Shown piece by piece: positions 1 to 64,000 of a stretch of 64,000 bases of DNA. The stretch comes from Sphingopyxis sp. BE259 (GTDB lineage: Bacteria > Pseudomonadota > Alphaproteobacteria > Sphingomonadales > Sphingomonadaceae). How positions within the stretch are numbered: position 1 is the stretch's first letter; each line of letters starts with the position of its first letter. The position numbers and the translations under genes were made by a program. The notes under the pieces were generated by a model. That model worked only from the letters and a program-made list of their open reading frames with translations, was not told where the DNA came from and ran no database searches. The stretch spans positions 2,282,001 through 2,346,000 of the forward strand of contig NZ_JAVDWM010000001.1 of NCBI RefSeq assembly GCF_031457495.1, written 5' to 3'.

Positions 1-387
1 GTCGTCTCGGCCGCGATCGAAAGCGAGCTGGTAACGATGGATATGGCCGACCGGCTGGAGTTTCTCGAAGAAATGGGCCTCCACGAAACCGGCCTCGCGC
101 GTGTCATCCGCGCCGGATACGAGCTGCTCCACCTGATCACCTTCTTCACCGTCGGCCCGCAGGAAGCGCGCGCGTGGACCGTGCACACGGGCGCCACGGC
201 GCCTGAAGCCGCAGGCGAGATCCACAGCGATTTCCAGAAGGGCTTCATCCGCGCCGAAACCATCGCCTATGACGATTATGTCGCGCTGGGCGGCGAGGCG
301 CGGGCGCGCGAGGCGGGCAAGCTGCGCGCCGAAGGGAAGGCTTATGTCGTGCACGACGGCGATGTGATGCACTTCCTGCACAGCTGA
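1..387 (+). CDS. ychF: YchF/OLA1-type ATPase, C-terminal part (5' end outside window)
   Basis: The frame is open from base 1 and gives the last 128 residues, so the gene starts before the window. The segment matches the end of YchF: a helical stretch ([24 protein letters not shown]) followed by the TGS domain, with [14 protein letters not shown], an [13 protein letters not shown] motif and the family-typical ending with DGD-x-x-HF. YchF is a cytosolic Obg-family P-loop protein that prefers ATP to GTP and associates with ribosomes in stress and redox control. The P-loop and switch regions lie outside the window, so catalytic integrity cannot be judged. Identification rests on the TGS end only but is distinctive. 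Confidence 0.93.
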
Positions 388-478
388 TCCGCGCGTCGGC
401 GGGTTCGGCTTCGGTCATTGATGTAACGCGCGGCTCCGCTATCGAGGAGAAGCGATTCGCGTCCCCGGGAGCCCAGCC

Positions 479-2044
479 ATGTACAACCGCCGCCATTTTC
501 TTGCCGGAGCGACCCTTGCCGGTCTCGCAGCGCCGGCGATTGTCCGGGCGCAGGGCATATTGCGCGATTTTCCGTTCAAGCTGGGCGTGGCGGCGGGCGA
601 TCCGGCGAGCGACGGTTTCGTCATCTGGACGCGGTTGGCGCCCGAACCGATGGAACGTCACGGCGGGATGCCGCTGGCCAATGTGCCGGTCGAATGGGAA
701 GTCGCGAGCGACGGTGGGTTTCGCGATGTCGTCGCCAAGGGCACCGAGCTGGCACGCCCCGAGCTGGCCCACAGTGTCCATGTCGAAGTCGCGGGGCTGC
801 TTCCCGATCGTCCCTATTATTACCGCTTTACCGCCGCGGGCGAGCGCAGCCTGCGCGGCCGCGCGCGCACCCTGCCCGCCCCCGGTGCCAAGGTCGATGC
901 GCTGAAATTCGGGGTGGCCGGATGCCAGCATTTCGAGTCGGGATTTTACGGCGCCTATCGCCACATGGCGCGCGAAGACCTGGCCTTCGTTTATCATTAT
1001 GGCGACTTCATTTACGAATATCAGCAGAATTATCTGTACGACAGCGGCTTGCCGATCCGCCCGGTGCGCCGATACGAACAACGCGCGTTGTTCGACGTCA
1101 CCGATTTCCGCGCCGCTTATGCGCAAACCTTGCTAGACATCGACCAGCAGGCGGTGCGTTCGGTCCATGCGCATCTGTCGAGCTTCGACGATCATGAGAT
1201 CATCAACGATTGGGTGTCCGACATCGACAATTGGTCGATCGACCTGCCCGGGAACGATCCCGACGCGCCGTCGCCCGAGGTTTTCATGCTGAAAAAGCAG
1301 GCGGCGATGCAGGCGTGGTACGAGCATATGCCGGTGCGCAAGGCGCTATTGCCGCGCGGCGGCATGGTCGCGATGAACCGCGAGTTCCGCTATGGCGACC
1401 TGATGGCGATGCAGCTGCTCGACACGCGCCAGTACCGGGACGACCAGCCGTGCGGCGACGGCTTCAAACCCGCCTGCCCCGAAGTGTTCGCCAAGGACGC
1501 GCAGGTATTGGGCCGCGCGCAGGAAGACTGGCTGAACCGGAATCTGGCGAAAGGCGGCGCAACGTGGAACGCGCTGGCGCAGCAGGTGACGATGATGTCG
1601 CTCGACCGGCGGCGCAAGCCCGACGAGCCGAAGAAGATCGTAAATCTCGACAGCTGGGCGGGCTATGAAGCGCCGCGCGAGCGGATGTTGTCGCGGCTGG
1701 GCGGCCTCGACAATATCGTCGTGCTGACCGGCGACGAGCATCAGAATTTCTGCGGCGACCTGGTGCGACAAGACAAGGTCGTCGGTGCCGAATTTGTCGC
1801 AACCTCGATTTCGAGCGGTGGCGACGGCAGCGACAAGCGCAACGGCACCGACGAGTTCTTAAGGCTCAACCCCGAACTGAAATTCGCCAACGACCAGCGC
1901 GGCTATCTGGTGTGCGAAGTGGGCCGCGAGGCGTGGCAAACACATTTCATGGTCGTCGACAAGGTGACGACGCCCGTCAACACGCTGTCAAGGCGCGCGA
2001 CCGCGGTGGTCGAGAACGGCGTTGCCGGGATCAAGATGGCTTAG
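479..2044 (+). CDS. PhoD-family alkaline phosphatase, Tat-exported
   Basis: 521 residues. The N-terminus has a twin-arginine signal (NRRHFLAGATLAGLAAPAIV, cut near VRAQ), expected because PhoD enzymes fold with Fe/Ca cofactors before export. An N-terminal PhoD Ig-like domain (about 35-140) precedes the metallophosphatase core with metal-ligand motifs GDFIYEY, SSFDDHEIINDW and VLTGDEHQNF. It should hydrolyse phosphate mono- or diesters in the periplasm for phosphate scavenging. The start is supported by a GGGAG about 7 nt upstream. Its TAG overlaps the stop of the convergent DUF1206 gene by 3-4 bases. No Pho box was identified upstream. Family call is firm; the substrate is not known. Confidence 0.9.
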   Translation: MYNRRHFLAGATLAGLAAPAIVRAQGILRDFPFKLGVAAGDPASDGFVIWTRLAPEPMERHGGMPLANVPVEWEVASDGGFRDVVAKGTELARPELAHSVHVEVAGLLPDRPYYYRFTAAGERSLRGRARTLPAPGAKVDALKFGVAGCQHFESGFYGAYRHMAREDLAFVYHYGDFIYEYQQNYLYDSGLPIRPVRRYEQRALFDVTDFRAAYAQTLLDIDQQAVRSVHAHLSSFDDHEIINDWVSDIDNWSIDLPGNDPDAPSPEVFMLKKQAAMQAWYEHMPVRKALLPRGGMVAMNREFRYGDLMAMQLLDTRQYRDDQPCGDGFKPACPEVFAKDAQVLGRAQEDWLNRNLAKGGATWNALAQQVTMMSLDRRRKPDEPKKIVNLDSWAGYEAPRERMLSRLGGLDNIVVLTGDEHQNFCGDLVRQDKVVGAEFVATSISSGGDGSDKRNGTDEFLRLNPELKFANDQRGYLVCEVGREAWQTHFMVVDKVTTPVNTLSRRATAVVENGVAGIKMA

Positions 2045-2838
2045 CGGGCGGCGGCCTTGAGCCGCGCGACGACATCCTCGTCGCGAATACGGCGCCACTT
2101 CGCTTCGGCAAAGCTGTGGACACCGAACAGAAACAGCCCCGCGGCGACCAGAAGATAGAGTTCGGCATGTCCGGTCAGCGCCGACAGCGCATCGCCAAGT
2201 CCTTTGACCTCGCCCGCCGATCCGAACCAACCCGCACGGATCAGCGACACGCCGATGACCGTAAACACCACCGCGCGCGCGGCGAGCCCGGCACGGCCGA
2301 CGGGGACGACCCACGCGGGCGCATCGGCGGCGACGCCCTGCATAAACTCGGTAGTCCAGGCCTTCATCGCCTGATGCGCGGCAGCGGCGAGAAAGCACAA
2401 TCCGATGGCACCGAGCAGCGTGCCGCCCAGCGGCATGTCGAGCAGCATCCCGGCGGCCGCCTGTTCCTGTTCGCCGTTACCGGCCGCGGCCTGGCCCGAG
2501 GCGAGCCTGACGGCGGCCCAAGCCAGAATGAAATGCGCGATACCGCTCGCCGCATAGCCGATGCGGATCGCGATACCCTTGGCATCGTCGCCCTTGCCCT
2601 CGCTGTCGAGTGCGGCGCCATAGAGGCGATAGGCACCGTAAAGCGCGAGACCGATCGCCAGTAGAATGAGCAGATAGGGGCCGCCCGACATCTCCTTCAC
2701 CGCGCGGAACACGCCTTGCGGGCTGGCGTCCGACGCGTTGGCGCTGGTCAGCGCAAAAAAGGCGAGCAGGCAATAAACGACGCCGCGCGCGCACCATCCC
2801 GCGCGAGCAAAGGTTTCGAGGCGGCGCAGTCGGTTCAT
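2041..2838 (-). CDS. DUF1206 integral membrane protein
   Basis: 265 residues, hydrophobic, with about six predicted membrane spans in three pairs. Each pair has the DUF1206 look: an aromatic-ARG-x-VY start (LETFARAGWCARGVVYCLLAFFAL; then IRIGYAASGIAHFILAWAAV; then VPVGRAGLAARAVVFTVIGV). This threefold internal repeat is the family signature. Function is not established for DUF1206. The stop is shared with the convergent phosphatase; upstream 60 bp separate it from the stop of mutL, which reads the same way, so it may be read through from mutL. Confidence 0.85.
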   Translation of the reverse strand: MNRLRRLETFARAGWCARGVVYCLLAFFALTSANASDASPQGVFRAVKEMSGGPYLLILLAIGLALYGAYRLYGAALDSEGKGDDAKGIAIRIGYAASGIAHFILAWAAVRLASGQAAAGNGEQEQAAAGMLLDMPLGGTLLGAIGLCFLAAAAHQAMKAWTTEFMQGVAADAPAWVVPVGRAGLAARAVVFTVIGVSLIRAGWFGSAGEVKGLGDALSALTGHAELYLLVAAGLFLFGVHSFAEAKWRRIRDEDVVARLKAAAR

Positions 2839-2901
2839 CGGGTGGCTCCTAACGTAATGTCGTCAGGCAACGTCCCGGCGCAAGCGCAGTTCCGTGCGCG
2901 G

Positions 2902-4734
2902 CTATTTCCGGCCGAACAGCCGTTCGACATCGTCCATCGCCAGCTTGACCCATGTCGGGCGGCCATGGTTGCACTGGCCGCTGTGCGGGGTGACCTCCAT
3001 CGTGCGGAGCAGCGCGTTCATTTCGGCGACGCTGAGGGTGCGGCCGGCGCGGACCGAGCCGTGGCAGGCCATGGTGGCGGCGACCAGTTCGAGCTTTTCG
3101 TTGAGCCCGAGCGCGGCGTCATAACCCGCCAGATCGTCGGCGATGTCGGTGACGAGTTTGCGGCAGTCGATCGCGCCGAGCATCGCCGGGGTCGCGCGGA
3201 CCATCACCGCGGCGGGGCCGAAGCGTTCGAGCTCGACCCCGAGCGTCGCCAGCTGCACCGCCGCGGCTTCGAGGCGGTCGCACGCAGGTTCGTCGAGTTC
3301 GACGACTTCGGGGAGGAGCAGGCCTTGCGACGGGACCGCCTGCCCGCTCATCCCGCGGCGCAATTGTTCGAGCACGAGCCGCTCGTGCGCGGCGTGCTGG
3401 TCGACGATGACCAGCCCGTCCTCGGCCTCGGCGACGATATAGGTGCGCGCAATCTGGCCGCGCGCGATGCCCAGCGGATGCGCGTCGGCATGCGGAACCG
3501 GCGCCGTCGCCGCTTCGGCGCGGCCCATTGGCAACGTATCATGGGGAAGCGCATCGCGCGGCGGCGCGAAATCGACAACGCGGTCACGGAGCAGCGCGTG
3601 GGTGGCCGGATCAGTATCGGCGCCAAACAGATGCGTCGCCGGGGCGTGCGGATAGGGCAGATGTGCGGCAAACAGGGTCGGCGCGGGCGGGGCGACCGGT
3701 TCCTGCTGCCATGCCGCCAGCGCCGCCTCGGCGGGGCGCTGGACGCTGCGAAAGCCATGCTCGTCGAGCGCGCGGCGCAGCCCGCCGACGATCATGCCGC
3801 GGATCAGCTGCGGGTCGCGAAAACGCACCTCGGTCTTGGCCGGGTGGACGTTGACGTCAACCTCGCCGCCCGGGACGTCGAGGAACAGCGCAACGACGGG
3901 GTGACGGTCGCGCGCGAGCAGATCGGCATAGGCGCCGCGGAGCGCGCCGACCAGCAGCCGGTCCTTCACCGGGCGGCCATTGACGAACAGATATTGATGG
4001 TCGGCAATGCCGCGATTGTAGGTCGGCAGGCTGATGACGCCGCCGATTTGGATGCCGCCGCGATCGAGATCGACGCCGATGCTGTTCGCCGCCAGATCGC
4101 GCTGGGTCAGGGCTGCAACGCGGCTGAGCTGGTCCTGCCCGCCCTGCACGTCGAGCACGCGCCGCCCGTCGTGCTCGACGATGAAACCGACGTCGGGGCG
4201 CGCCATCGCGAGCCGTTTCACGACGTCGAGGCACGCGGCATATTCGCTGCGCGCGCTGCGCAGGAATTTAAGGCGCGCCGGGACACGCGCGAACAAATCC
4301 TCGACGACGACGCGGGTGCCCGGCGCCAACGCAGCCGGTCCCTCGGCGATCACGGCGCCGTTATCGACGACCCGCCGCCAGCCGTCACCGCCCGCGACCC
4401 GGCTCTCCAGCGTCAGCCGCGCTACGCTGGCAATCGACGGCAACGCCTCGCCGCGAAAACCCAGCGTGGTGACATCCTCAATCGCGTCGTCGGGCAGCTT
4501 TGACGTCGCATGGCGTTCAAGCGCGAGGGCCATGTCGGCGGCGGTCATGCCGCAGCCGTCATCCTCGACCTCGAGCCGCGCGATTCCGCCTTCACCGATT
4601 CGCACCGAAATGCGACTCGCCCCCGCATCAATGGCGTTTTCGACCAGTTCTTTCAGCGCCGCGGCGGGTCTTTCGACCACTTCACCGGCTGCGATCCGAT
4701 TTACGAGGGTTTCAGGCAGGCGACGTATTGACAT
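2902..4734 (-). CDS. mutL: DNA mismatch repair protein MutL
   Basis: 610 residues from the ATG that gives MSIRRLPETLVNRIAAGEVV; a longer upstream extension exists but is not conserved-looking, so this start was chosen. GHKL ATPase motifs are present: KELVENAIDAG, DDGCGM, and TSKL followed by GFRGEAL. The C-terminal dimerisation domain carries DQHA-AH-E-RLVL-E near residue 445, matching the DQHA(X)2E(X)4E endonuclease motif of MutL proteins from species that lack MutH. It therefore probably nicks the unmethylated strand itself after MutS binds a mismatch. Divergent from mreB across 184 bp. Confidence 0.97.
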   Translation of the reverse strand: MSIRRLPETLVNRIAAGEVVERPAAALKELVENAIDAGASRISVRIGEGGIARLEVEDDGCGMTAADMALALERHATSKLPDDAIEDVTTLGFRGEALPSIASVARLTLESRVAGGDGWRRVVDNGAVIAEGPAALAPGTRVVVEDLFARVPARLKFLRSARSEYAACLDVVKRLAMARPDVGFIVEHDGRRVLDVQGGQDQLSRVAALTQRDLAANSIGVDLDRGGIQIGGVISLPTYNRGIADHQYLFVNGRPVKDRLLVGALRGAYADLLARDRHPVVALFLDVPGGEVDVNVHPAKTEVRFRDPQLIRGMIVGGLRRALDEHGFRSVQRPAEAALAAWQQEPVAPPAPTLFAAHLPYPHAPATHLFGADTDPATHALLRDRVVDFAPPRDALPHDTLPMGRAEAATAPVPHADAHPLGIARGQIARTYIVAEAEDGLVIVDQHAAHERLVLEQLRRGMSGQAVPSQGLLLPEVVELDEPACDRLEAAAVQLATLGVELERFGPAAVMVRATPAMLGAIDCRKLVTDIADDLAGYDAALGLNEKLELVAATMACHGSVRAGRTLSVAEMNALLRTMEVTPHSGQCNHGRPTWVKLAMDDVERLFGRK

Positions 4735-4816
4735 GGGGCGTGTCCTAGCGCAGTCGGACGCAAATCGCGACCCACCCGCACAGCCTTGATCATATGGTCC
4801 AGCCAGCCCCCCATAG

Positions 4817-5965
<1,149 letters not shown>

Positions 5966-5985
5966 TCGGACGGTAGCGCTTTACT

Positions 5986-6891
5986 ATGGTCCGCCCGGCA
6001 CATCGGCGTCCGGGGCAATCCCGCAAGGCCCAGTATAGCCTGTTCGTTGCCTATGTCATTGCGGTGACGGGCGCGGTCGCGGGGCTGTTGCTGGCGATCC
6101 TGTCGGTGGTTGATCCCGTCGGCTTTGCCCAGCTTCGCGTGGCAAGCCAGGAAATCACCGCGCCCGTTGCGCGCGTGTCGCGATCGGTGATCGGGTCGAT
6201 TTCGGGCATCGACGACAGCGTTGGTGCCTATGTCAGCGCGGGGTCGCAGAACCGGCGGCTGCGCGGCGAATTGGCCGACACCCGCCGCGAACTGGTCGCC
6301 ACCAGCTCGCTGCAGGAAGAGAACCGCCAGTTGAAAGCCCTGCTCAAGCTGCAGGAAACCGACAAGACGGCGCTTGCCAACGGCTATCTGCTCACGTCGA
6401 CCTCAACCAGCAGCAAGCGCATCGCGCTGCTCAGTATCGGGCGCAATCTGGGCGTGACCGCAGGTCAGCCAGTCCGCGGCGCCGACGGGCTGATCGGCCG
6501 CATTCTCAGCAGCGGCCCGTCGGTGTCGCAAGTGCTGCTGCTGACCGACGTCGACAACATCGTCCCCGTCCGCCGCGCCCGCGATGGCCTGCCCGCGCTG
6601 GCCTATGGCCGCGGCAACGGCGATCTGGACATTCGCACCCTCAACATCGCCAACAATCCGTTCAAGCCCGGCGACATCCTGGTTACTTCGGGCACTGGCG
6701 GCCTCTATCCGCCGAACATCCCGGTCGCGATCGTCGTGCGGCGCCAGGACGACGGCGCCCTCGCCCGCCCCCTCGCCGACCCCGGCAAGGTCGATGCGGT
6801 ATCGGTGCTGCGCCCCTACACCCCCGACAATATAGAGGCTCAAGCGGCCCCTGCCCCGCCGCCCGCAGCACCCGCAGGTGCCGCCCCATGA
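5986..6891 (+). CDS. mreC: Rod-shape determining protein MreC
   Basis: 301 residues. One N-terminal membrane span (about residues 17-39, LFVAYVIAVTGAVAGLLLAI), a coiled coil (about 65-120, rich in RRLRGELADTRREL-type heptads), then the double beta-barrel periplasmic domain with the family motif VTSGTGGLYPPNIPVAIV. It links MreB filaments to PBP2 and activates PBP2-RodA. The last ~20 residues are a Pro/Ala-rich tail common in alphaproteobacteria. The stop overlaps the mreD start as ATGA. Confidence 0.96.
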   Translation: MVRPAHRRPGQSRKAQYSLFVAYVIAVTGAVAGLLLAILSVVDPVGFAQLRVASQEITAPVARVSRSVIGSISGIDDSVGAYVSAGSQNRRLRGELADTRRELVATSSLQEENRQLKALLKLQETDKTALANGYLLTSTSTSSKRIALLSIGRNLGVTAGQPVRGADGLIGRILSSGPSVSQVLLLTDVDNIVPVRRARDGLPALAYGRGNGDLDIRTLNIANNPFKPGDILVTSGTGGLYPPNIPVAIVVRRQDDGALARPLADPGKVDAVSVLRPYTPDNIEAQAAPAPPPAAPAGAAP

Positions 6892-7412
6892 ACAATCGCG
6901 CCGCGCCGCGTCTGGGCGAACCGGCCTCGCTGTGGCGTATGCGGATCGTGCCGGTGGCGACGGTGATGCTCGCCTCGGCGCTGCCGCTGATGCTGCCGCT
7001 GGTCGCCAATTCGCCGGTGCTGCCGCCGCTGGGGCTGCTGTTCTTTCTGTGCTGGCAATTGCTGCGCACCGAAATGTGGCCGGTGTGGATCGGCCTGCCG
7101 CTGGGATTATGGGACGATCTGTTCAGCGGTCAGCCGATCGGCACCGCGGTCGGGCTGTGGACGCTGGCCAGCATTGCGATCCATTATTCGTCGCAACGCA
7201 TTTATTGGCGCGGTTTCCTGCACGACTGGGCGATCGCGGCCTTGCTGATTGCGATCATCCAGTCGCTGGCGGCGCTGATCGTCCATCCGGATGCGGCGAC
7301 CGGGCGCGTGCTGGGGCTGGTGGTGCCGCAAATCATCATTTCGGCGCTGCTCGTCCCGCTGTTCATGCGGTTGACCGGCAAGTTTGACAATTTCCGCCTG
7401 AAGCGCCGATAA
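6888..7412 (+). CDS. mreD: Rod-shape determining membrane protein MreD
   Basis: 174 residues, hydrophobic with about five membrane spans. Typical MreD features are visible: PLMLPLVANSPVLPPLGLLFFLCW, a central GLPLGLWDDLFSGQPIGTAV motif and a C-terminal span ending near FMRLTGKFDNFRLKRR. It is part of the Rod complex in the cytoplasmic membrane. The ATG overlaps the mreC stop by 4 bases, so translation is probably coupled; mrdA follows 20 bp later. Confidence 0.93.
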   Translation: MNNRAAPRLGEPASLWRMRIVPVATVMLASALPLMLPLVANSPVLPPLGLLFFLCWQLLRTEMWPVWIGLPLGLWDDLFSGQPIGTAVGLWTLASIAIHYSSQRIYWRGFLHDWAIAALLIAIIQSLAALIVHPDAATGRVLGLVVPQIIISALLVPLFMRLTGKFDNFRLKRR

Positions 7413-7432
7413 CCCCGTTAGTCAGAAACCAG

Positions 7433-9340
7433 ATGTCGCGCAAAAACCCGCCCATTACCGAAGCCTGGAGGGGACTCACCTTCACCCGCCGCGCGCTTGT
7501 CGTGGGCGGCGCGCAGGCCGCAGTGGGCGTCGCGCTGGCGGCCCGCATGGCCTATATCTCGGTCGTCGACAATGATCGTTATGTGCTGGAATCGGAAAGC
7601 AACCGGGTCAATCTGACGCTGGTGCCGCCGCGGCGCGGGTGGATCGTCGATCGCCATGGCAAGGCGCTGGCGAACAACCGCGTCAGCTTGCGCATCGACA
7701 TCATTCCCGACCGCTTGCACAACAAGGAGCTGGTGCTGGGCCAATTGCGGACGTTGCTGCGGCTTGACGGTGATGCGATGGACCGGATCAACCGCGACCT
7801 GAAGGCAGCATCGGGGTTCCAACCGGTCGCGGTCGCCGAAGACATGACCGAGGCCGAATATGCGTCGATCCTGGTCCGCTTGCCCGAAATGCCCGGCATC
7901 GCTCCCCAGCGCGGCTTTGCGCGCAACTATCCCACCGGCGCTGCGGTCGGTCATCTGATCGGCTATGTCGGCGCCCCAAACGCCGAAGAATATCAAAAGG
8001 CCAAGGATCCGCTGTACATCACGCCCGGATACCGGATCGGCAAGGACGGGTTGGAGAAATATTTCCAGCCGATGCTGAAGGGCAAGCCCGGTGCACGGCG
8101 GGTCGAGGTTACCGCTGGCGGCCGCGTCGTGCGCGACCTCGATACCCAGCCCGACGTCCAGGGCAAGACCGTCCACCTGACCATCGACGCCGATTTGCAG
8201 GAATATGCGGCGCGGCGGATGGGCGGCGAGTCGGGCGCCGTCGTTGTCATCGATTGCCTGACCGGCGACATCCTGTCGTTCATCTCGATGCCCAGTTTCG
8301 ATCCGAACAGCTTTTCGGACGGGATCAGCAACAGCGAATATAGCTGGCTGCGTGCCGACGATCACCAGCCGCTGATCAACAAGGCAACGCGCGGGCTGTA
8401 TCCGCCCGGATCGACGCTGAAACCAATGGCGGCGATCGCGGCGGTCCAGCATGGCATCGATCCGGGCGAGCGGCACACCTGCATCGGCGGCTATCGGCTC
8501 GGCAACCGCTTCTTCCGCTGCCTGGGCACGCACGGCAGTGTCGATATGCCGACCGCGATCGAAAAAAGCTGCAACAGCTATTTCTACTGGCTCGCCCACC
8601 GGCTCGGCTATGACGCGATGGCGCCGACCGCCAAGCTGCTCGGGCTGGGCGAGGAATTCCAGCTCGCGGGTAGCAACCAGCGGTATGGCACCATCCCCGA
8701 CAGCGCATGGAAGATGCGCCGCTATGACCAAAAATGGTCGGCATCGGATTCGTTGAACGCGGTGATCGGCCAAGGCTATGTCAGCGTCAATCCGCTGCAG
8801 CTGGCAGTAATGACAGCGCGGATCGCGTCGGGGCGGCGGCTGTACCCTCGCCTGATCAATCGCGAATTTCGCAACGAGCCGCTACCTTTCTCAGCCGAAG
8901 CCCTTGCCGTCGCGCGCGCCGGGATGGACCGCGTCGTCAACGGCGCCGGAACCGCGGTGCGTAGCCGCCTGCCGCTCGACGGCATCACGATGGGCGGCAA
9001 GACCGGCACCGCGCAGGTGCGCGGTCTGGCCTCGGGCTCACGCGGCCAGAGCGGCGCGTGGAAATATCGCGACCACGGGCTGTTCGTCTGCTTTGCGCCG
9101 GTTGAAAACCCGCGCTACGCCGCGTCGGTGGTGATCGAGCACGGCATGGGCGGCTCGCGCGCCGCGGCGCCGATCGCCAAGGATATCTTCACCTTCCTCT
9201 ATGACCGCGAAAAAGCAATGGAGGCGCTCGAGACGTTCGAGGCCGGATGGGGTGGCAACATCAAGGAACGGATGGACCGCGACTATGCGGCGTGGAAATC
9301 GGGCGCGTCGAGCGATCCCAACCCGGAGCTGCCGCAATGA
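7433..9340 (+). CDS. mrdA: Penicillin-binding protein 2 (class B transpeptidase)
   Basis: 635 residues. One membrane anchor (about residues 25-45), a pedestal domain with the RGWIVDRHGKALANN motif, then the transpeptidase with the acyl-serine tetrad in PPGSTLKP (Ser near 326), the SxN motif in KSCNSYF (near 379) and KTGTAQV (near 523). It cross-links peptidoglycan during cell elongation and is the partner of the RodA glycosyltransferase encoded next. The stop overlaps the rodA start as ATGA. Confidence 0.97.
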   Translation: MSRKNPPITEAWRGLTFTRRALVVGGAQAAVGVALAARMAYISVVDNDRYVLESESNRVNLTLVPPRRGWIVDRHGKALANNRVSLRIDIIPDRLHNKELVLGQLRTLLRLDGDAMDRINRDLKAASGFQPVAVAEDMTEAEYASILVRLPEMPGIAPQRGFARNYPTGAAVGHLIGYVGAPNAEEYQKAKDPLYITPGYRIGKDGLEKYFQPMLKGKPGARRVEVTAGGRVVRDLDTQPDVQGKTVHLTIDADLQEYAARRMGGESGAVVVIDCLTGDILSFISMPSFDPNSFSDGISNSEYSWLRADDHQPLINKATRGLYPPGSTLKPMAAIAAVQHGIDPGERHTCIGGYRLGNRFFRCLGTHGSVDMPTAIEKSCNSYFYWLAHRLGYDAMAPTAKLLGLGEEFQLAGSNQRYGTIPDSAWKMRRYDQKWSASDSLNAVIGQGYVSVNPLQLAVMTARIASGRRLYPRLINREFRNEPLPFSAEALAVARAGMDRVVNGAGTAVRSRLPLDGITMGGKTGTAQVRGLASGSRGQSGAWKYRDHGLFVCFAPVENPRYAASVVIEHGMGGSRAAAPIAKDIFTFLYDREKAMEALETFEAGWGGNIKERMDRDYAAWKSGASSDPNPELPQ

Positions 9341-10443
9341 TCGTCGTGCCGCCCGCCATCCAGCGCATCCCCTGGAAGCTGATCGCGCTGCTCAGCGCCA
9401 TCACGGGCTTCGGCATCCTCGTGCTCTATTCGGCGGCGGGCGGAAGTTTCACGCCGTGGGCGATGCAGCAGACCATCCGCTTCCTCGTCTTCCTGACCGT
9501 GGCGATGATCCTGGGACGCTTCCCTATCCGCATTTTCGAGGATTTTTCGTACCTCGCCTACATCGGCGTGCTCATCCTGCTGATTGGGGTCGAACTGCTT
9601 GGTTTTGTTGGCGGGGGGAGCCAGCGCTGGCTGAACCTCGGCTTCATGAACCTACAGCCCTCCGAACTGATGAAGGTGACGATCGTTGTCGCGCTGGCCC
9701 GCTTCTACGCGCAATTGCCGCCAGGCAACACGCGCAGCTGGACCGCCTTGTGGCCCGCGCTCGTGATGATCGGCCTGCCCGCCGCGCTCGTCATGCTGCA
9801 ACCCGACCTTGGCACCGCCCTGTCGATCTGCATCGGCGGGGTGGTGGTGATGTTTGCTGCCGGGTTGCCGTTCTGGTGGTTTGGCAGCACCGCGATCGCC
9901 GGCGCCGCGGCGCTGCCGGTGCTGTTCTCGTTCCTGCACGATTACCAGCAAAAGCGCGTGCTGATCTTTCTCGACCCCGAAAGCGATCCGCTCGGCGCCG
10001 GTTATCATATCAGCCAGTCAAAGATTGCGATCGGGTCGGGCGGGATTGGCGGCAAGGGGTTTCTCAACGGGTCGCAAAGCCACCTCGACTATCTGCCCGA
10101 GGGGCATACCGATTTCATCTTCGCCACCATGGCCGAGGAATGGGGGCTGATCGGCGGGCTGGGGCTGCTGTTTGCTTTCTTCCTGCTGCTGCGTTGGGGA
10201 ACGCGCGTCGCGTTGAAAGCGCGCACCCGCTTTGGCCAACTCACCGCCGCGGGGCTGACCATGACGATCTTTTTCTACATCGCAATCAACCTGATGATGG
10301 TGATGGGGCTGGCGCCCGTCGTCGGCATCCCGCTACCGTTGTTTTCCTATGGCGGATCGTCGATGCTGACGATCATGACCTGCGTCGGCATCATTTTGGC
10401 GATTGAAAACGACAGCAAAACAGGGACGCGCCGCCTCCATTGA
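9337..10443 (+). CDS. rodA: SEDS peptidoglycan glycosyltransferase RodA
   Basis: 368 residues from the ATG overlapping the PBP2 stop (ATGA); an upstream in-frame start would lie inside mrdA and adds non-conserved residues. About ten membrane spans. SEDS motifs are visible: GGGSQRWLNLGFMNLQPSE, MLQPDLGTAL, the large loop ending in FLNGSQSHLDYLPEGHTDF, and VVGIPLPLFSYGGSSML. It polymerises lipid II into glycan strands together with PBP2. Last gene of the operon; tRNA-Lys lies 112 bp downstream and no strong intrinsic terminator was seen in the gap. Confidence 0.97.
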   Translation: MIVVPPAIQRIPWKLIALLSAITGFGILVLYSAAGGSFTPWAMQQTIRFLVFLTVAMILGRFPIRIFEDFSYLAYIGVLILLIGVELLGFVGGGSQRWLNLGFMNLQPSELMKVTIVVALARFYAQLPPGNTRSWTALWPALVMIGLPAALVMLQPDLGTALSICIGGVVVMFAAGLPFWWFGSTAIAGAAALPVLFSFLHDYQQKRVLIFLDPESDPLGAGYHISQSKIAIGSGGIGGKGFLNGSQSHLDYLPEGHTDFIFATMAEEWGLIGGLGLLFAFFLLLRWGTRVALKARTRFGQLTAAGLTMTIFFYIAINLMMVMGLAPVVGIPLPLFSYGGSSMLTIMTCVGIILAIENDSKTGTRRLH

Positions 10444-10555
10444 GAAAAATCTTCGCGCCAGCCATTGCCATCCCCGCAACACCATGATAGCGGGCCGCTC
10501 GCTTCGCAGCAAAGAGGATAACTCGCCGCCGCAAAGCGCGCCGCAACCCGGCAGT

Positions 10556-10631
<76 letters not shown>

Positions 10632-10847
10632 TTTCTTTCCCCAAAATTTGACGGCAATTTTCCCCGCCGGGGAACATGTCATTGCGCTTTCGGTTTGACG
10701 GACGGCGATCCGCCGTGCTTGCTGACGATCACACCGCCGTGATTGTCCGGCCGGTCGCCGATCCCCGTTTCCGACGGTCTGGTTTCGGACGCGGATCGGT
10801 TATAGCAAGACATTCCTCGCCCTTTTTCCTGCGATTGGTCTTATTCT

Positions 10848-11774
10848 ATGCCCTCGCCTTTCGGCAAACGTATCCTGCTCCTCCACAATGCCAAGGCGCG
10901 GCAGGGCGACGGCGCGTTGGCGCCGGTGCGCACCCGGCTCGAAGCCGGCGGCTTTGCGGTCACGGTCGAGCCGTTCGAAAATCTTCCGGAGATCGCACGG
11001 GACATCACCCGCTTGCATCAGGCGGCGGATGCGATTGTCGTATGCGGCGGCGACGGATCGATCTCGTCATCGGCGCCCGCGGTGATCGAAAGCGGTCTGC
11101 CGCTCGGCATCATTCCGGCGGGAACCGCCAACGACCTTGCGCGGACGCTGGCAATCCCGCTCGACTTCGCGGCGGCAGCCGACGTGATCGTGGCTGGCCA
11201 CAAACGACAGATTGATGTCGGAACGGTCAATGGCCACGCCTTTTTCAATGTCGCGAGTATCGGCCTGAGCAGCGAATTGGCGCAGAACCTGGATCCCGAC
11301 ATCAAGAAGCGGTTCGGACGGCTTGGCTATGCCGTTGCAGCGCTCCGTATCCTGGCGGGCGCCCGGCGCTTTCGTGCGCGGATCGTCGAAAAGGGCAGCG
11401 GGACGCAGGTCAGGACATACCAGATCGCGATCGGCAACGGCCGCCTGTATGGCGGCGGGAATGTCATCGAAGAAACCGCCGCGATCGATGACGGCACGCT
11501 GGATCTTTACAGCCTGGAGATGCCGAACCTTTGGAAATCGGCCCTGATGGCGCGTGCCTTTCGTACCGGCACGCACGGGGCGTGGAAAGAAGTGCGGACC
11601 GCGCGTTGCGTGGAATTCGACATTGAAACGCGGCGTCCGATGCCGATCAACACCGATGGTGAAATCGTGACCGCAACGCCCGCTCATTTCCGCGTCCTGC
11701 CCGCCGCCGTTACAGTGTTTACGCCGCCCGGCGCCGGAGCCAGCGGCGGCGCTGTCCGCCTCTATCATCGCTGA
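10848..11774 (+). CDS. Diacylglycerol/lipid kinase family protein (DAGKc domain)
   Basis: 308 residues. An N-terminal DAGK catalytic fold: LLLHNAKARQGDG, the nucleotide/phosphate signature VVCGGDGSIS (about 64-73), then LGIIPAGTANDLARTL, which is the highly conserved GTANDxAR motif. The C-terminal beta-sandwich has IAIGNGRLYGGG and DGTLDLY, as in YegS/BmrU-type lipid kinases. It probably phosphorylates a lipid at the cytoplasmic membrane. GGDGS is followed by ISSSAP instead of the more usual TxxEV, a modest variation. No clear Shine-Dalgarno is seen; the upstream 216 bp gap contains a small perfect palindrome, TTCCCCG-C-CGGGGAA, just after the tRNA. Confidence 0.85.
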   Translation: MPSPFGKRILLLHNAKARQGDGALAPVRTRLEAGGFAVTVEPFENLPEIARDITRLHQAADAIVVCGGDGSISSSAPAVIESGLPLGIIPAGTANDLARTLAIPLDFAAAADVIVAGHKRQIDVGTVNGHAFFNVASIGLSSELAQNLDPDIKKRFGRLGYAVAALRILAGARRFRARIVEKGSGTQVRTYQIAIGNGRLYGGGNVIEETAAIDDGTLDLYSLEMPNLWKSALMARAFRTGTHGAWKEVRTARCVEFDIETRRPMPINTDGEIVTATPAHFRVLPAAVTVFTPPGAGASGGAVRLYHR

Positions 11775-11808
11775 CGACCCGACGCGGCGGGTTGCGGTCG
11801 GTCGGCAA

Positions 11809-12564
11809 TCAACCGCCGCTCGCGACGATCAGCACCAAGCTGGCGTTATCGCTGCCGTCATGGGCCAGAGCTTGATCAAGCACTGACTGCGCGAGCGCTT
11901 CCGCCGACGCGGCGCCGGGCGTTTGCAGGCGCAGGCTGCGCGAGACGCCATCAGAGCAAAGCATGATCGCGTCACCGGCGCCGAACGTCGTCACCAGCCG
12001 ATCGATAACGACCTCCGCGTGCACGCCGAGCGCCCGCGTGATCACATTGGCTTTAGGATGACCCGCCGCCGCGGAGGCTGACAGCGCCCCCGCATCCACC
12101 ATTTGCTGAACGACGCTGTGATCGCGGGTCAAAAGGTGCCATATGCCCGATCGCCGTTGGTAGGCGCGGCTGTCGCCCGCCCAGAAAATCTCCAGCGCCC
12201 CATCGGTCAGCAAGGCAGCGACGATGGTCGTTCCGCTGCGGCGTTCGGTATCGGGAAAGCGGTCGTATATCCGGGTGTTTGCACATTGCAGCGTCGCAAG
12301 AATATCGTCGCCGCACAAGTCCCGCCCGCTGCCCGCCAGATCCGCCAGCGCATCGACCGCAATCTGCGCCGCGACATCGCCCGACTGATGACCGCCCATC
12401 CCGTCCGCCACTGCCCACAGTCCGGCCGCGGGCAAATCGAGAACCCGATCCTCGTTCACAGCACGGACGTGACCGACGTGGGTGCGGGCGACCGATTGGA
12501 GGGTGCCTATGGCGCCATTGCTACTCACCGCATCGCCGCGGCCGAAGATGCGGAAAAAATTCAT
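11809..12564 (-). CDS. PP2C-family Ser/Thr phosphatase (PppA/Stp1-like)
   Basis: 251 residues, a single PP2C domain. Metal and catalytic motifs are in order: RAVNEDRVL, VADGMGGHQSGDVAA, SGTTIVAAL, WAGDSRAY, LTRDHS, LCSDGVSR and DGSDNASLVL. It should dephosphorylate Thr/Ser residues in the cytoplasm. The ATG overlaps the stop of the FHA/TagH gene, and a Ser/Thr kinase lies just upstream, so it is the opposing phosphatase of this kinase-FHA module, equivalent in logic to PppA of type VI secretion. Last gene of the five-gene operon. Confidence 0.92.
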   Translation of the reverse strand: MNFFRIFGRGDAVSSNGAIGTLQSVARTHVGHVRAVNEDRVLDLPAAGLWAVADGMGGHQSGDVAAQIAVDALADLAGSGRDLCGDDILATLQCANTRIYDRFPDTERRSGTTIVAALLTDGALEIFWAGDSRAYQRRSGIWHLLTRDHSVVQQMVDAGALSASAAAGHPKANVITRALGVHAEVVIDRLVTTFGAGDAIMLCSDGVSRSLRLQTPGAASAEALAQSVLDQALAHDGSDNASLVLIVASGG

Positions 12565-13607
12565 TCGCGATCATCCGTCGCGGCGGCGTCGGCGACGCCA
12601 TAGGCCTGAACAAATGCCCGATCGAGCACTCCCGATTTTCTGCCTTCGATCTCTTCGAGCAGATCGGTATGGCGCCTTTCCAGCTCTTTGATCTGCGCTG
12701 CGGCCCGGTTCTGGAACAGCGACCGGCCGGGCGCATCGCCGCCAAGGCGATCGGGGTCAAAGCAGGCAATCGCCTGCTGCAAACTGCCGCGCAGCCCGGC
12801 GAAGGTGGCGACCAGATGCCGTTTGATGTCGCGAAACGACGATTGCAGCGCCGCCGGACCTGAAAGGAACCCGTGCGATCCGCCCAGAATCAGATCGATC
12901 GCAAGGCGCTGGGTCGGAGCCCATTTGAAGGGATTGTTGTCGGCGCTGCCGATGGTCGTTCGCGTCATCTGATACTGCGAGCGCGCGTGATCGCGCTCAC
13001 TCATCAGATCCCCGACACCCAGCACCATCTGGCGATAGACGCCGCCGACACGGCGCATGATCTCAACCGGATCCTCGCGCGCCAGCAGCGAAGCATCAAG
13101 GCCGGCGCCTTCGCAAAATGCGTCGAGCAGCGAGCCGGTGGTGATCGCCGCCGCCGCGGGACGCACCGCGACGGCGGTTTCGATGCCGGTGCCGGTGTCG
13201 GTGTCGGTCCAGTCGCTGGGAACGTCGATCGAATTACCGAGTGGTGGCGTCAGCACCATGGTGCGCGTCTCCTGACCGGCAATGTCACCGTGCGGCGCTT
13301 CTGATATGACGATGCGAAAGTCGCCGAGCCGGATGGCGAACGGCAGCGCGACCGGGACGTCGGCCTGGTCGGGAAGGCGTTCGCCGGTAGCCGCGTTGAA
13401 CACGCCATTGGCACCGAGCGGCCGCAAGATCAGTCCGTCCGGCGCCACGGAAAATTCGCAGTGGGTGCGCGACAAGGCGCAATTGGGATCGGGAATCGAC
13501 CAATCCGCCTTGTTGTCGCGGCCGACCCGCAACACGCCTTCGCGCAGCAGCCGGGCATCGACCGGATGGATTTCGTCGCCGCGCTCGAAAAGTTGCAACA
13601 TGAACAT
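12561..13607 (-). CDS. tagH: TagH-type FHA-domain protein of a threonine phosphorylation module
   Basis: 348 residues. An N-terminal FHA domain (about 10-100) has the phosphothreonine-binding pattern LRVGRD, LSRTHCEF and GANGVFNAATG. The C-terminal half has the conserved region found in type VI secretion TagH/ImpI proteins: LLDAFCEGAGL, then GGVYRQMVLGVGDLMSERDH, DNNPFKW and LSGPAALQSSFRDIKRH. In type VI systems this protein is phosphorylated by PpkA, dephosphorylated by PppA, and triggers assembly. Here kinase (14 bp upstream) and phosphatase (overlapping) are both adjacent, but no tss gene is in the window, so the partner apparatus is unknown. Confidence 0.85.
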   Translation of the reverse strand: MFMLQLFERGDEIHPVDARLLREGVLRVGRDNKADWSIPDPNCALSRTHCEFSVAPDGLILRPLGANGVFNAATGERLPDQADVPVALPFAIRLGDFRIVISEAPHGDIAGQETRTMVLTPPLGNSIDVPSDWTDTDTGTGIETAVAVRPAAAAITTGSLLDAFCEGAGLDASLLAREDPVEIMRRVGGVYRQMVLGVGDLMSERDHARSQYQMTRTTIGSADNNPFKWAPTQRLAIDLILGGSHGFLSGPAALQSSFRDIKRHLVATFAGLRGSLQQAIACFDPDRLGGDAPGRSLFQNRAAAQIKELERRHTDLLEEIEGRKSGVLDRAFVQAYGVADAAATDDRE

Positions 13608-13621
13608 GGCTAAGATTTTCC

Positions 13622-15316
13622 TCAGGCGACCTGGCGTACGGGCGCCGAGGCGGCAGGCGGTTCGGCGATCCGGGTCGCGAGCAGCGAGGCGTCGTCGCTC
13701 GGTGCACCGCCCGCGAAATTTTCCTCAGCGACGCCGGCTGCGCGATTGAAGGCATCGAAAGCAGCCCCGAACTCGTCACCGCGTCGATGCGAAATACGCA
13801 GCGCGAAACGGGATTTTGCGGCCTCATCAAGCGCCTTGCGAAGCCGCGCGAGCGGACGCGTGACCGCAGCGCCGCTCAAATAGCCGACGACCATCACGGT
13901 GGCCATGACGACGAGCGACAGCATCACCAGCAGCCAACGCGTGTTGTTCGCCGCGGCGGCAAGGGCCTCGGTGCGGACGACGACATCGACCTTGCCATAG
14001 CTTGCCCCGGCATAGCGGATTGGCTGAACAATCCGCATCCCGGCATCCTGGTCGGCACCGACATAGCTGACGAGGGCGCCATTGGCCGCGCCAACGCGCG
14101 CTTCACCTTGCGGCGCGGCATATCGCGCCCCGACCCGGCGGCCGTCGGTGGCGGCGCGGATAATATTATCGCCGTCGACGACGGTCATGGCGCGAATTTC
14201 GCGGTCCTCGCCGGCGCTGGTGACAAAGGCCTGCAGCGCCCCCCAGTCCTGCTGATCGGCAGGCAGCCCGGCATTGTCGACGGCAACAACCCCGGCGTTG
14301 CTCGCGACAAACGCCGCGATTGTCCGGCCCGACGTGGCGGCCATTGCCTCGAACGCCCGATCTTCGCGCGTGCTGATCAACGCACCGCAGATTGCGAGCA
14401 CCGCAAATGTGACCGTCGCCAGCAAGAGTGGCAGTTTGACGCGCAGCGACAGTCCCCGCCGGGGCGCCGCGGTGTCCTCGCGCGCACTCATTTCGCGCAT
14501 GATCGCTTTGCGAACCGCGTCGCCATCGGCGAAGCGTTGTTCGGGCTTTTTCGACAATAGTTTGTCGATGACAAAGCGCAGCCCCGGCGGACAGTCGCTG
14601 GCCGACCGCTCGATCGGTTCAACCCGCTCTTGCGCGATCTGGATCGCCAGCGTCGCCAGGCCAATGCCCGGGAACGCCGCCTTGCCGGTCACCATTTCGT
14701 ACAGCACGATGCCCAGCGAAAACAGGTCCGAGCGATGATCGACGGGAAGGCTGAGCGCCTGTTCGGGGCTCATGTAACGCGGCGTTCCGATCATCTGCCC
14801 GAACTGGGTCTGTGCCAGATGATCGTTGTCGCCGTCCGGATCGGGATCGTCGATGCGCGCGACGCCGAAATCGACCAGCTTCGCGGTGCGGCCGTCGTTG
14901 GTCAGCAGAATGTTCGACGGTTTGACGTCGCGGTGCACGACGCCCATCCCATGCGCGTAGGCGAGTGCGCCGGCGAGTTGCTGGCCGAGCACCAGCACGC
15001 GTTCGTACGGCATCCGGCCATTGGCCTGCAGCAACGTGTCGAGCGGCTGCCCTTCGATGAGTTCCATGGCGATATAGGCGATGCCATCTTCCTCACCGAC
15101 CTCGTAAATCGTGGCGATATTGGGATGACTCAGCGCCCCCGCGGCGCGCGCTTCGCGCAGAAAGCGGATGTTGAGACCGGGGTTGCGCGCATATTCGGGC
15201 TTGAGCACCTTGATCGCCACTTTGCGGCCAATGCTCGGGTCGACGGCGCGATAGACGTCGGCCATCGCGCCTTCGCCCAAGCGGCCCTCGATACTGTAGC
15301 GTCCCAGCGATTTCAT
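13622..15316 (-). CDS. Transmembrane Ser/Thr protein kinase with periplasmic sensor and HAMP (PpkA-like)
   Basis: 564 residues. Hanks-type kinase domain (about 5-265): glycine loop GRLGEGAMADVY, lysine in VAIKVL, catalytic HRDVKPSNIL, metal loop KLVDFGVA, GTPRYMSPEQ and DLFSLGIVLYE; all key residues are present. Then a membrane span (about 293-313, LPLLLATVTFAVLAICGALI), a ~140-residue periplasmic region resembling a Cache-type sensor (GEDREIRAMTVVDGDNIIRA), a second span (about 455-475) and a cytoplasmic HAMP-like segment. Classical PpkA has a vWA domain instead of this layout, so the input signal differs. It sits between a LysM lipoprotein and the FHA substrate gene. Confidence 0.9.
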   Translation of the reverse strand: MKSLGRYSIEGRLGEGAMADVYRAVDPSIGRKVAIKVLKPEYARNPGLNIRFLREARAAGALSHPNIATIYEVGEEDGIAYIAMELIEGQPLDTLLQANGRMPYERVLVLGQQLAGALAYAHGMGVVHRDVKPSNILLTNDGRTAKLVDFGVARIDDPDPDGDNDHLAQTQFGQMIGTPRYMSPEQALSLPVDHRSDLFSLGIVLYEMVTGKAAFPGIGLATLAIQIAQERVEPIERSASDCPPGLRFVIDKLLSKKPEQRFADGDAVRKAIMREMSAREDTAAPRRGLSLRVKLPLLLATVTFAVLAICGALISTREDRAFEAMAATSGRTIAAFVASNAGVVAVDNAGLPADQQDWGALQAFVTSAGEDREIRAMTVVDGDNIIRAATDGRRVGARYAAPQGEARVGAANGALVSYVGADQDAGMRIVQPIRYAGASYGKVDVVVRTEALAAAANNTRWLLVMLSLVVMATVMVVGYLSGAAVTRPLARLRKALDEAAKSRFALRISHRRGDEFGAAFDAFNRAAGVAEENFAGGAPSDDASLLATRIAEPPAASAPVRQVA

Positions 15317-15368
15317 CCGATTGCACCCTGTTGATCACCCGTCATAACGGGCAAAGATTGAAACACCG

Positions 15369-16109
15369 CTAGCGGCGCGACCGGACGGTCGCCTCGATCC
15401 GTTCGGCGCGCGCCAGATCCGCTCTGATGACCGCATTGTCAGGATCGAGAGTCGAGGCACGCCGCAGCAACTGCACCGCGCGCGCCGCCGACCCTTTGTT
15501 GAGCGCGGCCAGACCCTGAGTCCGCAGCTGGCGCGCCGCCGCGGGGTTGGCGCGCGCAGCGGGCGGCGCCACGGCCTGTTTCGGCGGCTGCGCCCGCGTC
15601 GCGGGCAGCGCCGATTTCGGCGTCGGCGCAGGCGTCGCGGCACGCCGTGCCGGTGCCGGCTTGGCGCCGGGGATCCGTAATGTCTGTCCTGCTGCCAGCA
15701 CTATTGGCTTTTCGATCCCGTTGTATCGGGCGAGCTGATAGGTCATCAGCCGGTTGCCCAGATACCGTTGCGCGATGCCTGCAAGCGTGTCGCCGGGCTG
15801 CACGACATAGTCAAAGGATTGCGGCCCGAGCAGTTCGACCGGATCGCGCGCGATCGAATCGCGGAGCAGAGCCAGCGACGCATTGTTGGGGTCGCGCTTC
15901 AGCCCGGCCTTGATCAGCTTGCGCGCTGACGACACGTCGCCCTGGTTCAGATATTCCGCAATCGTATCGATGCTCTGCGCGCTACTCGCTGGCCCTGACA
16001 CGGCGCCCGGTTTGGGACCGCTTGCACATCCCGCGACAGCGAACATCGCCGTCAATATGATGCCATACCGGACATGTCGGCGCAGGCTGTTGTGAACGGC
16101 GGTCGTCAT
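15369..16109 (-). CDS. LysM-domain lipoprotein with helical repeat segments
   Basis: 246 residues from the ATG that overlaps the stop of the upstream EAL gene (ATGA); a longer reading upstream would overlap that gene. A lipoprotein signal ends at LTAMFAVAGC. A TPR-like segment (IAEYLNQGDVSSARKLIKAGLKRDPNN) precedes one LysM domain (FDYVVQPGDTLAGIAQRYLG to GQTLRIPG), a Pro/Ala-rich linker, and a second TPR-like segment (TQGLAALNKGSAARAVQLLR). It probably sits on an envelope membrane and binds peptidoglycan. Its place before the sensor kinase makes it a candidate for feeding a wall signal to that kinase (inference). Confidence 0.8.
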   Translation of the reverse strand: MTTAVHNSLRRHVRYGIILTAMFAVAGCASGPKPGAVSGPASSAQSIDTIAEYLNQGDVSSARKLIKAGLKRDPNNASLALLRDSIARDPVELLGPQSFDYVVQPGDTLAGIAQRYLGNRLMTYQLARYNGIEKPIVLAAGQTLRIPGAKPAPARRAATPAPTPKSALPATRAQPPKQAVAPPAARANPAAARQLRTQGLAALNKGSAARAVQLLRRASTLDPDNAVIRADLARAERIEATVRSRR

Positions 16110-17725
16110 AATGTCATTCTCTCGATCTGGGGGACTGGATTGGCCGACCGGAGCAACGCCGCAAGGCCCGCCCGGTCGTTGATGAACGTCGCGAAATCCG
16201 CGGCCGACAGCGGACGCGAAAAATAATAGCCCTGGAAATGGCGGCAGCCGTGCCGGACCAACCAACCATATTCCTCGGCGGTTTCGACCCCCTCGGCGAG
16301 AACCCGGATGTCGAGCCCGCGGCCGAGCGCGAGGATACTCTGACAGATGGCCTGGCTTTGCGGACGCCGATGGACCTCGGTCACGAACTCGCGGTCGATC
16401 TTGATCTTGTCGAAGGTGAGTTGGCGCAGTGTGCTGAAGCTGGAATAGCCGGTACCGAAGTCATCGATCGCGATCATCACCCCCAGCGCCCGTATCTTGG
16501 CAAACAGACGCGCGAGTCCGGCATCGTCGGTGCTCGCCACCCCCTCCGTCAGCTCGATCTCAAGGCACTCCGGATCGAGCGAATGATTGTGCAGTGTCCG
16601 GCTCAGAAACGCGGCGAAATTCGGATTGTGAAGCTGGTTGGCCGAAATATTGACAGCGATCCGGAGCGGCCCGAATTGCCCGCCCTCCCATTCGCTTGCC
16701 TGCCGCGCCGCGGCGTTGAGAACCCACAGCCCGACCTCTTCCGCCAGACCCGAGGCCTCGACGATCGGAATGAACAGCGACGGCGGCACGTTCCCACGCT
16801 CGGGATGATTCCAGCGGATCAACGCTTCGGCGCCGGTGACACATTGCCAGCTCGCGTCGATCAGCGGCTGAAAGAACAACTGAAATTCGTTGCGCCCGAT
16901 CGCGCCGCGCAAATCCTGTTCCATTGCATAGCGGTGCTGGATCTGCGCGATCGCCTGGACACTATGTTCGTGCGTTTCAGGCACATCCTGGAGCGCGAAG
17001 GACGCCAGCGTTCGCGTCAGCAGCTGCTGCGGCGTTATGCCGTCCACCAGGGCCGCACAGCGCGTTGCAATGCTGGGCAATATCTCTCGCTGCCCGATGA
17101 TCACCCGGCCGCCAAGGGCATAGGCGATGGCATCAATCTCTGATCGCGCCAGCGACGGATCGATGGTCTTGCCGTACCAGATTGCGAAATGCCCCTGATC
17201 GACATGCGCTATCAAGCGTTCGGGCGGTACCATTCGAACAATGCGCCCGACGATTTCCAAAAGCACCCGTTCGGCGAGCGCAGGATCAAATCCGGCCAGC
17301 CGCTCGAAGTCGTCGAGGGCAAAGGTGCCGAGCACGCCCGAGCCATCGCGTTGCATTTGGTCGAGCAGCGGCTCGCGCGTCGGCAAACCGCTGACGCCAT
17401 GGCGTTCGATCAACCGGCGCTCAATGGTCGCGAGTGCGATTTCCAGACCTTTGGCATTTTCCGCCAGCCTGTCGGCGATCACGATTTTCTGGCTTTCGCC
17501 GGAAATCATTTCCAGCCGCTGCGACAGGCGCCAGAGTTTCCAGTCATGCCGCCAGGCCGAACCGGCCCAGCCGCACCCGACGGCGCCAGCGATCAGCGCG
17601 AAAGTCGCGAGATCGTCCGCACCGACATGCACGAGGCACGCGCCCGCGACAAATACCGACGCCAACGCCAAGCGGCGCAAAAGGATCGCGCCCGAAGTTG
17701 CCCCTGTTTGGACCATAACCGCCAT
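16106..17725 (-). CDS. Membrane-bound EAL phosphodiesterase with degenerate GGDEF domain
   Basis: About 539 residues from the ATG giving MAVMVQTGATSG; an in-frame extension to 17929 is open but looks non-coding, so the start is a choice. One or two N-terminal membrane spans (VFVAGACLVHV; FALIAGAVGCGW). The GGDEF domain lacks its signature (VDQGHFAIWY at that position) and so is probably not a cyclase. The EAL domain has GAEALIRWNHPERG, EIELTEG, IDDFGTGYSS and KIDREFV, the residues expected of an active c-di-GMP phosphodiesterase. First gene of the kinase/FHA operon, coupling c-di-GMP turnover with threonine phosphorylation. Confidence 0.85.
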   Translation of the reverse strand: MAVMVQTGATSGAILLRRLALASVFVAGACLVHVGADDLATFALIAGAVGCGWAGSAWRHDWKLWRLSQRLEMISGESQKIVIADRLAENAKGLEIALATIERRLIERHGVSGLPTREPLLDQMQRDGSGVLGTFALDDFERLAGFDPALAERVLLEIVGRIVRMVPPERLIAHVDQGHFAIWYGKTIDPSLARSEIDAIAYALGGRVIIGQREILPSIATRCAALVDGITPQQLLTRTLASFALQDVPETHEHSVQAIAQIQHRYAMEQDLRGAIGRNEFQLFFQPLIDASWQCVTGAEALIRWNHPERGNVPPSLFIPIVEASGLAEEVGLWVLNAAARQASEWEGGQFGPLRIAVNISANQLHNPNFAAFLSRTLHNHSLDPECLEIELTEGVASTDDAGLARLFAKIRALGVMIAIDDFGTGYSSFSTLRQLTFDKIKIDREFVTEVHRRPQSQAICQSILALGRGLDIRVLAEGVETAEEYGWLVRHGCRHFQGYYFSRPLSAADFATFINDRAGLAALLRSANPVPQIERMTL

Positions 17726-18035
17726 TTGGGCTGGCAGATGATACCAAGTCCTTAAATTCCTGTCCAGAAATGGAGCAGAGTGGCTCAACTCGTCGCATTT
17801 CAAGCGTTCGATCCAGACCGGGCCGCGGCGCCGGAAAATGGATCGTTCCGGTCCCCCGAAATCCGCGCTGAGGCGGTGCGGTGAGGACGTCGGAGTGGCG
17901 AAACCAGTAAACCCACCGGCAGCGGCCACGCCGAGGTTTGACGGATCGCAAGCCCCCGGCCTAGCGCTGTCGGCGTTTCGCTGTCATGTGCGATGCTGGC
18001 GCGGTCGGCCGAGCCATTCCTTGTCCCGAGGCGAA
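17726..18035. other. Divergent intergenic region
   Basis: About 310 bp between the chosen start of the minus-strand EAL gene and the small plus-strand Cys-rich gene. Both strands are open over much of it, but neither translation has a recognisable domain. It should hold the promoter of the five-gene kinase operon. No convincing -35/-10 pair, operator or RNA element was identified. Confidence 0.4.
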
Positions 18036-18230
18036 ATGCGAACCAGGCTCAGCATCTGCAAAAGGAAGCGGTCGTACCCAACGGCGGCGGACGCGATTGC
18101 CGTCGCCCGGGACGCGGCAGCGGAGCTGCGATCTTATCGCTGCGACCGCTGCCGCCTGTTTCATTTGACCAGCCGAACAAAAGGCAAGCCTGTGCTTTGG
18201 CGCGGTGAACGCCCTACCCGAGCGTCTTGA
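18036..18230 (+). CDS. Small Cys-rich (zinc-ribbon-like) protein
   Basis: 64 residues, starting at an ATG with an AGGCGA just upstream. The protein has a basic N-terminus with one Cys (SICKRKRSYPTAADAIAVA), an alanine-rich helix, then YRCDRCRLFHLTSR. The CxxC followed by a His, together with the conserved-looking FHLTSR ending, suggests a small zinc-binding fold of the kind found in short alphaproteobacterial and phage proteins. Function is unknown. Its 3' end overlaps the decayed monooxygenase remnant on the other strand by 17 bases. Confidence 0.6.
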   Translation: MRTRLSICKRKRSYPTAADAIAVARDAAAELRSYRCDRCRLFHLTSRTKGKPVLWRGERPTRAS

Positions 18231-18523
18231 ACGCCAGTTCGGGGAAATCTTCGGCGGCCGACTGGTCCAGCGCGTCGTCATAAAGATTGGCACCGCCGAA
18301 ATAGATCAGCACTCGCGCGCCCTTGTCGTCGCGATTGGCGCCCATCATCCATGAAATGACCTTGTCCTCTTGCGCCATCAGGGTCTGGCCGTGGATGTTG
18401 GCGGTCGCGGCGGTCCATTCGCGTTCGGCTTCCTCGCGCGGTTCAAAAGCGCATGTAGTTCTGCGTTTCTTCGCGGCCCGGATAGCGTTTGGTCCACGAC
18501 CATTGCTGCAACAGCTCGGGCGA
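18214..18523 (-). pseudogene. Baeyer-Villiger monooxygenase remnant, internally deleted and frameshifted
   Basis: Two pieces of a flavin Baeyer-Villiger monooxygenase lie head to tail in different frames. The upstream piece (about 18446-18523) reads SPELLQQWSWTKRYPGREE, the segment normally near residue 80-110 of the family. It runs straight into a stop, and after a frame change the C-terminal piece (18214-18444) reads EREWTAATANIHGQ, then ISWMMGAN, ARVLIYFGG and an intact stop, like the family's W-x-TGAN-x-GK-x-R ending. About 380 central residues with both Rossmann motifs are missing. Non-functional; family assignment is by recognised motifs. Confidence 0.7.
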
Positions 18524-18689
18524 GGAGGATCTGGTGGCGATGTTCGAGCGCGGTAAATTCGACCTCGTCGCGCTGGGCCGGGTGCTGCTTGCCGATCCCA
18601 ACTGGCTGGACAAGGTCGAGCAGCGCCGGATCGACAGCCTGACGCCGTATGACCGCACGACGGCGCTCCAACAATATGAACATCACTGA
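18519..18689 (+). pseudogene. Old Yellow Enzyme family C-terminal fragment
   Basis: An open stretch reading GEEDLVAMFERGKFDLVALG, RVLLADPNWLDKV, then LTPYDRTTALQQYEHH and a stop. It matches the FMN-phosphate-binding C-terminal strand/helix of NADH:flavin oxidoreductase/NADH oxidase proteins. There is no TIM-barrel body upstream: immediately 5' the DNA becomes the opposite-strand monooxygenase remnant. It is therefore the last ~57 codons of a lost gene, left by a deletion or inversion. Confidence 0.65.
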
Positions 18690-18802
18690 CACTTCGGCAG
18701 TGCACCAATATGCGATGGTCTTCGTCAACCGGTTGAGGCACAACTGCAGCGATGGCGCGATGCGGGGGATCAGTTTGGCCTGTGAGGCGCTTGCCGTCCA
18801 CC

Positions 18803-18840
18803 GGTAGCGCTGATCACTGCCCGGTGCCCATGGCGCTACC
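18803..18840. promoter_or_regulatory. Inverted half-sites resembling LacI-family operators, just before the ECF sigma gene
   Basis: GGTAGCGC at 18803-18810 and GCGCTACC at 18833-18840 form an 8-bp inverted repeat with a 22-bp spacer, ending 2 nt before the ATG of the sigma gene. Each arm resembles the TGGTAGCGCTACCA operator bound by LacI-family regulators in Caulobacter, Xanthomonas and sphingomonads. The repeat could be two weak operators, or in RNA a hairpin masking the start, since no Shine-Dalgarno is seen there. No LacI gene is in the window. Confidence 0.4.
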
Positions 18841-18842
18841 GC

Positions 18843-19379
18843 ATGGCTGAGGCCGACGATGCCTCGATCATAAAGGCGGCAGTGGCGGGGAATCGCGACG
18901 CCTTCGCTGCATTGCTCCGGCGCCACTACGACCGCATCCACGGTCTCGCCTGGCATTTGACGGGGTCACGCGCCGACGCCGACGACATTGCGCAGGACGT
19001 CTGCTGCATCCTTGCCGAAAGGCTAAGCAATTTCCGCGGCGACGCCAAATTCACGACCTGGCTGTGCGCTATCGTCTATAACGCCTGCCGCGATTTCCGG
19101 CGGCGGCGCTCGGCCTTTGCGCGCTTTACCGGCAAGCTGGGCGTGATGGCCGGTCTTGCCAAAGGACCGGACGGCCGCGATCTTTATGACGCGATCTGGA
19201 TCGAGAGTGCCATCGCCCGGTTGAAACCCGAACTTCGCGACACCGCGATCCTGGTTGCCGCGCAGCAACTGACGCATGGCGAGGCGGCGCAGATTTTGGG
19301 GATCGCCGAAACGACGGTGTCGTGGCGGATGCACGAGATCCGGCGCCAACTCGCGCCCAAAGGCGGTCTGGACGCCTGA
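18843..19379 (+). CDS. ECF-type RNA polymerase sigma factor
   Basis: 178 residues with region 2 (AFAALLRRHYDRIHGLAWHL, then DADDIAQDVCCILAERL and FTTWLCAIVYNACRDFRRRR) and region 4 (LKPELRDTAILVAAQQLTHG, then AAQILGIAETTVSWRMHEI). It redirects RNA polymerase to a small regulon. Next on the same strand come a vWA/YfbK lipoprotein and a membrane-anchored TPR protein, an arrangement seen with other vWA-linked ECF factors. No classical zinc anti-sigma gene is beside it, so the TPR membrane protein may serve that role (inference). Confidence 0.92.
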   Translation: MAEADDASIIKAAVAGNRDAFAALLRRHYDRIHGLAWHLTGSRADADDIAQDVCCILAERLSNFRGDAKFTTWLCAIVYNACRDFRRRRSAFARFTGKLGVMAGLAKGPDGRDLYDAIWIESAIARLKPELRDTAILVAAQQLTHGEAAQILGIAETTVSWRMHEIRRQLAPKGGLDA

Positions 19380-19489
19380 CCCCACATCTTGCCGCAATTT
19401 TTTTCGCACGGCTGCCAAGGATTTCCGGCGCCGACACATCTCAGGCACATGCGGGCAATTTTGCACCGCTGTTGCCAGGGAGGCACTCC

Positions 19490-21265
19490 ATGTCCCGCTT
19501 TCATCTGATGCTCACCGCAGGCCTGTCTATCTCGCTCGTCACCGCCTGCTCGCCGTCGAACGATATTGCCTCGCCCGCATCGGCCCCGTCGCCCGATATT
19601 GTCACCACCGCCGAAGCCCCCGCGGTCGAGCAGGATTCGGGGGCTATCGTCGTGACCGGACGCCGCGCGAGCGACGCGGTGTACGACACGCCGGTCGCCA
19701 TATCGGTCGTTTCGTCTGAAAATCTCTCCGCCGCACCGCCCCCGGCCGCGCGGCACGTGATGGTGACGGGCAACTCGCTGTATGCGCCGCCGCGCGGCGA
19801 TGTGACGACACCCTATTACCAGGACGTCGGGCGCGACAAATTTACGGCGGCCGAGCAGAATATCTTCAAGATCGCGCGCGACGAACCCGTGTCGACCTTT
19901 TCGATCGATGTCGACACCGCGTCCTATTCCTTCGTTCGCGCTTCGCTGAACCAGAATGTCCTGCCCCAGCCCGCCGCGGTGCGGACCGAGGAACTGGTGA
20001 ATTATTTTCCCTATGACTATGCCCCAGCGCAAAGCGCCCAGCGACCCTTCAGCACCAATGTTGCGGTGTTTCCAAGCCCTTGGACCAAAGGCCGCAAACT
20101 CGTCCGCGTCGGGATCAAAGGCTATGCGATCGAGCGTGCAACACGGCCCCGCGCCAATCTGGTTTTCCTGATCGATACGTCGGGTTCGATGAACCACCCG
20201 GCCAAGCTGCCGCTGGTCAAACAGTCGCTGGCGATGCTGCTCGAACAACTCGACGCCAATGACCGGGTATCGATCGTTACCTATGCGGGTGGTGCTGGTA
20301 CCGCGCTGGAGCCGACCCCGGCGGGTCAGAAGAGCAAAATCCTGGCCGCGCTCGACCAGCTTGGCGCGGGCGGCAGCACCGCGGGCGCCGAAGGGATCCG
20401 CCAGGCCTATGCCCTCGCCGAACGCAATCTGGATCCACGCGGCGTCAACCGGGTCATTCTGGCGACCGACGGCGATTTCAACGTCGGCATCACCGACCGG
20501 AACGAGCTCAAGGGCTATATCGAGCGCGAGCGCGGCAAGGGTATTTTCCTCTCGGTCCTCGGCTTTGGCATGGGCAATTACAACGACGCGTTGATGCAGA
20601 CCCTGGCCCAGAACGGTAATGGCGCCGCAGCCTATATCGATACCATCGGCGAAGCACGCAAAACGCTGGTTGACGAAGCGACCTCGACGCTGTTCCCGAT
20701 CGCCAAGGATGTGAAAATCCAGGTCGAATTCAACCCCGCCACCGTCGCCGAATATCGGCTGGTGGGTTATGAAACGCGGATGCTGAAGCGTGAGGATTTC
20801 GACAATGACAAGATCGACGCCGGCGATGTCGGGTCGGGCCAGACGGTCACCGCGATCTATGAAATCGTGCCCGTCGGCGGGCCGCGTGCCAACGGCGACC
20901 TGCGCTATTCCCAGCCCGCCCCGCGGATCGCGGCGGCGGGGCAAGCCGGGGAATATGGCTTTGTCAAAATCCGCTACAAATTGCCCAAATCGGCGACCAG
21001 CCAACTGATCGCGACGCCGATCAACCGCATGGTCGAATTCGCGCGTTTCGAGGATGCGCCGCAGGACGCGCGCTTCGCCGCCGGGGTCGCATCTTTTGCC
21101 GAGTTGCTGCGCGGCGGCCGCTATAACGGATCGATGACCTATGACGACGTGCTGCACATTGTCGGCGGCGCGCGGGGCCGTGACGATTATGGCTATCGCA
21201 TGGAATTGGTCAATCTGGTCCGCGCCGCAAAATCAGCCGGCGCATTGGCACGACTGGAGCGGTGA
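19490..21265 (+). CDS. vWA/YfbK-domain lipoprotein with TonB-receptor-like N-terminal motif
   Basis: 591 residues. Start chosen at the ATG with an AGGGAGG 5-10 nt upstream; an upstream extension would overlap the sigma gene. Lipoprotein signal ending SLVTAC. Residues about 45-75 read GAIVVTGRRASDAV, then DTPVAISVVSSENLS, like the region at the start of a TonB-receptor plug. A vWA-type N-terminal domain (FSIDVDTASYSFVRASL) is followed by the vWA domain with a complete MIDAS: DTSGSM (near 228), GGSTAGAEG and ATDGDFN. The C-terminal YfbK/DUF3520 region follows (EVDEATSTLFPIAKDVKIQV-like). Envelope protein of unknown function, genetically linked to the sigma factor. Confidence 0.88.
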   Translation: MSRFHLMLTAGLSISLVTACSPSNDIASPASAPSPDIVTTAEAPAVEQDSGAIVVTGRRASDAVYDTPVAISVVSSENLSAAPPPAARHVMVTGNSLYAPPRGDVTTPYYQDVGRDKFTAAEQNIFKIARDEPVSTFSIDVDTASYSFVRASLNQNVLPQPAAVRTEELVNYFPYDYAPAQSAQRPFSTNVAVFPSPWTKGRKLVRVGIKGYAIERATRPRANLVFLIDTSGSMNHPAKLPLVKQSLAMLLEQLDANDRVSIVTYAGGAGTALEPTPAGQKSKILAALDQLGAGGSTAGAEGIRQAYALAERNLDPRGVNRVILATDGDFNVGITDRNELKGYIERERGKGIFLSVLGFGMGNYNDALMQTLAQNGNGAAAYIDTIGEARKTLVDEATSTLFPIAKDVKIQVEFNPATVAEYRLVGYETRMLKREDFDNDKIDAGDVGSGQTVTAIYEIVPVGGPRANGDLRYSQPAPRIAAAGQAGEYGFVKIRYKLPKSATSQLIATPINRMVEFARFEDAPQDARFAAGVASFAELLRGGRYNGSMTYDDVLHIVGGARGRDDYGYRMELVNLVRAAKSAGALARLER

Positions 21266-21451
21266 GGGCGGCGGCTTTGCTGCCAACGTCAGGATGCAGC
21301 GGCGATCGGGTACCGGCGCCGCTGTATCGACCGCCGCTCATTTCTGCGTATAAGACCCGATAATGCCGACGCCCCTGCCCCTCATTCCAGGCCTCCCCCT
21401 CGGCGTCGCTCGGCGCCATCGGGAAAGCCGGGCGGCTGACCGGAAACGCCG

Positions 21452-22519
21452 ATGATGCGCGACGACGATGTCAGGGCGGTCTTGCCAGAAGCGCCGCCGC
21501 CCGCGCCGAAGCGCCGTGAAGCTGCGATTGCAGAAGCCCTCGCGCGCTTCGACGGAATGCCCGCCGCAGGACGTGACCCCGTCCGGCCACCGGCGCCGTG
21601 GTGGACCACGCTCCGCCGTCCGCAGGCGGGGCTGTTCGCCGCCGCCGCGCTGGTGGCCGCGATCAGCCTGCCGTTCGCGTGGCAATCGCCGATTTCACCG
21701 GTTCCTGTGGCGGAGGAGCGGATCGCATCCGGCGCGAACGATGATGCGGCGCGCGTCAAAATAGTCGCCGCGGCGCCGCCGGTGGCGATGCGGGCGGTGA
21801 CGCCGCCTTTGGCGACGCCGGACACCTCCGACATCGCTCTACCGCCGCCCCGGTCGGACGACAGCGTGGCGGCGGCCAAGCCGATGCCGCCCCGCCAGGC
21901 TGCCCCCGCCGCACCCCCGCGCGTGATGGACACGCAAGATGCCGCGGCCATCGTGGTTCAGGGACGCGCTTCGCCGCAAGCCGTGCAGGAATCCCCGGTC
22001 GCGGTGTCGGTGGTGTCGTCCGAACAATATTCCAGCCCAAGCGAAGGGTCGATCGTCGTCACCGGCGCGCGCATCGCGCCCAGCCAGCCCGTGCGGCGCG
22101 GCGACTGGAACGCCTGCACGGTCAACGACCCGAACCGCGCCTTGTCGCAGTGCCGCAAGCTCGCCGACAGGGCGGCAAAAGCCGTGCGGAGCCAGGCCGA
22201 CATCCATCTTTCCGAAGGCCTGAGACAGGCGTGGAGTGGTGATCTGGACAAGGCTATCGCAGCGTTCGACGCGGCGCTTGCCATCGCGCCCGACCTTTCC
22301 GCCGCCTATCTCAATCGCGGCATTACCCATGACCGGCAAGGCGACAGCGCGGCCGCAATAGCCGATCTCGACCGTGCCATAAGATTGGCGCCGAAATCGG
22401 CGCGCGCCTATTACAACCGCGCCGTCTTGCTGCGAAAATATGGCGATGCGAAACGCGCGAGCGCCGATGAACAACAGGCCATCAATCTGGACCCGAGGTA
22501 TCAGGCGGTCCTGCGCTAG
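21452..22519 (+). CDS. Membrane-anchored TPR protein with TonB-receptor-like motifs; possible anti-sigma partner
   Basis: 355 residues. A short N-terminal cytoplasmic part (about 1-55) leads to a single membrane span (about 62-80, GLFAAAALVAAISLPFAW). The periplasmic part has AAIVVQGRASPQAV, SPVAVSVVSSEQYS and a second GSIVVTGARI, then at least three TPR repeats (GLRQAWSGDLDKAIAAFDAA; AYLNRGITHDRQGDSAAAI; AYYNRAVLLRKYGDAKRA). The motif segment is almost the same as in the vWA lipoprotein, so the two genes share a module. Topology and position after an ECF sigma suggest an anti-sigma or sensor role, but no known anti-sigma domain is recognised. Confidence 0.75.
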   Translation: MMRDDDVRAVLPEAPPPAPKRREAAIAEALARFDGMPAAGRDPVRPPAPWWTTLRRPQAGLFAAAALVAAISLPFAWQSPISPVPVAEERIASGANDDAARVKIVAAAPPVAMRAVTPPLATPDTSDIALPPPRSDDSVAAAKPMPPRQAAPAAPPRVMDTQDAAAIVVQGRASPQAVQESPVAVSVVSSEQYSSPSEGSIVVTGARIAPSQPVRRGDWNACTVNDPNRALSQCRKLADRAAKAVRSQADIHLSEGLRQAWSGDLDKAIAAFDAALAIAPDLSAAYLNRGITHDRQGDSAAAIADLDRAIRLAPKSARAYYNRAVLLRKYGDAKRASADEQQAINLDPRYQAVLR

Positions 22520-22637
22520 GCTTGCAAATTGCGTCGCAGCGTCTGGGCCGGGCACCCGCCCTTGTCAAAGATGTGGCGCGCCACTATCCCCCGCAAACAC
22601 CGCTTCGGCTCGTGCCAGCGGACGCCGCCACCAAAGA

Positions 22638-23417
22638 TTGCTTCCGCTGAACCCTGTTCCAGCCCCCCTCCCCGTCGAAGCGCTCAATATCGGGGCAGGA
22701 CGACGCGCGCTTGCCATCGGCCTGGCGGTTCTAATCCCGGCGATCTTGCTGCTCATGCTGCTCTCATTTGGTGTGGAAGCCCCGAGCGAAGACAGCCAGA
22801 CGCGCATCACCGTGGTCAACCTGGAGGCCAGCGAGATTGCCGATGAGGCGCCCGCACCAGGCAGCCCAGAGCCCCAACGGACCGAAAACCAACCTGCGCC
22901 GCCGCAGCCCGCCCCCGACGAACCGCTGCCACCCGTGCCCGCCAAACCGCTGCCCCCGCCGCCCGCCACACCGATCATCACCACGCCAGCCGAACGCCCG
23001 CCGCCGCCCGCGGCGCCCCGTATCCCGGCCCGCCCGCCCGGTGGACAGGTGTATGGGCCGCCGAACACGGGCGGCTCGTCGTCGTCATCGCGCGACAGCG
23101 AGCGGGTGGGCACCGCACCGAACGGCGAACCGCTCTATGCCGCGGCGTGGTATCGCGAACCGCGCGATGACGAGTTGCGCGGCTATTTGTCCACCGCCAG
23201 CGGACCCGGATGGGGACTGATCGCGTGCCGCACGGCGCCCGATTATCGGGTCGAGGACTGCGTTGCACTGGATGAATATCCGAACGGATCGCAGATCAAT
23301 CGCGCCGTCCTCGCCGCAGCATGGGCGTTCCAGGTGCGGCCGCCGCGCCTCGGCGGACGGCCACTGGTGGGCGCGTGGGTCAGGATCAGGATCGATTATG
23401 GCGTCCGGCGGCGTTAG
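22638..23417 (+). CDS. TonB-like energy transducer protein
   Basis: About 259 residues from a TTG at 22638; no ATG lies close in frame before the membrane span, so the start is uncertain. One N-terminal span (GLAVLIPAILLLMLLSFGV), a long Pro/Ala/Glu-rich periplasm-spanning linker (about residues 75-160, with runs such as PLPPVPAKPLPPPPATP), and a C-terminal ~95-residue domain ending in AAAWAFQVRPPRLGG, then AWVRIRIDYGVRRR, like the TonB C-terminal fold. TonB proteins transmit proton-motive force to outer membrane receptors. Its position after two proteins with TonB-receptor-like motifs is notable. No exbB/exbD is nearby. Confidence 0.7.
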   Translation: MLPLNPVPAPLPVEALNIGAGRRALAIGLAVLIPAILLLMLLSFGVEAPSEDSQTRITVVNLEASEIADEAPAPGSPEPQRTENQPAPPQPAPDEPLPPVPAKPLPPPPATPIITTPAERPPPPAAPRIPARPPGGQVYGPPNTGGSSSSSRDSERVGTAPNGEPLYAAAWYREPRDDELRGYLSTASGPGWGLIACRTAPDYRVEDCVALDEYPNGSQINRAVLAAAWAFQVRPPRLGGRPLVGAWVRIRIDYGVRRR

Positions 23418-23550
23418 GGGAGTCGGCAAGGATCGAAGCGCGCGGCGCTTTGCAGGCGCCGCGTTTTTTCTTCCAAGGTCGCCGCGCGCGGGCTCCGTCT
23501 TGTGATTGTCGCCGGGATGACATCCCGGCCCCGATCACAAGAGGAACCCG

Positions 23551-26500
23551 ATGCGCAACACTTTGCTGGCCACCACCTGTCTGGCCGCCCTGCTCTCGAC
23601 GACAGCCCAGGCCGAAACAACGATCACCACTGCGACCACCGCACCGGTGCGGACGGCGACGATCAAATCGGGCGCCCCCGACGACATCAAGATCACCTCG
23701 ACCGGTTCGATCAAGCCGACCAGCGGCACCGCGGTCACCATCGACAGCAACCATCGCGTCATCAACGAAGGCACGATCGAGATCGGCAACGCCAACGGCG
23801 CGCGCGGCATCGTCGCCAACGCCGGCACGGTCGGATCGATCACCAACACCGCGACCGGCAAGATCATCATCGACGAACCCTATGCGCCGACCGACATCGA
23901 CAATGACGGCGACATCGACGGCGCCTTTGCACTGGGCAGCAACCGCGTCGGCATCGCGACGCTCGGCGCCTTCACCGGCAATATCGTCAACAGCGGATCG
24001 ATCGCGATCGAGGGCAATGATTCGGCGGGCATCCGCCTGGGCGGCCCGCTGACCGGTAATTTCACCAGCGACGGCACAATTTCGGTGCTGGGCGACCGCG
24101 CGCTTGGCGTCGGGTTGCAGGATGTCACCGGCAATGTTCGCCTCGCAGGGACGATCGCCGCCACCGGCCTGGACGCGACGGCGGTCCGGCTGGCGGGCAA
24201 CATCACCGGCGCGCTGGTCGTTCAGGGCAATCTGACCGCTACCGGCTACCGCATCACCGCTGTGCCGGCTGACCCGTCGAAACTCGACGCTGACGATCTG
24301 CTGATCGGTGGCCCGGCGCTTTCGGTCGAGGGTAATGTTACCGGCGGCATCGTGCTGGCAGTGCCGCCAAAGGATGCGAGCACCACCGACAACGACGAGG
24401 ACAAGGACGGTATTCCCGACGACAAGGAGGGCAGCGCTGTTGTGCGCTCGTTCGGGTCGGCGGCGGCGGTGCGGATCGGGTCGGCGACGCAAAGCGTGAC
24501 GATCGGTCCGGTCGCGGGAACCGGTACCGGCCTGGGGCTGATCATCGACGGCGCCGTCGTCGGAAACGGGCTTTATGCCGGCAAGGACGGCAACGGGATG
24601 CAGATCGGCGGCCTCGGCGGCGCCGTGACGATCGCGGGCGGCATCGGCATCGGCACTACGGGTAGCGTGATCGCCCTGTCGAAAGATGTCGCCGCGACGG
24701 CGGTTCGCATCGGCAGCGGGGCGACGACACCCGAGCTGCGCAACGCGGGCAAGATCGAGGCGACAAGCACGGGTAATGTCGCCGGGTCGGTCGCCACCGC
24801 AGTCGTGATCGAAGCCGGCGGCAACGTTGCGCTGATCCGCAACAGCGGAGCGATTAATGCCAAGACCGGCGGCGACAACGGCACCGCCCGCGCCATCGTC
24901 GACCTGTCGGGCAGCGTCGGCACGGTCGAAAACAGCGGCACGATCAGCGCCGCCGGGGCGCTCGCCACCTCGGACCGCAACATCGCCATCGACCTGTCGG
25001 CCAATGCCACCGGCGCAACCGTCAAGCAGACCGCCGTCGCGTCGGGCATTGCTGCACCCAGCATCGTCGGCGACGTCCGCTTTGGCGGCGGCAACGACAT
25101 CTTCGACATCGCCGACGGGTCGGTAAAGGGCAACAGCGTCTTTGGCGGCGGCAACAACCGCCTGACGCTGTCGGGCGATGCGACTTACGCCGGCAACGCG
25201 CGCTTTGGCGCTGGCAATGACAGCATGACGCTGGCAGGCACGGCGAAATTTACCGGCGCGGCCGATTTCGGCGGCGGCACCGATACGCTGAGCATCGGCG
25301 GAACGTCGGCCTTTTCGGGCTCGCTCGCCAATGCCCAGGGGCTGGCGGTATCGGTCAGCGGCGGCACCTTTGACGTCACTGGCGCGGCGCGGATTGCGTC
25401 GCTGGCGGTCACCGACAAGGGGACGCTCGGCGTTCTGCTCGACACCGGCAGCACCGGCACTGCGTTACAGGTTACCGGCAACGCCAGCTTTGGCGCCGAG
25501 TCCAAACTCGCGCTGCGGCTGTCGAGCATCGAACAGGCCGAGGGACGGCATGTCGTGCTGACCGCCGGAACACTGACCGGCGCGAGCAACCTGACCGCGT
25601 CGCAGACGCTGCTGCCTTTCCTGTACAAGGGCACGCTGACCTCGAACGCGACCCAGTTGATCGTCGATGTGTCGCGGAAAAGCACGACCGAACTCGGGCT
25701 CAACCGGTCGGAAGCGGGCGCGTTCGATGCGGTGCTCGATGCGGTGATCGCCGACCAGAAGATCGAGGACGTCTTTCTGGGCATCACCAGCGGCGAACAA
25801 TTCCGTGGCCAGCTGGGCCAGATGCTGCCCGAGCATGAAGGCGGGGTGTTCGAAACCGTGACCTCGGGCTCGCGCGCGCTGTCGCGCCACCTGCAGGATC
25901 CCAACGCACCGTTCCAGGACGAAGGCAAATGGGGTTATTGGGTCAACCAAGCGGTTTGGGGGACGTCGAAAAGCGTTGGCGACACCGCAAGCTATGACGT
26001 TAGCGGCTGGGGCATCGGCCTGGGCGCCGAGATCAAGAGCGACGTCGGCAACTTCGGCGGCTCGATCGCTTTTCTCAGCGGCAAGGACGCCAATGGCAGC
26101 AACGCCAATGAAGTCAGCACCAGCCAGTTCGAAGGCGCGCTGCACTGGCGTCTGCGCTCCAATGGCTTCATGGCCAACGCGCGCGTATCGGGCGCGCCCA
26201 TCAAAATGAAGGGCACCCGCATCTTCAGCGCCGAGGCGGGCGCCGACGACATCGAAAAGACGATGAAGGGCAAATGGGACGGCACCCTGTGGTCGGCGTC
26301 GGGCTCGCTCGCTTATGATGCAGAAGCGGGAGGCATAACCATTCGCCCGATGGTGGCGGTCGATTATTTCAAGCTGACCGAAAAGGGCTATCAGGAAACC
26401 GGCGGCGGCAACGCACTCGACCTCAAGGTGCTGGGCCGCGACAGCGACGAGCTGGCGGTGTCGGGCACCGTGGCGCTCGGCATGGATTTCGGCGGTCTCG

Positions 26501-26763
26501 ACCAATATGACGGCTGGACGCGCTTCGAAATCGAAGGTGGCCGCCGCCAGATTGTCGGCGGCACCCTGGGCACGACCACCGCGTCGTTCAAGGACGGCAC
26601 GCCGTTCACCCTTACCCCCGATGATCGCACGAGCGGCTGGGTCGGCCGTCTCCGTGGCATTGCTGGCAATTCGGCCTTTCAGGTCGCCGGCGAAATGTCT
26701 GCGGAGGAACAGCAAAACCATATTGGTTGGGCGTTCCGTGCGAGTCTGCGGGTCGGCCTCTAG
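23551..26763 (+). CDS. Autotransporter (type Va) with haemagglutinin-like passenger
   Basis: 1070 residues. Signal peptide MRNTLLATTCLAALLSTTAQ (cut near AQA). A long passenger (about 25-700) rich in Gly/Asn/Thr repeats such as NSGTI, NTGTI and FGGGND, typical of a right-handed beta-helix. Two acidic inserts resemble calcium loops: DIDNDGDIDG (about 113-122) and DNDEDKDGIPDD (near 280). The autotransporter barrel occupies about residues 800-1070 (WGYWVNQAVWGTSK; GWGIGLGAEI; GWAFRASLRVGL at the end). It should be displayed on the cell surface. A strong hairpin follows the stop. Confidence 0.9.
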   Translation: MRNTLLATTCLAALLSTTAQAETTITTATTAPVRTATIKSGAPDDIKITSTGSIKPTSGTAVTIDSNHRVINEGTIEIGNANGARGIVANAGTVGSITNTATGKIIIDEPYAPTDIDNDGDIDGAFALGSNRVGIATLGAFTGNIVNSGSIAIEGNDSAGIRLGGPLTGNFTSDGTISVLGDRALGVGLQDVTGNVRLAGTIAATGLDATAVRLAGNITGALVVQGNLTATGYRITAVPADPSKLDADDLLIGGPALSVEGNVTGGIVLAVPPKDASTTDNDEDKDGIPDDKEGSAVVRSFGSAAAVRIGSATQSVTIGPVAGTGTGLGLIIDGAVVGNGLYAGKDGNGMQIGGLGGAVTIAGGIGIGTTGSVIALSKDVAATAVRIGSGATTPELRNAGKIEATSTGNVAGSVATAVVIEAGGNVALIRNSGAINAKTGGDNGTARAIVDLSGSVGTVENSGTISAAGALATSDRNIAIDLSANATGATVKQTAVASGIAAPSIVGDVRFGGGNDIFDIADGSVKGNSVFGGGNNRLTLSGDATYAGNARFGAGNDSMTLAGTAKFTGAADFGGGTDTLSIGGTSAFSGSLANAQGLAVSVSGGTFDVTGAARIASLAVTDKGTLGVLLDTGSTGTALQVTGNASFGAESKLALRLSSIEQAEGRHVVLTAGTLTGASNLTASQTLLPFLYKGTLTSNATQLIVDVSRKSTTELGLNRSEAGAFDAVLDAVIADQKIEDVFLGITSGEQFRGQLGQMLPEHEGGVFETVTSGSRALSRHLQDPNAPFQDEGKWGYWVNQAVWGTSKSVGDTASYDVSGWGIGLGAEIKSDVGNFGGSIAFLSGKDANGSNANEVSTSQFEGALHWRLRSNGFMANARVSGAPIKMKGTRIFSAEAGADDIEKTMKGKWDGTLWSASGSLAYDAEAGGITIRPMVAVDYFKLTEKGYQETGGGNALDLKVLGRDSDELAVSGTVALGMDFGGLDQYDGWTRFEIEGGRRQIVGGTLGTTTASFKDGTPFTLTPDDRTSGWVGRLRGIAGNSAFQVAGEMSAEEQQNHIGWAFRASLRVGL

Positions 26764-26783
26764 CCCCCCGGCCGGCCCCGCGT

Positions 26784-26824
26784 GCAAGGGGGAAGCGAGA
26801 CCCCTACCTTCGCTTCCCCCTTGC
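26784..26824 (+). terminator. Hairpin terminator after the autotransporter gene
   Basis: A perfect 15-bp inverted repeat (GCAAGGGGGAAGCGA with its complement) and an 11-nt loop begin 21 bp after the autotransporter stop. Only a weak T-rich tail (CATTTATGG) follows. It separates the autotransporter from the fecI-like gene. Confidence 0.75.
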
Positions 26825-26998
26825 CATTTATGGAAATGAACGAACACAGCGATGCTTGCACTAGCCCTCCCCTCCTTTCCGGTGCCGCGGTTGCGCGGTC
26901 GGGCGCGGACGCTATATGACGGCGTCATCAGGGGAACCGATGGCGCGCGCCGGGGCGGCGCGCCCCGACAGACAATGGCGTTCCAGAGCAAGCAATCG

Positions 26999-27520
26999 AT
27001 GACCAGTTCGCACGACCGAACCGACGCCGCGCAGGGCATCGAAGGCGTATTGCTCGCCAACCGGAGCCGGATCGTCCGGTTTCTGGAAGTGCGCGGCGCG
27101 GGCGACGCTGCCGAAGACCTGTTCCAGGATCTGTGGATGCGGCTGACCGATCGCCCGATCGGACCGATCGCCGACCCCCTGCCCTATGTCATGCGCGCCG
27201 CGAACAATCTGATGCTCGACCGCTACCGCTCGCTACGCCAGAGCGCACTGCGCGATCAGGCGTGGGGCGAAAGTGCGGCAGGTCACGAACCGTCAGCGGA
27301 AATCGCGCTGATCTCGCGCGAGCAACTCGGGCTGGTCGAAGCTGCAATTACCGCGACCGGTGAACGCCCGGCGCGCATCTTTCGCCGGTTCCGGGTCGAC
27401 GGCCTGGCGCAGCGCGATATAGCGAGCGAAATGGGGGTCAGCCTGAGCACCGTCGAAGCCGATTTGCGCAAAGTTTACGCGACACTCGCCGCGCTACGGA
27501 GGCAGTTCGATGCAGCCTGA
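26999..27520 (+). CDS. FecI-type ECF sigma factor
   Basis: 173 residues from the ATG giving MTSSHDRTDAAQG; an alternative ATG lies 24 bp upstream. Region 2 (RIVRFLEVRGAGDAAEDLFQ, then DLWMRL and ADPLPYVMRAANNLMLDRYR) and region 4 (RIFRRFRVDGLAQRDIASEM, then GVSLSTVEADLRKVYATL) are typical of iron-starvation-type ECF factors. It overlaps the fecR-like gene by 11 bases and the TonB receptor with a signalling domain follows, so this is a standard cell-surface signalling cascade. The inducing ligand is unknown. Confidence 0.93.
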   Translation: MTSSHDRTDAAQGIEGVLLANRSRIVRFLEVRGAGDAAEDLFQDLWMRLTDRPIGPIADPLPYVMRAANNLMLDRYRSLRQSALRDQAWGESAAGHEPSAEIALISREQLGLVEAAITATGERPARIFRRFRVDGLAQRDIASEMGVSLSTVEADLRKVYATLAALRRQFDAA

Positions 27521-28442
27521 TGCCAAATCCGCCGAAGCGCGCGCCATCGATTGGGTGATCCGCCAGCGCGATGCCGCGTTCGACGATTGGGACGGTTTTG
27601 CCGAGTGGCTTGCCGAAGACCCCGTTCACGCCGCAATTTACGATGAGGTCGCCAGTCTCGATCAAGACCTGGGCGCCTTACCCCCGGCTGTCAGCCCGTC
27701 GGTCGTCGTAAGGCCCGTTGCACAGCGCCGTCCGTCACGCCGCGCGTGGGTCGGCGGCGCAATGGCGGCGGCGTTGGTCGCGGTCATCGGCGTGTCGACG
27801 CTCAATCCGTTCGGCAATGGCAACCGGATCGAGACCGCGGCCGGCGAACATCGCACTATCCAACTCGCCGACGGGTCGCGGATCGAAATCAACGGCGGAT
27901 CGATCATCGAAATCGACTCGGACCGCCCGCGCTTTGCGCGGCTGGCGTCGGGCGAGGCGATGTTCCATGTCGTCCACCGCGATAGTGATCCTTTTGTCGT
28001 CGAAGCGGGCGGCGACCGGATCGTCGATCTGGGCACCGCCTTCAACGTCGTTCGCCGCGAACGCCAGACCTCGGTCGCTGTGTCGGAAGGCATCGTCCTC
28101 TACAACCCCGATCGCGACAAGGTCCGCCTGGTCGCGGGCAAGGCGATCGAAGCGCGCGATGATGATGACCGACCACCGGTCGTGCAGGACATCGATGTCG
28201 CCAGCGTCGGCGGCTGGCGCAGCGGACTGCTCGTTTACAATGGCGCCCCGCTGGCCTTGGTGGCCGATGATCTGAAGCGGACCGCCGGAATGGATGTCCG
28301 CATCGCACCCGCCGCCGCTAACCTGTCGTTCCGCGGGGCGCTGATTATCGACAAGAACCGTAGCCGCACGATCGCCGATCTGGCCGCCTTGTCGGGAACG
28401 AAGGCGCAGCGGCAGGGCGATGGCTGGATATTGACCCGCTGA
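27510..28442 (+). CDS. FecR-type anti-sigma/sigma regulator
   Basis: 310 residues. An N-terminal cytoplasmic DUF4880 segment (ARAIDWVIRQRDAAFDDWDG, then FAEWLAEDPVHAAIYDEV), a membrane span (about 75-95, GGAMAAALVAVIGV), then the periplasmic FecR domain (AGEHRTIQLADGSRIEINGG; RLASGEAMFHVVH; DLGTAFNVVRR) and a C-terminal STN-like DUF4974 region that contacts the receptor. It holds or activates the overlapping FecI-type sigma factor. The TGA stop is embedded in a CTGA where the receptor gene probably starts. Confidence 0.92.
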   Translation: MQPDAKSAEARAIDWVIRQRDAAFDDWDGFAEWLAEDPVHAAIYDEVASLDQDLGALPPAVSPSVVVRPVAQRRPSRRAWVGGAMAAALVAVIGVSTLNPFGNGNRIETAAGEHRTIQLADGSRIEINGGSIIEIDSDRPRFARLASGEAMFHVVHRDSDPFVVEAGGDRIVDLGTAFNVVRRERQTSVAVSEGIVLYNPDRDKVRLVAGKAIEARDDDDRPPVVQDIDVASVGGWRSGLLVYNGAPLALVADDLKRTAGMDVRIAPAAANLSFRGALIIDKNRSRTIADLAALSGTKAQRQGDGWILTR

Positions 28443-30928
28443 GCCCGCAGTCCCGCCTTGCCTATGTCGCTGCGGCGATCGCGCTGACCGTGCCCGTACA
28501 GGTTTTGGCGGCGGAGGAGCGCGCCTTCGACGTGCCGAAGGGAAGCCTGTCGACCGCACTGCCGGTGATCAGCCGCCAGGCCGGGGTCAGCATCAGCGTC
28601 GTCGATGCCAAGCTATGGCAGGCGCGGGTCAAGCGGGTGCGCGGGCGGATGAGCGTCGAAGAAGCGATCCAGCGCTTGCTGAGCGGTTCCGACGCCCGCG
28701 CCGTCCGCGTCAGCGCCACCAGCTGGCGCATCGAACGCCGCCCGGTGACGCCGCGGTTGGCCCATCGCCCGGCCCCCGCGCGCCAACCGACACCGCAACC
28801 GCGGGCGCGCGAACCGTCGCAGGACATGGTCGCCGCAGAGCAGGATGAAATCATCGTCACCGCGTCAAAGACCGACCTGCCCTATTCGCATTTCGCCGGC
28901 GTCGTCACCCAATTGAGTGGCGGCGATTTGGCGTTTGGCGGCGAACGCGGCATGGAATCGATCCTGTCGCGAACCGCGACCGTGTCGTCCACCCATCTGG
29001 GTTCGGGGCGCAACAAGCTGTTCATTCGCGGCATCGCCGATTCCAGCTTCACCGGCCCGACGCAATCCACGGTCGGACAATATCTCGGTGACATCCGGCT
29101 TAGCTATAATGCGCCCGATCCGGACCTTCGCCTCTACGACGTCGACAATGTCGAAATCCTCGAAGGACCGCAGGGCACGCTCTACGGCGCCGGATCGCTC
29201 GGCGGGATCATTCGCGTCGTCCCCAAGGCGCCCGACCCGCGCGCCATGTCGGTGCAGGCGATCGCGGGCGTTTCGGTCACCCAGCATGGCGACCCCGGCG
29301 GCGACATCGCCGCGATCGCCAATCTGCCGGTCGGCGACAATGGCCATGCGCTGCGGCTGGTCGGCTATATGCTGACCGATGGCGGCTATATCGACAACCC
29401 GCTGCGCGGCCAGAACGACGTCAACCGCGTCCATGTCCGCGGCGGCCGCGCGGCGTTTCGCTTCGACGCCGGTAATGATTGGACCGTCGATCTGGGGGGC
29501 GTTTACCAGTCGATCAAGTCGAACGACGCCCAATATGCCGACAAGGCCGCCGACCCGCTGACCCGCAACTCGATGGTCGAACAAAATGCGTCGGCACGCT
29601 ACGGCCTTGGCACGATCGTCGTCATGAAGGATTGGGACGGTCTGCATTTCCAGTCGTCGAACGCCTTTATCGACCATCGCCTGTTCGAACGCTTCGACGC
29701 GAGCCTGCCCGAAGCGCCCGCAGGGTCCGCCGCTACCGCGGGCGCGGTGGACGTCGAGCGGCTGTTCGCGCCGGTTCAGGTGACGCCGCTTGCCGACGTC
29801 CCGCGCGTGCTCGATCAACGCAATGCGACGCGGATGTTCGTCAGCGAAAACCGCCTGTCGCGGCCTTATCACGACGGTTTGGGCTGGGTCGTCGGCGCGA
29901 GCTTCATCGACAATCGCGCGCGGCAGGACCGTGAATATGGCTATGGCGCGCTGCGCGCGGTTCTGCCGGGCGTCACCAACAAGATTACCGAAGTCACCGG
30001 CTATGCCGAGGCGACGGTGGAAGTGATGCCCGACCTGATCGCCGCAGGCGGCATCCGTTTGTCGCACGCAAGGCTCGGCGGGATGGCGGAGGGCGTATCC
30101 CTCGCGCTATCCCAAGCTGGCCGCGCGACGACTGCGTCGCGCAACGAGACCGACTTGCTGCCGTCGTTTTCCCTGCTCGCGACGCCGCTGCATAACCTGC
30201 GGCTCTATGCGCGTTATCAGGAAGGCTTTCGCCCCGGCGGCCTCGCCGTCGATGGCAATTTCGTGCGGCGGTTCCTGAACGATCAGGTACGGACGTGGGA
30301 GGCGGGCGTTCGCTTCGGCGACAAGGGGCAAAGCCTGTTCGACGCCAGCATCGCGGTGTCGCACAGCCGCTGGCGCAACATTCAGGCCGATTTCATCGAT
30401 AGTACCGGTTTCCCGACAACGGCCAATATTGGCGACGGACGGATCACCAGCGTGTCAGGCGCGCTCGCAATGCGCCCCACCGAGGCGCTGACCTTTGAAC
30501 TCGGCGCGGTCTATAACCAGAGCCGGGTCGACGATCTGGCGCTCGACATCTTGCCGGTGTTTGCGGCGGCACCGGGGCGGCTTGGACGCATCCCCAACGT
30601 CGCCAGCCATGCGGTGCGTGGGTCGGTCAACTATGCGACAGTGATCGGGGACGAGGATTTCCGCGTCAACGGCTGGGCAAATTATGTCGGGCCGTCGCGG
30701 CTCGGCATCGGCCCGGTGCTCGGCGAAAGCCAAGGCGACTATATCGATACCGGGCTGGCGATGCGCGTCGGCGACCAGCGCCGCGGACTGTCGGTGACGC
30801 TGACCAATTTGTTCGATTCACGCGGGAATCGCTTTTCGCTGGGGACTCCGTTTGTCGAGGGTAATGCGGGTTTTATGACGCCGCTGCGGCCAAGGACGCT
30901 GCGGATTGCGGTAGACGTGGCGTATTAG
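28439..30928 (+). CDS. TonB-dependent receptor with STN signalling domain (probable CTG start)
   Basis: 829 residues if started at CTG 28439, which overlaps the fecR TGA as CTGA. In this frame there is a stop at 28361 and no ATG, GTG or TTG before GTG 28490; the latter would cut the signal peptide in half. The CTG gives LAYVAAAIALTVPVQVLA followed by AEERAF. STN domain about 28-100 (FDVPKGSLSTALPVISRQAG), Pro-rich linker, TonB-box-like DEIIVTASKTD, plug (NKLFIRGIADSSF; VEILEGPQGTLYGAGSLGG), and a 22-strand-type barrel ending TLRIAVDVAY. Outer membrane importer/sensor working with FecIR; substrate unknown. Confidence 0.88.
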   Translation: MSPQSRLAYVAAAIALTVPVQVLAAEERAFDVPKGSLSTALPVISRQAGVSISVVDAKLWQARVKRVRGRMSVEEAIQRLLSGSDARAVRVSATSWRIERRPVTPRLAHRPAPARQPTPQPRAREPSQDMVAAEQDEIIVTASKTDLPYSHFAGVVTQLSGGDLAFGGERGMESILSRTATVSSTHLGSGRNKLFIRGIADSSFTGPTQSTVGQYLGDIRLSYNAPDPDLRLYDVDNVEILEGPQGTLYGAGSLGGIIRVVPKAPDPRAMSVQAIAGVSVTQHGDPGGDIAAIANLPVGDNGHALRLVGYMLTDGGYIDNPLRGQNDVNRVHVRGGRAAFRFDAGNDWTVDLGGVYQSIKSNDAQYADKAADPLTRNSMVEQNASARYGLGTIVVMKDWDGLHFQSSNAFIDHRLFERFDASLPEAPAGSAATAGAVDVERLFAPVQVTPLADVPRVLDQRNATRMFVSENRLSRPYHDGLGWVVGASFIDNRARQDREYGYGALRAVLPGVTNKITEVTGYAEATVEVMPDLIAAGGIRLSHARLGGMAEGVSLALSQAGRATTASRNETDLLPSFSLLATPLHNLRLYARYQEGFRPGGLAVDGNFVRRFLNDQVRTWEAGVRFGDKGQSLFDASIAVSHSRWRNIQADFIDSTGFPTTANIGDGRITSVSGALAMRPTEALTFELGAVYNQSRVDDLALDILPVFAAAPGRLGRIPNVASHAVRGSVNYATVIGDEDFRVNGWANYVGPSRLGIGPVLGESQGDYIDTGLAMRVGDQRRGLSVTLTNLFDSRGNRFSLGTPFVEGNAGFMTPLRPRTLRIAVDVAY

Positions 30929-30929
30929 C

Positions 30930-31098
30930 GAAGGTCGGCTTTGGGGTGGGGAGCGGACAAACCCCACCCCTCGTCACCCCGGACTTGATCCGGGGTCCAT
31001 GACCCGTTGAGCCGCCGTAATCTTGAGAGGGCAGATGGATCCCGGATCAAGTCCGGGATGACGAAATTAAAAGTCCGAAATCGGTCGCTAGCCGTCAC
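30930..31098. repeat. Dispersed ~168-bp repeat element, copy 1
   Basis: Between convergent receptor and acyl-CoA dehydrogenase genes. It shares end-to-end similarity with 58527-58694: a GCTTTGGGGTGGG start, CACCCCGGACTTGATCCGGG, an ATCTTGAGAGGGC centre, ATCCCGGATCAAGTCCGGGA, and a GTCCG..ATCGGTCG end. It contains nested inverted repeats (GGACTTGATCC.. and its complement), so it can fold into a long hairpin. It could act as a bidirectional terminator or be a non-autonomous mobile element; no transposase is nearby. Confidence 0.8.
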
Positions 31099-31139
31099 CT
31101 TCGTCGATGCCCCTCTCCGCCAGAGAGGGACTCGCCGGA

Positions 31140-32279
31140 TCAATCCGCCAGCACCAAGCGTTCATAGCGGTCCATGTGATAATCGTGGCTGCCGAACTGG
31201 CCTTCGATCATCGTGGCGCGCTTGAAATAATGGCCGATCGCCAGCTCCTGCGTGATGCCGATGCCGCCGTGAGTTTGAATTGCGTTCTGGCCGACAAATT
31301 TCGCGCCGCGTGCGACCTTGGCTTTTGCGGCTGACACCGCCGCCATACGTTCGTTCGCGGGCAAATCGAGCTTCAGCACCCCCATGATCGTCATCGAACG
31401 CGCCTGTTCGACCTCCATGAACATATCGACCATGCGATGCTGGAGCACCTGGAACTTGGCGATCGGCACCCCGAACTGCTTGCGCTGCTGGGTATATTCC
31501 AGCGTGCCTTCGTGCAGTTTCTGCATCACCCCGGTCGCCTCGGCGCAGACCGCGACGGTTGCTTCATCGACGATCTGTTCGACCAGCGGCAAGCCGACGC
31601 CTTCGCCGCCGAGCAGCGCGTCGCCCGGGATCGCGACATTTTCGAAATAGATTTCCGACGCGCGGCTGCCGTCGACGGTCGGATAGTCGCGGCGGACGAT
31701 GCCGGGCAGGTTGGCGTCGATCAGGAACAGCGACACGCCCTCCCGGTCGCGCTGGCCGCCGCCGGTGCGCGCGGTGACGAGCAGATGCGTCGCCCAGGGC
31801 GCGGCGTAAACGACACCCTTGTGGCCGTTCAGCACATAACCCGCGCCGTCTTTCTTCGCGGTGCTCCGCAGATTGGCGAGGTCGTAGCGACCCTGCGGCT
31901 CGGCATAGGCAAAGGCGATAATCGCATTGCCTGCAATGATCTCGGGGATCATCGCATCGGCCTGCGCCCCGCCGACGGCTTTCAACGCGCCGCCCGCGAT
32001 GACGACGGTCGGCAGATAAGGCTCGATCCCGATGACCTTGCCCAATTCCTCCATCACGATCGCATTTTCCAGCGCGCCGCCACCCAGGCCACCGTGCTCC
32101 TCGGCGAAGGGCGCACCCAGCATGCCCAGTTCCTGCGCCAGCGCGGTCCAGATCGCCGGGTCGCGGCCGCTGTCCGAATTGATGAACTTCTGGCGCGTTT
32201 CAAAATCATAAGTGTCGCTCAGGAAGCGCGCGAGCGTGTCGCGGATCATGTCCTGCGTTTCGGTGTAGGTGAAATCCAT
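31140..32279 (-). CDS. Acyl-CoA dehydrogenase, small-subunit type
   Basis: 379 residues with the full acyl-CoA dehydrogenase fold: an N-terminal helical domain (MDFTYTETQDMIRDTLARFL), a middle beta domain (AFAYAEPQGRYDLANL; VLNGHKGVVYAAPWATHLLV) and a C-terminal helical domain (KFQVLQHRMVDMFMEVEQAR; IQTHGGIGITQELAIGHY). FAD-dependent alpha,beta-oxidation of an acyl-CoA in the cytoplasm. It resembles the small subunit of PimC/PimD-type heteromeric dehydrogenases, and a large-subunit-like gene lies just upstream on the same strand. Substrate unknown. Confidence 0.88.
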   Translation of the reverse strand: MDFTYTETQDMIRDTLARFLSDTYDFETRQKFINSDSGRDPAIWTALAQELGMLGAPFAEEHGGLGGGALENAIVMEELGKVIGIEPYLPTVVIAGGALKAVGGAQADAMIPEIIAGNAIIAFAYAEPQGRYDLANLRSTAKKDGAGYVLNGHKGVVYAAPWATHLLVTARTGGGQRDREGVSLFLIDANLPGIVRRDYPTVDGSRASEIYFENVAIPGDALLGGEGVGLPLVEQIVDEATVAVCAEATGVMQKLHEGTLEYTQQRKQFGVPIAKFQVLQHRMVDMFMEVEQARSMTIMGVLKLDLPANERMAAVSAAKAKVARGAKFVGQNAIQTHGGIGITQELAIGHYFKRATMIEGQFGSHDYHMDRYERLVLAD

Positions 32280-32302
32280 CTCTCATCGTTCCTGATTTTG
32301 AT

Positions 32303-32380
32303 CGTCATCCCGGCGAAGGCCGGGATCTCAACCTCTCGCCATGACGCGGCGGCGAGATCCCGGCCTTCGCCGGGATGACG
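32303..32380. repeat. Intergenic inverted repeat (27-bp arms)
   Basis: A perfect 27-bp inverted repeat, arms 32303-32329 and 32354-32380, with a 24-bp spacer; the arm core is CATCCCGGCGAAGGCCGGGA. It lies between the two acyl-CoA dehydrogenase genes. The same family recurs at 42505-42582. In RNA it would form a very stable stem that could protect or limit the downstream message. Confidence 0.85.
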
Positions 32381-32392
32381 TCTGTTATGTGT

Positions 32393-33589
32393 TTAAAGGC
32401 CGAGCACCATCTTCGCGATGATGTTGCGCTGGATCTCGTTCGACCCGCCATAGATCGTCGTCTTGCGGACGTTGAAATAGGTCGGCGCGGCGCGGTGCGC
32501 GTAGTCCGGGCCGATCGGATGCTCGTTGTCGCCCTCTCCGAAACCGCGGAAATAGGGCGCGCCATAATGGCCGACCGCTTCCAGGCTCAGTTCGGTCAGC
32601 CGCTGCTGGATTTCCGATCCCTTGATCTTGAGCAGGCTCGACTCCGGCCCCGGCCCGCGGCCCGCATTCGCACCCGCCAAGCTCCGCAGCTCGGTAAATT
32701 CGAGTGCGGCGAGATCGACTTCCAGCTCGGCGACTTTGCGCTTGAAGAACGCATTGGCGAGGAGCGGCTTGTCGCCGTCGAGTTCGGTGCGGGCGATCGC
32801 CTTCACCTTCTCGATCCCGCGCTTCGAGGCGGCAACACCCGCGATGCCGGTACGTTCGTGCGCGAGCAGGAATTTGGCACAGGTCCAGCCCTTATTCTCT
32901 TCATAAACGCGTTGCGAGACGGGAACGCGGACATCCTCCAGCCACACTTCGTTGACTTCATGCTCGCCGCCCAGCGTGATGATCGGGCGCACGGTGATGC
33001 CGGGCGATTTCATGTCGATCAGCAGGAAGGAAATGCCTTCCTGCTGCTTGGCGTCCTTGTCGGTGCGGACGAGAAAAAAGCCCCAGTCGGCATGCTGGGC
33101 CAGCGTCGTCCAGGTCTTTTGGCCGTTGACGATATAATCGTCGCCATCGCGGATGGCCGTGGTGCGGAGCGACGCCAGATCGCTGCCCGAACCCGGCTCA
33201 GAATAGCCCTGACACCACCAATCCTCGCCCGACAGGATACGCGGCAGGAAATAGGCTTTCTGTTCGGGGGTGCCGAAGGTGTAGATCACCGGCCCGACCA
33301 TCGCGAGGCCGAACGGCATCAGGCGGATGCAATCGGCGCGCGACGTTTCCTCCGACCAGATGAAACGCTGGGTCGGCGTCCAGCCGGTGCCGCCATATTC
33401 GACCGGCCATGCGGGAGCGATCCAGCCCTTTTTGTGCAGGATCTTGTGCCAGGCGAGGAAATCCTCCTTGGACATCTCTTCGCCCTCATCCTGCTTGTCG
33501 CGCAGCTCGGCGGGGTAATTTTCGGCGATGAAGTCGCGCACTTCCTGTTGGAAGGCGAGATCTTCGGGGCTGAATTCCATGTCCATCAC
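32393..33589 (-). CDS. Acyl-CoA dehydrogenase, large-subunit type
   Basis: 398 residues. N-terminal helices (EFSPEDLAFQQEVRDFIAEN), an elongated WPVEYGGTGWTPTQ segment, the beta domain with GYSEPGSGSDLASLRTTA and GDDYIVNGQKTWTTLAQHAD, and the C-terminal TIYGGSNEIQRNIIAKM. It has the features of the PimC-like large partner in two-subunit acyl-CoA dehydrogenases; the adjacent 379-residue protein is the likely partner. These enzymes oxidise bulky, branched or dicarboxylic acyl-CoAs in several bacteria. First gene of the pair. Confidence 0.9.
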   Translation of the reverse strand: MMDMEFSPEDLAFQQEVRDFIAENYPAELRDKQDEGEEMSKEDFLAWHKILHKKGWIAPAWPVEYGGTGWTPTQRFIWSEETSRADCIRLMPFGLAMVGPVIYTFGTPEQKAYFLPRILSGEDWWCQGYSEPGSGSDLASLRTTAIRDGDDYIVNGQKTWTTLAQHADWGFFLVRTDKDAKQQEGISFLLIDMKSPGITVRPIITLGGEHEVNEVWLEDVRVPVSQRVYEENKGWTCAKFLLAHERTGIAGVAASKRGIEKVKAIARTELDGDKPLLANAFFKRKVAELEVDLAALEFTELRSLAGANAGRGPGPESSLLKIKGSEIQQRLTELSLEAVGHYGAPYFRGFGEGDNEHPIGPDYAHRAAPTYFNVRKTTIYGGSNEIQRNIIAKMVLGL

Positions 33590-33719
33590 GAATCTCCCAT
33601 CGGATAATGGCGCCCTTATACCGGGCGCTCACCTTTACGTAAACGGCAAGTTGCGACTTGCAACGTTTGTCACCCGATGATTGCGCCAGTGGACGCCGCT
33701 TGTCCAGCGAAGTGGCGCT

Positions 33720-34616
33720 CTAAGGCGCGGAGCGCGTTACCAAGACGACGGCGCCATCGCTGGCGTAGGGACCGCGCACTTCGGCGATGGTCAGCGTGAC
33801 GGCAATCGCGGTCCCGTCGCGCGTCACGATCTGCGACGCGAGGCGCGCCGACTGGCCCGACCGGAACACCGATTCCAAGGCTTCGGCAAAGGCACTGCGT
33901 TGCCCAACCGCCAGCAGCGCGGAGAAGCGCACCCGCCGGATCGCTGCAGGATCGACCCCGAGCAGGTCGGTCAGCACGGCATTGGCCGCCTCGACGGTCT
34001 CACGCACCGACAGGCGCGCATGACCGATGCCGCCATCCGTTTCCACCGCTTCGAGCAACGCTTGCCGCGCATCGGTCGCGGCAAAACCGTCCATTGCTTC
34101 GCTGACATCGCGCAGGATCAGCGCTCCGCCGATCGGCGCGGGAACCAGATCGACGCGCAGCCACTGACGCGGCCGCAAGATGTCGGGCACCTCGCCCGAA
34201 AAACGCTCGCGATGGTCGATCATGCGAACGATATGTTGCGCCAGCAAACTGCCCCCCAGCCGCGGCACCGCAGTTAGCAGCGGCGCGCCGATCAGGTCGG
34301 CGCACGACGTCTCCAGCATGTCCGACGCCGCGGGATTGACCGCGACGATCCGCCATTGCCGATCGATCAGGATCACCGCGTCACGGATTGCTTCGGCCAG
34401 CCCGGCGAGCGAGTGATGCAGGCTGTCCGTCGCCGCGGCGACGTTGTCCGCATTGCGGTCCAGCCGCCGATAGTCGTCGAGCGAGATCAGCACATGCGCG
34501 TCCTTGCCATGATGCGTCACGACGACCGGTTTGCGCGCCGATTGCAGTCGCCAGTTGGCAAAGCCGCGGATGAAATCCGCCGCTGAAACGCGCTGTGGTT
34601 CATGGACTGCTGGCAC
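33720..34616 (-). CDS. Phd/YefM-like domain fused to two PAS domains
   Basis: 298 residues. Residues about 8-55 (RVSAADFIRGFANWRLQSAR, KPVVVTHHGKDAHVLISLDD, YRRLD) match the Phd/YefM antitoxin fold: a conserved SAADF start, PVVVTHHGK and a hydrophobic strand before an EYRRL-like helix. Two PAS domains follow: about 70-165 (AIRDAVILIDRQWRIVAVNP; ILRDVSEAM) and about 190-295 (TVEAANAVLTDLLGVDP; DGTAIAVTLTIAEVRG). No toxin gene is adjacent and no output domain follows the PAS units. Likely a DNA-binding sensor regulator rather than an antitoxin; function unknown. Stands alone between opposing intergenic gaps of ~100 bp. Confidence 0.75.
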   Translation of the reverse strand: MPAVHEPQRVSAADFIRGFANWRLQSARKPVVVTHHGKDAHVLISLDDYRRLDRNADNVAAATDSLHHSLAGLAEAIRDAVILIDRQWRIVAVNPAASDMLETSCADLIGAPLLTAVPRLGGSLLAQHIVRMIDHRERFSGEVPDILRPRQWLRVDLVPAPIGGALILRDVSEAMDGFAATDARQALLEAVETDGGIGHARLSVRETVEAANAVLTDLLGVDPAAIRRVRFSALLAVGQRSAFAEALESVFRSGQSARLASQIVTRDGTAIAVTLTIAEVRGPYASDGAVVLVTRSAP

Positions 34617-34715
34617 TTTTGCCTCCCCGCTGGCCGGATCACTTATGATCCTTTTGGGGCCGACCGCGCGATGATGGCCACAAAGTGCATCCGCCCCGGC
34701 ACCGTTATGGCGTAG

Positions 34716-36350
34716 TCACACCAGCTTCGCCTTGCCGCAGCGCAGCGCGTTGACTCGCGCATCCGCCTGCCCCAGATGCACGCCGAGCAGCCCGGTGACA
34801 TCGGCTAACACGGTATCGAGCACCGGCGCCGCCAGCGCGACGGTATCGCCGACGACGGTTCGCAGCGCGTTGAGGTTAAGCCCGATGCCGAGCACATTGA
34901 CGCGCAGGTCCATACGATCGGACAGCGATTTGGCGGCGCCCGCAACCAGTCCGCTGCTCGACACCGTCTTCACCTGTCCGTCGTCGATGTCGTCGCGCGA
35001 AAAGCCGACCTGCTTTTCGGCAAGGTCCGACAACACCAGTTCGGCCTCGGCATCGACGCTGGCGAGCGGCAGTTTCACCACCCGCGCCGGGCGCGGATCG
35101 AGCGGGCGTTGCATATCCTGAAAATCGGCGTCGTCGACGGTTCCTATCGCCAGCATCGCAGGCGAGGTGACCACCGCCAGCGACACCGCCGCGCCGCTGT
35201 GGGGCCGACAATCAATATCCGAAATCCGCGCCGATGCCGAGCCGAGCTCGGCCAGCACCGGGATATGGACGCTGGCAAGCGGGGTCGCGATCCGCGTATC
35301 GAGTTTCAGCCGCACCTGCGCGGTCCGCACGACAACCTGATTGGTATCGGTCACCGCGATCAGCGGCGAATGCGCGGGCGGCTCGCCGATCAGCAGCGCG
35401 ATGTCTATTCCCGATCCGCCGGGCAGATTGCTGGCCACCGACAGATCGACCTGGCGATTGGCGCTGCTCAGCAACAGCATCGCACGCAGCAGGCTGAGTG
35501 CGTTGACCTTGACCGGGTTGGCGGGATCGACGCGGATGCTCGACGACCGCGGCCCCAGATCGATCGCGCGCGATGGTAACAGGCTGCGCGGCAAGGCACG
35601 ATCGGCGATATGCTCGAGCGCGCTTGCCGCCTGCCCGTCCGACGCGCTCGCCAACGCCGAAACGACCTGCGGCAGGGTCACCTGACTGTCGAGCGTCTGG
35701 CCAAAGGTCAGGACGTCGGCGTCGATTTCGGTGCGCAGCGCATCGGAAAACGCCAGCAGATCGATGTCGGTGCTGGCCAGCGCATTGTAGTCCATCAGCG
35801 ACAGGTTGACCTGGCTGCCGGTCAGCCCCGACAACAGAGCGTTCGGCAGGCCGCCATTGACCGCGGCAACCCGCGAGCCGAGCGAAAAAGCCGCATAGCC
35901 GCGCCGCGCGCCCGTCGCGGTGGCGCGGATCACGCTGTCGCTCTTGCCGGTCAGGAATCGTCCAAAATAGAGCGGGCGATCGCGGGTCAGGCTGATCCGC
36001 ACCGCGTTCGCCGATGCGCCGCCCGGGGCAAAGCGCTGTTCGGCGGCGATCGCTCCGTCGGGCGTGTAGGTGCCGGGGGTCAGCGCCGCGATGCGGATAC
36101 CGCAATCGCAGTTGGCGGCGATGATCCGTTCGGCCGCCGCCTGCTCCTCGCCCGGTCGGCCTGCGGCCGCCATCGCTGCGGCATCGGCGATGCCCTGCAA
36201 TTTTCGGCGGTCGAGATAGAGCGAACCGACATCGACCGCGAGCGCCGCGGCGCCGATCAGCATCGTCATCGCGAATGCGGTGGCGATGCTGATCCCGGCG
36301 CGGCGATCGCGGACAAAAATGCGGAGGTTTTGCAGCAATATCATCGTCAA
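34716..36350 (-). CDS. TadG-like pilus assembly protein
   Basis: 544 residues. The N-terminus has the TadG/Flp signature: basic residues (RIFVRDRRAG) before one membrane span (ISIATAFAMTMLIGAAALAV) and VDVGSLYLDRRKLQGIADAA, with ALTAAG-type alanine-rich helix. The large remainder is periplasmic and rich in LPxxLL and ADVLT-type repeats; no vWA MIDAS is obvious. In Tad systems TadG is a minor pilus-associated protein. It overlaps the TadE-like gene by ATGA. No tadA/B/C, cpaB-F or flp pilin is in the window. Confidence 0.75.
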   Translation of the reverse strand: MTMILLQNLRIFVRDRRAGISIATAFAMTMLIGAAALAVDVGSLYLDRRKLQGIADAAAMAAAGRPGEEQAAAERIIAANCDCGIRIAALTPGTYTPDGAIAAEQRFAPGGASANAVRISLTRDRPLYFGRFLTGKSDSVIRATATGARRGYAAFSLGSRVAAVNGGLPNALLSGLTGSQVNLSLMDYNALASTDIDLLAFSDALRTEIDADVLTFGQTLDSQVTLPQVVSALASASDGQAASALEHIADRALPRSLLPSRAIDLGPRSSSIRVDPANPVKVNALSLLRAMLLLSSANRQVDLSVASNLPGGSGIDIALLIGEPPAHSPLIAVTDTNQVVVRTAQVRLKLDTRIATPLASVHIPVLAELGSASARISDIDCRPHSGAAVSLAVVTSPAMLAIGTVDDADFQDMQRPLDPRPARVVKLPLASVDAEAELVLSDLAEKQVGFSRDDIDDGQVKTVSSSGLVAGAAKSLSDRMDLRVNVLGIGLNLNALRTVVGDTVALAAPVLDTVLADVTGLLGVHLGQADARVNALRCGKAKLV

Positions 36351-36802
36351 TCCACCGGCAATTCGAAGGTCGCGCTTGAGCGGATGACGTTGGTCGGCGA
36401 CGGGATCAGCGCCGAGCGCAGGAAGGTGTCGGGCGGCGCCGTAAATGTGACAGCGACGGTGATCGCCTCGCTCGTTTCGGACACCGCGACACTGTGCGCG
36501 CCGCTCACCGTCTGCAGGCTGCGTTCGACCGCCCGCGCCGCCACGGCGCGGCGATCTGCGGCGTCGAGCCCGACGATAGCGGCGCGCGCGCCGTCGTTCG
36601 CCGCCTGCTGAACGCTGTGCGCCAGCATGAAATATTGGCCATAGACGAGCACGCCCATCAACAGCGCGAGGAGCAGCGGCAGCACCAGCGCCATTTCGAC
36701 GATCGCGGCGCCGCGCTCTTCACGCGCCAGCGCAAGCTCGCTCGGGGTAGTTTGGCGGGGAGACCCCGGACATGGGAGGAAAGCTGTCATGCCCGTCAGC
36801 AT
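36347..36802 (-). CDS. TadE-like pseudopilin
   Basis: 151 residues from 36802; an in-frame ATG at 36790 is equally possible. The TadE signature is clear: EERGAAIVEMALVLPLLLAL (glutamate at +5 of the prepilin-like cleavage context), one membrane span, then YGQYFMLAHSVQQAANDGARAA. The C-terminal part is a small periplasmic beta domain. The stop overlaps the TadG-like start as ATGA, so the two are a translation-coupled pair. Confidence 0.85.
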   Translation of the reverse strand: MLTGMTAFLPCPGSPRQTTPSELALAREERGAAIVEMALVLPLLLALLMGVLVYGQYFMLAHSVQQAANDGARAAIVGLDAADRRAVAARAVERSLQTVSGAHSVAVSETSEAITVAVTFTAPPDTFLRSALIPSPTNVIRSSATFELPVD

Positions 36803-36816
36803 GGCGGACCGAAATG

Positions 36817-36848
36817 AAAGCGGCGTCGAGAGCGCCCGACGCCGCTTT
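36817..36848 (-). terminator. Hairpin terminator downstream of yghU
   Basis: A 12-bp perfect inverted repeat (AAAGCGGCGTCG with its complement) and an 8-nt loop, in the gap between yghU and tadE. On the minus strand the stem is followed by CTTTCATTTC. It is preceded and followed by short T/A runs, so it may work in both directions. Confidence 0.65.
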
Positions 36849-36969
36849 TGTGTATTTTACAGGAACCTGGTTCCGGTCCCGATCGGACAACCGAAGCAAG
36901 TCCGCCGAACCGCGCAGATGATAAGCAAAGCCTTAAACATCCTGCGCCGCCCGCTATCGCAAATTGCGA

Positions 36970-37845
36970 CTATTCGGCGGCCTCGAGCTTGTCCTGCGTC
37001 CGCAGGTCAAAGTCCGACGCATCATGCCGTTCGTGCAACTGGCTCGCCGGATCGCCCATCACGCGATTGACCATCCGCCCGCGCTTGACCGCCGGACGCG
37101 CCGCGATCTGGTCGGTCCAGCGCTGGACATGCTTGTAATCCTGCACTTGCAGGAACTCGCCTGCCTCATAGACTAGACCCTTCACCAGAGCGCCGTACCA
37201 GGGCCAGATCGCCATATCGGCGATTGTATAGTCGGCGCCTGCGATATATTCGCTCTCCGCCAGTCGCCGGTCGAGCACGTCCAGCTGGCGCTTCACCTCC
37301 ATCGCATAGCGATTGATCGGATATTCCTGCTTGAACGGCGCATAGGCATAGAAATGGCCAAAGCCGCCGCCCAGGAACGGCGCGCTGCCCATCTGCCACA
37401 TCAGCCACGACAGCGTCTCGGCGCGCTGCGCCGGGTCGGTCGGCAGAAACTCGCCGAATTTTTCGGCCAGGTGGATCAGGATCGCGCCCGATTCGAACAC
37501 CCGGATCGGTTCGGCGCCGCTGCGATCGACCAGCGCCGGAATCTTGCTGTTGGGGTTGGCGTTCACGAACCCGCTGGAAAACTGGTCGCCGTCGCCGATC
37601 TTGATCAGCCACGCGTCATATTCGGCGCCGCTATGGCCGCGCTCGAGCAGTTCCTCGAGCATCACGGTGACCTTCACCCCGTTCGGCGTCGCCAGCGAGT
37701 AAAGCTGGAGCGGATGCTGGCCGACCGGCAAATCCTTGTCGTGCGTCGGTCCGGCGATCGGACGGTTGATGTTGGCAAAGCGCCCGCCGCTCTCCTTGTC
37801 CCAGGTCCACACGGCTGGTGGCACATATTCGGCTTGATCGCTCAT
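36970..37845 (-). CDS. yghU: Glutathione-dependent disulfide-bond oxidoreductase YghU
   Basis: 291 residues, close over its full length to E. coli YghU: TWDKESGGRFANINRP, LPVGQHPLQLYSLATPNGVK, IGDGDQFSSGFVNANPNSKI, PFLGGGFGHFYAYAP, DYTIADMAIWPWYGALVKG and the tail LHERHDASDF. It is a cytosolic glutathione transferase-fold protein that uses bound glutathione to reduce disulfides. It stands as a single gene between a terminator hairpin and a CoA transferase gene. Confidence 0.95.
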   Translation of the reverse strand: MSDQAEYVPPAVWTWDKESGGRFANINRPIAGPTHDKDLPVGQHPLQLYSLATPNGVKVTVMLEELLERGHSGAEYDAWLIKIGDGDQFSSGFVNANPNSKIPALVDRSGAEPIRVFESGAILIHLAEKFGEFLPTDPAQRAETLSWLMWQMGSAPFLGGGFGHFYAYAPFKQEYPINRYAMEVKRQLDVLDRRLAESEYIAGADYTIADMAIWPWYGALVKGLVYEAGEFLQVQDYKHVQRWTDQIAARPAVKRGRMVNRVMGDPASQLHERHDASDFDLRTQDKLEAAE

Positions 37846-37935
37846 CTCGACACTCCTGGGCTGTTTTTGGGGAGGCTGAATTTCATACTGATCGGTATTT
37901 AAGGATCCCGGGCGTCGCCGTCCACCCCTCGCCGC

Positions 37936-39114
37936 TCAAATAATCTTTGCCGCCCGCAAAGCTGCAATCGCGGCCGTGTCGTAACCGAGCTCCGCCAGGA
38001 TCGCATCGCTATGTTCGCCAACCTGCGGCGCGCGCGCCGACGCCGTTTTCGCGCTGTCCGACAGGGTCATCGGCGCCCGAATGACCGGCGCGTCGGTCGG
38101 CGTGCCGGGATAGGCGGCGGGTTCGACCAGCCCCATCGCGGCGACATGTGGCTGCGCCAGTGCCTCGCCCGCTCGCAGCACCGGCGCCGCCGGAACGCGC
38201 GCGGCGCCCAGTTCGGCGATGGCATCGGCGCTGCTGCGCTCGCTGCACCAGGCTTGCATGATGACGCTCAACGCCTCGCCATTGTCGCCGCGCAAGATAT
38301 CACTGGCGTAAAGCGGATCATCGATCAGTTCAGGTCGCCCGACCAGATTGGCCCAGCGGGCAAAAATGCCGCCGCCGACAATCTGGGTGACGATCCACCC
38401 GTCGCGGGTGCGAAAAATGTCGGTCGGCGCCGAACTGTAACTGCGATTGCCAATCGGCTGGCGTTCGATGCCGTTGAGCGCATGGTCGATCGCCAGCGCA
38501 TTCGAGAAAGCGAGCGCGGTGCCGAGCAGCGATCCCGACACGCATTGCCCCTTCCCCGTCGTCTCGCGCTCGCGCAGCGCCAGCATCACCCCGAATGCGG
38601 TGTGCAGCGCGGTGCCGAAATCGACATAATTGACCTGCGCCCGATACGGCTGATCGGGCGTCCCGGTCAGGTGGACGGCGCCGGACATCGCCTGCCCTAC
38701 CGCATCGAAGCCGACGTTCTGCGCCAGCGGCCCCTGGCTGCCAAAGGCCGACGCGGTGGCCAGGATGACGCGCGGGTTGATCGCCGACAGGCTTTCGAAA
38801 TCCAGTCCCAGCTTGGTCAGCGCGTCGTGCGGCAGATTGGCGACGACGACGTCGGCGGTCGCGACCAGCCGCCGCACAATCTCGCGGCCTTCGGGGCTGC
38901 CGGGTTTCAGCGTCAGGCAGCGTTTGCCGCGGTTCATCTGCATGAACATCGCGCCCGATCCGTCGTCGGCGACGGGGACCGTGTAGCGATCGTCATTGCC
39001 GCCGGGCGCCTCGATCCGGATAACGTCGGCGCCATAGTCGGCGAGCAGCGCCGCGCAATAGGGTCCTGCAATATAGCGCCCGAAATCGAGGACTCTTATT
39101 CCCTTGAGCGGCAC
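37936..39114 (-). CDS. CaiB/BaiF family (family III) CoA transferase
   Basis: 392 residues. The N-terminal signature is clear: LKGIRVLDFGRYIAGPYCAA, LLADYGADVIRIEAPGG. The catalytic region has NRGKRCLTLKPGSPEGREIV, then VVVANLPHDALTKLGLDFES and QNVGFDAVGQAMSGAVHLTG, with Asp in the FDAVGQAMSG context expected for the covalent aspartyl-CoA intermediate. It transfers CoA between organic acids in the cytoplasm. It is divergent from the amidohydrolase gene over 140 bp. Substrate unknown; acyl-CoA dehydrogenases lie ~5 kb away. Confidence 0.9.
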   Translation of the reverse strand: MPLKGIRVLDFGRYIAGPYCAALLADYGADVIRIEAPGGNDDRYTVPVADDGSGAMFMQMNRGKRCLTLKPGSPEGREIVRRLVATADVVVANLPHDALTKLGLDFESLSAINPRVILATASAFGSQGPLAQNVGFDAVGQAMSGAVHLTGTPDQPYRAQVNYVDFGTALHTAFGVMLALRERETTGKGQCVSGSLLGTALAFSNALAIDHALNGIERQPIGNRSYSSAPTDIFRTRDGWIVTQIVGGGIFARWANLVGRPELIDDPLYASDILRGDNGEALSVIMQAWCSERSSADAIAELGAARVPAAPVLRAGEALAQPHVAAMGLVEPAAYPGTPTDAPVIRAPMTLSDSAKTASARAPQVGEHSDAILAELGYDTAAIAALRAAKII

Positions 39115-39254
39115 GCTTTGCTCTCCCTTTATTATCTTTGCTGCGGGCTAGCAGCCGCCCGTCGAGCGTGCCAGCACCTTCGTCGAAACCTGTCGCTTGC
39201 ATGTTCTCACCGGCGGCATATGGTCGGCACATAATTTCAAACGGGGATAATATC

Positions 39255-42200
39255 ATGGCGCGCTTTGTTTTCGCCCTCGCGGCGACTTTGGCCTGTTCGA
39301 CGTCGGTTTTTGCGCAGCAGGCAGCGTCCGCGCCTGCTGCCGAGGCGAAGCCTGAAAAATGGGACGTCAACGCCCCGCCCGGCATGGCGACACGCACGGT
39401 GCCGATCGCAGTCGACGAAGGCAGCTGGATGAACGTCGATGTCGCCCCCGACGGCCGCACGATCGCCTTCGACCTGCTCGGCGATATTTATACGATGCCG
39501 ATCGAGGGCGGCACCCCGACGCGTATCGCCGAAGGATTGGCGTTCGAGCATCAGCCGCGCTTTTCGCCTGACGGCAAACGCATCGCTTTCGTCTCCGACC
39601 GTGCGGGCGGCGACAATATCTGGCTGATGAACCGCGACGGCAGCGGCAAGGTGCAACTGAGCAAGGAGGATTTCCGCCTGCTCAACCAGCCAAGCTGGAG
39701 CCCCGACGGGCAGTTCATCGTCGCCAAGAAGCATTTCACCACCGGCCGCTCGCTCGGCACCGGCGAAGTGTGGATGTACCATGTTTCGGGCGGCGCTGGG
39801 GTGCCGCTGGTCAAGAAACCGAACGAACGTCACCAGAAGGAGCTCGGCGAGCCGATCTTCGCGGCCGATGGCAAGAGCGTGTTTTACACGCGCAACGTCA
39901 CCCCGGGCGCGATCTTCGAATATGCCCAGGACAGCAACACCGACCTATTCCACATCGAACGCTATGACTTGCAGGACGCCAAGGTCAGCACCGCGGCTTC
40001 CGGTAATGGTGGCGCGGTGCGCCCCACCCCCTCGCCCGACGGCAAGCGGCTGGCGTTCGTGCGCCGGGAAGGCACCCAGTCGAAACTCTATGTCAAAGAC
40101 CTCGCCTCGGGCACCGAGCGCAAGCTGTACGACGCGCTCGATCAGGATGTGCAGGAAACCTGGGCGGTCACCGGCGTCTATCCGAACATGGCGTGGACCC
40201 CCGACAGCAATAGCATCGTCTTTTGGGCGGGCGGCAAGCTGCGGCGCGTCGGCAGCAATGGCGGCGACGCGCGGATCATTCCGTTCAGCATCAACGACGA
40301 CCGCGTCATCGTCGACGCCACCCACCCCGCGGTCGATGTCGCACCCGACAGTTTCACGACGCAAATGCCGCGCTGGGCCGAAGTCTCGCCCGACGGCCGC
40401 ACCGTCGTGTTCGAAACCCTTGGCAAGCTCTACCTCAAGCCCTCGGCCGGCGGCGCCGCGCGGCGGCTGACCGCGGCCAAGGATGATGCGGTCGAGGCGT
40501 GGCCAAGCTGGTCGCGCGACGGCAAGTCGCTCGTCTTTGTGCGCTGGACCGACACCGGTCTTGGCGAAATCCATGTCGTCGGCGCGGGCGGCGGCACGTC
40601 GCGCAAGGTGACCTCGGTCCCCGGCCACTATGCCGAACCGCGTTTCTCGCCCGACGGCAAGACGATTGCTTTCGAACGGCGTGGCAGCGGTGGGCTGACC
40701 TCGGCGCGGTGGAGCGAAGACCCGGGCGTTTACCGTATCCCGGCCGCAGGCGGCACGGCGGAACGGGTCAGCAGCGACGGCGCCAAGCCGCAGTTCGGCG
40801 CGACCAACGACCGCATTTTCATGGTCACCGCAGGCGACGGCAAGAGCCAGTTGGTCAGCACCGACCTCAGCGGTCAGGACAAACGCACCCACGCCAATGG
40901 CGAACTGGTCAGCGACTATGAAATCTCGCCCGACGGCGGCACGCTGGCTTTCCGCCAGAATTACGATGCCTATGTCACCCCGCTGATGCTTGGTGGGCAG
41001 GACGTATCGCTCGGCACCAAGAGCGGCGCACTGCCCGTCACCCGGGTCAGCGGCAGCGGCGCCGAATATATCCACTGGTCCGATGGCGGGCGCCGCCTTC
41101 ACTGGAGCCGCGGCGCGACACTGTTCAGCGCCGATCTCGCCAGCCTGTTCACCAACGCTCCAGCCGACGAAAAGGCGCCGAAATTCACGCCGCCGACCGA
41201 CGGCGTCTCGCTCGCGATGACGCAGACTGCGGCCAAGCGCCGCGGCACCGTGGTCATCACCGGCGCGCGCATCGTCACCATGGCGGGCACCGATGGGGGC
41301 ATCATCGACAATGGCGCGATCGTGATCGAGGGTGACCGCATCACCGCCGTCGGCCCGCTCGCATCGATCAGCGTCCCTGCGGGCGCGGTCACGGTCGATG
41401 CGACGGGCAAGACGATCGTCCCCGGCTTTGTCGATGCCCACGCCCACGGCAGCCACGGCGACGACGAGCTGATTCCGCAGCAGAACTGGTCCGAAATCGT
41501 CAACCTTGCGATGGGGACCACGACGAGCCACAATCCGTCATCGCGCGCCTCGGAAATCTTTGTCTCGTCCGAAATGCAGCGCGCCGGGCTGATCCTGGCG
41601 CCGCGCATCTTTTCGACCGGCGAGATCATCTATGGCGCCAAGGCGGCGGGGGTTTACGCCGAGATCAACGGTTATGAGGATGCGCTGGCGCATGTGCGCC
41701 GCCTGAAGGCCCAGGGCGCGCACAGTGTCAAAAACTATAATCAGCCGCGCCGCGATCAGCGCCAGATGGTCGTCAAGGCCGCACAGGCCGAGAACATGCT
41801 GGTCGTGCCCGAGGGCGGCTCGCTCTACACAATGGACGTGTCGCTGATCCAGGACGGCAATTCGACCGTCGAGCACAACATCCCGCTCCACACCTTCTAC
41901 AAGGATCTGGTGCAACTATGGGGGCAGACCAAGACCGATTATACGCCCACCCTGGTTGTGACCTATGGCGGCCCGGCTGGTGATCCTTATTGGCGCGCGC
42001 ACACCAATGTCTGGGAGCATCCGATCCTGACCAGACATATCCCGCCCACCGAGCTTGCTGCGAACAACAAGCGCCGGACGATCGCCCCCGAAGGCGACTA
42101 TGTCGACGATGATTCGGCGCGCGAAGCGGGCAAGATTGCGGCGGCGGGCCGGATGGTGTCGATCGGCGCGCACGGCCAACAATCGGGGCTGGGTGCGCAT

Positions 42201-42494
42201 TGGGAAATCTGGTCGTTCGTGCGCGGCGGGTGGAGCAATATCGATGCGCTGCGCGCCGCGACGATCATGCCCGCAACCTCGCTGGGCTATGGCAAGGATG
42301 TCGGGTCGCTGGAGGCGGGCAAGCTCGCCGATCTGCTAATCCTCGACGCCGATCCGACGCAGGACATCCGCAACACCGAACGCATCCACCGCGTCATGCT
42401 GGGCGGGCGGCTCTACGATCCGCTGACGATGAACGAGGTGGCGACGGGGACCCGCCAGCGCGCCGCTTATTGGTGGGAAACGGAAAAGCCCTGA
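39255..42494 (+). CDS. Exported PD40 beta-propeller/amidohydrolase fusion
   Basis: 1079 residues. The ATG at 39255 has a GGGGATA 7 nt upstream; its signal peptide is MARFVFALAATLACSTSVFA. Residues about 50-650 hold repeated PD40/TolB-like propeller blades (FSPDGKRIAFVSDRAGGDNI; WSPDGQFIVAKKHF; VSPDGRTVVFET; FSPDGKTIAFERR). After about residue 675 is an amidohydrolase domain with GARIVTMAGTD, TIVPGFVDAHAHGSHGDD (metal HxH), a hinge EHNIP, and GKLADLLILDADPTQDI near the end. Likely a periplasmic metal-dependent hydrolase, possibly on cyclic amides or dipeptides; substrate unknown. It overlaps no neighbour and is followed by an inverted repeat. Confidence 0.88.
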   Translation: MARFVFALAATLACSTSVFAQQAASAPAAEAKPEKWDVNAPPGMATRTVPIAVDEGSWMNVDVAPDGRTIAFDLLGDIYTMPIEGGTPTRIAEGLAFEHQPRFSPDGKRIAFVSDRAGGDNIWLMNRDGSGKVQLSKEDFRLLNQPSWSPDGQFIVAKKHFTTGRSLGTGEVWMYHVSGGAGVPLVKKPNERHQKELGEPIFAADGKSVFYTRNVTPGAIFEYAQDSNTDLFHIERYDLQDAKVSTAASGNGGAVRPTPSPDGKRLAFVRREGTQSKLYVKDLASGTERKLYDALDQDVQETWAVTGVYPNMAWTPDSNSIVFWAGGKLRRVGSNGGDARIIPFSINDDRVIVDATHPAVDVAPDSFTTQMPRWAEVSPDGRTVVFETLGKLYLKPSAGGAARRLTAAKDDAVEAWPSWSRDGKSLVFVRWTDTGLGEIHVVGAGGGTSRKVTSVPGHYAEPRFSPDGKTIAFERRGSGGLTSARWSEDPGVYRIPAAGGTAERVSSDGAKPQFGATNDRIFMVTAGDGKSQLVSTDLSGQDKRTHANGELVSDYEISPDGGTLAFRQNYDAYVTPLMLGGQDVSLGTKSGALPVTRVSGSGAEYIHWSDGGRRLHWSRGATLFSADLASLFTNAPADEKAPKFTPPTDGVSLAMTQTAAKRRGTVVITGARIVTMAGTDGGIIDNGAIVIEGDRITAVGPLASISVPAGAVTVDATGKTIVPGFVDAHAHGSHGDDELIPQQNWSEIVNLAMGTTTSHNPSSRASEIFVSSEMQRAGLILAPRIFSTGEIIYGAKAAGVYAEINGYEDALAHVRRLKAQGAHSVKNYNQPRRDQRQMVVKAAQAENMLVVPEGGSLYTMDVSLIQDGNSTVEHNIPLHTFYKDLVQLWGQTKTDYTPTLVVTYGGPAGDPYWRAHTNVWEHPILTRHIPPTELAANNKRRTIAPEGDYVDDDSAREAGKIAAAGRMVSIGAHGQQSGLGAHWEIWSFVRGGWSNIDALRAATIMPATSLGYGKDVGSLEAGKLADLLILDADPTQDIRNTERIHRVMLGGRLYDPLTMNEVATGTRQRAAYWWETEKP

Positions 42495-42504
42495 ACCCGC
42501 TTTC

Positions 42505-42582
42505 TGTCACCCCGGCGTAGGCCGGGGTCTCGACATTGCGTCATGACGCGATGTGGAGATCCCGGCCTGCGCCGGGATGACA
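42505..42582. repeat. Intergenic inverted repeat, same family as 32303-32380
   Basis: Arms 42505-42531 and 42556-42582 (27 nt) with a 24-bp spacer, the same dimensions as the 32.3-kb copy; arm cores read CCCCGGCGTAGGCCGGGG and ATCCCGGCCTGCGCCGGGAT, nearly but not perfectly complementary. It follows the amidohydrolase stop by 10 bp and may terminate or stabilise its message. Confidence 0.8.
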
Positions 42583-42657
42583 AAATAGAAGGTCGCTTTT
42601 GTGACTAGAGGGTTGCAAGGGCGACGGACCGCCGCTAGGGGCGTCACCTCTCAGCGA

Positions 42658-42747
42658 GGAGAGTTGGCTGAGTGGTCGAAAGCGTCGCACTCGAAATGCG
42701 AAGTGCCGGCAACGGTACCGAGGGTTCGAATCCCTCACTCTCCTCCA
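42658..42747 (+). tRNA. tRNA-Ser (anticodon CGA)
   Basis: 90 nt, class II with a long variable arm. Acceptor GGAGAGT pairs with ACTCTCC, followed by discriminator T and an encoded CCA. Anticodon stem TCGCA/TGCGA with loop CTCGAAA gives anticodon CGA (codon TCG). T arm GAGGG/CCCTC with loop TTCGAAT. Confidence 0.97.
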
Positions 42748-42843
42748 TTTTTCCCCATGATCGACCACATGCCACCCCGCGCTGGCGGGCGGCGCGGATC
42801 AACTCGCCCTTGAACGGTCGTCGAATCGTCATAGATTGTCAGG

Positions 42844-43218
42844 ATGATGACCGAATCCTCCCCTGAGCATCCTGCGACCGTTACCGCCCCGTTGATCGGC
42901 GCCGCCAGCTTTGCGCCGGGCGACATCGTGCGGCACCGCATGTTCGATTTTCGTGGCGTCGTGTTCGACATCGACCCGGTCTTTGCCAACAGCGATGAAT
43001 GGTATGAGGCGATCCCGGAGGAAATTCGTCCGGCGAAAGAGCAGCCCTATTATCACCTGCTCGCCGAAAACGGCAATTCATCCTATATCGCCTATGTCAG
43101 CCAGCAGAATCTGGTGCCCGACGCCGAAGGCGGCCCGATCGATCACCCGCAGATCGACGCGATGTTCGAAGGGCTGGACGACGGTCGCTACCGCGTCCGC
43201 GCGATCCACCGACACTAA
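42844..43218 (+). CDS. hspQ: HspQ/YccV-family heat-shock protein
   Basis: 124 residues. After a short variable N-terminus comes the HspQ/YccV core: FAPGDIVRHRMFDFRGVVFD, DIDPVFANSDEWYEAIPEEI, RPAKEQPYYHLLAENG, then YIAYVSQQNLVPD. The family binds hemimethylated DNA and acts as a specificity factor for Lon protease. ATG 42844 and ATG 42847 are both possible. Convergent with the ABC permease gene, only 10 bp away. Confidence 0.93.
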   Translation: MMTESSPEHPATVTAPLIGAASFAPGDIVRHRMFDFRGVVFDIDPVFANSDEWYEAIPEEIRPAKEQPYYHLLAENGNSSYIAYVSQQNLVPDAEGGPIDHPQIDAMFEGLDDGRYRVRAIHRH

Positions 43219-43228
43219 GCGGCCGCGA

Positions 43229-44101
43229 TCAGGCTTTCAGCTTCCAGCCCGAAGCCAACAGACGATAGGTCAGCAGCCCCAGCACGATATTGACCCCGAC
43301 GAGCACCAGGATCGCAGTCAGCACCGGATTGGGAATCGTCGAATCGACCGTGCCGATGAAGCCGTAGCGAAAGCCCATGATCGCGTAATAGACCGGATTG
43401 CCGTGCGCGACGGTCTGGAACCAAGGCGCCAGCCGATCGACCGAATAAAATGTCCCCGACAGCAGCGCGAGCGGGGTGACGACAAAGTTGGTCACCGCCG
43501 CGGCATGATCGAACTTTTCCGCCCACACCGACGTGATGAGGCCAAGAAAGCCGAGCATCGACGCGCCAAGCACACCGAACACCGCAACCGCCCACAGGTG
43601 GTCGGGCAGCACGCTGACCCCCGGCCACAGTGACATCGCCAGCCATAGCGCCAAACCGACAAGGATCGCACGAGTGATTGCGGCGCCGACGAGCGCAATG
43701 ATGAGCTCGCCGACGGCGAGCGGTGGCATCAGATAATCGACGATCGTCCCCTGAATCTTGCCGACGAGCAGCGAGAAACTGGAATTGGCAAAACTGTTCT
43801 GCAGCATCGCCATCATGATCAGCCCGGGCGCAATGAAATCGGCAAAGGGAACCCCGATGACTTCACGCCCAGCACCGCCGAGTGCAACGGTGAAAATGAC
43901 GAGGAACAGCAGCGTGGTGATCGCCGGTGCCCAGATAGTTTGCAGCTGCACCTTGAAAAAGCGCCGCACCTCCTTGACATATAGCGCCTGCATACCGGGC
44001 ACGTTAAGCGTCCGGATGTGCGGCACTCCCGGTTCGGCAAAGGGCGGGGTTGCCGCGAATTTGCTCGAGTCGGGGCGCGAAATTTGGGGCTGGTCGTTCA
44101 T
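43229..44101 (-). CDS. ABC-2 type transporter permease
   Basis: 290 residues from the ATG giving MNDQPQISRPDSS; longer upstream reading would overlap gcrA on the opposite strand and is not conserved-looking. A ~45-residue soluble N-terminus is followed by about six membrane spans with ABC-2 features: FKVQLQTIWAPAITTLLFLV, GLIMMAMLQNSFANSSFSLL, GKIQGTIVDYLMPPLAVGEL, and NFVVTPLALLSGTFYSVDRL. This NodJ/DrrB-like permease needs an ATP-binding partner, which is not adjacent. Divergent from gcrA over 118 bp. Confidence 0.9.
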   Translation of the reverse strand: MNDQPQISRPDSSKFAATPPFAEPGVPHIRTLNVPGMQALYVKEVRRFFKVQLQTIWAPAITTLLFLVIFTVALGGAGREVIGVPFADFIAPGLIMMAMLQNSFANSSFSLLVGKIQGTIVDYLMPPLAVGELIIALVGAAITRAILVGLALWLAMSLWPGVSVLPDHLWAVAVFGVLGASMLGFLGLITSVWAEKFDHAAAVTNFVVTPLALLSGTFYSVDRLAPWFQTVAHGNPVYYAIMGFRYGFIGTVDSTIPNPVLTAILVLVGVNIVLGLLTYRLLASGWKLKA

Positions 44102-44219
44102 GGCGTTCTCGCCTATCGCCTCCCCGATCTTACCGCAAGCTGGGCAGTAGCGCCGGTCCGAAAGGATCGCATCGATGACCGCGACATGGCCCGCGGCGTG
44201 GAATGATAAGGAATAGACT

Positions 44220-44915
44220 ATGTCATGGACCGATGAGCGCATCGAAAGCCTGCGCACCATGTGGGAAAAAGGGCTGACCGCCAGCCAGATCGCCGATGAA
44301 CTCGGCGGTGTCAGCCGCAATGCCGTGATCGGCAAGGCGCATCGCCTGGGCCTGAAATCGCGCCCGTCGCCGGTCAAGGCAACCGACAAGGCGAAACCCG
44401 TCAAAGCTGCGGCCCCCGCCGCACCCAAACCCGTCACACCGGCCGCACCGCCGCGCGCTGCTGCTCCGGCTGCGCCGCGTCCGGCCCACACGGCACCGCC
44501 GAAAGCCGAAGCCCGCCCGACCGTCGATACCCCGACCGCCGACGGTTCGGTGGGTGAGCAGATTCCCAAGGCGGATCAGCCGCGCATCGTGTCGATCGGC
44601 CCCGGCGGCTTTATCCGTCAGGGTCCGGGCGACCAGCAGGCACCGATCCCGCCCGCCCCGCCGCGCCGTCTGGTCCCGGCCAAGCCGAGCCCGGAGATCG
44701 CCGACAAGACGACCTTGCTCGACCTCAACGATCGCATCTGCCGCTGGCCGATGGGGCACCCGGGTGAGCCTGACTTTCATTTCTGCGGTCAGGCGGTCAA
44801 TCCCGGCTTCCCCTATTGCGTCGAACATTGCGGCCGCGCCTATCAGGCGCAATTGCCGCGCGGCACGCGCCGCCCGCCCCCGCCGCCGCCGTTCGGGGGT
44901 CCGCGAGTTCGTTAG
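44220..44915 (+). CDS. gcrA: Cell-cycle regulator GcrA
   Basis: 231 residues. N-terminal helix-turn-helix: SWTDERIESLRTMWEKGLTA, SQIADELGGVSRNAVIGKAH, RLGLKSR. A long Pro/Ala/Lys-rich linker (about 55-155) leads to the conserved C-terminal sigma70-contacting region ICRWPMGHPGEPDFHFCGQA, then NPGFPYCVEHCGRAYQ. GcrA activates genes with CcrM-methylated GANTC promoters through sigma70 and is restricted to alphaproteobacteria. The protein is longer than the ~170-residue Caulobacter form because of the linker. No GANTC was seen in its own 118-bp upstream gap. Confidence 0.97.
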   Translation: MSWTDERIESLRTMWEKGLTASQIADELGGVSRNAVIGKAHRLGLKSRPSPVKATDKAKPVKAAAPAAPKPVTPAAPPRAAAPAAPRPAHTAPPKAEARPTVDTPTADGSVGEQIPKADQPRIVSIGPGGFIRQGPGDQQAPIPPAPPRRLVPAKPSPEIADKTTLLDLNDRICRWPMGHPGEPDFHFCGQAVNPGFPYCVEHCGRAYQAQLPRGTRRPPPPPPFGGPRVR

Positions 44916-44923
44916 GGCGCGCG

Positions 44924-45337
44924 GTGAAGCCGTTCGCGCAGGAGTTTGAATTTGCGCGCGCGCTCGGCCTGCAAATGGTCGAGCGCGGCGATGGCCGCTG
45001 CACCATGGCGATCGACGTAGAGCGGCAGCGACATTTCAGCCCGCAGGGCGCCGCGCATGGCGGCGTCGCTTACTCGCTCGCCGACACCGCAATGGGCGGC
45101 GCGCTGACCAGCTTATTGGGCGCCGATCAATGGTGCGCGACGCTGGAAATCAAGTTCAACTATCATGTCCGCGTCGGCGAGGGCCGCCTGACCTGCGAGG
45201 CAGCGGTGCTCCATCGCGGCAAGCGCGTCGCCAATATCGACGCGCGGCTGTATCAGGATGGCCGCCTGGTGAGCAGCGCCAACGGTAATTTCGCCATTTT
45301 CGCGGCGCCTGTCGCCGCTCCCCCCGCCGCCAAATAG
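44924..45337 (+). CDS. PaaI-type hotdog-fold thioesterase
   Basis: 137 residues from GTG 44924, 8 bp after the gcrA stop, with AGGGCG upstream; a longer reading would overlap gcrA. Hotdog motifs: HFSPQGAAHGGVAYSLADTA (catalytic-region HGG), MGGALTSLLG, and LEIKFNYHVRVGEGRLTCEA. Probably hydrolyses a small acyl- or phenylacetyl-type CoA thioester as a tetramer in the cytoplasm. Likely cotranscribed with gcrA; a hairpin terminator follows. Confidence 0.85.
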   Translation: MKPFAQEFEFARALGLQMVERGDGRCTMAIDVERQRHFSPQGAAHGGVAYSLADTAMGGALTSLLGADQWCATLEIKFNYHVRVGEGRLTCEAAVLHRGKRVANIDARLYQDGRLVSSANGNFAIFAAPVAAPPAAK

Positions 45338-45341
45338 CCGA

Positions 45342-45371
45342 AAGGCGCCGGATCTCGCGATCCGACGCCTT
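45342..45371. terminator. Bidirectional hairpin terminator between convergent genes
   Basis: AAGGCG-C-CGGATC / GATCCG-A-CGCCTT forms a 12-bp stem with one mismatch and a TCGC tetraloop. It lies 4 bp after the thioesterase stop and 23 bp beyond the outer membrane protein stop on the other strand. A/T runs on the flanks are short. Confidence 0.7.
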
Positions 45372-45394
45372 CCGATTGCCGCTTCCGAGAGGAT

Positions 45395-46228
45395 TTAGAA
45401 GCGGAAGCTGAGCGACCCGCGCACGCTGTGGGTGCGGAAATGGTCGCTGCTGCGCTTCATGTCGGTGCCGCCGCCGTTCAGCAGGAACGGGTTGGTCGGC
45501 GGCGCGGTGCCCGGGCCGACGTTGACGACATAATCATTGTCCTTGAGATCGGTGTAGAGATACTCGAGGCCGACCGCGATATTGTTCGTCACCATGATTT
45601 CGGCGCCGCCACCCGCAGCATAGCCCCAGGCATTGGTGCGGCCGTTGTCGGCAAAGCTGTTCGCGCCATTGCTGGTGGTGAAACGGTTGTCGAGCTTGGC
45701 ATAGGCGCCGCCGCCGGTGACATAGAACAATGCGCCGCCGCCGGGGGTGTAACCGGCACGCAGGCGGGCGCCTGCCTGATAATCAGCCTCGCGGCTGAAC
45801 GTATAGCTCGCCGGTGTGGTCGAAAATGCGCTGACGCTGTCGCGCGCTTCGCTGCGGCCGCCTTCGATCACCGCGCCGAGGACAAAATTGCCCATGCGCT
45901 TGTCAAAACCCAGACGACCGAAATACTCGGGACCGTCCTTGTCGTTGCGGCAGCCGATGTTGGCGCTGCTGGTCGCCGCGCCGTTGCAGAAACCGGTCGA
46001 AAAGGCATTGGCACCGGCAAAGGTCGTCACCTGGTCGCCATAGGTGCCGTCGCGGTTGGTGTCGAACACGACGGTTTCGCCGCGGTCATTGCCCTGCAGC
46101 GTGCCGCCGCCGACGATGCTGATATAGGGACCGTCGAAGTCCCCCGAAGTGTCGCGGCCGTCTTGGGCCATCGCCGGCACGGCCAGCATCGATGCCGCCG
46201 AGGCGACGAGGAGAGAGGCGAGTTTCAT
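45395..46228 (-). CDS. Outer membrane beta-barrel protein (Omp25/porin-like)
   Basis: 277 residues. Signal peptide MKLASLLVASAASMLAVPAM, cut near AMA-QDG. The mature part begins FDGPYISIVGGGTLQGNDRG and alternates amphipathic strands (FGRLGFDKRMGNFVLGAVIE; AGARLRAGYTPGGGALFYVT; WGYAAGGGAEIMVTNNIAVG, then LEYLYTDL) ending in HSVRGSLSFRF with C-terminal Phe, the barrel-assembly signal. It is an eight-strand-type outer membrane barrel as in Omp25/OmpW-like opacity proteins. Structural or adhesive role not defined. Divergent from parE over 169 bp. Confidence 0.85.
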   Translation of the reverse strand: MKLASLLVASAASMLAVPAMAQDGRDTSGDFDGPYISIVGGGTLQGNDRGETVVFDTNRDGTYGDQVTTFAGANAFSTGFCNGAATSSANIGCRNDKDGPEYFGRLGFDKRMGNFVLGAVIEGGRSEARDSVSAFSTTPASYTFSREADYQAGARLRAGYTPGGGALFYVTGGGAYAKLDNRFTTSNGANSFADNGRTNAWGYAAGGGAEIMVTNNIAVGLEYLYTDLKDNDYVVNVGPGTAPPTNPFLLNGGGTDMKRSSDHFRTHSVRGSLSFRF

Positions 46229-46397
46229 ATTGTTGCTCCAACTTTTTTTGTGACTTTGCGTCAGCGGCTAAACGACAGCGGGTGCGCTAATGTTCCGTAT
46301 TCGCTGATAAATGGGACGAAATGAGTTTTTGCGCGCTGCGCCAACCGCCCAAAAACCCCGCTTGCCAGCGCGCTTTGCCGCCCCCTATAGCCATGCC

Positions 46398-48377
46398 ATG
46401 AGTCACGATTTGTTCGACGCCGCGACCCCGGCCACCGACAGCTATAATGCTTCGCAGATCGAGGTGCTGGAGGGACTGGAGCCCGTCCGCCGCCGCCCCG
46501 GCATGTACATCGGCGGCACCGACGAGCGGGCGCTGCATCACTTGGCCGCCGAGGTCATCGACAACAGCATGGACGAAGCGGTCGCGGGGCACGCCAACCG
46601 CATCGAAGTGACGCTGGAGGCCGGTAACCGGCTGACCGTGACCGACAATGGCCGCGGCATCCCGATAGATCCGCACCCGAAATTCCCGGGCAAATCGGCG
46701 CTGGAGGTCATCATGACCACCCTCCATTCGGGCGGCAAGTTCGAGGGCAAGGCCTATGCGACCTCGGGCGGTCTGCACGGGGTCGGGATCAGCGTCGTCA
46801 ACGCATTGTCGATCGACACCGAGATCGAGGTGGCGCGCAGCAAGTTGCTCTACCGCCAACGTTTTGCGCGCGGAACGCCCGTCGGCGGCCTGGAAGAGCT
46901 TGGCCCCACGCCCAACCGCCGCGGCACCAGCGTGTCCTTCATTCCCGATCCCGAAATCTTTGGCGATCATGGCCGCTTCAAACCACAGCGCCTGTATCGC
47001 ATGGCGCGGTCGAAGGCCTATTTGTTCGCAGGCGTTGAAATCCGCTGGAAATGCGCGCCCGAACTGATCGGCGACGATACGCCAGCCGAGGCGACCTTCC
47101 AGTTTCCCGGCGGACTTGCCGACCATCTGAAGGAACAGATCGGCACCCGCGAATGTGCGACCGCCGAACCGTTCATCGGCCGCCAGGATTTCCCGGGCGA
47201 TCAGGGCCGCGCCGAATGGGCGATCGCCTGGCCTCTATGGTCGGACGGGTCTTACAGCTGGTATTGCAACACCATCCCGACGCCCGCGGGCGGCACCCAC
47301 GAAGCGGGGCTGCGCGCCGCACTGACCAAGGGATTGCGCGGTTTTGGCGAATTGATCGGACAAAAGAAAGCGGCGCAGATCACCGCCGAGGATGTGTTCA
47401 ACGGCGGCGAGATGATGCTGTCGGTGTTCATCCGCGATCCGCAGTTTCAAAGCCAGACCAAGGATCGCCTGAGCAGCCCCGAGGCGGCACGCCTGACCGA
47501 AAACGCGGTGCGCGACCATTTCGACCATTTCCTGTCGGACAATATGGACCGCGGCCGCGCCCTGCTCGGGCTGATCCTCGACCGCATGGACGAGCGATTG
47601 AAGCGCAAGGCCGAGCGTGAGGTCAAACGCAAGACCGCGACCAGTGGCCGCAAGCTGCGTCTGCCCGGCAAGCTCACAGATTGCGCGAATGATGGCCCCG
47701 AAGGCACGGAATTGTTTATTGTCGAAGGCGACAGCGCCGGCGGCAGCGCCAAGCAGGCGCGCGACCGCAAGACGCAGGCGATCCTGCCGATCCGCGGCAA
47801 GATTTTGAACGTCGCCAGCGCCAGCAACGACAAGATTCGCGCCAATCAGGAAATCGCCGATCTGGCGCTCGCGCTCGGTTGCGGGATGCGTAAGGATTGC
47901 GACGCCGACCGGCTGCGCTACGAAAAAATAGTCATCATGACCGATGCCGATGTCGATGGCGCACATATCGCAACCTTGTTGATGACCTTTTTCTTTCAGG
48001 AAATGCCCGACATCGTCCGCCGCGGCCATGTCTACCTAGCGCAGCCGCCGCTCTATCGGCTGACCGCGGGCAGCACATCGGCCTATGCGCGCGACGATGC
48101 CCACCGTGCCGAGCTGGAAGCGACGCAGTTCAAGGGCAAAAAGGTCGATGTCGGCCGTTTCAAGGGGTTGGGCGAGATGAACCCGAACCAGCTCAAGGAA
48201 ACAACGATGGACCCCGCGACGCGCTCGATGCTGCGCGTCACCCTGCCGCAGGAATATGAGGAACGGCATCTGGTCAAGGATCTGGTCGACCGGCTGATGG
48301 GCAAGCACCCCGAACACCGCTTCCAGTTTATCCAGGCGAACGCCGCGACGCTCGACGAGGCGGCGATCGACGCCTGA
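46398..48377 (+). CDS. parE: DNA topoisomerase IV subunit B (ParE)
   Basis: 659 residues from the ATG giving MSHDLFDAATPATD; an upstream extension is not conserved-looking. GHKL ATPase motifs: EVIDNSMDEAVAGHA, VTDNGRGIPIDPHP, and the GGLHGVGISVVNALS glycine loop. Transducer domain, then TOPRIM with VEGDSAGGSAKQARDRKTQA, ILPIRGKILNV and IVIMTDADVDGAHIATLL. The 659-residue length and the PHPKFPGKSALEVIMTTLHS motif favour ParE over GyrB. Decatenates replicated chromosomes with ParC, whose gene is not here. Confidence 0.95.
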   Translation: MSHDLFDAATPATDSYNASQIEVLEGLEPVRRRPGMYIGGTDERALHHLAAEVIDNSMDEAVAGHANRIEVTLEAGNRLTVTDNGRGIPIDPHPKFPGKSALEVIMTTLHSGGKFEGKAYATSGGLHGVGISVVNALSIDTEIEVARSKLLYRQRFARGTPVGGLEELGPTPNRRGTSVSFIPDPEIFGDHGRFKPQRLYRMARSKAYLFAGVEIRWKCAPELIGDDTPAEATFQFPGGLADHLKEQIGTRECATAEPFIGRQDFPGDQGRAEWAIAWPLWSDGSYSWYCNTIPTPAGGTHEAGLRAALTKGLRGFGELIGQKKAAQITAEDVFNGGEMMLSVFIRDPQFQSQTKDRLSSPEAARLTENAVRDHFDHFLSDNMDRGRALLGLILDRMDERLKRKAEREVKRKTATSGRKLRLPGKLTDCANDGPEGTELFIVEGDSAGGSAKQARDRKTQAILPIRGKILNVASASNDKIRANQEIADLALALGCGMRKDCDADRLRYEKIVIMTDADVDGAHIATLLMTFFFQEMPDIVRRGHVYLAQPPLYRLTAGSTSAYARDDAHRAELEATQFKGKKVDVGRFKGLGEMNPNQLKETTMDPATRSMLRVTLPQEYEERHLVKDLVDRLMGKHPEHRFQFIQANAATLDEAAIDA

Positions 48378-48432
48378 CGAAAAAATTTCGCATCGCCCGT
48401 CAGAAATCCGTCCCGCATCCGACTAAAGGATC

Positions 48433-48984
48433 ATGCGGTATGAAAATCTGGAGACGCGGGTGATCGAAAGCGAGCAGGACCGGCATTTCGCGGAAGCGAT
48501 CGCGCGTTTCGGCGGCGCGCTGGCGCGCCTTGCCCGCGCTTATGAGGCCGATGCCGACCTGCGCCGCGACCTTGCGCAGGAATTGCAGGTCGCGCTGTGG
48601 CAGAGCTTCGCGAAGTTCGATGGCCGCTGCTCGCTCAGCACCTGGGTGTGGCGCGTTGCGCACAACCGCGCGACCTCCCACATGCTCGCGCGCCAACGCC
48701 ATGCCAGGCGGACCTGGTCGAGCATCGAAGACCTCGACATCGCCGACGATGCCCCCTCGCCGCTGGAAACCGCAGAGAGCGAACAGGCGATGGCGCTGGT
48801 CTTGTCGATCGTCGACCGCCTCGATCCACCCGACCGGCAGATATTATTGCTCTATCTCGAAGGCGTCGCCGGGGCCGAAATCGCAGATGTAACCGGCGTT
48901 TCCGCCGATGTGGCGGCCGCCAAAATCCACCGCTTCAAGGCCATGCTGACGCGCCGCTTTTCAGCTGCGGGAGTGACGATATGA
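48433..48984 (+). CDS. ECF-type sigma factor
   Basis: 183 residues. Region 2 (DRHFAEAIARFGGALARLAR, then LRRDLAQELQVALWQSFAKF and CSLSTWVWRVAHNRATSHML) and region 4 (IVDRLDPPDRQILLLYLEGV, then AGAEIADVTGVSADVAAAKI) are complete. Only AGGA two bases before the ATG is seen as Shine-Dalgarno, so the exact start is less certain. The stop overlaps the next gene by ATGA, and that membrane protein and a secreted serine hydrolase form one coupled unit with it. Confidence 0.92.
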   Translation: MRYENLETRVIESEQDRHFAEAIARFGGALARLARAYEADADLRRDLAQELQVALWQSFAKFDGRCSLSTWVWRVAHNRATSHMLARQRHARRTWSSIEDLDIADDAPSPLETAESEQAMALVLSIVDRLDPPDRQILLLYLEGVAGAEIADVTGVSADVAAAKIHRFKAMLTRRFSAAGVTI

Positions 48985-49571
48985 CCGACCCAACCGACGA
49001 AATGCGCCTGCATGCGCTGTGGCAAGGCCGCGAGGCCGCGCTCGCGCCGCTTCCGCTCGACGAGATCAAGCACCGAGCCGCCCGGTTCGGCGACGCTGTT
49101 CGTCAGCGCAACCGCCGCGAATATGGCGCAACGGCGGCGGTCGTGGTGTTTTTTGCGCTCTATGCCATCTTCCTGCCCGAGCTCCTGCTCAAGCTGGGCA
49201 GCCTGCTGATCATCGCGGCCGCGCTGTTCGTCGCGTGGCAGCTCGGGCGCCGCACCTCGCGGCCCGATGCCGAAGCCGAAACGCAGGATGTCCGCGGCTA
49301 TTACCGTGCCAGGCTGGTGCGCGAAGAACATATGCTCGCGCGCGTCGGCCGCTGGTATCTCGCGCCGTTCGTTCCTGGCCTGCTGATCTTCCTCGCTGGT
49401 CTGGCAAGGGGCAGCGGATTGGCGAACCCGCTGGTCTTCCTCTCGGTCGCGGCGTTCCAATTGTTGATATTCGGCGGCATCTGGTGGCTCAACCACCGCG
49501 CCGCCGCGACACTCCGCACGCAGATCGACCGGCTCGACCGCGCCCATTCACATGAAGGAGACCTATCATGA
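48981..49571 (+). CDS. Four-span membrane protein, probable anti-sigma partner
   Basis: 196 residues. A ~45-residue cytoplasmic N-terminus (DEMRLHALWQGREAALAPLP, LDEIKHRAARF) is followed by two spans (GATAAVVVFFALYAIFLPEL; LLIIAAALFVAWQLG), a cytoplasmic loop (DVRGYYRARLVREEHMLARV) and two more spans (YLAPFVPGLLIFLAGLA; LVFLSVAAFQLLIFGGIWWL). It overlaps the sigma gene and the downstream hydrolase gene by ATGA at both ends. Position and topology fit an anti-sigma factor, but no known anti-sigma domain is recognised. Confidence 0.7.
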   Translation: MTDPTDEMRLHALWQGREAALAPLPLDEIKHRAARFGDAVRQRNRREYGATAAVVVFFALYAIFLPELLLKLGSLLIIAAALFVAWQLGRRTSRPDAEAETQDVRGYYRARLVREEHMLARVGRWYLAPFVPGLLIFLAGLARGSGLANPLVFLSVAAFQLLIFGGIWWLNHRAAATLRTQIDRLDRAHSHEGDLS

Positions 49572-50878
49572 AAACCCTGTTCGCTTCGCTTCTGACGGCG
49601 GCGATGATCCTGCCCGCTTCCGCCGCCCTTGCCCAGCAAACGCCGGAAGCGACTGCAGCGGCCGACACGGCCTTTGACCGCCGTGCAGCGCAGCTTGTCG
49701 ACCTGCTGGCGGGGCGCATCGCCTTCGCGGATTATTTCGACCCGTCGTTTCAGGCCGCGGTGCCGGAAGCGCAGTTCAAGACGATCACCACCAGCTTGGT
49801 GGCGCAATATGGCACCCCCGTTACGATCGACAGCGCGACGTCGACCGACGGAAAGTCGGGAACGGTGCGGGTGCGGTTTGAAAAGGGCATCGGCACTATC
49901 GGGCTCGAAGTGGGCAGCGCCGCCGACCAGCGCATTGCGGGGCTCCGCATTTTGGGATTCGAAATTGCCGACGACAGCTTTCCCAAGGTCGCAGCGGAAT
50001 TGGCCGCCTTGCCGGGCGACACCGGTTTTCTTGTTGCTGAACTCGACGGCAACGCGATGAAGCCGCTCGTGGCGGCGAACCCCGATCGGCAGTTTGCGGT
50101 CGGGTCGACGTTCAAGCTCTATATCTTGGACGAATTGGCGGCGCAGGTCGCAGAGAAGAAGCGCCGCTGGTCCGATGTCGTGCCACTGTCGCACCTCAGT
50201 TTTTCATCGATGGGCACCGCGAACTGGCCGAAAGACACGCCGGTGACGTTGCAAAGTCTGGCAAACTGGATGATTTCGGTCAGCGACAATAGTGCGACCG
50301 ACACGCTGATCCACCTGCTCGGCCGCGAGGCGATCGAGGCACGGATGCGCGCGGCGGGGCACAGCGATCCATCGCGCAATATCCCGTTCCTGACGACGGT
50401 CGAGGCGTTTGCGCTGAAGGGCAATAATTTCGCGAACGAACGCACGGCGTTTGTCGCGGGCGATGACGCGGCGCAACGGAAACTGCTCGCCGCGAACCGC
50501 GACCGGCTGACCCTCGCCAATGTCGATGGCGTCAGCTTTGCTGGCGGTCCGCGGTTTATCGACAGTCTGGAATGGTTCGCCAGCCCCAACGACGTTGCCC
50601 GGGCGATGATCGATTTGCGGAACCGGCAATCGCCTACCGCGATGTCGGTGATGGCGATCAATCCCGGCGTCAACCCGGGCGCGACCAAGGATTGGTCGTG
50701 GCTCGGCTACAAAGGCGGGTCCGAACTCGGGGTGATTTCGATGAGCCTGCTCGGTGAGCGGAAATCCGACGGCAAATGGTTCGTCGTCACCGCGAGCTGG
50801 AACAATCCCAAGGCGCCGGTGGCCACCGAAACGCTGGTCGGGCTGGTGACGCGATTGCTGGCGCTGGCGGCGAAGTAG
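49568..50878 (+). CDS. Secreted serine hydrolase of the class A beta-lactamase fold
   Basis: 436 residues. Signal peptide ending LPASAALAQ. An N-terminal ~100-residue DUF3887-like domain (ADYFDPSFQAAVPEAQFKTI) precedes a beta-lactamase-like domain with SxxK in VGSTFKLYIL (Ser near 180), SDN in VSDNSATDTLIHLL (near 239) and KGG in GYKGGSELGVIS (near 382, in place of KTG). The catalytic residues are present but an obvious Omega-loop ExxxN is not, so it may be a peptidase/esterase rather than a drug hydrolase. Coupled by ATGA to the sigma/membrane protein genes. Confidence 0.85.
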   Translation: MKTLFASLLTAAMILPASAALAQQTPEATAAADTAFDRRAAQLVDLLAGRIAFADYFDPSFQAAVPEAQFKTITTSLVAQYGTPVTIDSATSTDGKSGTVRVRFEKGIGTIGLEVGSAADQRIAGLRILGFEIADDSFPKVAAELAALPGDTGFLVAELDGNAMKPLVAANPDRQFAVGSTFKLYILDELAAQVAEKKRRWSDVVPLSHLSFSSMGTANWPKDTPVTLQSLANWMISVSDNSATDTLIHLLGREAIEARMRAAGHSDPSRNIPFLTTVEAFALKGNNFANERTAFVAGDDAAQRKLLAANRDRLTLANVDGVSFAGGPRFIDSLEWFASPNDVARAMIDLRNRQSPTAMSVMAINPGVNPGATKDWSWLGYKGGSELGVISMSLLGERKSDGKWFVVTASWNNPKAPVATETLVGLVTRLLALAAK

Positions 50879-50885
50879 AAACGCA

Positions 50886-50962
50886 CGTCGCCCCGCGAAG
50901 GTGGGGGCCGCCATCCGGCTCGCGCATGGTTGCTAACGGCCCCCGCCTTCGCGGGGGCGACG
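50886..50962. repeat. Imperfect inverted repeat between convergent genes
   Basis: Arms 50886-50908 and 50938-50962 (CGTCGCCCCGCGAAGGTGGG and its near complement) lie between the serine hydrolase and the LysR gene, which converge. A long RNA stem is possible from either strand, so it could end both transcripts. The arm sequence belongs to a different family from the 32.3- and 42.5-kb copies. Confidence 0.75.
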
Positions 50963-50968
50963 ACAAGG

Positions 50969-51760
50969 CTAAGAGGTCAACGCCGCGACCAGCGCCTTGA
51001 CCTTCGCCTGCCGCCATTGCGGCGTCGGAGCGACAAGCCAGTAACCACGCTTCACCGACACCAATTCGCCGATCTGGCGCACGCGGCCCGACGCGATGTC
51101 GGCCTCGGCCAGCATGGCGGGAACATTAGCCTGGCCCAGCCCGTTCGCAGCGGCGTCGATCGCCAGCCCGGCATCACCCAGCCGAAGCGCGGGCTCGCCG
51201 TCGGCCACCGGACAACCGGGCCAGGCGATCCGCGTGTCGCTGGCGCTACCTGGCCCGGCCACGGTCACCATCAGCGGATCGGCGAGCGAGACACCCTCAT
51301 GCTCGCCGACGCCGTCGGACCAGAAGATCGCGAGATCCAGATTGGCCTCGGTAAAATCGATGCCGCTGTCGGCCGGCACCAACGTAAAGCGCACATCGGG
51401 AGCCTGCTGGCTGTAACGCGCGAGCCGCGGCGCCAGCCATTTTGCGGTCAGGTCGCGCGGCGCCGCGATCGTCAGCGACTGCGACGATTGCCCCGCCTGC
51501 ATTGCGCGCACCGATTCCTCGAATTGCAGGAACCCCTGGCGCAACGCATCGAGCCCCGCGTCAGCCTCGCCGGTCAGTTCCAGCCCCTTCGGCGTGCGGC
51601 GAAACAGGACAACGCCGAGCATATCTTCAAGCGCGCGGATTTGCTGCCCGACCGCCGCCGGGGTCACCGCCAGTTCGTCGGCGGCACGCGTGAAGCTGAG
51701 GTGCCGGGCAGCGGCGTCGAATACGCGCAGGGCGTTCAGCGGCAGATGGGTGCGCTTCAT
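50969..51760 (-). CDS. LysR-family transcriptional regulator (GcvA-like)
   Basis: 263 residues, somewhat short for a LysR protein (about 300). The N-terminal winged helix is clear: LNALRVFDAAARHLSFTRAA, DELAVTPAAVGQQIRALEDM, LGVVLFRRTPKGLELT, as in GcvA-type regulators. The ligand domain (SLTIAAPRDLTAKWLAPRLA; DLAIFWSDGVGEHEG) is compact. Its ATG overlaps the apaG stop, so it is the last gene of the thioesterase-recO-leuB-metZ-apaG operon rather than divergent from a target, which is unusual for LysR genes. Target unknown. Confidence 0.9.
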   Translation of the reverse strand: MKRTHLPLNALRVFDAAARHLSFTRAADELAVTPAAVGQQIRALEDMLGVVLFRRTPKGLELTGEADAGLDALRQGFLQFEESVRAMQAGQSSQSLTIAAPRDLTAKWLAPRLARYSQQAPDVRFTLVPADSGIDFTEANLDLAIFWSDGVGEHEGVSLADPLMVTVAGPGSASDTRIAWPGCPVADGEPALRLGDAGLAIDAAANGLGQANVPAMLAEADIASGRVRQIGELVSVKRGYWLVAPTPQWRQAKVKALVAALTS

Positions 51761-52158
51761 GCCGCGGTCGCAGGCGCCACAAGCGGGAAATGCGGGATCG
51801 CGATCAGCATTTGCGACCCGTCGCCAACCTCCATCGCATAGCTGCCGACCATTGAGCCCTCGGGGGTCGGCAGCGGACAGCCCGAGACATAGTCATAGGC
51901 ACCGCCGGGCGCGATCAGCGGCTGTTCGCCGACGACGCCTTCACCCTCGACTTCGCTGATCTGGCCGCGCCCGTCGCTGATCCGCCAGTGGCGGCTGATC
52001 AACTGCACGGCGACGTCGCCATGATTCTCGATCCGGACGTGATAGGCCCAGAACCAGCGGCCGAGCGCAGGATGCGACTGTTCGGGCAAATAGCTGACCG
52101 ATACGCGCACCGTGACCGGTCCGGTCGTCTCGGCAAAGGGGAAAAAGGAGTCGATCAT
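51757..52158 (-). CDS. apaG: ApaG/DUF525 family protein
   Basis: 133 residues from ATG 52158 (MIDSFFPFAETT); a TTG at 52179 that overlaps the metZ stop as TTGA would add 7 residues. The ApaG core is well kept: VTVRVSVSYLPEQSHPALGR, WFWAYHVRIENHGDVAVQLI, SRHWRISDGRGQISEVEGEG, VVGEQPLIAPGGAYDYVSGC. A single fibronectin-III-like fold often linked to Co2+/Mg2+ resistance and ApaH-type nucleotide metabolism; molecular role not settled. It overlaps the LysR gene by ATGA. Confidence 0.92.
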   Translation of the reverse strand: MIDSFFPFAETTGPVTVRVSVSYLPEQSHPALGRWFWAYHVRIENHGDVAVQLISRHWRISDGRGQISEVEGEGVVGEQPLIAPGGAYDYVSGCPLPTPEGSMVGSYAMEVGDGSQMLIAIPHFPLVAPATAA

Positions 52159-52175
52159 CTTGGCGCCAAATTCGC

Positions 52176-53381
52176 TCAAAGCCCGACCTTGGTCAATGCC
52201 TGGTCCAGATCGGCGATCAGGTCGCGCGGATCCTCCAGCCCGATGTTGATCCGCAACATGCCCTCGACCACCCCCATATCGGCGCGCGCTTCGGCGCTGA
52301 CGCTATAGTGGGTGGTCGACGCCGGATGGCAGCACAGGCTGCGCGAATCGCCGATATTGTTCGAAATATCGACCAGTTCGAGCGCGTTGAGCAGCGCCAT
52401 CGCCTGCTTGCGGTCTTCGAGAATGAACGAAAAGATCGGCCCGCACGCCTCCATCTGGCTCATCGCCAGATTATATTGCGGATGGCTGGCAAGTCCGGGG
52501 TGAAGCATCTTCGGTACCCGCTTTTCGACGAATTTTCCGACCGCCAGCGCGTTTTCGGACTGGCGCCGCGCGCGCAGGTCGAGCGTTTCAAGGCCTTTCA
52601 GCACGACCCAGGCATTGAACGGCGACAGGTTCGGGCCGGTGTTGCGCTGGAACGGCAGCAGCACGTCGTTGATGAATTTCTCGGTCCCGCACACCGCCCC
52701 GGCAAGGACGCGGCCCTGCCCCTCCATCAGCTTGGTCGCCGAATAGGCAACGACGTCGGCGCCGAAATCCATCGGTCGCTGGAGCACCGCGGTCGCGAAG
52801 GCATTGTCGACGACCGACGTGATGCCGTGCGCCCGAGCGACACCGCAGACATGCTTCATATCGACGATGTCCATGGTCGGGTTGGCGGGGGTTTCAAAGA
52901 AGAATACTTTGGTGTTCGGCTGGATCGCACGTTCCCACGCGTCATTATCGCGCCCGTCGATCACCGTCGTTTCGATCCCGAAGCGCGGGCAGAGCTGATC
53001 GACCAGCCAGCGGCACGAGCCGAACGCCGCCTTCGCTGCAACGATATGGTCGCCCGCCGACAGCTGACACAGCAGCGCCGTGGTCATCGCCGCCATGCCG
53101 GTCGCCTGCGTCCGGCACGCCTCGGCGCCCTCCATCAGCGCAATACGTTCCTCGAGCATTGCCACGGTGGGGTTCTGGAGCCGCGAATAGGTCATGCCGG
53201 TCTCTTCGCCCGCAAAACGCGCCGCGACCGTTTCGGCATCATCATAGGTGTAGCCCGAGGTCAGGAACAACGCCTCCGACGTCTCGCCATGCTCGCTGCG
53301 CCAGGTTCCGCCACGCACCGCCTGCGTCGCGGGGTGCCAGTGGCGGGTGGTGTTGCGATCGAAACCCGTGGTCTTTTTCAT
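52176..53381 (-). CDS. metZ: O-succinylhomoserine sulfhydrylase
   Basis: 401 residues from the ATG giving MKKTTGFDRNTTRHW; an upstream extension into leuB is excluded. Cys/Met-metabolism PLP enzyme: THSGYTYDDAET-type N-terminus, MTYSRLQNPTVAMLEERIAL, FFFETPANPTMDIVD, VVDNAFATAVLQRP and the PLP lysine in VAYSATKLMEGQG. It makes homocysteine from O-succinylhomoserine and sulfide in methionine synthesis. It lies 5 bp after leuB, joining methionine and leucine synthesis genes in one operon; the SAM riboswitch often found before metZ is absent since the gene is internal. Confidence 0.93.
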   Translation of the reverse strand: MKKTTGFDRNTTRHWHPATQAVRGGTWRSEHGETSEALFLTSGYTYDDAETVAARFAGEETGMTYSRLQNPTVAMLEERIALMEGAEACRTQATGMAAMTTALLCQLSAGDHIVAAKAAFGSCRWLVDQLCPRFGIETTVIDGRDNDAWERAIQPNTKVFFFETPANPTMDIVDMKHVCGVARAHGITSVVDNAFATAVLQRPMDFGADVVAYSATKLMEGQGRVLAGAVCGTEKFINDVLLPFQRNTGPNLSPFNAWVVLKGLETLDLRARRQSENALAVGKFVEKRVPKMLHPGLASHPQYNLAMSQMEACGPIFSFILEDRKQAMALLNALELVDISNNIGDSRSLCCHPASTTHYSVSAEARADMGVVEGMLRINIGLEDPRDLIADLDQALTKVGL

Positions 53382-53386
53382 CTCGT

Positions 53387-54433
53387 CTATCCGTTCAAAG
53401 CCGCAACAACCGCATCGCCCAGCGCCGCCGTGCCCATGGTTCCGCCCAGATCGGCACCGCGGCACCCGTCGGCCAGCACCTTCGCCACCGCTGCCTCGAT
53501 CCGCGCCGCACTCGCCTCGTCATCGCCCGAATAGCGGAGCAGCATCGCGAGCGACAGGATCATCGCCAGCGGATTGGCGACGCCCTGTCCGGCAATATCG
53601 GGGGCGCTGCCGTGGATCGGCTCGTACAGCCCCTGCTTGCCTTTGCTCAGCGATGCCGAAGCAAGCAGGCCGATCGATCCGACGCACATCGACGCCTGAT
53701 CGGACAAGATGTCGCCGAACAAATTGCCGGTGACGACGACGTCGAACTGACCGGGGTTGCGGACCAGCTGCATCGCGGCGTTATCGACGTACATATGGGT
53801 CAGCGCGACATCGGGATATTCGGTCGCCACCTCGATCACCACATCGCGCCACAGCTGCGACGTTTCCAGCACGTTGGCCTTATCGACCGAACACAGCCGC
53901 CCTTTGCGGCCCTGCGCGGCACGAAAGGCGACGTGGGCGATCCGCCGCACTTCGCTCTCGCTGTAGGCCATGACATCATAGCCCTCGCGCTGGCCATCCG
54001 AGGTGGTGCGGGTGCCCTTTTCGCCGAAATAGACGTCGCCGTTCAGTTCACGGACAATCAGCAGGTCGATCGCCGAGGCAACTTCGGGGCGCAGCGCCGA
54101 GCTGTCCTCCAGCCCGGCAAACATCTTGGCGGGGCGCAGATTGGCGAACAGGCCGAGTTCGGCGCGCAGCCCGAGGATTGCCTGCTCGGGGCGCAAATGC
54201 CGCGCGGCGCTATCGAAACGCGGGTCGCCGACGGCGCCGAACAGGATTGCGTCGGCGGCCTTCGCCTTCGCCAGCGTTTCGGGCGGCAGCGGATGGCCGG
54301 TCGCTTCATACGCCGCGCCGCCAACCAGCGCGCGATCGAGCATCACCGGAAGCCCAAGCGCGGCGAGCACCTTTTCGGCCTCGACCATGATTTCCGGACC
54401 GATACCGTCGCCAGCCAGCAGCAGGATTTTCAA
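53387..54433 (-). CDS. leuB: 3-isopropylmalate dehydrogenase
   Basis: 348 residues. Key motifs: [28 protein letters not shown], the substrate site [13 protein letters not shown] with [66 protein letters not shown], and [20 protein letters not shown]. It oxidatively decarboxylates 3-isopropylmalate in leucine synthesis. It starts 48 bp after recO and is 5 bp from metZ. leuCD are not in the window. Confidence 0.97.
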
Positions 54434-54481
54434 CTTGTCGCCCTTTCGTGTCTCGCCCGCCGCTTAGACAGCGGCGGCGCG

Positions 54482-55219
54482 TCACGCAACCGCCCTGCCC
54501 AGCCGATCGATCAATCGCGCACGAACGCTAAGCAGTTCGCGCGCGCGGCCGTCAAGCAGGTCGCGGTCGATGAAATGACCGGTGATCGCCAGGCCATCGA
54601 GCACGTCGTTTAGCGACGGCGGCGCGTCGGCACCGCGCAGAAAGGGCGGCAGACGCAGCAATCGCTCCTCATAGCCGACCGCGGCGGCCAGACTGACCGC
54701 CCCGCCCGACTTGCGGCTGACGAACGCTAGATCGCTGGCCGCCCCCGTCACCACACATTCGTCAAGATCGAGCCCGAACCCCAGTTCGGCGAGCAGCAGC
54801 AATTCATAGCGCGCCAGCGCCGCCGCCCACTGCCGCGCCGACGACGCGACGCCGATCGCGTCGAGCAACCCCGACAGTGCCGAAAAGAGCGCCGGATAGG
54901 GCTGGCTTTCGGGCAGAATTGTCGCGGTGACGCTGGTCGCCCAGTCGATCGCCGCCGCTGCCAGCGGTTCGGCGAGCAGCGGCGCCCGGCTCGCCAGCAG
55001 CTCGGCGGTCGCGCTCGCCAATTGCTCCTCGGTGCGCGCCCGCAGTTCCAGCGCGACCAGATTGCCTGCGATCAATATGGGGCGCAGCCGCGTCGATCGC
55101 CCGCCGCGCACATAACCCGCGACCAACCCCGCCTCCTCGGTCAGCGCGCGCAGGATCGCCCCATGCTCGCCATGCGCGCGGACCGCGCAAACGATCGCCG
55201 GGGCGGTCAGGCTGGCCAA
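54482..55219 (-). CDS. recO: DNA repair protein RecO
   Basis: 245 residues from TTG 55219; a CTG at 55210 overlapping the thioesterase stop as CTGA is an alternative, and no ATG is suitable. N-terminal OB-fold ([60 protein letters not shown]), then the helical domain with [40 protein letters not shown] and AVS. It loads RecA with RecR in recombination repair. It overlaps the thioesterase gene by 13 bases. Confidence 0.92.
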
Positions 55220-55602
55220 AGCACCAGCTGCGTCTGGGTCACCAGCGCGACATCGGCGCCGTCTTCGGTCGCGATGCGCGTCTGCCATACCGACACGCGC
55301 TTGCCGACTTTCACCGGGGTCGCTTCGCCGACCAGTATTGATCCGACCGGCCCGGCGCCAAGGAAATTGGTCTTGCTCTCGATCGTCGTTGTCCCACTCG
55401 CGCCCTCGGGCAAGGTCAGAAACGCCCCGACCGCGCCCAGGCAATCGGCAAAGGCCATGATCGCGCCGCCATGGACGATGTTGCCCGCGGTGCAGATGTC
55501 GGGTCGCACGGGCAGCTTGCCGGCGACGCGGTGCTTGCTGCCCTCGTCGATCGTCACCCCCAGCGTGGCGGCTAGCGGCATCATGGCTGCGAAATCCATC
55601 AT
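55207..55602 (-). CDS. PaaI-family thioesterase
   Basis: 131 residues, single hotdog domain: [20 protein letters not shown] (HGG with downstream catalytic Asp-type region), [40 protein letters not shown]. Probably hydrolyses acyl-CoA or phenylacetyl-CoA-like thioesters. First gene of the minus-strand operon leading to recO, leuB, metZ, apaG and LysR; its 3' end overlaps recO. Upstream lies an inverted-repeat element separating it from uvrC. Confidence 0.88.
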
Positions 55603-55621
55603 ACGTCTCCTATCTCATCCC

Positions 55622-55739
55622 CCGTTCGTCCTGAGGAGCCATTGAGCTTGTCGAAATGGCGTCTCGAAGGACCACGCGCCGCGCATGGTCCTTCGAGACG
55701 GGCCTTCGCCAAAGCTCAGTCCCTCCTCAGGACGAACGG
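55622..55739. repeat. Nested inverted-repeat element, 118 bp
   Basis: Outer arms CCGTTCGTCCTGAGG (55622-55636) and its complement (55725-55739); inner arms CGTCTCGAAGGACCA (55660-55674) and its complement (about 55686-55700). It fills the gap between the uvrC stop and the thioesterase start. The fold is a double hairpin of a REP/BIME type often seen in sphingomonads; it may end uvrC transcription. Confidence 0.85.
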
Positions 55740-55758
55740 CGATTGTTGTCCACCAAAC

Positions 55759-57693
55759 TCATCCCCCCGCATGATAGAAATCATGCACCGCCTGCGCCAC
55801 CGCTGCGCTTACCCCCGGCGCCTTCTGCAAATCCTCCAGGCTCGCCCCGCGCACCGCGCGGGCGGTGCCGAAGTGCATCAGCAGCGCCTTTTTGCGCGAT
55901 GGGCCGATCCCCGGCACCTCGTCGAGCGGCGAGCTACCCAGCGCCTTCGCGCGCTTCGCGCGGTGGGCGCCGATCGCAAACCGGTGCGCCTCGTCGCGCA
56001 GCCGCTGAATATAGAACAGCACCGCATTGTTCGGCGGCAAGGTGAATTCGCGCCCGTCGGGCCAATAGAATGTCTCGCGCCCGGCATTGCGATCGGGCCC
56101 CTTGGCGACGCCCACAAAGGGCAGATCGTCGATACCCAGCTCGGCGAATACGCCTGCGACCGCCGAGACCTGCCCCTTGCCGCCGTCGATCAGCACCAGG
56201 TCGGGCCACTCACCCTTCGTCCGCTCGGGGTCTTCCTCGATCGCGCGGGCAAAGCGGCGCTGGAAAACCTCGCGCATCATCGCAAAATCGTCGCCCGGCA
56301 TCGTATCGGCGCGCTTGATGTTGAACTTGCGATAGGCGCCCTTGATCCACCCTTCCGGCCCGGCGACGACCATTGCGCCTAGCGCGTTCGTGCCCTGGAT
56401 ATGGCTGTTGTCGTAAATCTCGATCCGCTGCGGCGGCGACTCCAGATCGAACAGCTCGGCGAGTTCGCGGCCCAGCTTGGCTTGCGAACTGCTTTCGGCG
56501 AGCCGCCGGTCGAGTTCCTCGCCCGCATTACGCACCGCCTGCTCGAGCAACCGCCGCCGGTTACCGCGCTGCGGCACGCTGATCTCGATCTTGCGTTCGG
56601 CGACTTCGCCCAGCGCCTCGGAGAGTAGCTCCATCTCCGCAGGTTCGCGATCGACGAGGATCGTCTTCGGCGGCGGCACGCCCTCGTAGAATTGCATCAG
56701 GAAGCTCGCCATCACCTCGGCCTCGGGCACCCCCGCCACATGCGCCGGGAAAAAGCTGCGATGGCCCCAATTTTGCCCGCCGCGGATGAAAAAGCCCGCG
56801 ACGCACAACTGGCCGCCCTTCGCCGCCAGCGCGAAGACATCGGCGTCCCCCAGCCCGTCGGCGTGCACCGACTGGCTGCCTTGAATGAAGGTCAGCGATT
56901 TCAGCCGGTCGCGCAGCACCGCGGCCTGCTCGAAATCCATCGCGTCGGCCGACTTGGTCATCGCATCGCCCAGCCGCTTTTGCACCGCGGTCGAGCGGCC
57001 CTCCAGAAAGTCCTGCGCGTCGCCGACCAGCGCCGCATAATCGTCTTTCGAGATGCGGTCGACGCACGGCGCCGAACACCGCTTGATCTGGTACAACAGG
57101 CAGGGCCGTGAACGATTGGCGAAAAAACTGTCGGTGCAGCTCCGCAGCAGGAACGTCTTTTGTAGCGCATTCAGCGTCTTGGCGACCGACCCTGCGCTGG
57201 CGAACGGTCCATAATAACGTCCCTTGGCGCGCCGCGCGCCGCGATGTTTTTGCACGCGCGGAAAATCATGGTCCAACCGCAGCAGGATGAAGGGAAAACT
57301 TTTGTCGTCGCGCAGCAGCACGTTGTAGGGTGGGCGATACCGCTTGATCAGCTGCGCTTCGAGCAGCAGCGCCTCCGCCTCGCTCGTCGTCGTGACGATC
57401 TCCATCGCACGCGTTTGCGACACCATGCGCTGCAACCGTTGCGGTAGCCGCGCGACCTGGGTGTAGTTGGTCACCCGGTTCTTGAGCGCCCGCGCCTTGC
57501 CGACGTACAGCACGTCACCGCGCGCATCGAGCATCCGGTACACCCCGGGCCGCGTCGGCAATTTGCGCACGACGTTGCGGATCGCTTCGGCGCCGCGTTC
57601 CAGATCGGGCTTATCGTCCGCCGCGTCGCTGCCACGGATGACGTAGGTCGCCTTTTCTTCATTGAATCGGTCGGGAGCGTTCGGGCGAGCCAT
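55759..57693 (-). CDS. uvrC: Excinuclease ABC subunit C
   Basis: 644 residues from the ATG giving MARPNAPDRFNEEKATYV; an antisense-like extension upstream overlaps the divergent SDR and was rejected. GIY-YIG nuclease domain (GVYRMLDARGDVLYVGKARA), UVR domain (DAMDFEQAAVLRDRLKSLTF), RNase H-like endonuclease domain (IEIYDNSHIQGTNALGAMVV, DLVLIDGGKGQ) and C-terminal helix-hairpin-helix (LDEVPGIGPSRKKALLMHFG; DLQKAPGVSAAVAQAVHDFY). Incises both sides of UvrB-marked lesions. Complete. Confidence 0.97.
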   Translation of the reverse strand: MARPNAPDRFNEEKATYVIRGSDAADDKPDLERGAEAIRNVVRKLPTRPGVYRMLDARGDVLYVGKARALKNRVTNYTQVARLPQRLQRMVSQTRAMEIVTTTSEAEALLLEAQLIKRYRPPYNVLLRDDKSFPFILLRLDHDFPRVQKHRGARRAKGRYYGPFASAGSVAKTLNALQKTFLLRSCTDSFFANRSRPCLLYQIKRCSAPCVDRISKDDYAALVGDAQDFLEGRSTAVQKRLGDAMTKSADAMDFEQAAVLRDRLKSLTFIQGSQSVHADGLGDADVFALAAKGGQLCVAGFFIRGGQNWGHRSFFPAHVAGVPEAEVMASFLMQFYEGVPPPKTILVDREPAEMELLSEALGEVAERKIEISVPQRGNRRRLLEQAVRNAGEELDRRLAESSSQAKLGRELAELFDLESPPQRIEIYDNSHIQGTNALGAMVVAGPEGWIKGAYRKFNIKRADTMPGDDFAMMREVFQRRFARAIEEDPERTKGEWPDLVLIDGGKGQVSAVAGVFAELGIDDLPFVGVAKGPDRNAGRETFYWPDGREFTLPPNNAVLFYIQRLRDEAHRFAIGAHRAKRAKALGSSPLDEVPGIGPSRKKALLMHFGTARAVRGASLEDLQKAPGVSAAVAQAVHDFYHAGG

Positions 57694-57766
57694 GATTTTG
57701 CATGTAGGCGATGGCGATGCGACCCGCCATAGTGTCGCGGGTAAAACAGACATCGGAGGGGTCCGC

Positions 57767-58486
57767 ATGGACGTGAGAGGAAAATTGGCGCTGGTCACCG
57801 GCGGCAGCGATGGGATCGGGCGCGAAATCGCGCTGCAATTGCAGGCGGCGGGCGCGGAGGTGATCATCACCGGGCGATCGGCCCAAAAATTGCAGGCGAT
57901 GGCGGCGCTGGGGTTTGGGACAATTACAGGCGATCTGTCGACCGCCGCGGGGATCGATGCGGTGGTTGGTGGCGTCGCAGGCAAGCCGCTGGCGTTGCTC
58001 GTCAACAATGCCGGGGTGGGTAGCGACTATGAGCTGGACGACGCCGCAACGCTCGACAGCGCGGCGCAGTGCATCCGCACCAACCTCGACGCCCCGATCG
58101 CGCTTTGCACCCGCCTGCTCCCAGCCCTGCACGCCCAGCCAGAGGCGGCGATAGTGAATGTCACGTCAGGCCTTGCGATCGCGCCGCGCGCGGGTGGCTC
58201 GATCTATTGCGCGACCAAGGCAGGCCTGCGCAGTTATACACAGGCGATCCGTTACCTGCTGAAAGACAGCAATGTCCGGGTGATCGAGGCATTGCCGCCG
58301 GTGGTTGAAACCAACATGACCGCAGGCCGCGGCGGCAAAAAAATGAGCGCGCACGACTGCGCCGCCGAAATCCTCCGCGGCGTCCGCACCGGTAAAAGCG
58401 AGGTCAATGCGGGAATGGTCAAGATTTTGCAGCTGGTTCACAGCATTTCACCGGCGCTGGCGCGGCGGATCATGATCAAGTTTTGA
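57767..58486 (+). CDS. Short-chain dehydrogenase/reductase
   Basis: 239 residues from the ATG giving MDVRGKLALVTGGSDGIG. Rossmann glycine motif TGGSDGIGREIAL (residues 10-22), NNAG (LLVNNAGVGSDYE), catalytic S-Y-K in VTSGLAIAPRAGGSIYCATK, and a C-terminal PPVVETNMT segment. Classical NAD(P)H-dependent oxidoreductase of the DltE-like group; substrate unknown. Divergent from uvrC over 73 bp. A ~168-bp repeat copy and the ATP synthase terminator lie downstream. Confidence 0.88.
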   Translation: MDVRGKLALVTGGSDGIGREIALQLQAAGAEVIITGRSAQKLQAMAALGFGTITGDLSTAAGIDAVVGGVAGKPLALLVNNAGVGSDYELDDAATLDSAAQCIRTNLDAPIALCTRLLPALHAQPEAAIVNVTSGLAIAPRAGGSIYCATKAGLRSYTQAIRYLLKDSNVRVIEALPPVVETNMTAGRGGKKMSAHDCAAEILRGVRTGKSEVNAGMVKILQLVHSISPALARRIMIKF

Positions 58487-58526
58487 GGCACGGCGCGGTA
58501 TGATGTAAAGCCGCAGTGGCTGAGCC

Positions 58527-58694
58527 GAATGTCAGCTTTGGGGTGGGAAGCGGACATTCCCCACCCTCGTCACCCCGGACTTGATCCGGGGTCCAAGACC
58601 CCTTGCGCCGTGGGAATCTTGAGAGGGCGGATGGATCCCGGATCAAGTCCGGGATGACGAAAGTTTATGTCCGCTATCGGTCGATAACGGTCAT
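58527..58694. repeat. Dispersed ~168-bp repeat element, copy 2
   Basis: Similar over its full length to 30930-31098: AGCTTTGGGGTGGGAAGCGG start, CACCCCGGACTTGATCCGGG, ATCTTGAGAGGGC centre, ATCCCGGATCAAGTCCGGGA and TGTCCGCTATCGGTCGATAA end. GCGGACA near the left end and TGTCCGC near the right end are inverted. It lies between the convergent SDR and atpF genes. Confidence 0.8.
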
Positions 58695-58711
58695 ACGCGC
58701 CACCCAAAAGC

Positions 58712-58737
58712 AAAACGCCCGCGGAAATCCGCGAGCG
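58712..58737 (-). terminator. Intrinsic terminator of the F0 ATP synthase operon
   Basis: On the minus strand a stem CGCTCGCGG/CCGCGGGCG with one C-A mismatch and an ATTT loop is followed by TTTTG, 27 bp past the atpF stop. It is the natural end of the atpI-atpB-atpE-atpF'-atpF transcript. Confidence 0.8.
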
Positions 58738-58763
58738 CTCTGTATCGGCAAGGGCGCAGCGCG

Positions 58764-59306
58764 TCAGCCCTTGGCAACGCCTGCGATCGCCTGATCGACC
58801 AGCGCCTTGTCGGCCTTGGCATCATGCTTTTCAGCAATCAGCGCCGCCGCGGCAGCCGTCGCCGCTTTGGCCGTCGCCGCGCGAACTTCGCTCAGCGCAG
58901 TGGCTTCGGCCGCGGCGATACGGTCTTCGGCCATCTGCTTGCGACGACCGATGAGCGCGGTGGCGTCGGCCTTGGCTTTGGCGACCAGCATTTCGGCCTC
59001 GTTTTCAGCGCGGGCGCGCATGTCGTCGGCTTCCTTCGCCGCGGCGGCGAGCTTGGCCTCATATTCAGCCTTCAGCGATTCGGCGTCGAGGCGCAGCTGT
59101 TCGGCCTCGGTCAGCTGTTTCGAGATCTCGGCAATCCGCTTGTCGAGCATCGTGCCGATGGCCTTGGGAACGCCCTTCCAGACGAGGATGCCCAGAAACA
59201 CGAGCATCGCGATCGACACCCACACCGTGGCGTCCATGCCGAACGCCTTGGGCGTCGCATGCGCTTCGCCAGCGGCTTCCGCCAAGGTCATGAGGAAATT
59301 AGCCAT
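58764..59306 (-). CDS. atpF: ATP synthase F0 subunit b
   Basis: 180 residues. One N-terminal membrane span (ATVWVSIAMLVFLGILVW) preceded by a ~25-residue Ala/His-rich start, then a long charged helix (TMLDKRIAEISKQLTEAEQL, RLDAESLKAEYEAKLAAAAK, EADDMRARAENEAEML) that forms the peripheral stalk. Overlaps the b' gene by 8 bases. Alphaproteobacteria carry b and b' as separate genes; together they hold F1 against rotation. Last gene of the operon, followed by an intrinsic terminator. Confidence 0.95.
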   Translation of the reverse strand: MANFLMTLAEAAGEAHATPKAFGMDATVWVSIAMLVFLGILVWKGVPKAIGTMLDKRIAEISKQLTEAEQLRLDAESLKAEYEAKLAAAAKEADDMRARAENEAEMLVAKAKADATALIGRRKQMAEDRIAAAEATALSEVRAATAKAATAAAAALIAEKHDAKADKALVDQAIAGVAKG

Positions 59307-59799
59307 GGAGCACCGCCTTCACCGCCGCCTTGGCATCCGCCGCACCGACCTTCACGCCTGACAGCTTGGCGACGAGATCGCCCGCCGCTTCGGCTGCGAC
59401 CGATTCGATCTCGGCCATCGCCGACTTGCGCGCAGTCGCAACGTCGGCTTCCGCCGCCGCCAGCTTGTCGCCCAGTTCGGCATCGACCTTTGCCAGACGC
59501 TTTTCGGCGTCCTTCGCGGCCTTGGCCTTGGCTTCGGAAACCGCCTTTTGCGCCGCGACACGGCTGGCGTCGCTTTGCTGACGATAGCTTTCCTCAAGTC
59601 CGTCGGCGGCGGCATGCGCCGCTTTGGCGGCTGCCAGATCGTCTGCCACCTTGCGGTCGCGCGCGTCGACGGTCGCTTCGATTTTCGGCAGCATGCCGCG
59701 GCCGATCACCAGATAAATCCCGGCGAAGACGACCAGCAGCCAGAACAGCTGCGAGGCAAGATACCAATTGTCAGCGGTGAGCTGGGCTATTTGAGGCAT
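59299..59799 (-). CDS. atpG: ATP synthase F0 subunit b'
   Basis: 166 residues. N-terminal membrane span (QLFWLLVVFAGIYLVIGRGM) and a long charged helix (LPKIEATVDARDRKVADDLA, AAKAAHAAADGLEESYRQQS, AEKRLAKVDAELGDKLAAAE). This is the b-prime subunit, paired with b in the peripheral stalk. It follows atpE after 79 bp and overlaps atpF. The symbol is also written atpF' or atpX in some genomes. Confidence 0.93.
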   Translation of the reverse strand: MPQIAQLTADNWYLASQLFWLLVVFAGIYLVIGRGMLPKIEATVDARDRKVADDLAAAKAAHAAADGLEESYRQQSDASRVAAQKAVSEAKAKAAKDAEKRLAKVDAELGDKLAAAEADVATARKSAMAEIESVAAEAAGDLVAKLSGVKVGAADAKAAVKAVLHG

Positions 59800-59878
59800 G
59801 AAAGGCGAACCTTAACTTACTGAAAAACCTGCCACGAAACCGATCCCGCCGGGATCGGCCTCGCACATCATCGTCCAA

Positions 59879-60106
59879 TCAGACGACGAACAGCAGGATC
59901 ATCGCAACGACGAACGCCAGCAGGCCGAGAAGTTCGGCAGCGGCGAAGCCGATGAACAAGCGGCCCTGCTGGCCGTCGGCGGCTGCCGGGTTGCGCAGCG
60001 CGCTTTCGAGAAAGCTGCCAAACACGTTGCCCACGCCGATGGCGGCCATGCCGGCACCGATGGCTGCCAGACCGGCACCGATCAGCTTTGCTGCTTCTGC
60101 GTCCAT
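59879..60106 (-). CDS. atpE: ATP synthase F0 subunit c
   Basis: 75 residues. Start chosen at 60106 because AAGGAG lies 8 nt upstream; the earlier ATG at 60112 would sit only 2 nt from it. Two-span hairpin: AAKLIGAGLAAIGAGMAAIG, the polar loop LRNPAAADGQ, and FAAAELLGLLAFVVAMILLF with the ion-binding Glu in AAELLG. Forms the rotating c-ring in the membrane and carries protons. The conserved R-N/Q-P loop is present (RNP). Confidence 0.97.
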   Translation of the reverse strand: MDAEAAKLIGAGLAAIGAGMAAIGVGNVFGSFLESALRNPAAADGQQGRLFIGFAAAELLGLLAFVVAMILLFVV

Positions 60107-60114
60107 TATCATTA

Positions 60115-60120
60115 CTCCTT
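60115..60120 (-). promoter_or_regulatory. Shine-Dalgarno that fixes the atpE start
   Basis: AAGGAG on the minus strand, 8 nt before ATG 60106. It argues against the in-frame ATG at 60112 as the start of subunit c. The strong site fits the high c-subunit synthesis needed for the ring. Confidence 0.8.
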
Positions 60121-60148
60121 GGTATAATCGTTTGAAAGTAAACGTAAC

Positions 60149-60934
60149 TTAGTGAAGGTTGACCGCGTCGTTGATGTACAGCGAGGTCAACAGGGCGAAA
60201 ACATAAGCCTGGATGCCGGCGACCAGCAGCTCAAGCGCGCTGATCCCGATCATCAGGATGAAGCTGAGCACCGAAACGATCGAACCGAGCCACAGGGTTT
60301 CGGCGTTGAAGCCATTGATCACGAAGCCCGACAGCACTTTCAGCAGGACGTGCCCCGCCGTCATCGCGACGAAAAGACGCAGGCCAAGGCTGAACGGGCG
60401 GACCATGAACGACACGAACTCGATCGGCGCGATGATCGGGATCATCGGCAGCGGCGTACCATGCGGTACGAACAGCGAGAAGAAATGCAGGCCATGGCGC
60501 CAGAAGCCGACGACCAGGACGATCGCAAAGCTGATCAGCGCCAGTACGCCGGTGATCGCGATATGGCTGGTGACAGTGAAAGGGTGCAGCCCCAGCACGC
60601 CCAGCGGCAACATGCCGAGCAGGTTGCAGAACAATATGAACATGAACAGCGAGAAGACGTAAGGCGTATATTTACGGCCTTCGGTGCCGATATTCGCCAT
60701 CATCATGTTCGAGATGAAGCCGGTGAAACTTTCGACCGCAGCCTGCCAGCGACCCGGGACGAGCTGACGGCGCATCCCGCCCCACATGAACAGGCCGAGC
60801 GCAATCGCCGCGATCACCATCCACAGCGCGCTGTTGGTGAACAGGATGTCGTGCCCGCCGAGGTTGAAACCGCCGCCAAGCGGGGTCACCTCGAACTGGT
60901 GCATCGGGTCGATCTTGCCGGATTCCGCCGCCAC
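60149..60934 (-). CDS. atpB: ATP synthase F0 subunit a
   Basis: 261 residues from a GTG at 60934 with GGAG 6 nt upstream. Conserved features: MHQFEVTPLGGG start, membrane spans including SALWMVIAAIALGLFMWGGM, IGTEGRKYTPYVFSLFMFIL, NLLGMLPL, and the essential Arg in FSLGLRLFVAMTAGHVLLKV; C-terminal LLVAGIQAYVFALLTSLYIN, close to the family ending. It forms the proton half-channels against the c-ring. Follows atpI by about 67 bp. Confidence 0.96.
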   Translation of the reverse strand: MAAESGKIDPMHQFEVTPLGGGFNLGGHDILFTNSALWMVIAAIALGLFMWGGMRRQLVPGRWQAAVESFTGFISNMMMANIGTEGRKYTPYVFSLFMFILFCNLLGMLPLGVLGLHPFTVTSHIAITGVLALISFAIVLVVGFWRHGLHFFSLFVPHGTPLPMIPIIAPIEFVSFMVRPFSLGLRLFVAMTAGHVLLKVLSGFVINGFNAETLWLGSIVSVLSFILMIGISALELLVAGIQAYVFALLTSLYINDAVNLH

Positions 60935-61001
60935 TCTTCACTCCACGCGTCTGGCGAGGCGGCGAAGGCGCCGTCTCGCTAAAAATATCTTTTGCGCCCC
61001 G

Positions 61002-61322
61002 CTAGTTGCGCGGCGTCTTGGACAGTCGGATGATGTTCCGAAAGGCCACGATTATGCCCAAGAACAACATCACCAACAAACCCCAGGGCGACGTTCCCGC
61101 GAACCGGTCGATCAGCCAGCCGAACAAGGCACCGCCGATCAATCCGCCCAGCAGTTCGGCCAGAACACGGTTGCCGAGCCGGTAATTGGCATCGGATTCC
61201 GGTCCGGCGTTCACCGCGGTCCGCTTTGCCTCTGCGGCTTCGGCCCGGTCCAATCGCTCGTTGAGCGAGACCAGGCGCGAATCCTCTGAGCCAAGTTCCG
61301 GATCGCTGCCGTTCCCCGTCAT
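61002..61322 (-). CDS. atpI: ATP synthase protein I / AtpZ-type
   Basis: 106 residues. A hydrophilic ~45-residue start (MTGNGSDPELGSEDSRLVSL) followed by two membrane spans (LAELLGGLIGGALFGWLIDR; SPWGLLVMLFLGIIVAFRNI) joined by a short FAGTSPWG loop, typical of AtpI/AtpZ proteins that help assemble the c-ring. It leads the F0 operon. The gap to ydbL (about 220 bp) holds a terminator and must also carry the atp promoter. Confidence 0.9.
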   Translation of the reverse strand: MTGNGSDPELGSEDSRLVSLNERLDRAEAAEAKRTAVNAGPESDANYRLGNRVLAELLGGLIGGALFGWLIDRFAGTSPWGLLVMLFLGIIVAFRNIIRLSKTPRN

Positions 61323-61474
61323 TTCCCGCCATCCTCCTGAAACAGAACCGGAAAGCCCCGATCCCGCCTGCGAAAAAAGGCCCGAAAAATCGGGGGACCC
61401 CTAAGGCGCGGTCCGTTTAGGAACGACGCCCGGTTAAGTCAATGCCCGCCCCCCACACAATTGCGGCGATGCAC

Positions 61475-61507
61475 AAAAATGCCGCCGCGTTTAGGGGCGC
61501 GGCGGCA
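61475..61507 (-). terminator. Intrinsic terminator of the ydbH-ynbE-ydbL operon
   Basis: Minus-strand stem TGCCGCCGCG/CGCGGCGGCA (10 bp, no mismatch) with an 8-nt loop, followed by TTTTTG. It begins 38 bp after the ydbL stop and keeps that operon apart from atpI. Confidence 0.88.
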
Positions 61508-61544
61508 TGTGGCGCCCGTGGGCGCCCTTGAACGATTCTTCGTG

Positions 61545-61949
61545 TTACGGGCAGCTTGCGTTGCGCACCGGCGGGCTGTCGTCACGGGTCAGCCAGCGGC
61601 CGTCGGGCGCCTGATATTTCTCGCCCGGCTTGGTGCTGGCAATCAGGTTGCACCCGCTGGTGAAGGCGAATTGTTCGACCGTGCTGCCCGTCGCCTGCGC
61701 GCTTTCGGTATATTTCGCCTTCCGCTTGATGTTGATGTCCTGGACCAGCGCACGGATCGCCGGGGTCGGCGAGGTTGCAAAGCCCAGATAACCATCGGGC
61801 TGCTCGCCCACCTGACCGGCGGCACGCGCCGCGGCATAGGCCGGGTCGCGCTGCGCCATCGCCGACGGCACCGCAAATGCCACGGCAGCGGTTGCCGCAA
61901 TCGCAGCAAGCGCCAGTCCGGCGGTTTTTCCCATCTTCAAACGCATCAT
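61545..61949 (-). CDS. ydbL: YdbL-family (DUF1318) periplasmic protein
   Basis: 134 residues from ATG 61949, which has AGGGA 5 nt upstream (an in-frame ATG at 61964 lacks a site). Signal peptide GLALAAIAATAAVAFAVPSA, cut near AMAQ. The mature part has the DUF1318 pattern: AARAAGQVGEQPDGYLGFAT, IRALVQDINIKRKAKYTESA, then ASTKPGEKYQAPDGRWL. In E. coli YdbL works with YdbH and YnbE in phospholipid transport to the outer membrane. A C-terminal extension with two Cys (SGCNL; RNASCP) goes beyond the E. coli form. Confidence 0.85.
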   Translation of the reverse strand: MMRLKMGKTAGLALAAIAATAAVAFAVPSAMAQRDPAYAAARAAGQVGEQPDGYLGFATSPTPAIRALVQDINIKRKAKYTESAQATGSTVEQFAFTSGCNLIASTKPGEKYQAPDGRWLTRDDSPPVRNASCP

Positions 61950-61963
61950 ATCATTCCCTGTCA

Positions 61964-62155
61964 TCAGAATATCTCGCTATTCTGCTCGATGAGCTTCTTG
62001 GCATCACCGTCCAGCCTGTACACCACTTCCTGACGAATGTTGATGTTCAGGTTGATCTCGATCGGCTTGTCGGGGGTTTCGATCTGCACGCAGCCGGTGA
62101 GGGCTCCCAATAGGGTTGACGCGCCGATCAGGACCACCAGACCGCGGCCGATCAT
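61964..62155 (-). CDS. ynbE: YnbE-type outer membrane lipoprotein
   Basis: 63 residues from ATG 62155, which has a strong AAGGAGG with 6-nt spacing; an ATG 36 bp earlier overlapping the ydbH stop has no such site. Lipobox at LLGALTGC. The short mature part IETPDKPIEINLNINIRQEV, VYRLDGDAKKLIE matches YnbE, which completes the YdbH beta-groove at the outer membrane. Followed by ydbL after 14 bp. Confidence 0.9.
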   Translation of the reverse strand: MIGRGLVVLIGASTLLGALTGCVQIETPDKPIEINLNINIRQEVVYRLDGDAKKLIEQNSEIF

Positions 62156-62161
62156 GGCCCG

Positions 62162-62168
62162 CCTCCTT
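62162..62168 (-). promoter_or_regulatory. Shine-Dalgarno that fixes the ynbE start
   Basis: AAGGAGG on the minus strand, 6 nt before ATG 62155, lying inside the longer in-frame reading. It supports the 63-residue lipoprotein with a normal short signal peptide over a 75-residue version. Confidence 0.8.
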
Positions 62169-62187
62169 GCTCCAGTCTTCACTATGT

Positions 62188-64000
62188 TCATCGCATGGGC
62201 TCGCTTTCTGGAGGCTGAACGGGGGCGGATGGGCGTTGTTTCGCGGCTTCGGCTTCGTCCTGGGCGCGGATCAGCGCCGGCAAATTTTGTTCGATGAGCA
62301 GCGTCGGATCGTAAAAGCCTTTTGCCGAGGTCAATAGTTGGCGGAACGGCGCCTTGATCTTCACGTTAAACACCAGCGGAATTTTTGCGATCTGGTTGGT
62401 CAGGAAATTGCGCGACGCGCCCTCGCCCTGCCCCACCCCGCCAAAGCGAATGTCGGTCACCATTTCGCCGTCCAAGTCCCCGTTCAAAATGATCGTCAGA
62501 TCATCATATTTCAGGCTGCGGAGCGCGCCAAAGGCAAAATTTGCGATCGCGCCCAGATTGCGGTTCGACAACTCGCCGACATAGGCGAGCGTGCCGCCGC
62601 CAGCGCGCGAATCGATCCGCCCGCCGACGATGCGGCCGCCCAGCCCGCTGAATTCGACCGGCAACGTCCCGTCGAACTTGCCCGTCGCGTTGATGTTTTC
62701 GAACCCGAAACTTTGCAGGAATATCGCGGCATCGACCCCGACGATGTCAAAAGACAGCCGCCGCGTCTGTTCGGCACCGAAATCGAGCGTCGTCGGATGG
62801 AGCAGCAATTGCCCCCCGCCAAAGGGCCAGCTGCCGCCCTCGACCCGCACCCGGTTGTCGCCCAGCAGCTGATATTCGATTTTGCCGTCGAGCACCGGGA
62901 TACCGGGGTTGATTTCCTTGATCCGGGCGATCTGGCCGGGCGCCGAGCGCAGCCCGATCAGGTCGTCGAAGGTCAGCGTGGTGGTGAGGCCAGTGACCGG
63001 ACCAAAGGCGGCGGCCAGATTCGCATCGGCGGTGGCAAAGGTGCCGCGGCTGGTCACGCCCGCAGCGGTCCATTCGATGCGCCCGTCGCCGACCACCGAC
63101 CCTTGGACATTGGCGACGACGCCGAGCGCGAGGTTCGTCAGCTGATCGGGCTGAAAACCGTCATCGAACCGCAGCTCGCGGACCTGAAGATCGGCAAAGC
63201 CGCTGCTGTCTGCGAACCGGTGGCGGATGATCGTATCGAGGATTTTGGTACCGGTCTGTCGTTCATCGAAACCGGCCTTGGCGTCGATCACCCCGTCGGC
63301 GAAGCGCAGCGTGGCATTGTTGCTGATCAGCGGTGCGAAGCGCGCGTCGGGCGCTGTATCAGTGAGCAGCAGCCCGCCATCGAGCGTCAGGGCGCCGTCC
63401 GCCCAGCGCCATCTCCCATCGATCTCACTCATGGTCAGCGGCACCGCGCCGATCTTGCCGCTGGCACCGCGGAGTTCGCCGACCATGCTTTGCCCGTTGG
63501 GGCGCCCCGTGACGCTCTGGGCGCCGAACCGAGTGACACTGTCGCCTTGCCCCAGCCGGAAATCGGCGAGCGCGACAGACCAGCGCATCGCGGTAACGTC
63601 AATATTCGCCGGTCCGCTGGTCACCGTAAAGGGTGAACGGCCGCTGGTGCCGCGCAGATTGACGGTCGGGATGCGAATTTGCCCGCGCAATCCGCCCGGT
63701 CCCGCGCTGAGCAGTGGCGCGCCGGGACGGCTGCATAGATCGATCGCGCTGGGGCCGATCTGAAAGCCCGATAGGGTGACCCGCTGCGCGCTGACCCGGC
63801 TGCACCCACCGTTCAGCGCGAAAGCGCCGGTGGGAGCCAGAAAGCCATTGAGCGGGACGCTGAGCCGTTCAACACGTCCGTCCGCCAACGGACCCGACAA
63901 ATCGGCGCGCGTCGCAAAACGCAGCAATCCGTCGCGGTCGCCCGAGAACCGCACCGGCGCCAGCACCAGCGCTGCGCCACCGGCCTGATAGGGATCGAAG
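62188..64000 (-). CDS. ydbH: YdbH-family intermembrane phospholipid transport protein, C-terminal ~600 residues (5' end outside window)
   Basis: The frame is open to the window end (the last codons read FDPYQAGGAALV), so the N-terminus with its membrane anchor is outside. The visible part is rich in beta strands of the AsmA/VPS13-like groove type: FGRFLDGKV-like repeats such as MSEIDGRWRWADGALTLDGG, LTTTLTFDDLIGLRSAPGQI, NPGIPVLDGKIEYQLLGDNR, and FEDINATGKFDGTLPVEFSG-like text, ending IKAPFRQLLTSAKGFYDPTL. In E. coli YdbH, TamB and YhdP move phospholipids to the outer membrane. ynbE and ydbL follow in the same operon. Confidence 0.9.
   Translation of the reverse strand, partial: FDPYQAGGAALVLAPVRFSGDRDGLLRFATRADLSGPLADGRVERLSVPLNGFLAPTGAFALNGGCSRVSAQRVTLSGFQIGPSAIDLCSRPGAPLLSAGPGGLRGQIRIPTVNLRGTSGRSPFTVTSGPANIDVTAMRWSVALADFRLGQGDSVTRFGAQSVTGRPNGQSMVGELRGASGKIGAVPLTMSEIDGRWRWADGALTLDGGLLLTDTAPDARFAPLISNNATLRFADGVIDAKAGFDERQTGTKILDTIIRHRFADSSGFADLQVRELRFDDGFQPDQLTNLALGVVANVQGSVVGDGRIEWTAAGVTSRGTFATADANLAAAFGPVTGLTTTLTFDDLIGLRSAPGQIARIKEINPGIPVLDGKIEYQLLGDNRVRVEGGSWPFGGGQLLLHPTTLDFGAEQTRRLSFDIVGVDAAIFLQSFGFENINATGKFDGTLPVEFSGLGGRIVGGRIDSRAGGGTLAYVGELSNRNLGAIANFAFGALRSLKYDDLTIILNGDLDGEMVTDIRFGGVGQGEGASRNFLTNQIAKIPLVFNVKIKAPFRQLLTSAKGFYDPTLLIEQNLPALIRAQDEAEAAKQRPSAPVQPPESEPMR

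What the first reader, a model, noticed from the sequence alone, without database searches (positions are those of the whole stretch)
19490..22519. TonB-receptor plug-entry motif shared by two non-receptor envelope proteins beside an ECF sigma factor
The vWA/YfbK lipoprotein carries GAIVVTGRR followed by DTPVAISVVSSE, and the membrane TPR protein carries AAIVVQGR with SPVAVSVVSSE plus a second GSIVVTGAR. TonB-dependent receptors of sphingomonads open with just this pattern (EIVVTA..., then DxPxAVxVVxxE). Neither protein has a barrel or plug. The next gene encodes a TonB-like protein. A possible reading is that these proteins bind TonB or mimic a receptor to sense its energised state and pass that to the ECF sigma factor. 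The similarity between the two genes also points to duplication of one module.
Basis: partly seen in the sequence, partly recalled or inferred. Interest (0 to 1): 0.75.

Follow-up and report, generated by a model that had tools for sequence, protein, structure and literature searches.

The report
TonB-docking tags on non-receptor proteins
Two cell-envelope proteins next to a sigma-factor gene in a Sphingopyxis-like bacterium carry the same short tag that nutrient receptors use to be powered by the protein TonB, and distantly related bacteria carry matching tags on the same kind of protein, so TonB would likely also drive proteins that are not receptors.

Summary
The vWA lipoprotein (YfbK family) and the downstream one-helix TPR protein each carry a TonB-box/plug-entry module and no plug or barrel. 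A profile of this genome's own receptors hits the vWA protein at E=5e-9 (database size set to 100); no reversed homologue falls below 0.05. The pentapeptide is kept in a poorly conserved, predicted-disordered linker: 116 of 119 YfbK and 111 of 113 TPR homologues pass a 99%-shuffle threshold; 0 of 120 Pro-rich control linkers do. Boxes of the local receptor type occur in 48 of 77 YfbK rows of the window's order, 61 of 82 of a Bacteroidota set (biased by its query) and 7 of 83 other rows. The tree places the window's boxed clade beside boxless relatives, so gain looks repeated. MlaA proteins of the window's family show a box-like peptide in 8 of 30 loci. Twenty-eight boxed loci show no sigma gene nearby, so the box is not specific to sigma signalling; in this clade the probable anti-sigma protein keeps a box even where its C-terminal part differs. 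Best reading: native non-barrel TonB clients, like TolB with TolA. TonB binding is untested; the TonB-like neighbour is not syntenic.

The parts
18843..19379 (+). ECF sigma factor gene
   Evidence: Pfam Sigma70_r2 and Sigma70_r4_2 over cut-off; sigma and YfbK genes found together in 5 of 5 relatives fetched
19490..21265 (+). YfbK-family vWA lipoprotein gene (591 aa)
   Evidence: Pfam vWF_A, VWA, YfbK_C over cut-off; Cys20 of the lipobox LVTAC invariant in 39 aligned sequences
19547..19549 (+). codon of the predicted lipid-bearing Cys20
   Evidence: lipobox read by eye; invariant column
19646..19660 (+). box 1 of the vWA protein, IVVTG (residues 53-57)
   Evidence: genome pattern hit; 116 of 119 homologue linkers over the 99% shuffle threshold; lies in residues 10-122, modelled at pLDDT under 50
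19685..19720 (+). plug-start-like peptide DTPVAISVVSSE (residues 66-77)
   Evidence: read in sequence; profile of receptor 29-mers, identical protein P0121 at E=5e-9; by eye kept in the Sphingopyxis-like rows and mostly lost in Sphingomonas-like rows
19757..19771 (+). weaker box 2 of the vWA protein, VMVTG (residues 90-94)
   Evidence: 36 of 47 Sphingopyxis-like homologues have a second box-like pentapeptide by a loose pattern
19829..21232 (+). vWF_A + VWA + YfbK_C domains
   Evidence: Pfam; the DxSxS, T and D positions that I recall as the metal site are invariant
21452..22519 (+). one-helix TPR protein gene, probable anti-sigma factor (355 aa)
   Evidence: TPR repeats by Pfam; N-terminal region matches the N-terminus of YfbK fusions, 8.4e-9 in L027 and 1.3e-5 in L029
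21452..21640 (+). N-terminal, probably cytosolic anti-sigma-like region (about residues 1-63)
   Evidence: profile match; topology by eye
21950..21967 (+). degenerate box 1 of the TPR protein, IVVQGR (residues 167-172)
   Evidence: alignment A3; mean column identity of its first five residues 0.73
21992..22024 (+). plug-start-like peptide SPVAVSVVSSE (residues 181-191)
   Evidence: read in sequence; alignment A3
22052..22066 (+). conserved box 2 of the TPR protein, IVVTG (residues 201-205)
   Evidence: V203 invariant, V202, T204, G205 and R207 at 90% or more in 24 sequences; mean identity 0.86 against 0.45 for the rest of the linker
22638..23417 (+). TonB-like Pro-rich protein gene; neighbour, probably not an obligatory part
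23440..23464 (+). terminator-like stem-loop after the TonB-like gene
   Evidence: consensus scan, 11 pairs plus T run; 7 sites found against a shuffled mean of 4.1, so weak

Best explanation
The vWA lipoprotein and the membrane TPR protein each carry a peptide that matches the front end of TonB-dependent receptors (a TonB box, then the start of the plug), and this peptide would likely let TonB dock onto and pull on proteins that are not receptors. Shown: the match, its conservation in a poorly conserved linker, its lineage-specific form, and its scattered distribution on the YfbK tree. Predicted: the linker is disordered and the vWA protein is a lipoprotein facing the periplasm, so the box would be within reach of TonB. 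Inferred: TonB binds the box by strand addition, as it binds receptors and as TolA binds the N-terminus of TolB, and pulling moves or unmasks the vWA domain. Inferred with less confidence: in this Sphingopyxis/Sphingomonas clade the TPR protein is the anti-sigma factor of the neighbouring ECF sigma factor, and TonB contact with its box would change how tightly it holds the sigma factor or expose it to proteolysis, so that the cell reads how busy TonB is. The role of the box on YfbK would not depend on the sigma factor.
For: Receptor profile: 58 of 120 YfbK and 65 of 120 TPR homologues at E<1e-3 (database size set to 100), 0 of 120 each when reversed, 0 of 120 TonB-like proteins. Own-receptor matrix: 116 of 119 YfbK linkers and 111 of 113 TPR linkers over the 99% shuffle threshold; controls 0 of 120 Pro-rich linkers and 4 of 115 folded YfbK parts. 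Conservation: motif columns 0.78 against 0.38 for the rest of the YfbK linker; 0.86 against 0.45 in the TPR protein. Lineage match: 39 of 48 boxed YfbK rows of the window's order score higher with the own-receptor matrix, 58 of 61 boxed Bacteroidota rows with the SusC matrix. CarbopepD_reg_2 domain before the box in 8 of 8 Bacteroidota proteins that I picked to scan. Tree: the 6 boxed rows of the window's clade join boxless L027 with support 100 and boxless L003 with 91; at least 27 changes of box state over 192 rows. By eye, a box in the third gene of 5 of 5 relatives, although the C-terminal part matches TPR in L346-L348 and has no Pfam match in L349 and L350. Receptor number: 27, 36, 42 and 46 plug domains in 4 boxed genomes; 0, 1, 4, 6 and 13 in 5 boxless ones. 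Linker pLDDT under 50 over residues 10-122.
Against: No binding to TonB was or could be tested. 29 of 77 rows of the window's order and 21 of 82 Bacteroidota rows lack a box over threshold, so it is dispensable. The sixth boxless genome, G256, has 30 plug domains. Box 1 of the TPR protein has Q where most receptors have T. The within-genome resemblance of the two modules could mean exchange without function. No sigma gene was seen beside 28 boxed YfbK loci, and no gene regulated by this sigma factor is known to me. The AlphaFold model of the vWA protein is of moderate quality (mean pLDDT 60). The anti-sigma match holds for 2 of 4 fusion loci tested, and one reversed sequence scored 0.0037.
Confidence: 0.55

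Rival explanations
1. The peptide is a beta-strand or linear motif used for something other than TonB: docking on another periplasmic partner, on the protein's own vWA domain, or as a protease site.
For: Short hydrophobic strands are generic docking motifs (general knowledge); the lineage-specific form would also fit a partner that itself co-evolves with receptors.
Against: The form tracks the local receptor TonB boxes, including the SusC type in Bacteroidota, and the Sphingopyxis form includes the plug start as well. The model shows no confident docking on the vWA domain: pLDDT under 50 for residues 10-122.
Confidence: 0.2
2. The peptide is a passenger: recombination with abundant receptor genes (57 plug matches in this genome) pasted receptor N-termini into other envelope genes, and it has no function.
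For: Many donors; the two modules in one genome resemble each other more than between genomes, p=0.00085, as gene conversion would give; the plug-start part is mostly lost outside Sphingopyxis-like rows while the proteins remain (by eye).
Against: The pentapeptide is kept at 0.78-0.86 column identity in linkers at 0.38-0.45, in 116 of 119 YfbK homologues that are up to about 30% diverged, and is present where the C-terminal part of the third protein differs, in L349 and L350.
Confidence: 0.15
3. One reading: the motif exists to report the energised state of TonB to the neighbouring ECF sigma factor.
For: Sigma and YfbK genes together in 5 of 5 relatives of the clade, each with a third gene that has the N-terminal domain; the third protein has a conserved box.
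Against: In 44 other loci of the window's order (6-12 kb) no sigma gene was found at E<=1e-5, although 28 have a boxed YfbK; the Bernardetia YfbK has no sigma gene annotated in 9.4 kb; YfbK with a sigma gene beside it elsewhere in the phylum sample lack the box.
Confidence: 0.1

Closest known systems
TonB box of TonB-dependent receptors (FhuA, BtuB, FecA type; SusC type in Bacteroidota)
   Same: Same pentapeptide consensus, same place near the N-terminus in a flexible periplasmic segment; in Sphingopyxis also the start of the plug
   Different: No plug and no barrel follow; the box is followed by a vWA domain or TPR repeats
TolA-TolB-Pal system
   Same: A TonB-like transducer binds a native, non-barrel periplasmic protein through its N-terminal peptide by strand addition; the TolA-TolB complex is described as similar to TonB with a TonB box (passages of PMC7391070)
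   Different: TolB uses TolA, not TonB; that its peptide differs from a receptor-type TonB box is recalled
TonB boxes of group B colicins
   Same: TonB box on a protein that is not a receptor (passages of PMC11658791)
   Different: Colicins are imported foreign proteins; here the carriers are native envelope proteins
FecI-FecR-FecA cell-surface signalling
   Same: ECF sigma factor, one-helix regulator in the inner membrane, TonB involved (passages of PMC9249621 and PMC11637429)
   Different: The TPR protein has no FecR domain match; in the known system the TonB box sits on the receptor. A sigma-FecR-receptor set lies separately at 26852-30928
vWA force transducers and PorE proposed in PMC12204202
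   Same: That paper proposes membrane-tethered vWA proteins as motor-driven transducers, compares their fold with E. coli YfbK, and suggests from its carboxypeptidase-like domain that PorE may use a TolA/TonB-like transducer (passages and section 8)
   Different: Those vWA proteins are themselves tethered to the motor; the term 'tonb box' occurs 0 times in its main text

Membership tests
TonB-dependent receptor | beta-barrel (Pfam PF00593) | tested here: not met
   no match at E<=1 in either protein
TonB-dependent receptor | plug domain (PF07715) | tested here: not met
   no match at E<=1 in either protein
TonB-dependent receptor | TonB-box sequence of the local type | tested here: met
   matrix score 22.4 for the vWA protein, within the leave-one-out range 12.9-31.0 of 29 own receptor boxes
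TonB client (protein docked by TonB through a TonB box) | box in a flexible, periplasm-exposed segment | tested here: inconclusive
   residues 10-122 modelled with pLDDT under 50 and lipobox Cys invariant; exposure not measured
TonB client (protein docked by TonB through a TonB box) | box conserved above its surroundings | tested here: met
TonB client (protein docked by TonB through a TonB box) | physical binding to TonB | not testable with these tools
   no two-chain prediction or binding assay available
YfbK family | vWF_A + VWA + YfbK_C | tested here: met
   all over Pfam cut-off
FecR-type anti-sigma regulator (for the TPR protein) | FecR domain PF04773 and DUF4880 | tested here: not met
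   no match at E<=1
ECF anti-sigma factor (works-like, for the TPR protein) | cytosolic N-terminus shared with sigma-linked membrane proteins | tested here: inconclusive
   8.4e-9 (L027) and 1.3e-5 (L029) among four fusion loci searched, L003 and L119 without a match; one reversed-sequence hit at 0.0037. L027 and L029 were also the only YfbK frames matched at E<1e-3
ECF anti-sigma factor (works-like, for the TPR protein) | binds and inhibits the sigma factor | not testable with these tools
   needs two-hybrid or pull-down
TonB energy transducer (for the 22638 protein) | TonB-type C-terminal fold | tested here: inconclusive
TonB energy transducer (for the 22638 protein) | histidine of the SHLS motif in the membrane helix | tested here: not met
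   helix 20-44 and the 30-sequence consensus hold no histidine; importance of the motif from section 8 of PMC12204202

The most novel reading that the evidence does not exclude
TonB is a general power take-off of the envelope: receptor-rich bacteria graft their own type of TonB box onto at least three unrelated native non-receptor families (YfbK vWA proteins, ECF anti-sigma-like membrane proteins, MlaA), and the boxed anti-sigma factor is a direct gauge of how loaded TonB is.
Probability: 0.3. Interest if true: 0.9.

Novelty: new variant of a known kind. Interest (0 to 1): 0.75.

Why it matters
TonB is usually described as the motor arm of outer-membrane receptors, with colicins as intruders. 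If native vWA lipoproteins, an anti-sigma factor and MlaA-type proteins dock on TonB, then receptor-rich bacteria would spend TonB force on envelope upkeep and could read TonB load directly. It also gives the widespread YfbK family, for which I found no stated function, a concrete, testable handle: mutate five residues.

Tried and rejected
Rejected: low-complexity linker or chance. Shuffles, reversed sequences and Pro-rich linkers of the TonB-like homologues do not give the motif beyond the stated rates. Rejected: a recognisable plug or barrel. Rejected as a needed part: the TonB-like gene, not found in about 12 kb around the locus in 5 of 5 relatives. Led nowhere: a solved structure of a YfbK relative that covers the linker; the 8 PDB sequence matches start at residue 188 or later.

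Literature, all in an open-licence library, so absence is weak: YfbK with TonB-dependent 2 papers, both opened as passages (one also section 8); YfbK alone 26 papers, 20 listed, no others opened; TonB box with von Willebrand factor and lipoprotein 0; two of TonB box, lipoprotein, not a receptor 173, 20 listed; two of TonB box, CarboxypepD, SusC 76, 15 listed; TonB box with anti-sigma and periplasmic 21, 15 listed; TonB box with MlaA 0; two of TonB box, vWA domain, tetratricopeptide 523, 12 listed, none of those with TonB box; DUF3520 0; ECF sigma factor with von Willebrand factor and anti-sigma 4, one opened as passages, unrelated. Of the lists, only PMC11637429, PMC9249621, PMC11658791 and PMC7391070 were opened, as passages.

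Weak points of my own counts. The receptor matrix was built from 29 of 30 fetched receptor loci out of 57 plug matches, and its boxes were first picked with a loose pattern, so it inherits that pattern. The SusC matrix uses 23 of 30 fetched loci of one genome with 82 plug matches. In one search a row counts as boxed if either matrix passes its 1% threshold, so 1-2 false rows per group are expected; with one matrix alone the counts are 46, 7 and 14 (own receptors) and 25, 5 and 60 (SusC) for the window's order, other Pseudomonadota and Bacteroidota. L114 repeats the genome region of L074, so two of the 77 rows are repeats. The Bacteroidota loci come from a query that has the box, best 80 of 585 kept, which biases that share upward. 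YfbK frames whose profile match starts after position 20 were dropped, and a few fragmentary matches (in G006, G007, and second places in G040 and G185) were not fetched. One of 120 YfbK rows and 7 of 120 TPR rows had no anchor and were left out; the truncated P0206 counted as a miss. The 14 within-genome pairs were chosen by hand from equal contig lengths, not from all possible pairs, and 13 could be used. The boxes in MlaA (L310 has the divergent IVVEG, L308 IVVVA) and in the third gene of the five relatives were judged by eye.
Full report
Observation. The window is G000:C1:2282001-2346000 of a 3.67 Mb single-contig genome; the nearest named homologues are Sphingopyxis. The finding's two proteins are a YfbK-family vWA lipoprotein (19490-21265) and a TPR protein with one hydrophobic helix (21452-22519), behind an ECF sigma factor (18843-19379). 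The quoted peptides are all there. Neither protein matches the receptor plug or barrel at E<=1. NCBIfam gives one weak echo, a TonB-hemin receptor model at E=0.042 over residues 52-94 of the vWA protein.

Is it more than chance? The degenerate DNA pattern for IVVT[G/A] hits the genome 40 times; the reversed control pattern hits 2 times. Comparing with the 57 plug matches, 24 hits sit just upstream of a plug. Of the other 16, two are the window's proteins and one precedes an MlaA domain; the remaining 13 were read and include out-of-frame or internal positions. From 29 receptor segments of this genome I built a matrix and a profile. The window's vWA protein scores 22.4; the receptor boxes themselves score 12.9 to 31.0 when left out one at a time. 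The profile finds 58 of 120 YfbK and 65 of 120 TPR homologues at E<1e-3 (database size set to 100); no reversed sequence and no TonB-like protein falls below 0.05.

Conservation. Of 119 usable YfbK homologues, 116 have a box over the 99% shuffle threshold in the linker between the lipid cysteine and the vWF_A domain; shuffles of the same linkers pass at 0.8%. For the TPR family it is 111 of 113 (shuffles 2.0%). Pro-rich linkers of the TonB-like homologues: 0 of 120. Folded part of YfbK: 4 of 115. In aligned sets the motif columns average 0.78 and 0.86 identity against 0.38 and 0.45 for the rest of the linkers; a few prolines of the YfbK linker are as conserved as the box. The model of the vWA protein leaves residues 10-122 at pLDDT under 50. 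The plug-start piece is less widely kept than the box (by eye). In Sphingopyxis-like proteins the module is box, plug start, second box: 36 of 47 YfbK have a second box-like pentapeptide by a loose pattern, and in the TPR family the second box is found in 110 of 113 and is the better conserved one.

Spread. PF12034 is found in 87 of 398 genomes of the phylum sample and 72 of 296 of the order sample. With thresholds set on shuffles of each group, and either of two matrices allowed, boxes are present in 48 of 77 YfbK rows of the window's order (two rows repeat one genome region), 7 of 83 other Pseudomonadota rows (all in unnamed families f7 and f25 of the same class), and 61 of 82 Bacteroidota rows. 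The Bacteroidota set is biased by its query. There the box is of the SusC type, 58 of 61 preferring the SusC matrix, behind a CarbopepD_reg_2 domain in 8 of 8 proteins picked for a scan. E. coli K-12 YfbK has none (L032). In ten genomes that I picked, four boxed ones have 27, 36, 42 and 46 plug matches, and six boxless ones have 0, 1, 4, 6, 13 and 30; G256, with 30, is the exception.

Evolution. On a FastTree of 192 YfbK domains the box state changes at least 27 times. The window's clade of six boxed rows sits with boxless L027 (support 100) and L003 (91), inside a set of 35 rows in which only those six are boxed. The Bacteroidota rows form one side of a branch, and the f7 and f25 rows have other nearest neighbours. 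Repeated gain is therefore the simplest reading, though losses are not excluded.

The sigma factor. In Rhizobium etli p42c the sigma gene overlaps a YfbK gene by 4 bases, and the same two genes overlap in Azotobacter. Such YfbK proteins begin with a charged region and one hydrophobic helix (by eye). The TPR protein's N-terminal region matches that of L027 (8.4e-9) and L029 (1.3e-5); L003 and L119 were searched and did not match, and one reversed sequence scored 0.0037. I infer that in the window's clade the anti-sigma part has been split from the vWA part. In five relatives the sigma and YfbK genes are together and a further gene has this N-terminus. In all five that protein also has a box by eye. 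Its C-terminal part matches the TPR family in L346-L348 (Pfam TPR matches of L348 lie below the curated cut-offs), but L349 and L350 have no Pfam match. Outside this clade, 44 loci of the window's order, 6-12 kb long, show no sigma gene at E<=1e-5 by comparison with the window's sigma factor, and 28 of them have a boxed YfbK; flanks were only about 2 kb upstream and 3 kb downstream in most. So the box is unlikely to be mainly about the sigma factor.

The TonB-like neighbour. It has a helix at 20-44, a low-confidence Pro-rich part and a small C-terminal domain whose best structural matches are TonB and TolA domains, at weak scores. It lacks the membrane histidine, is not among the genome's three Pfam TonB_C matches, and was not found near the locus in 5 relatives. 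A terminator-like site follows it, so it may share the transcript here.

Mechanism. I commit to TonB docking: TonB would take the box by strand addition and pull. Known parallels are TonB with receptors and TolA with the TolB N-terminus (PMC7391070, passages), TonB boxes in colicins (PMC11658791, passages) and, as a proposal in print, PorE (PMC12204202, passages and section 8). For the window's clade I add, at lower confidence, that the boxed anti-sigma protein would sense TonB load. In the known systems the box is on the receptor and the regulator is a FecR protein (PMC9249621, PMC11637429, passages). What pulling on YfbK achieves is unknown; its metal-site residues are invariant (assignment recalled), so a ligand-binding vWA domain that is moved or tensioned by TonB is the natural guess.

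Verdict.

Noticed in passing
G000:C1:775399-776025 (L272, L309); L304, L306-L308, L310-L312: MlaA homologues of the window's family carry a TonB-box-like peptide right before the MlaA domain in 8 of 30 loci examined, judged by eye; L310 (IVVEG) and L308 (IVVVA) are divergent. TonB box together with MlaA gave 0 papers.
   Followed up: partly
G000:C1:3372418 (L280): A small open frame has IVVTGPQ directly after what looks like a signal peptide.
   Followed up: no
G000:C1:1082773, minus strand (L273): An 832-codon open frame holds SEIVVTAEKDC in its C-terminal part; it looks Rhs-like to me by eye only.
   Followed up: no
G000:C1:51361 (L269): A 352-codon frame has DDDAIVVTAR before a DTG motif that suggests a retropepsin-like protein; may be chance.
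   Followed up: no
window 26852-30928: A separate ECF sigma factor, FecR regulator and TonB-dependent receptor set lies downstream of an autotransporter gene at 23551-26763.
   Followed up: no
L161, L163, L182 (Bacteroidota YfbK): After the SusC-type box these proteins seem, by eye, to keep further plug-like remnants such as GVQKRKDVTGSVAQ.
   Followed up: no
L074, L134: Two loci have two YfbK genes side by side, one boxed and one boxless.
   Followed up: no
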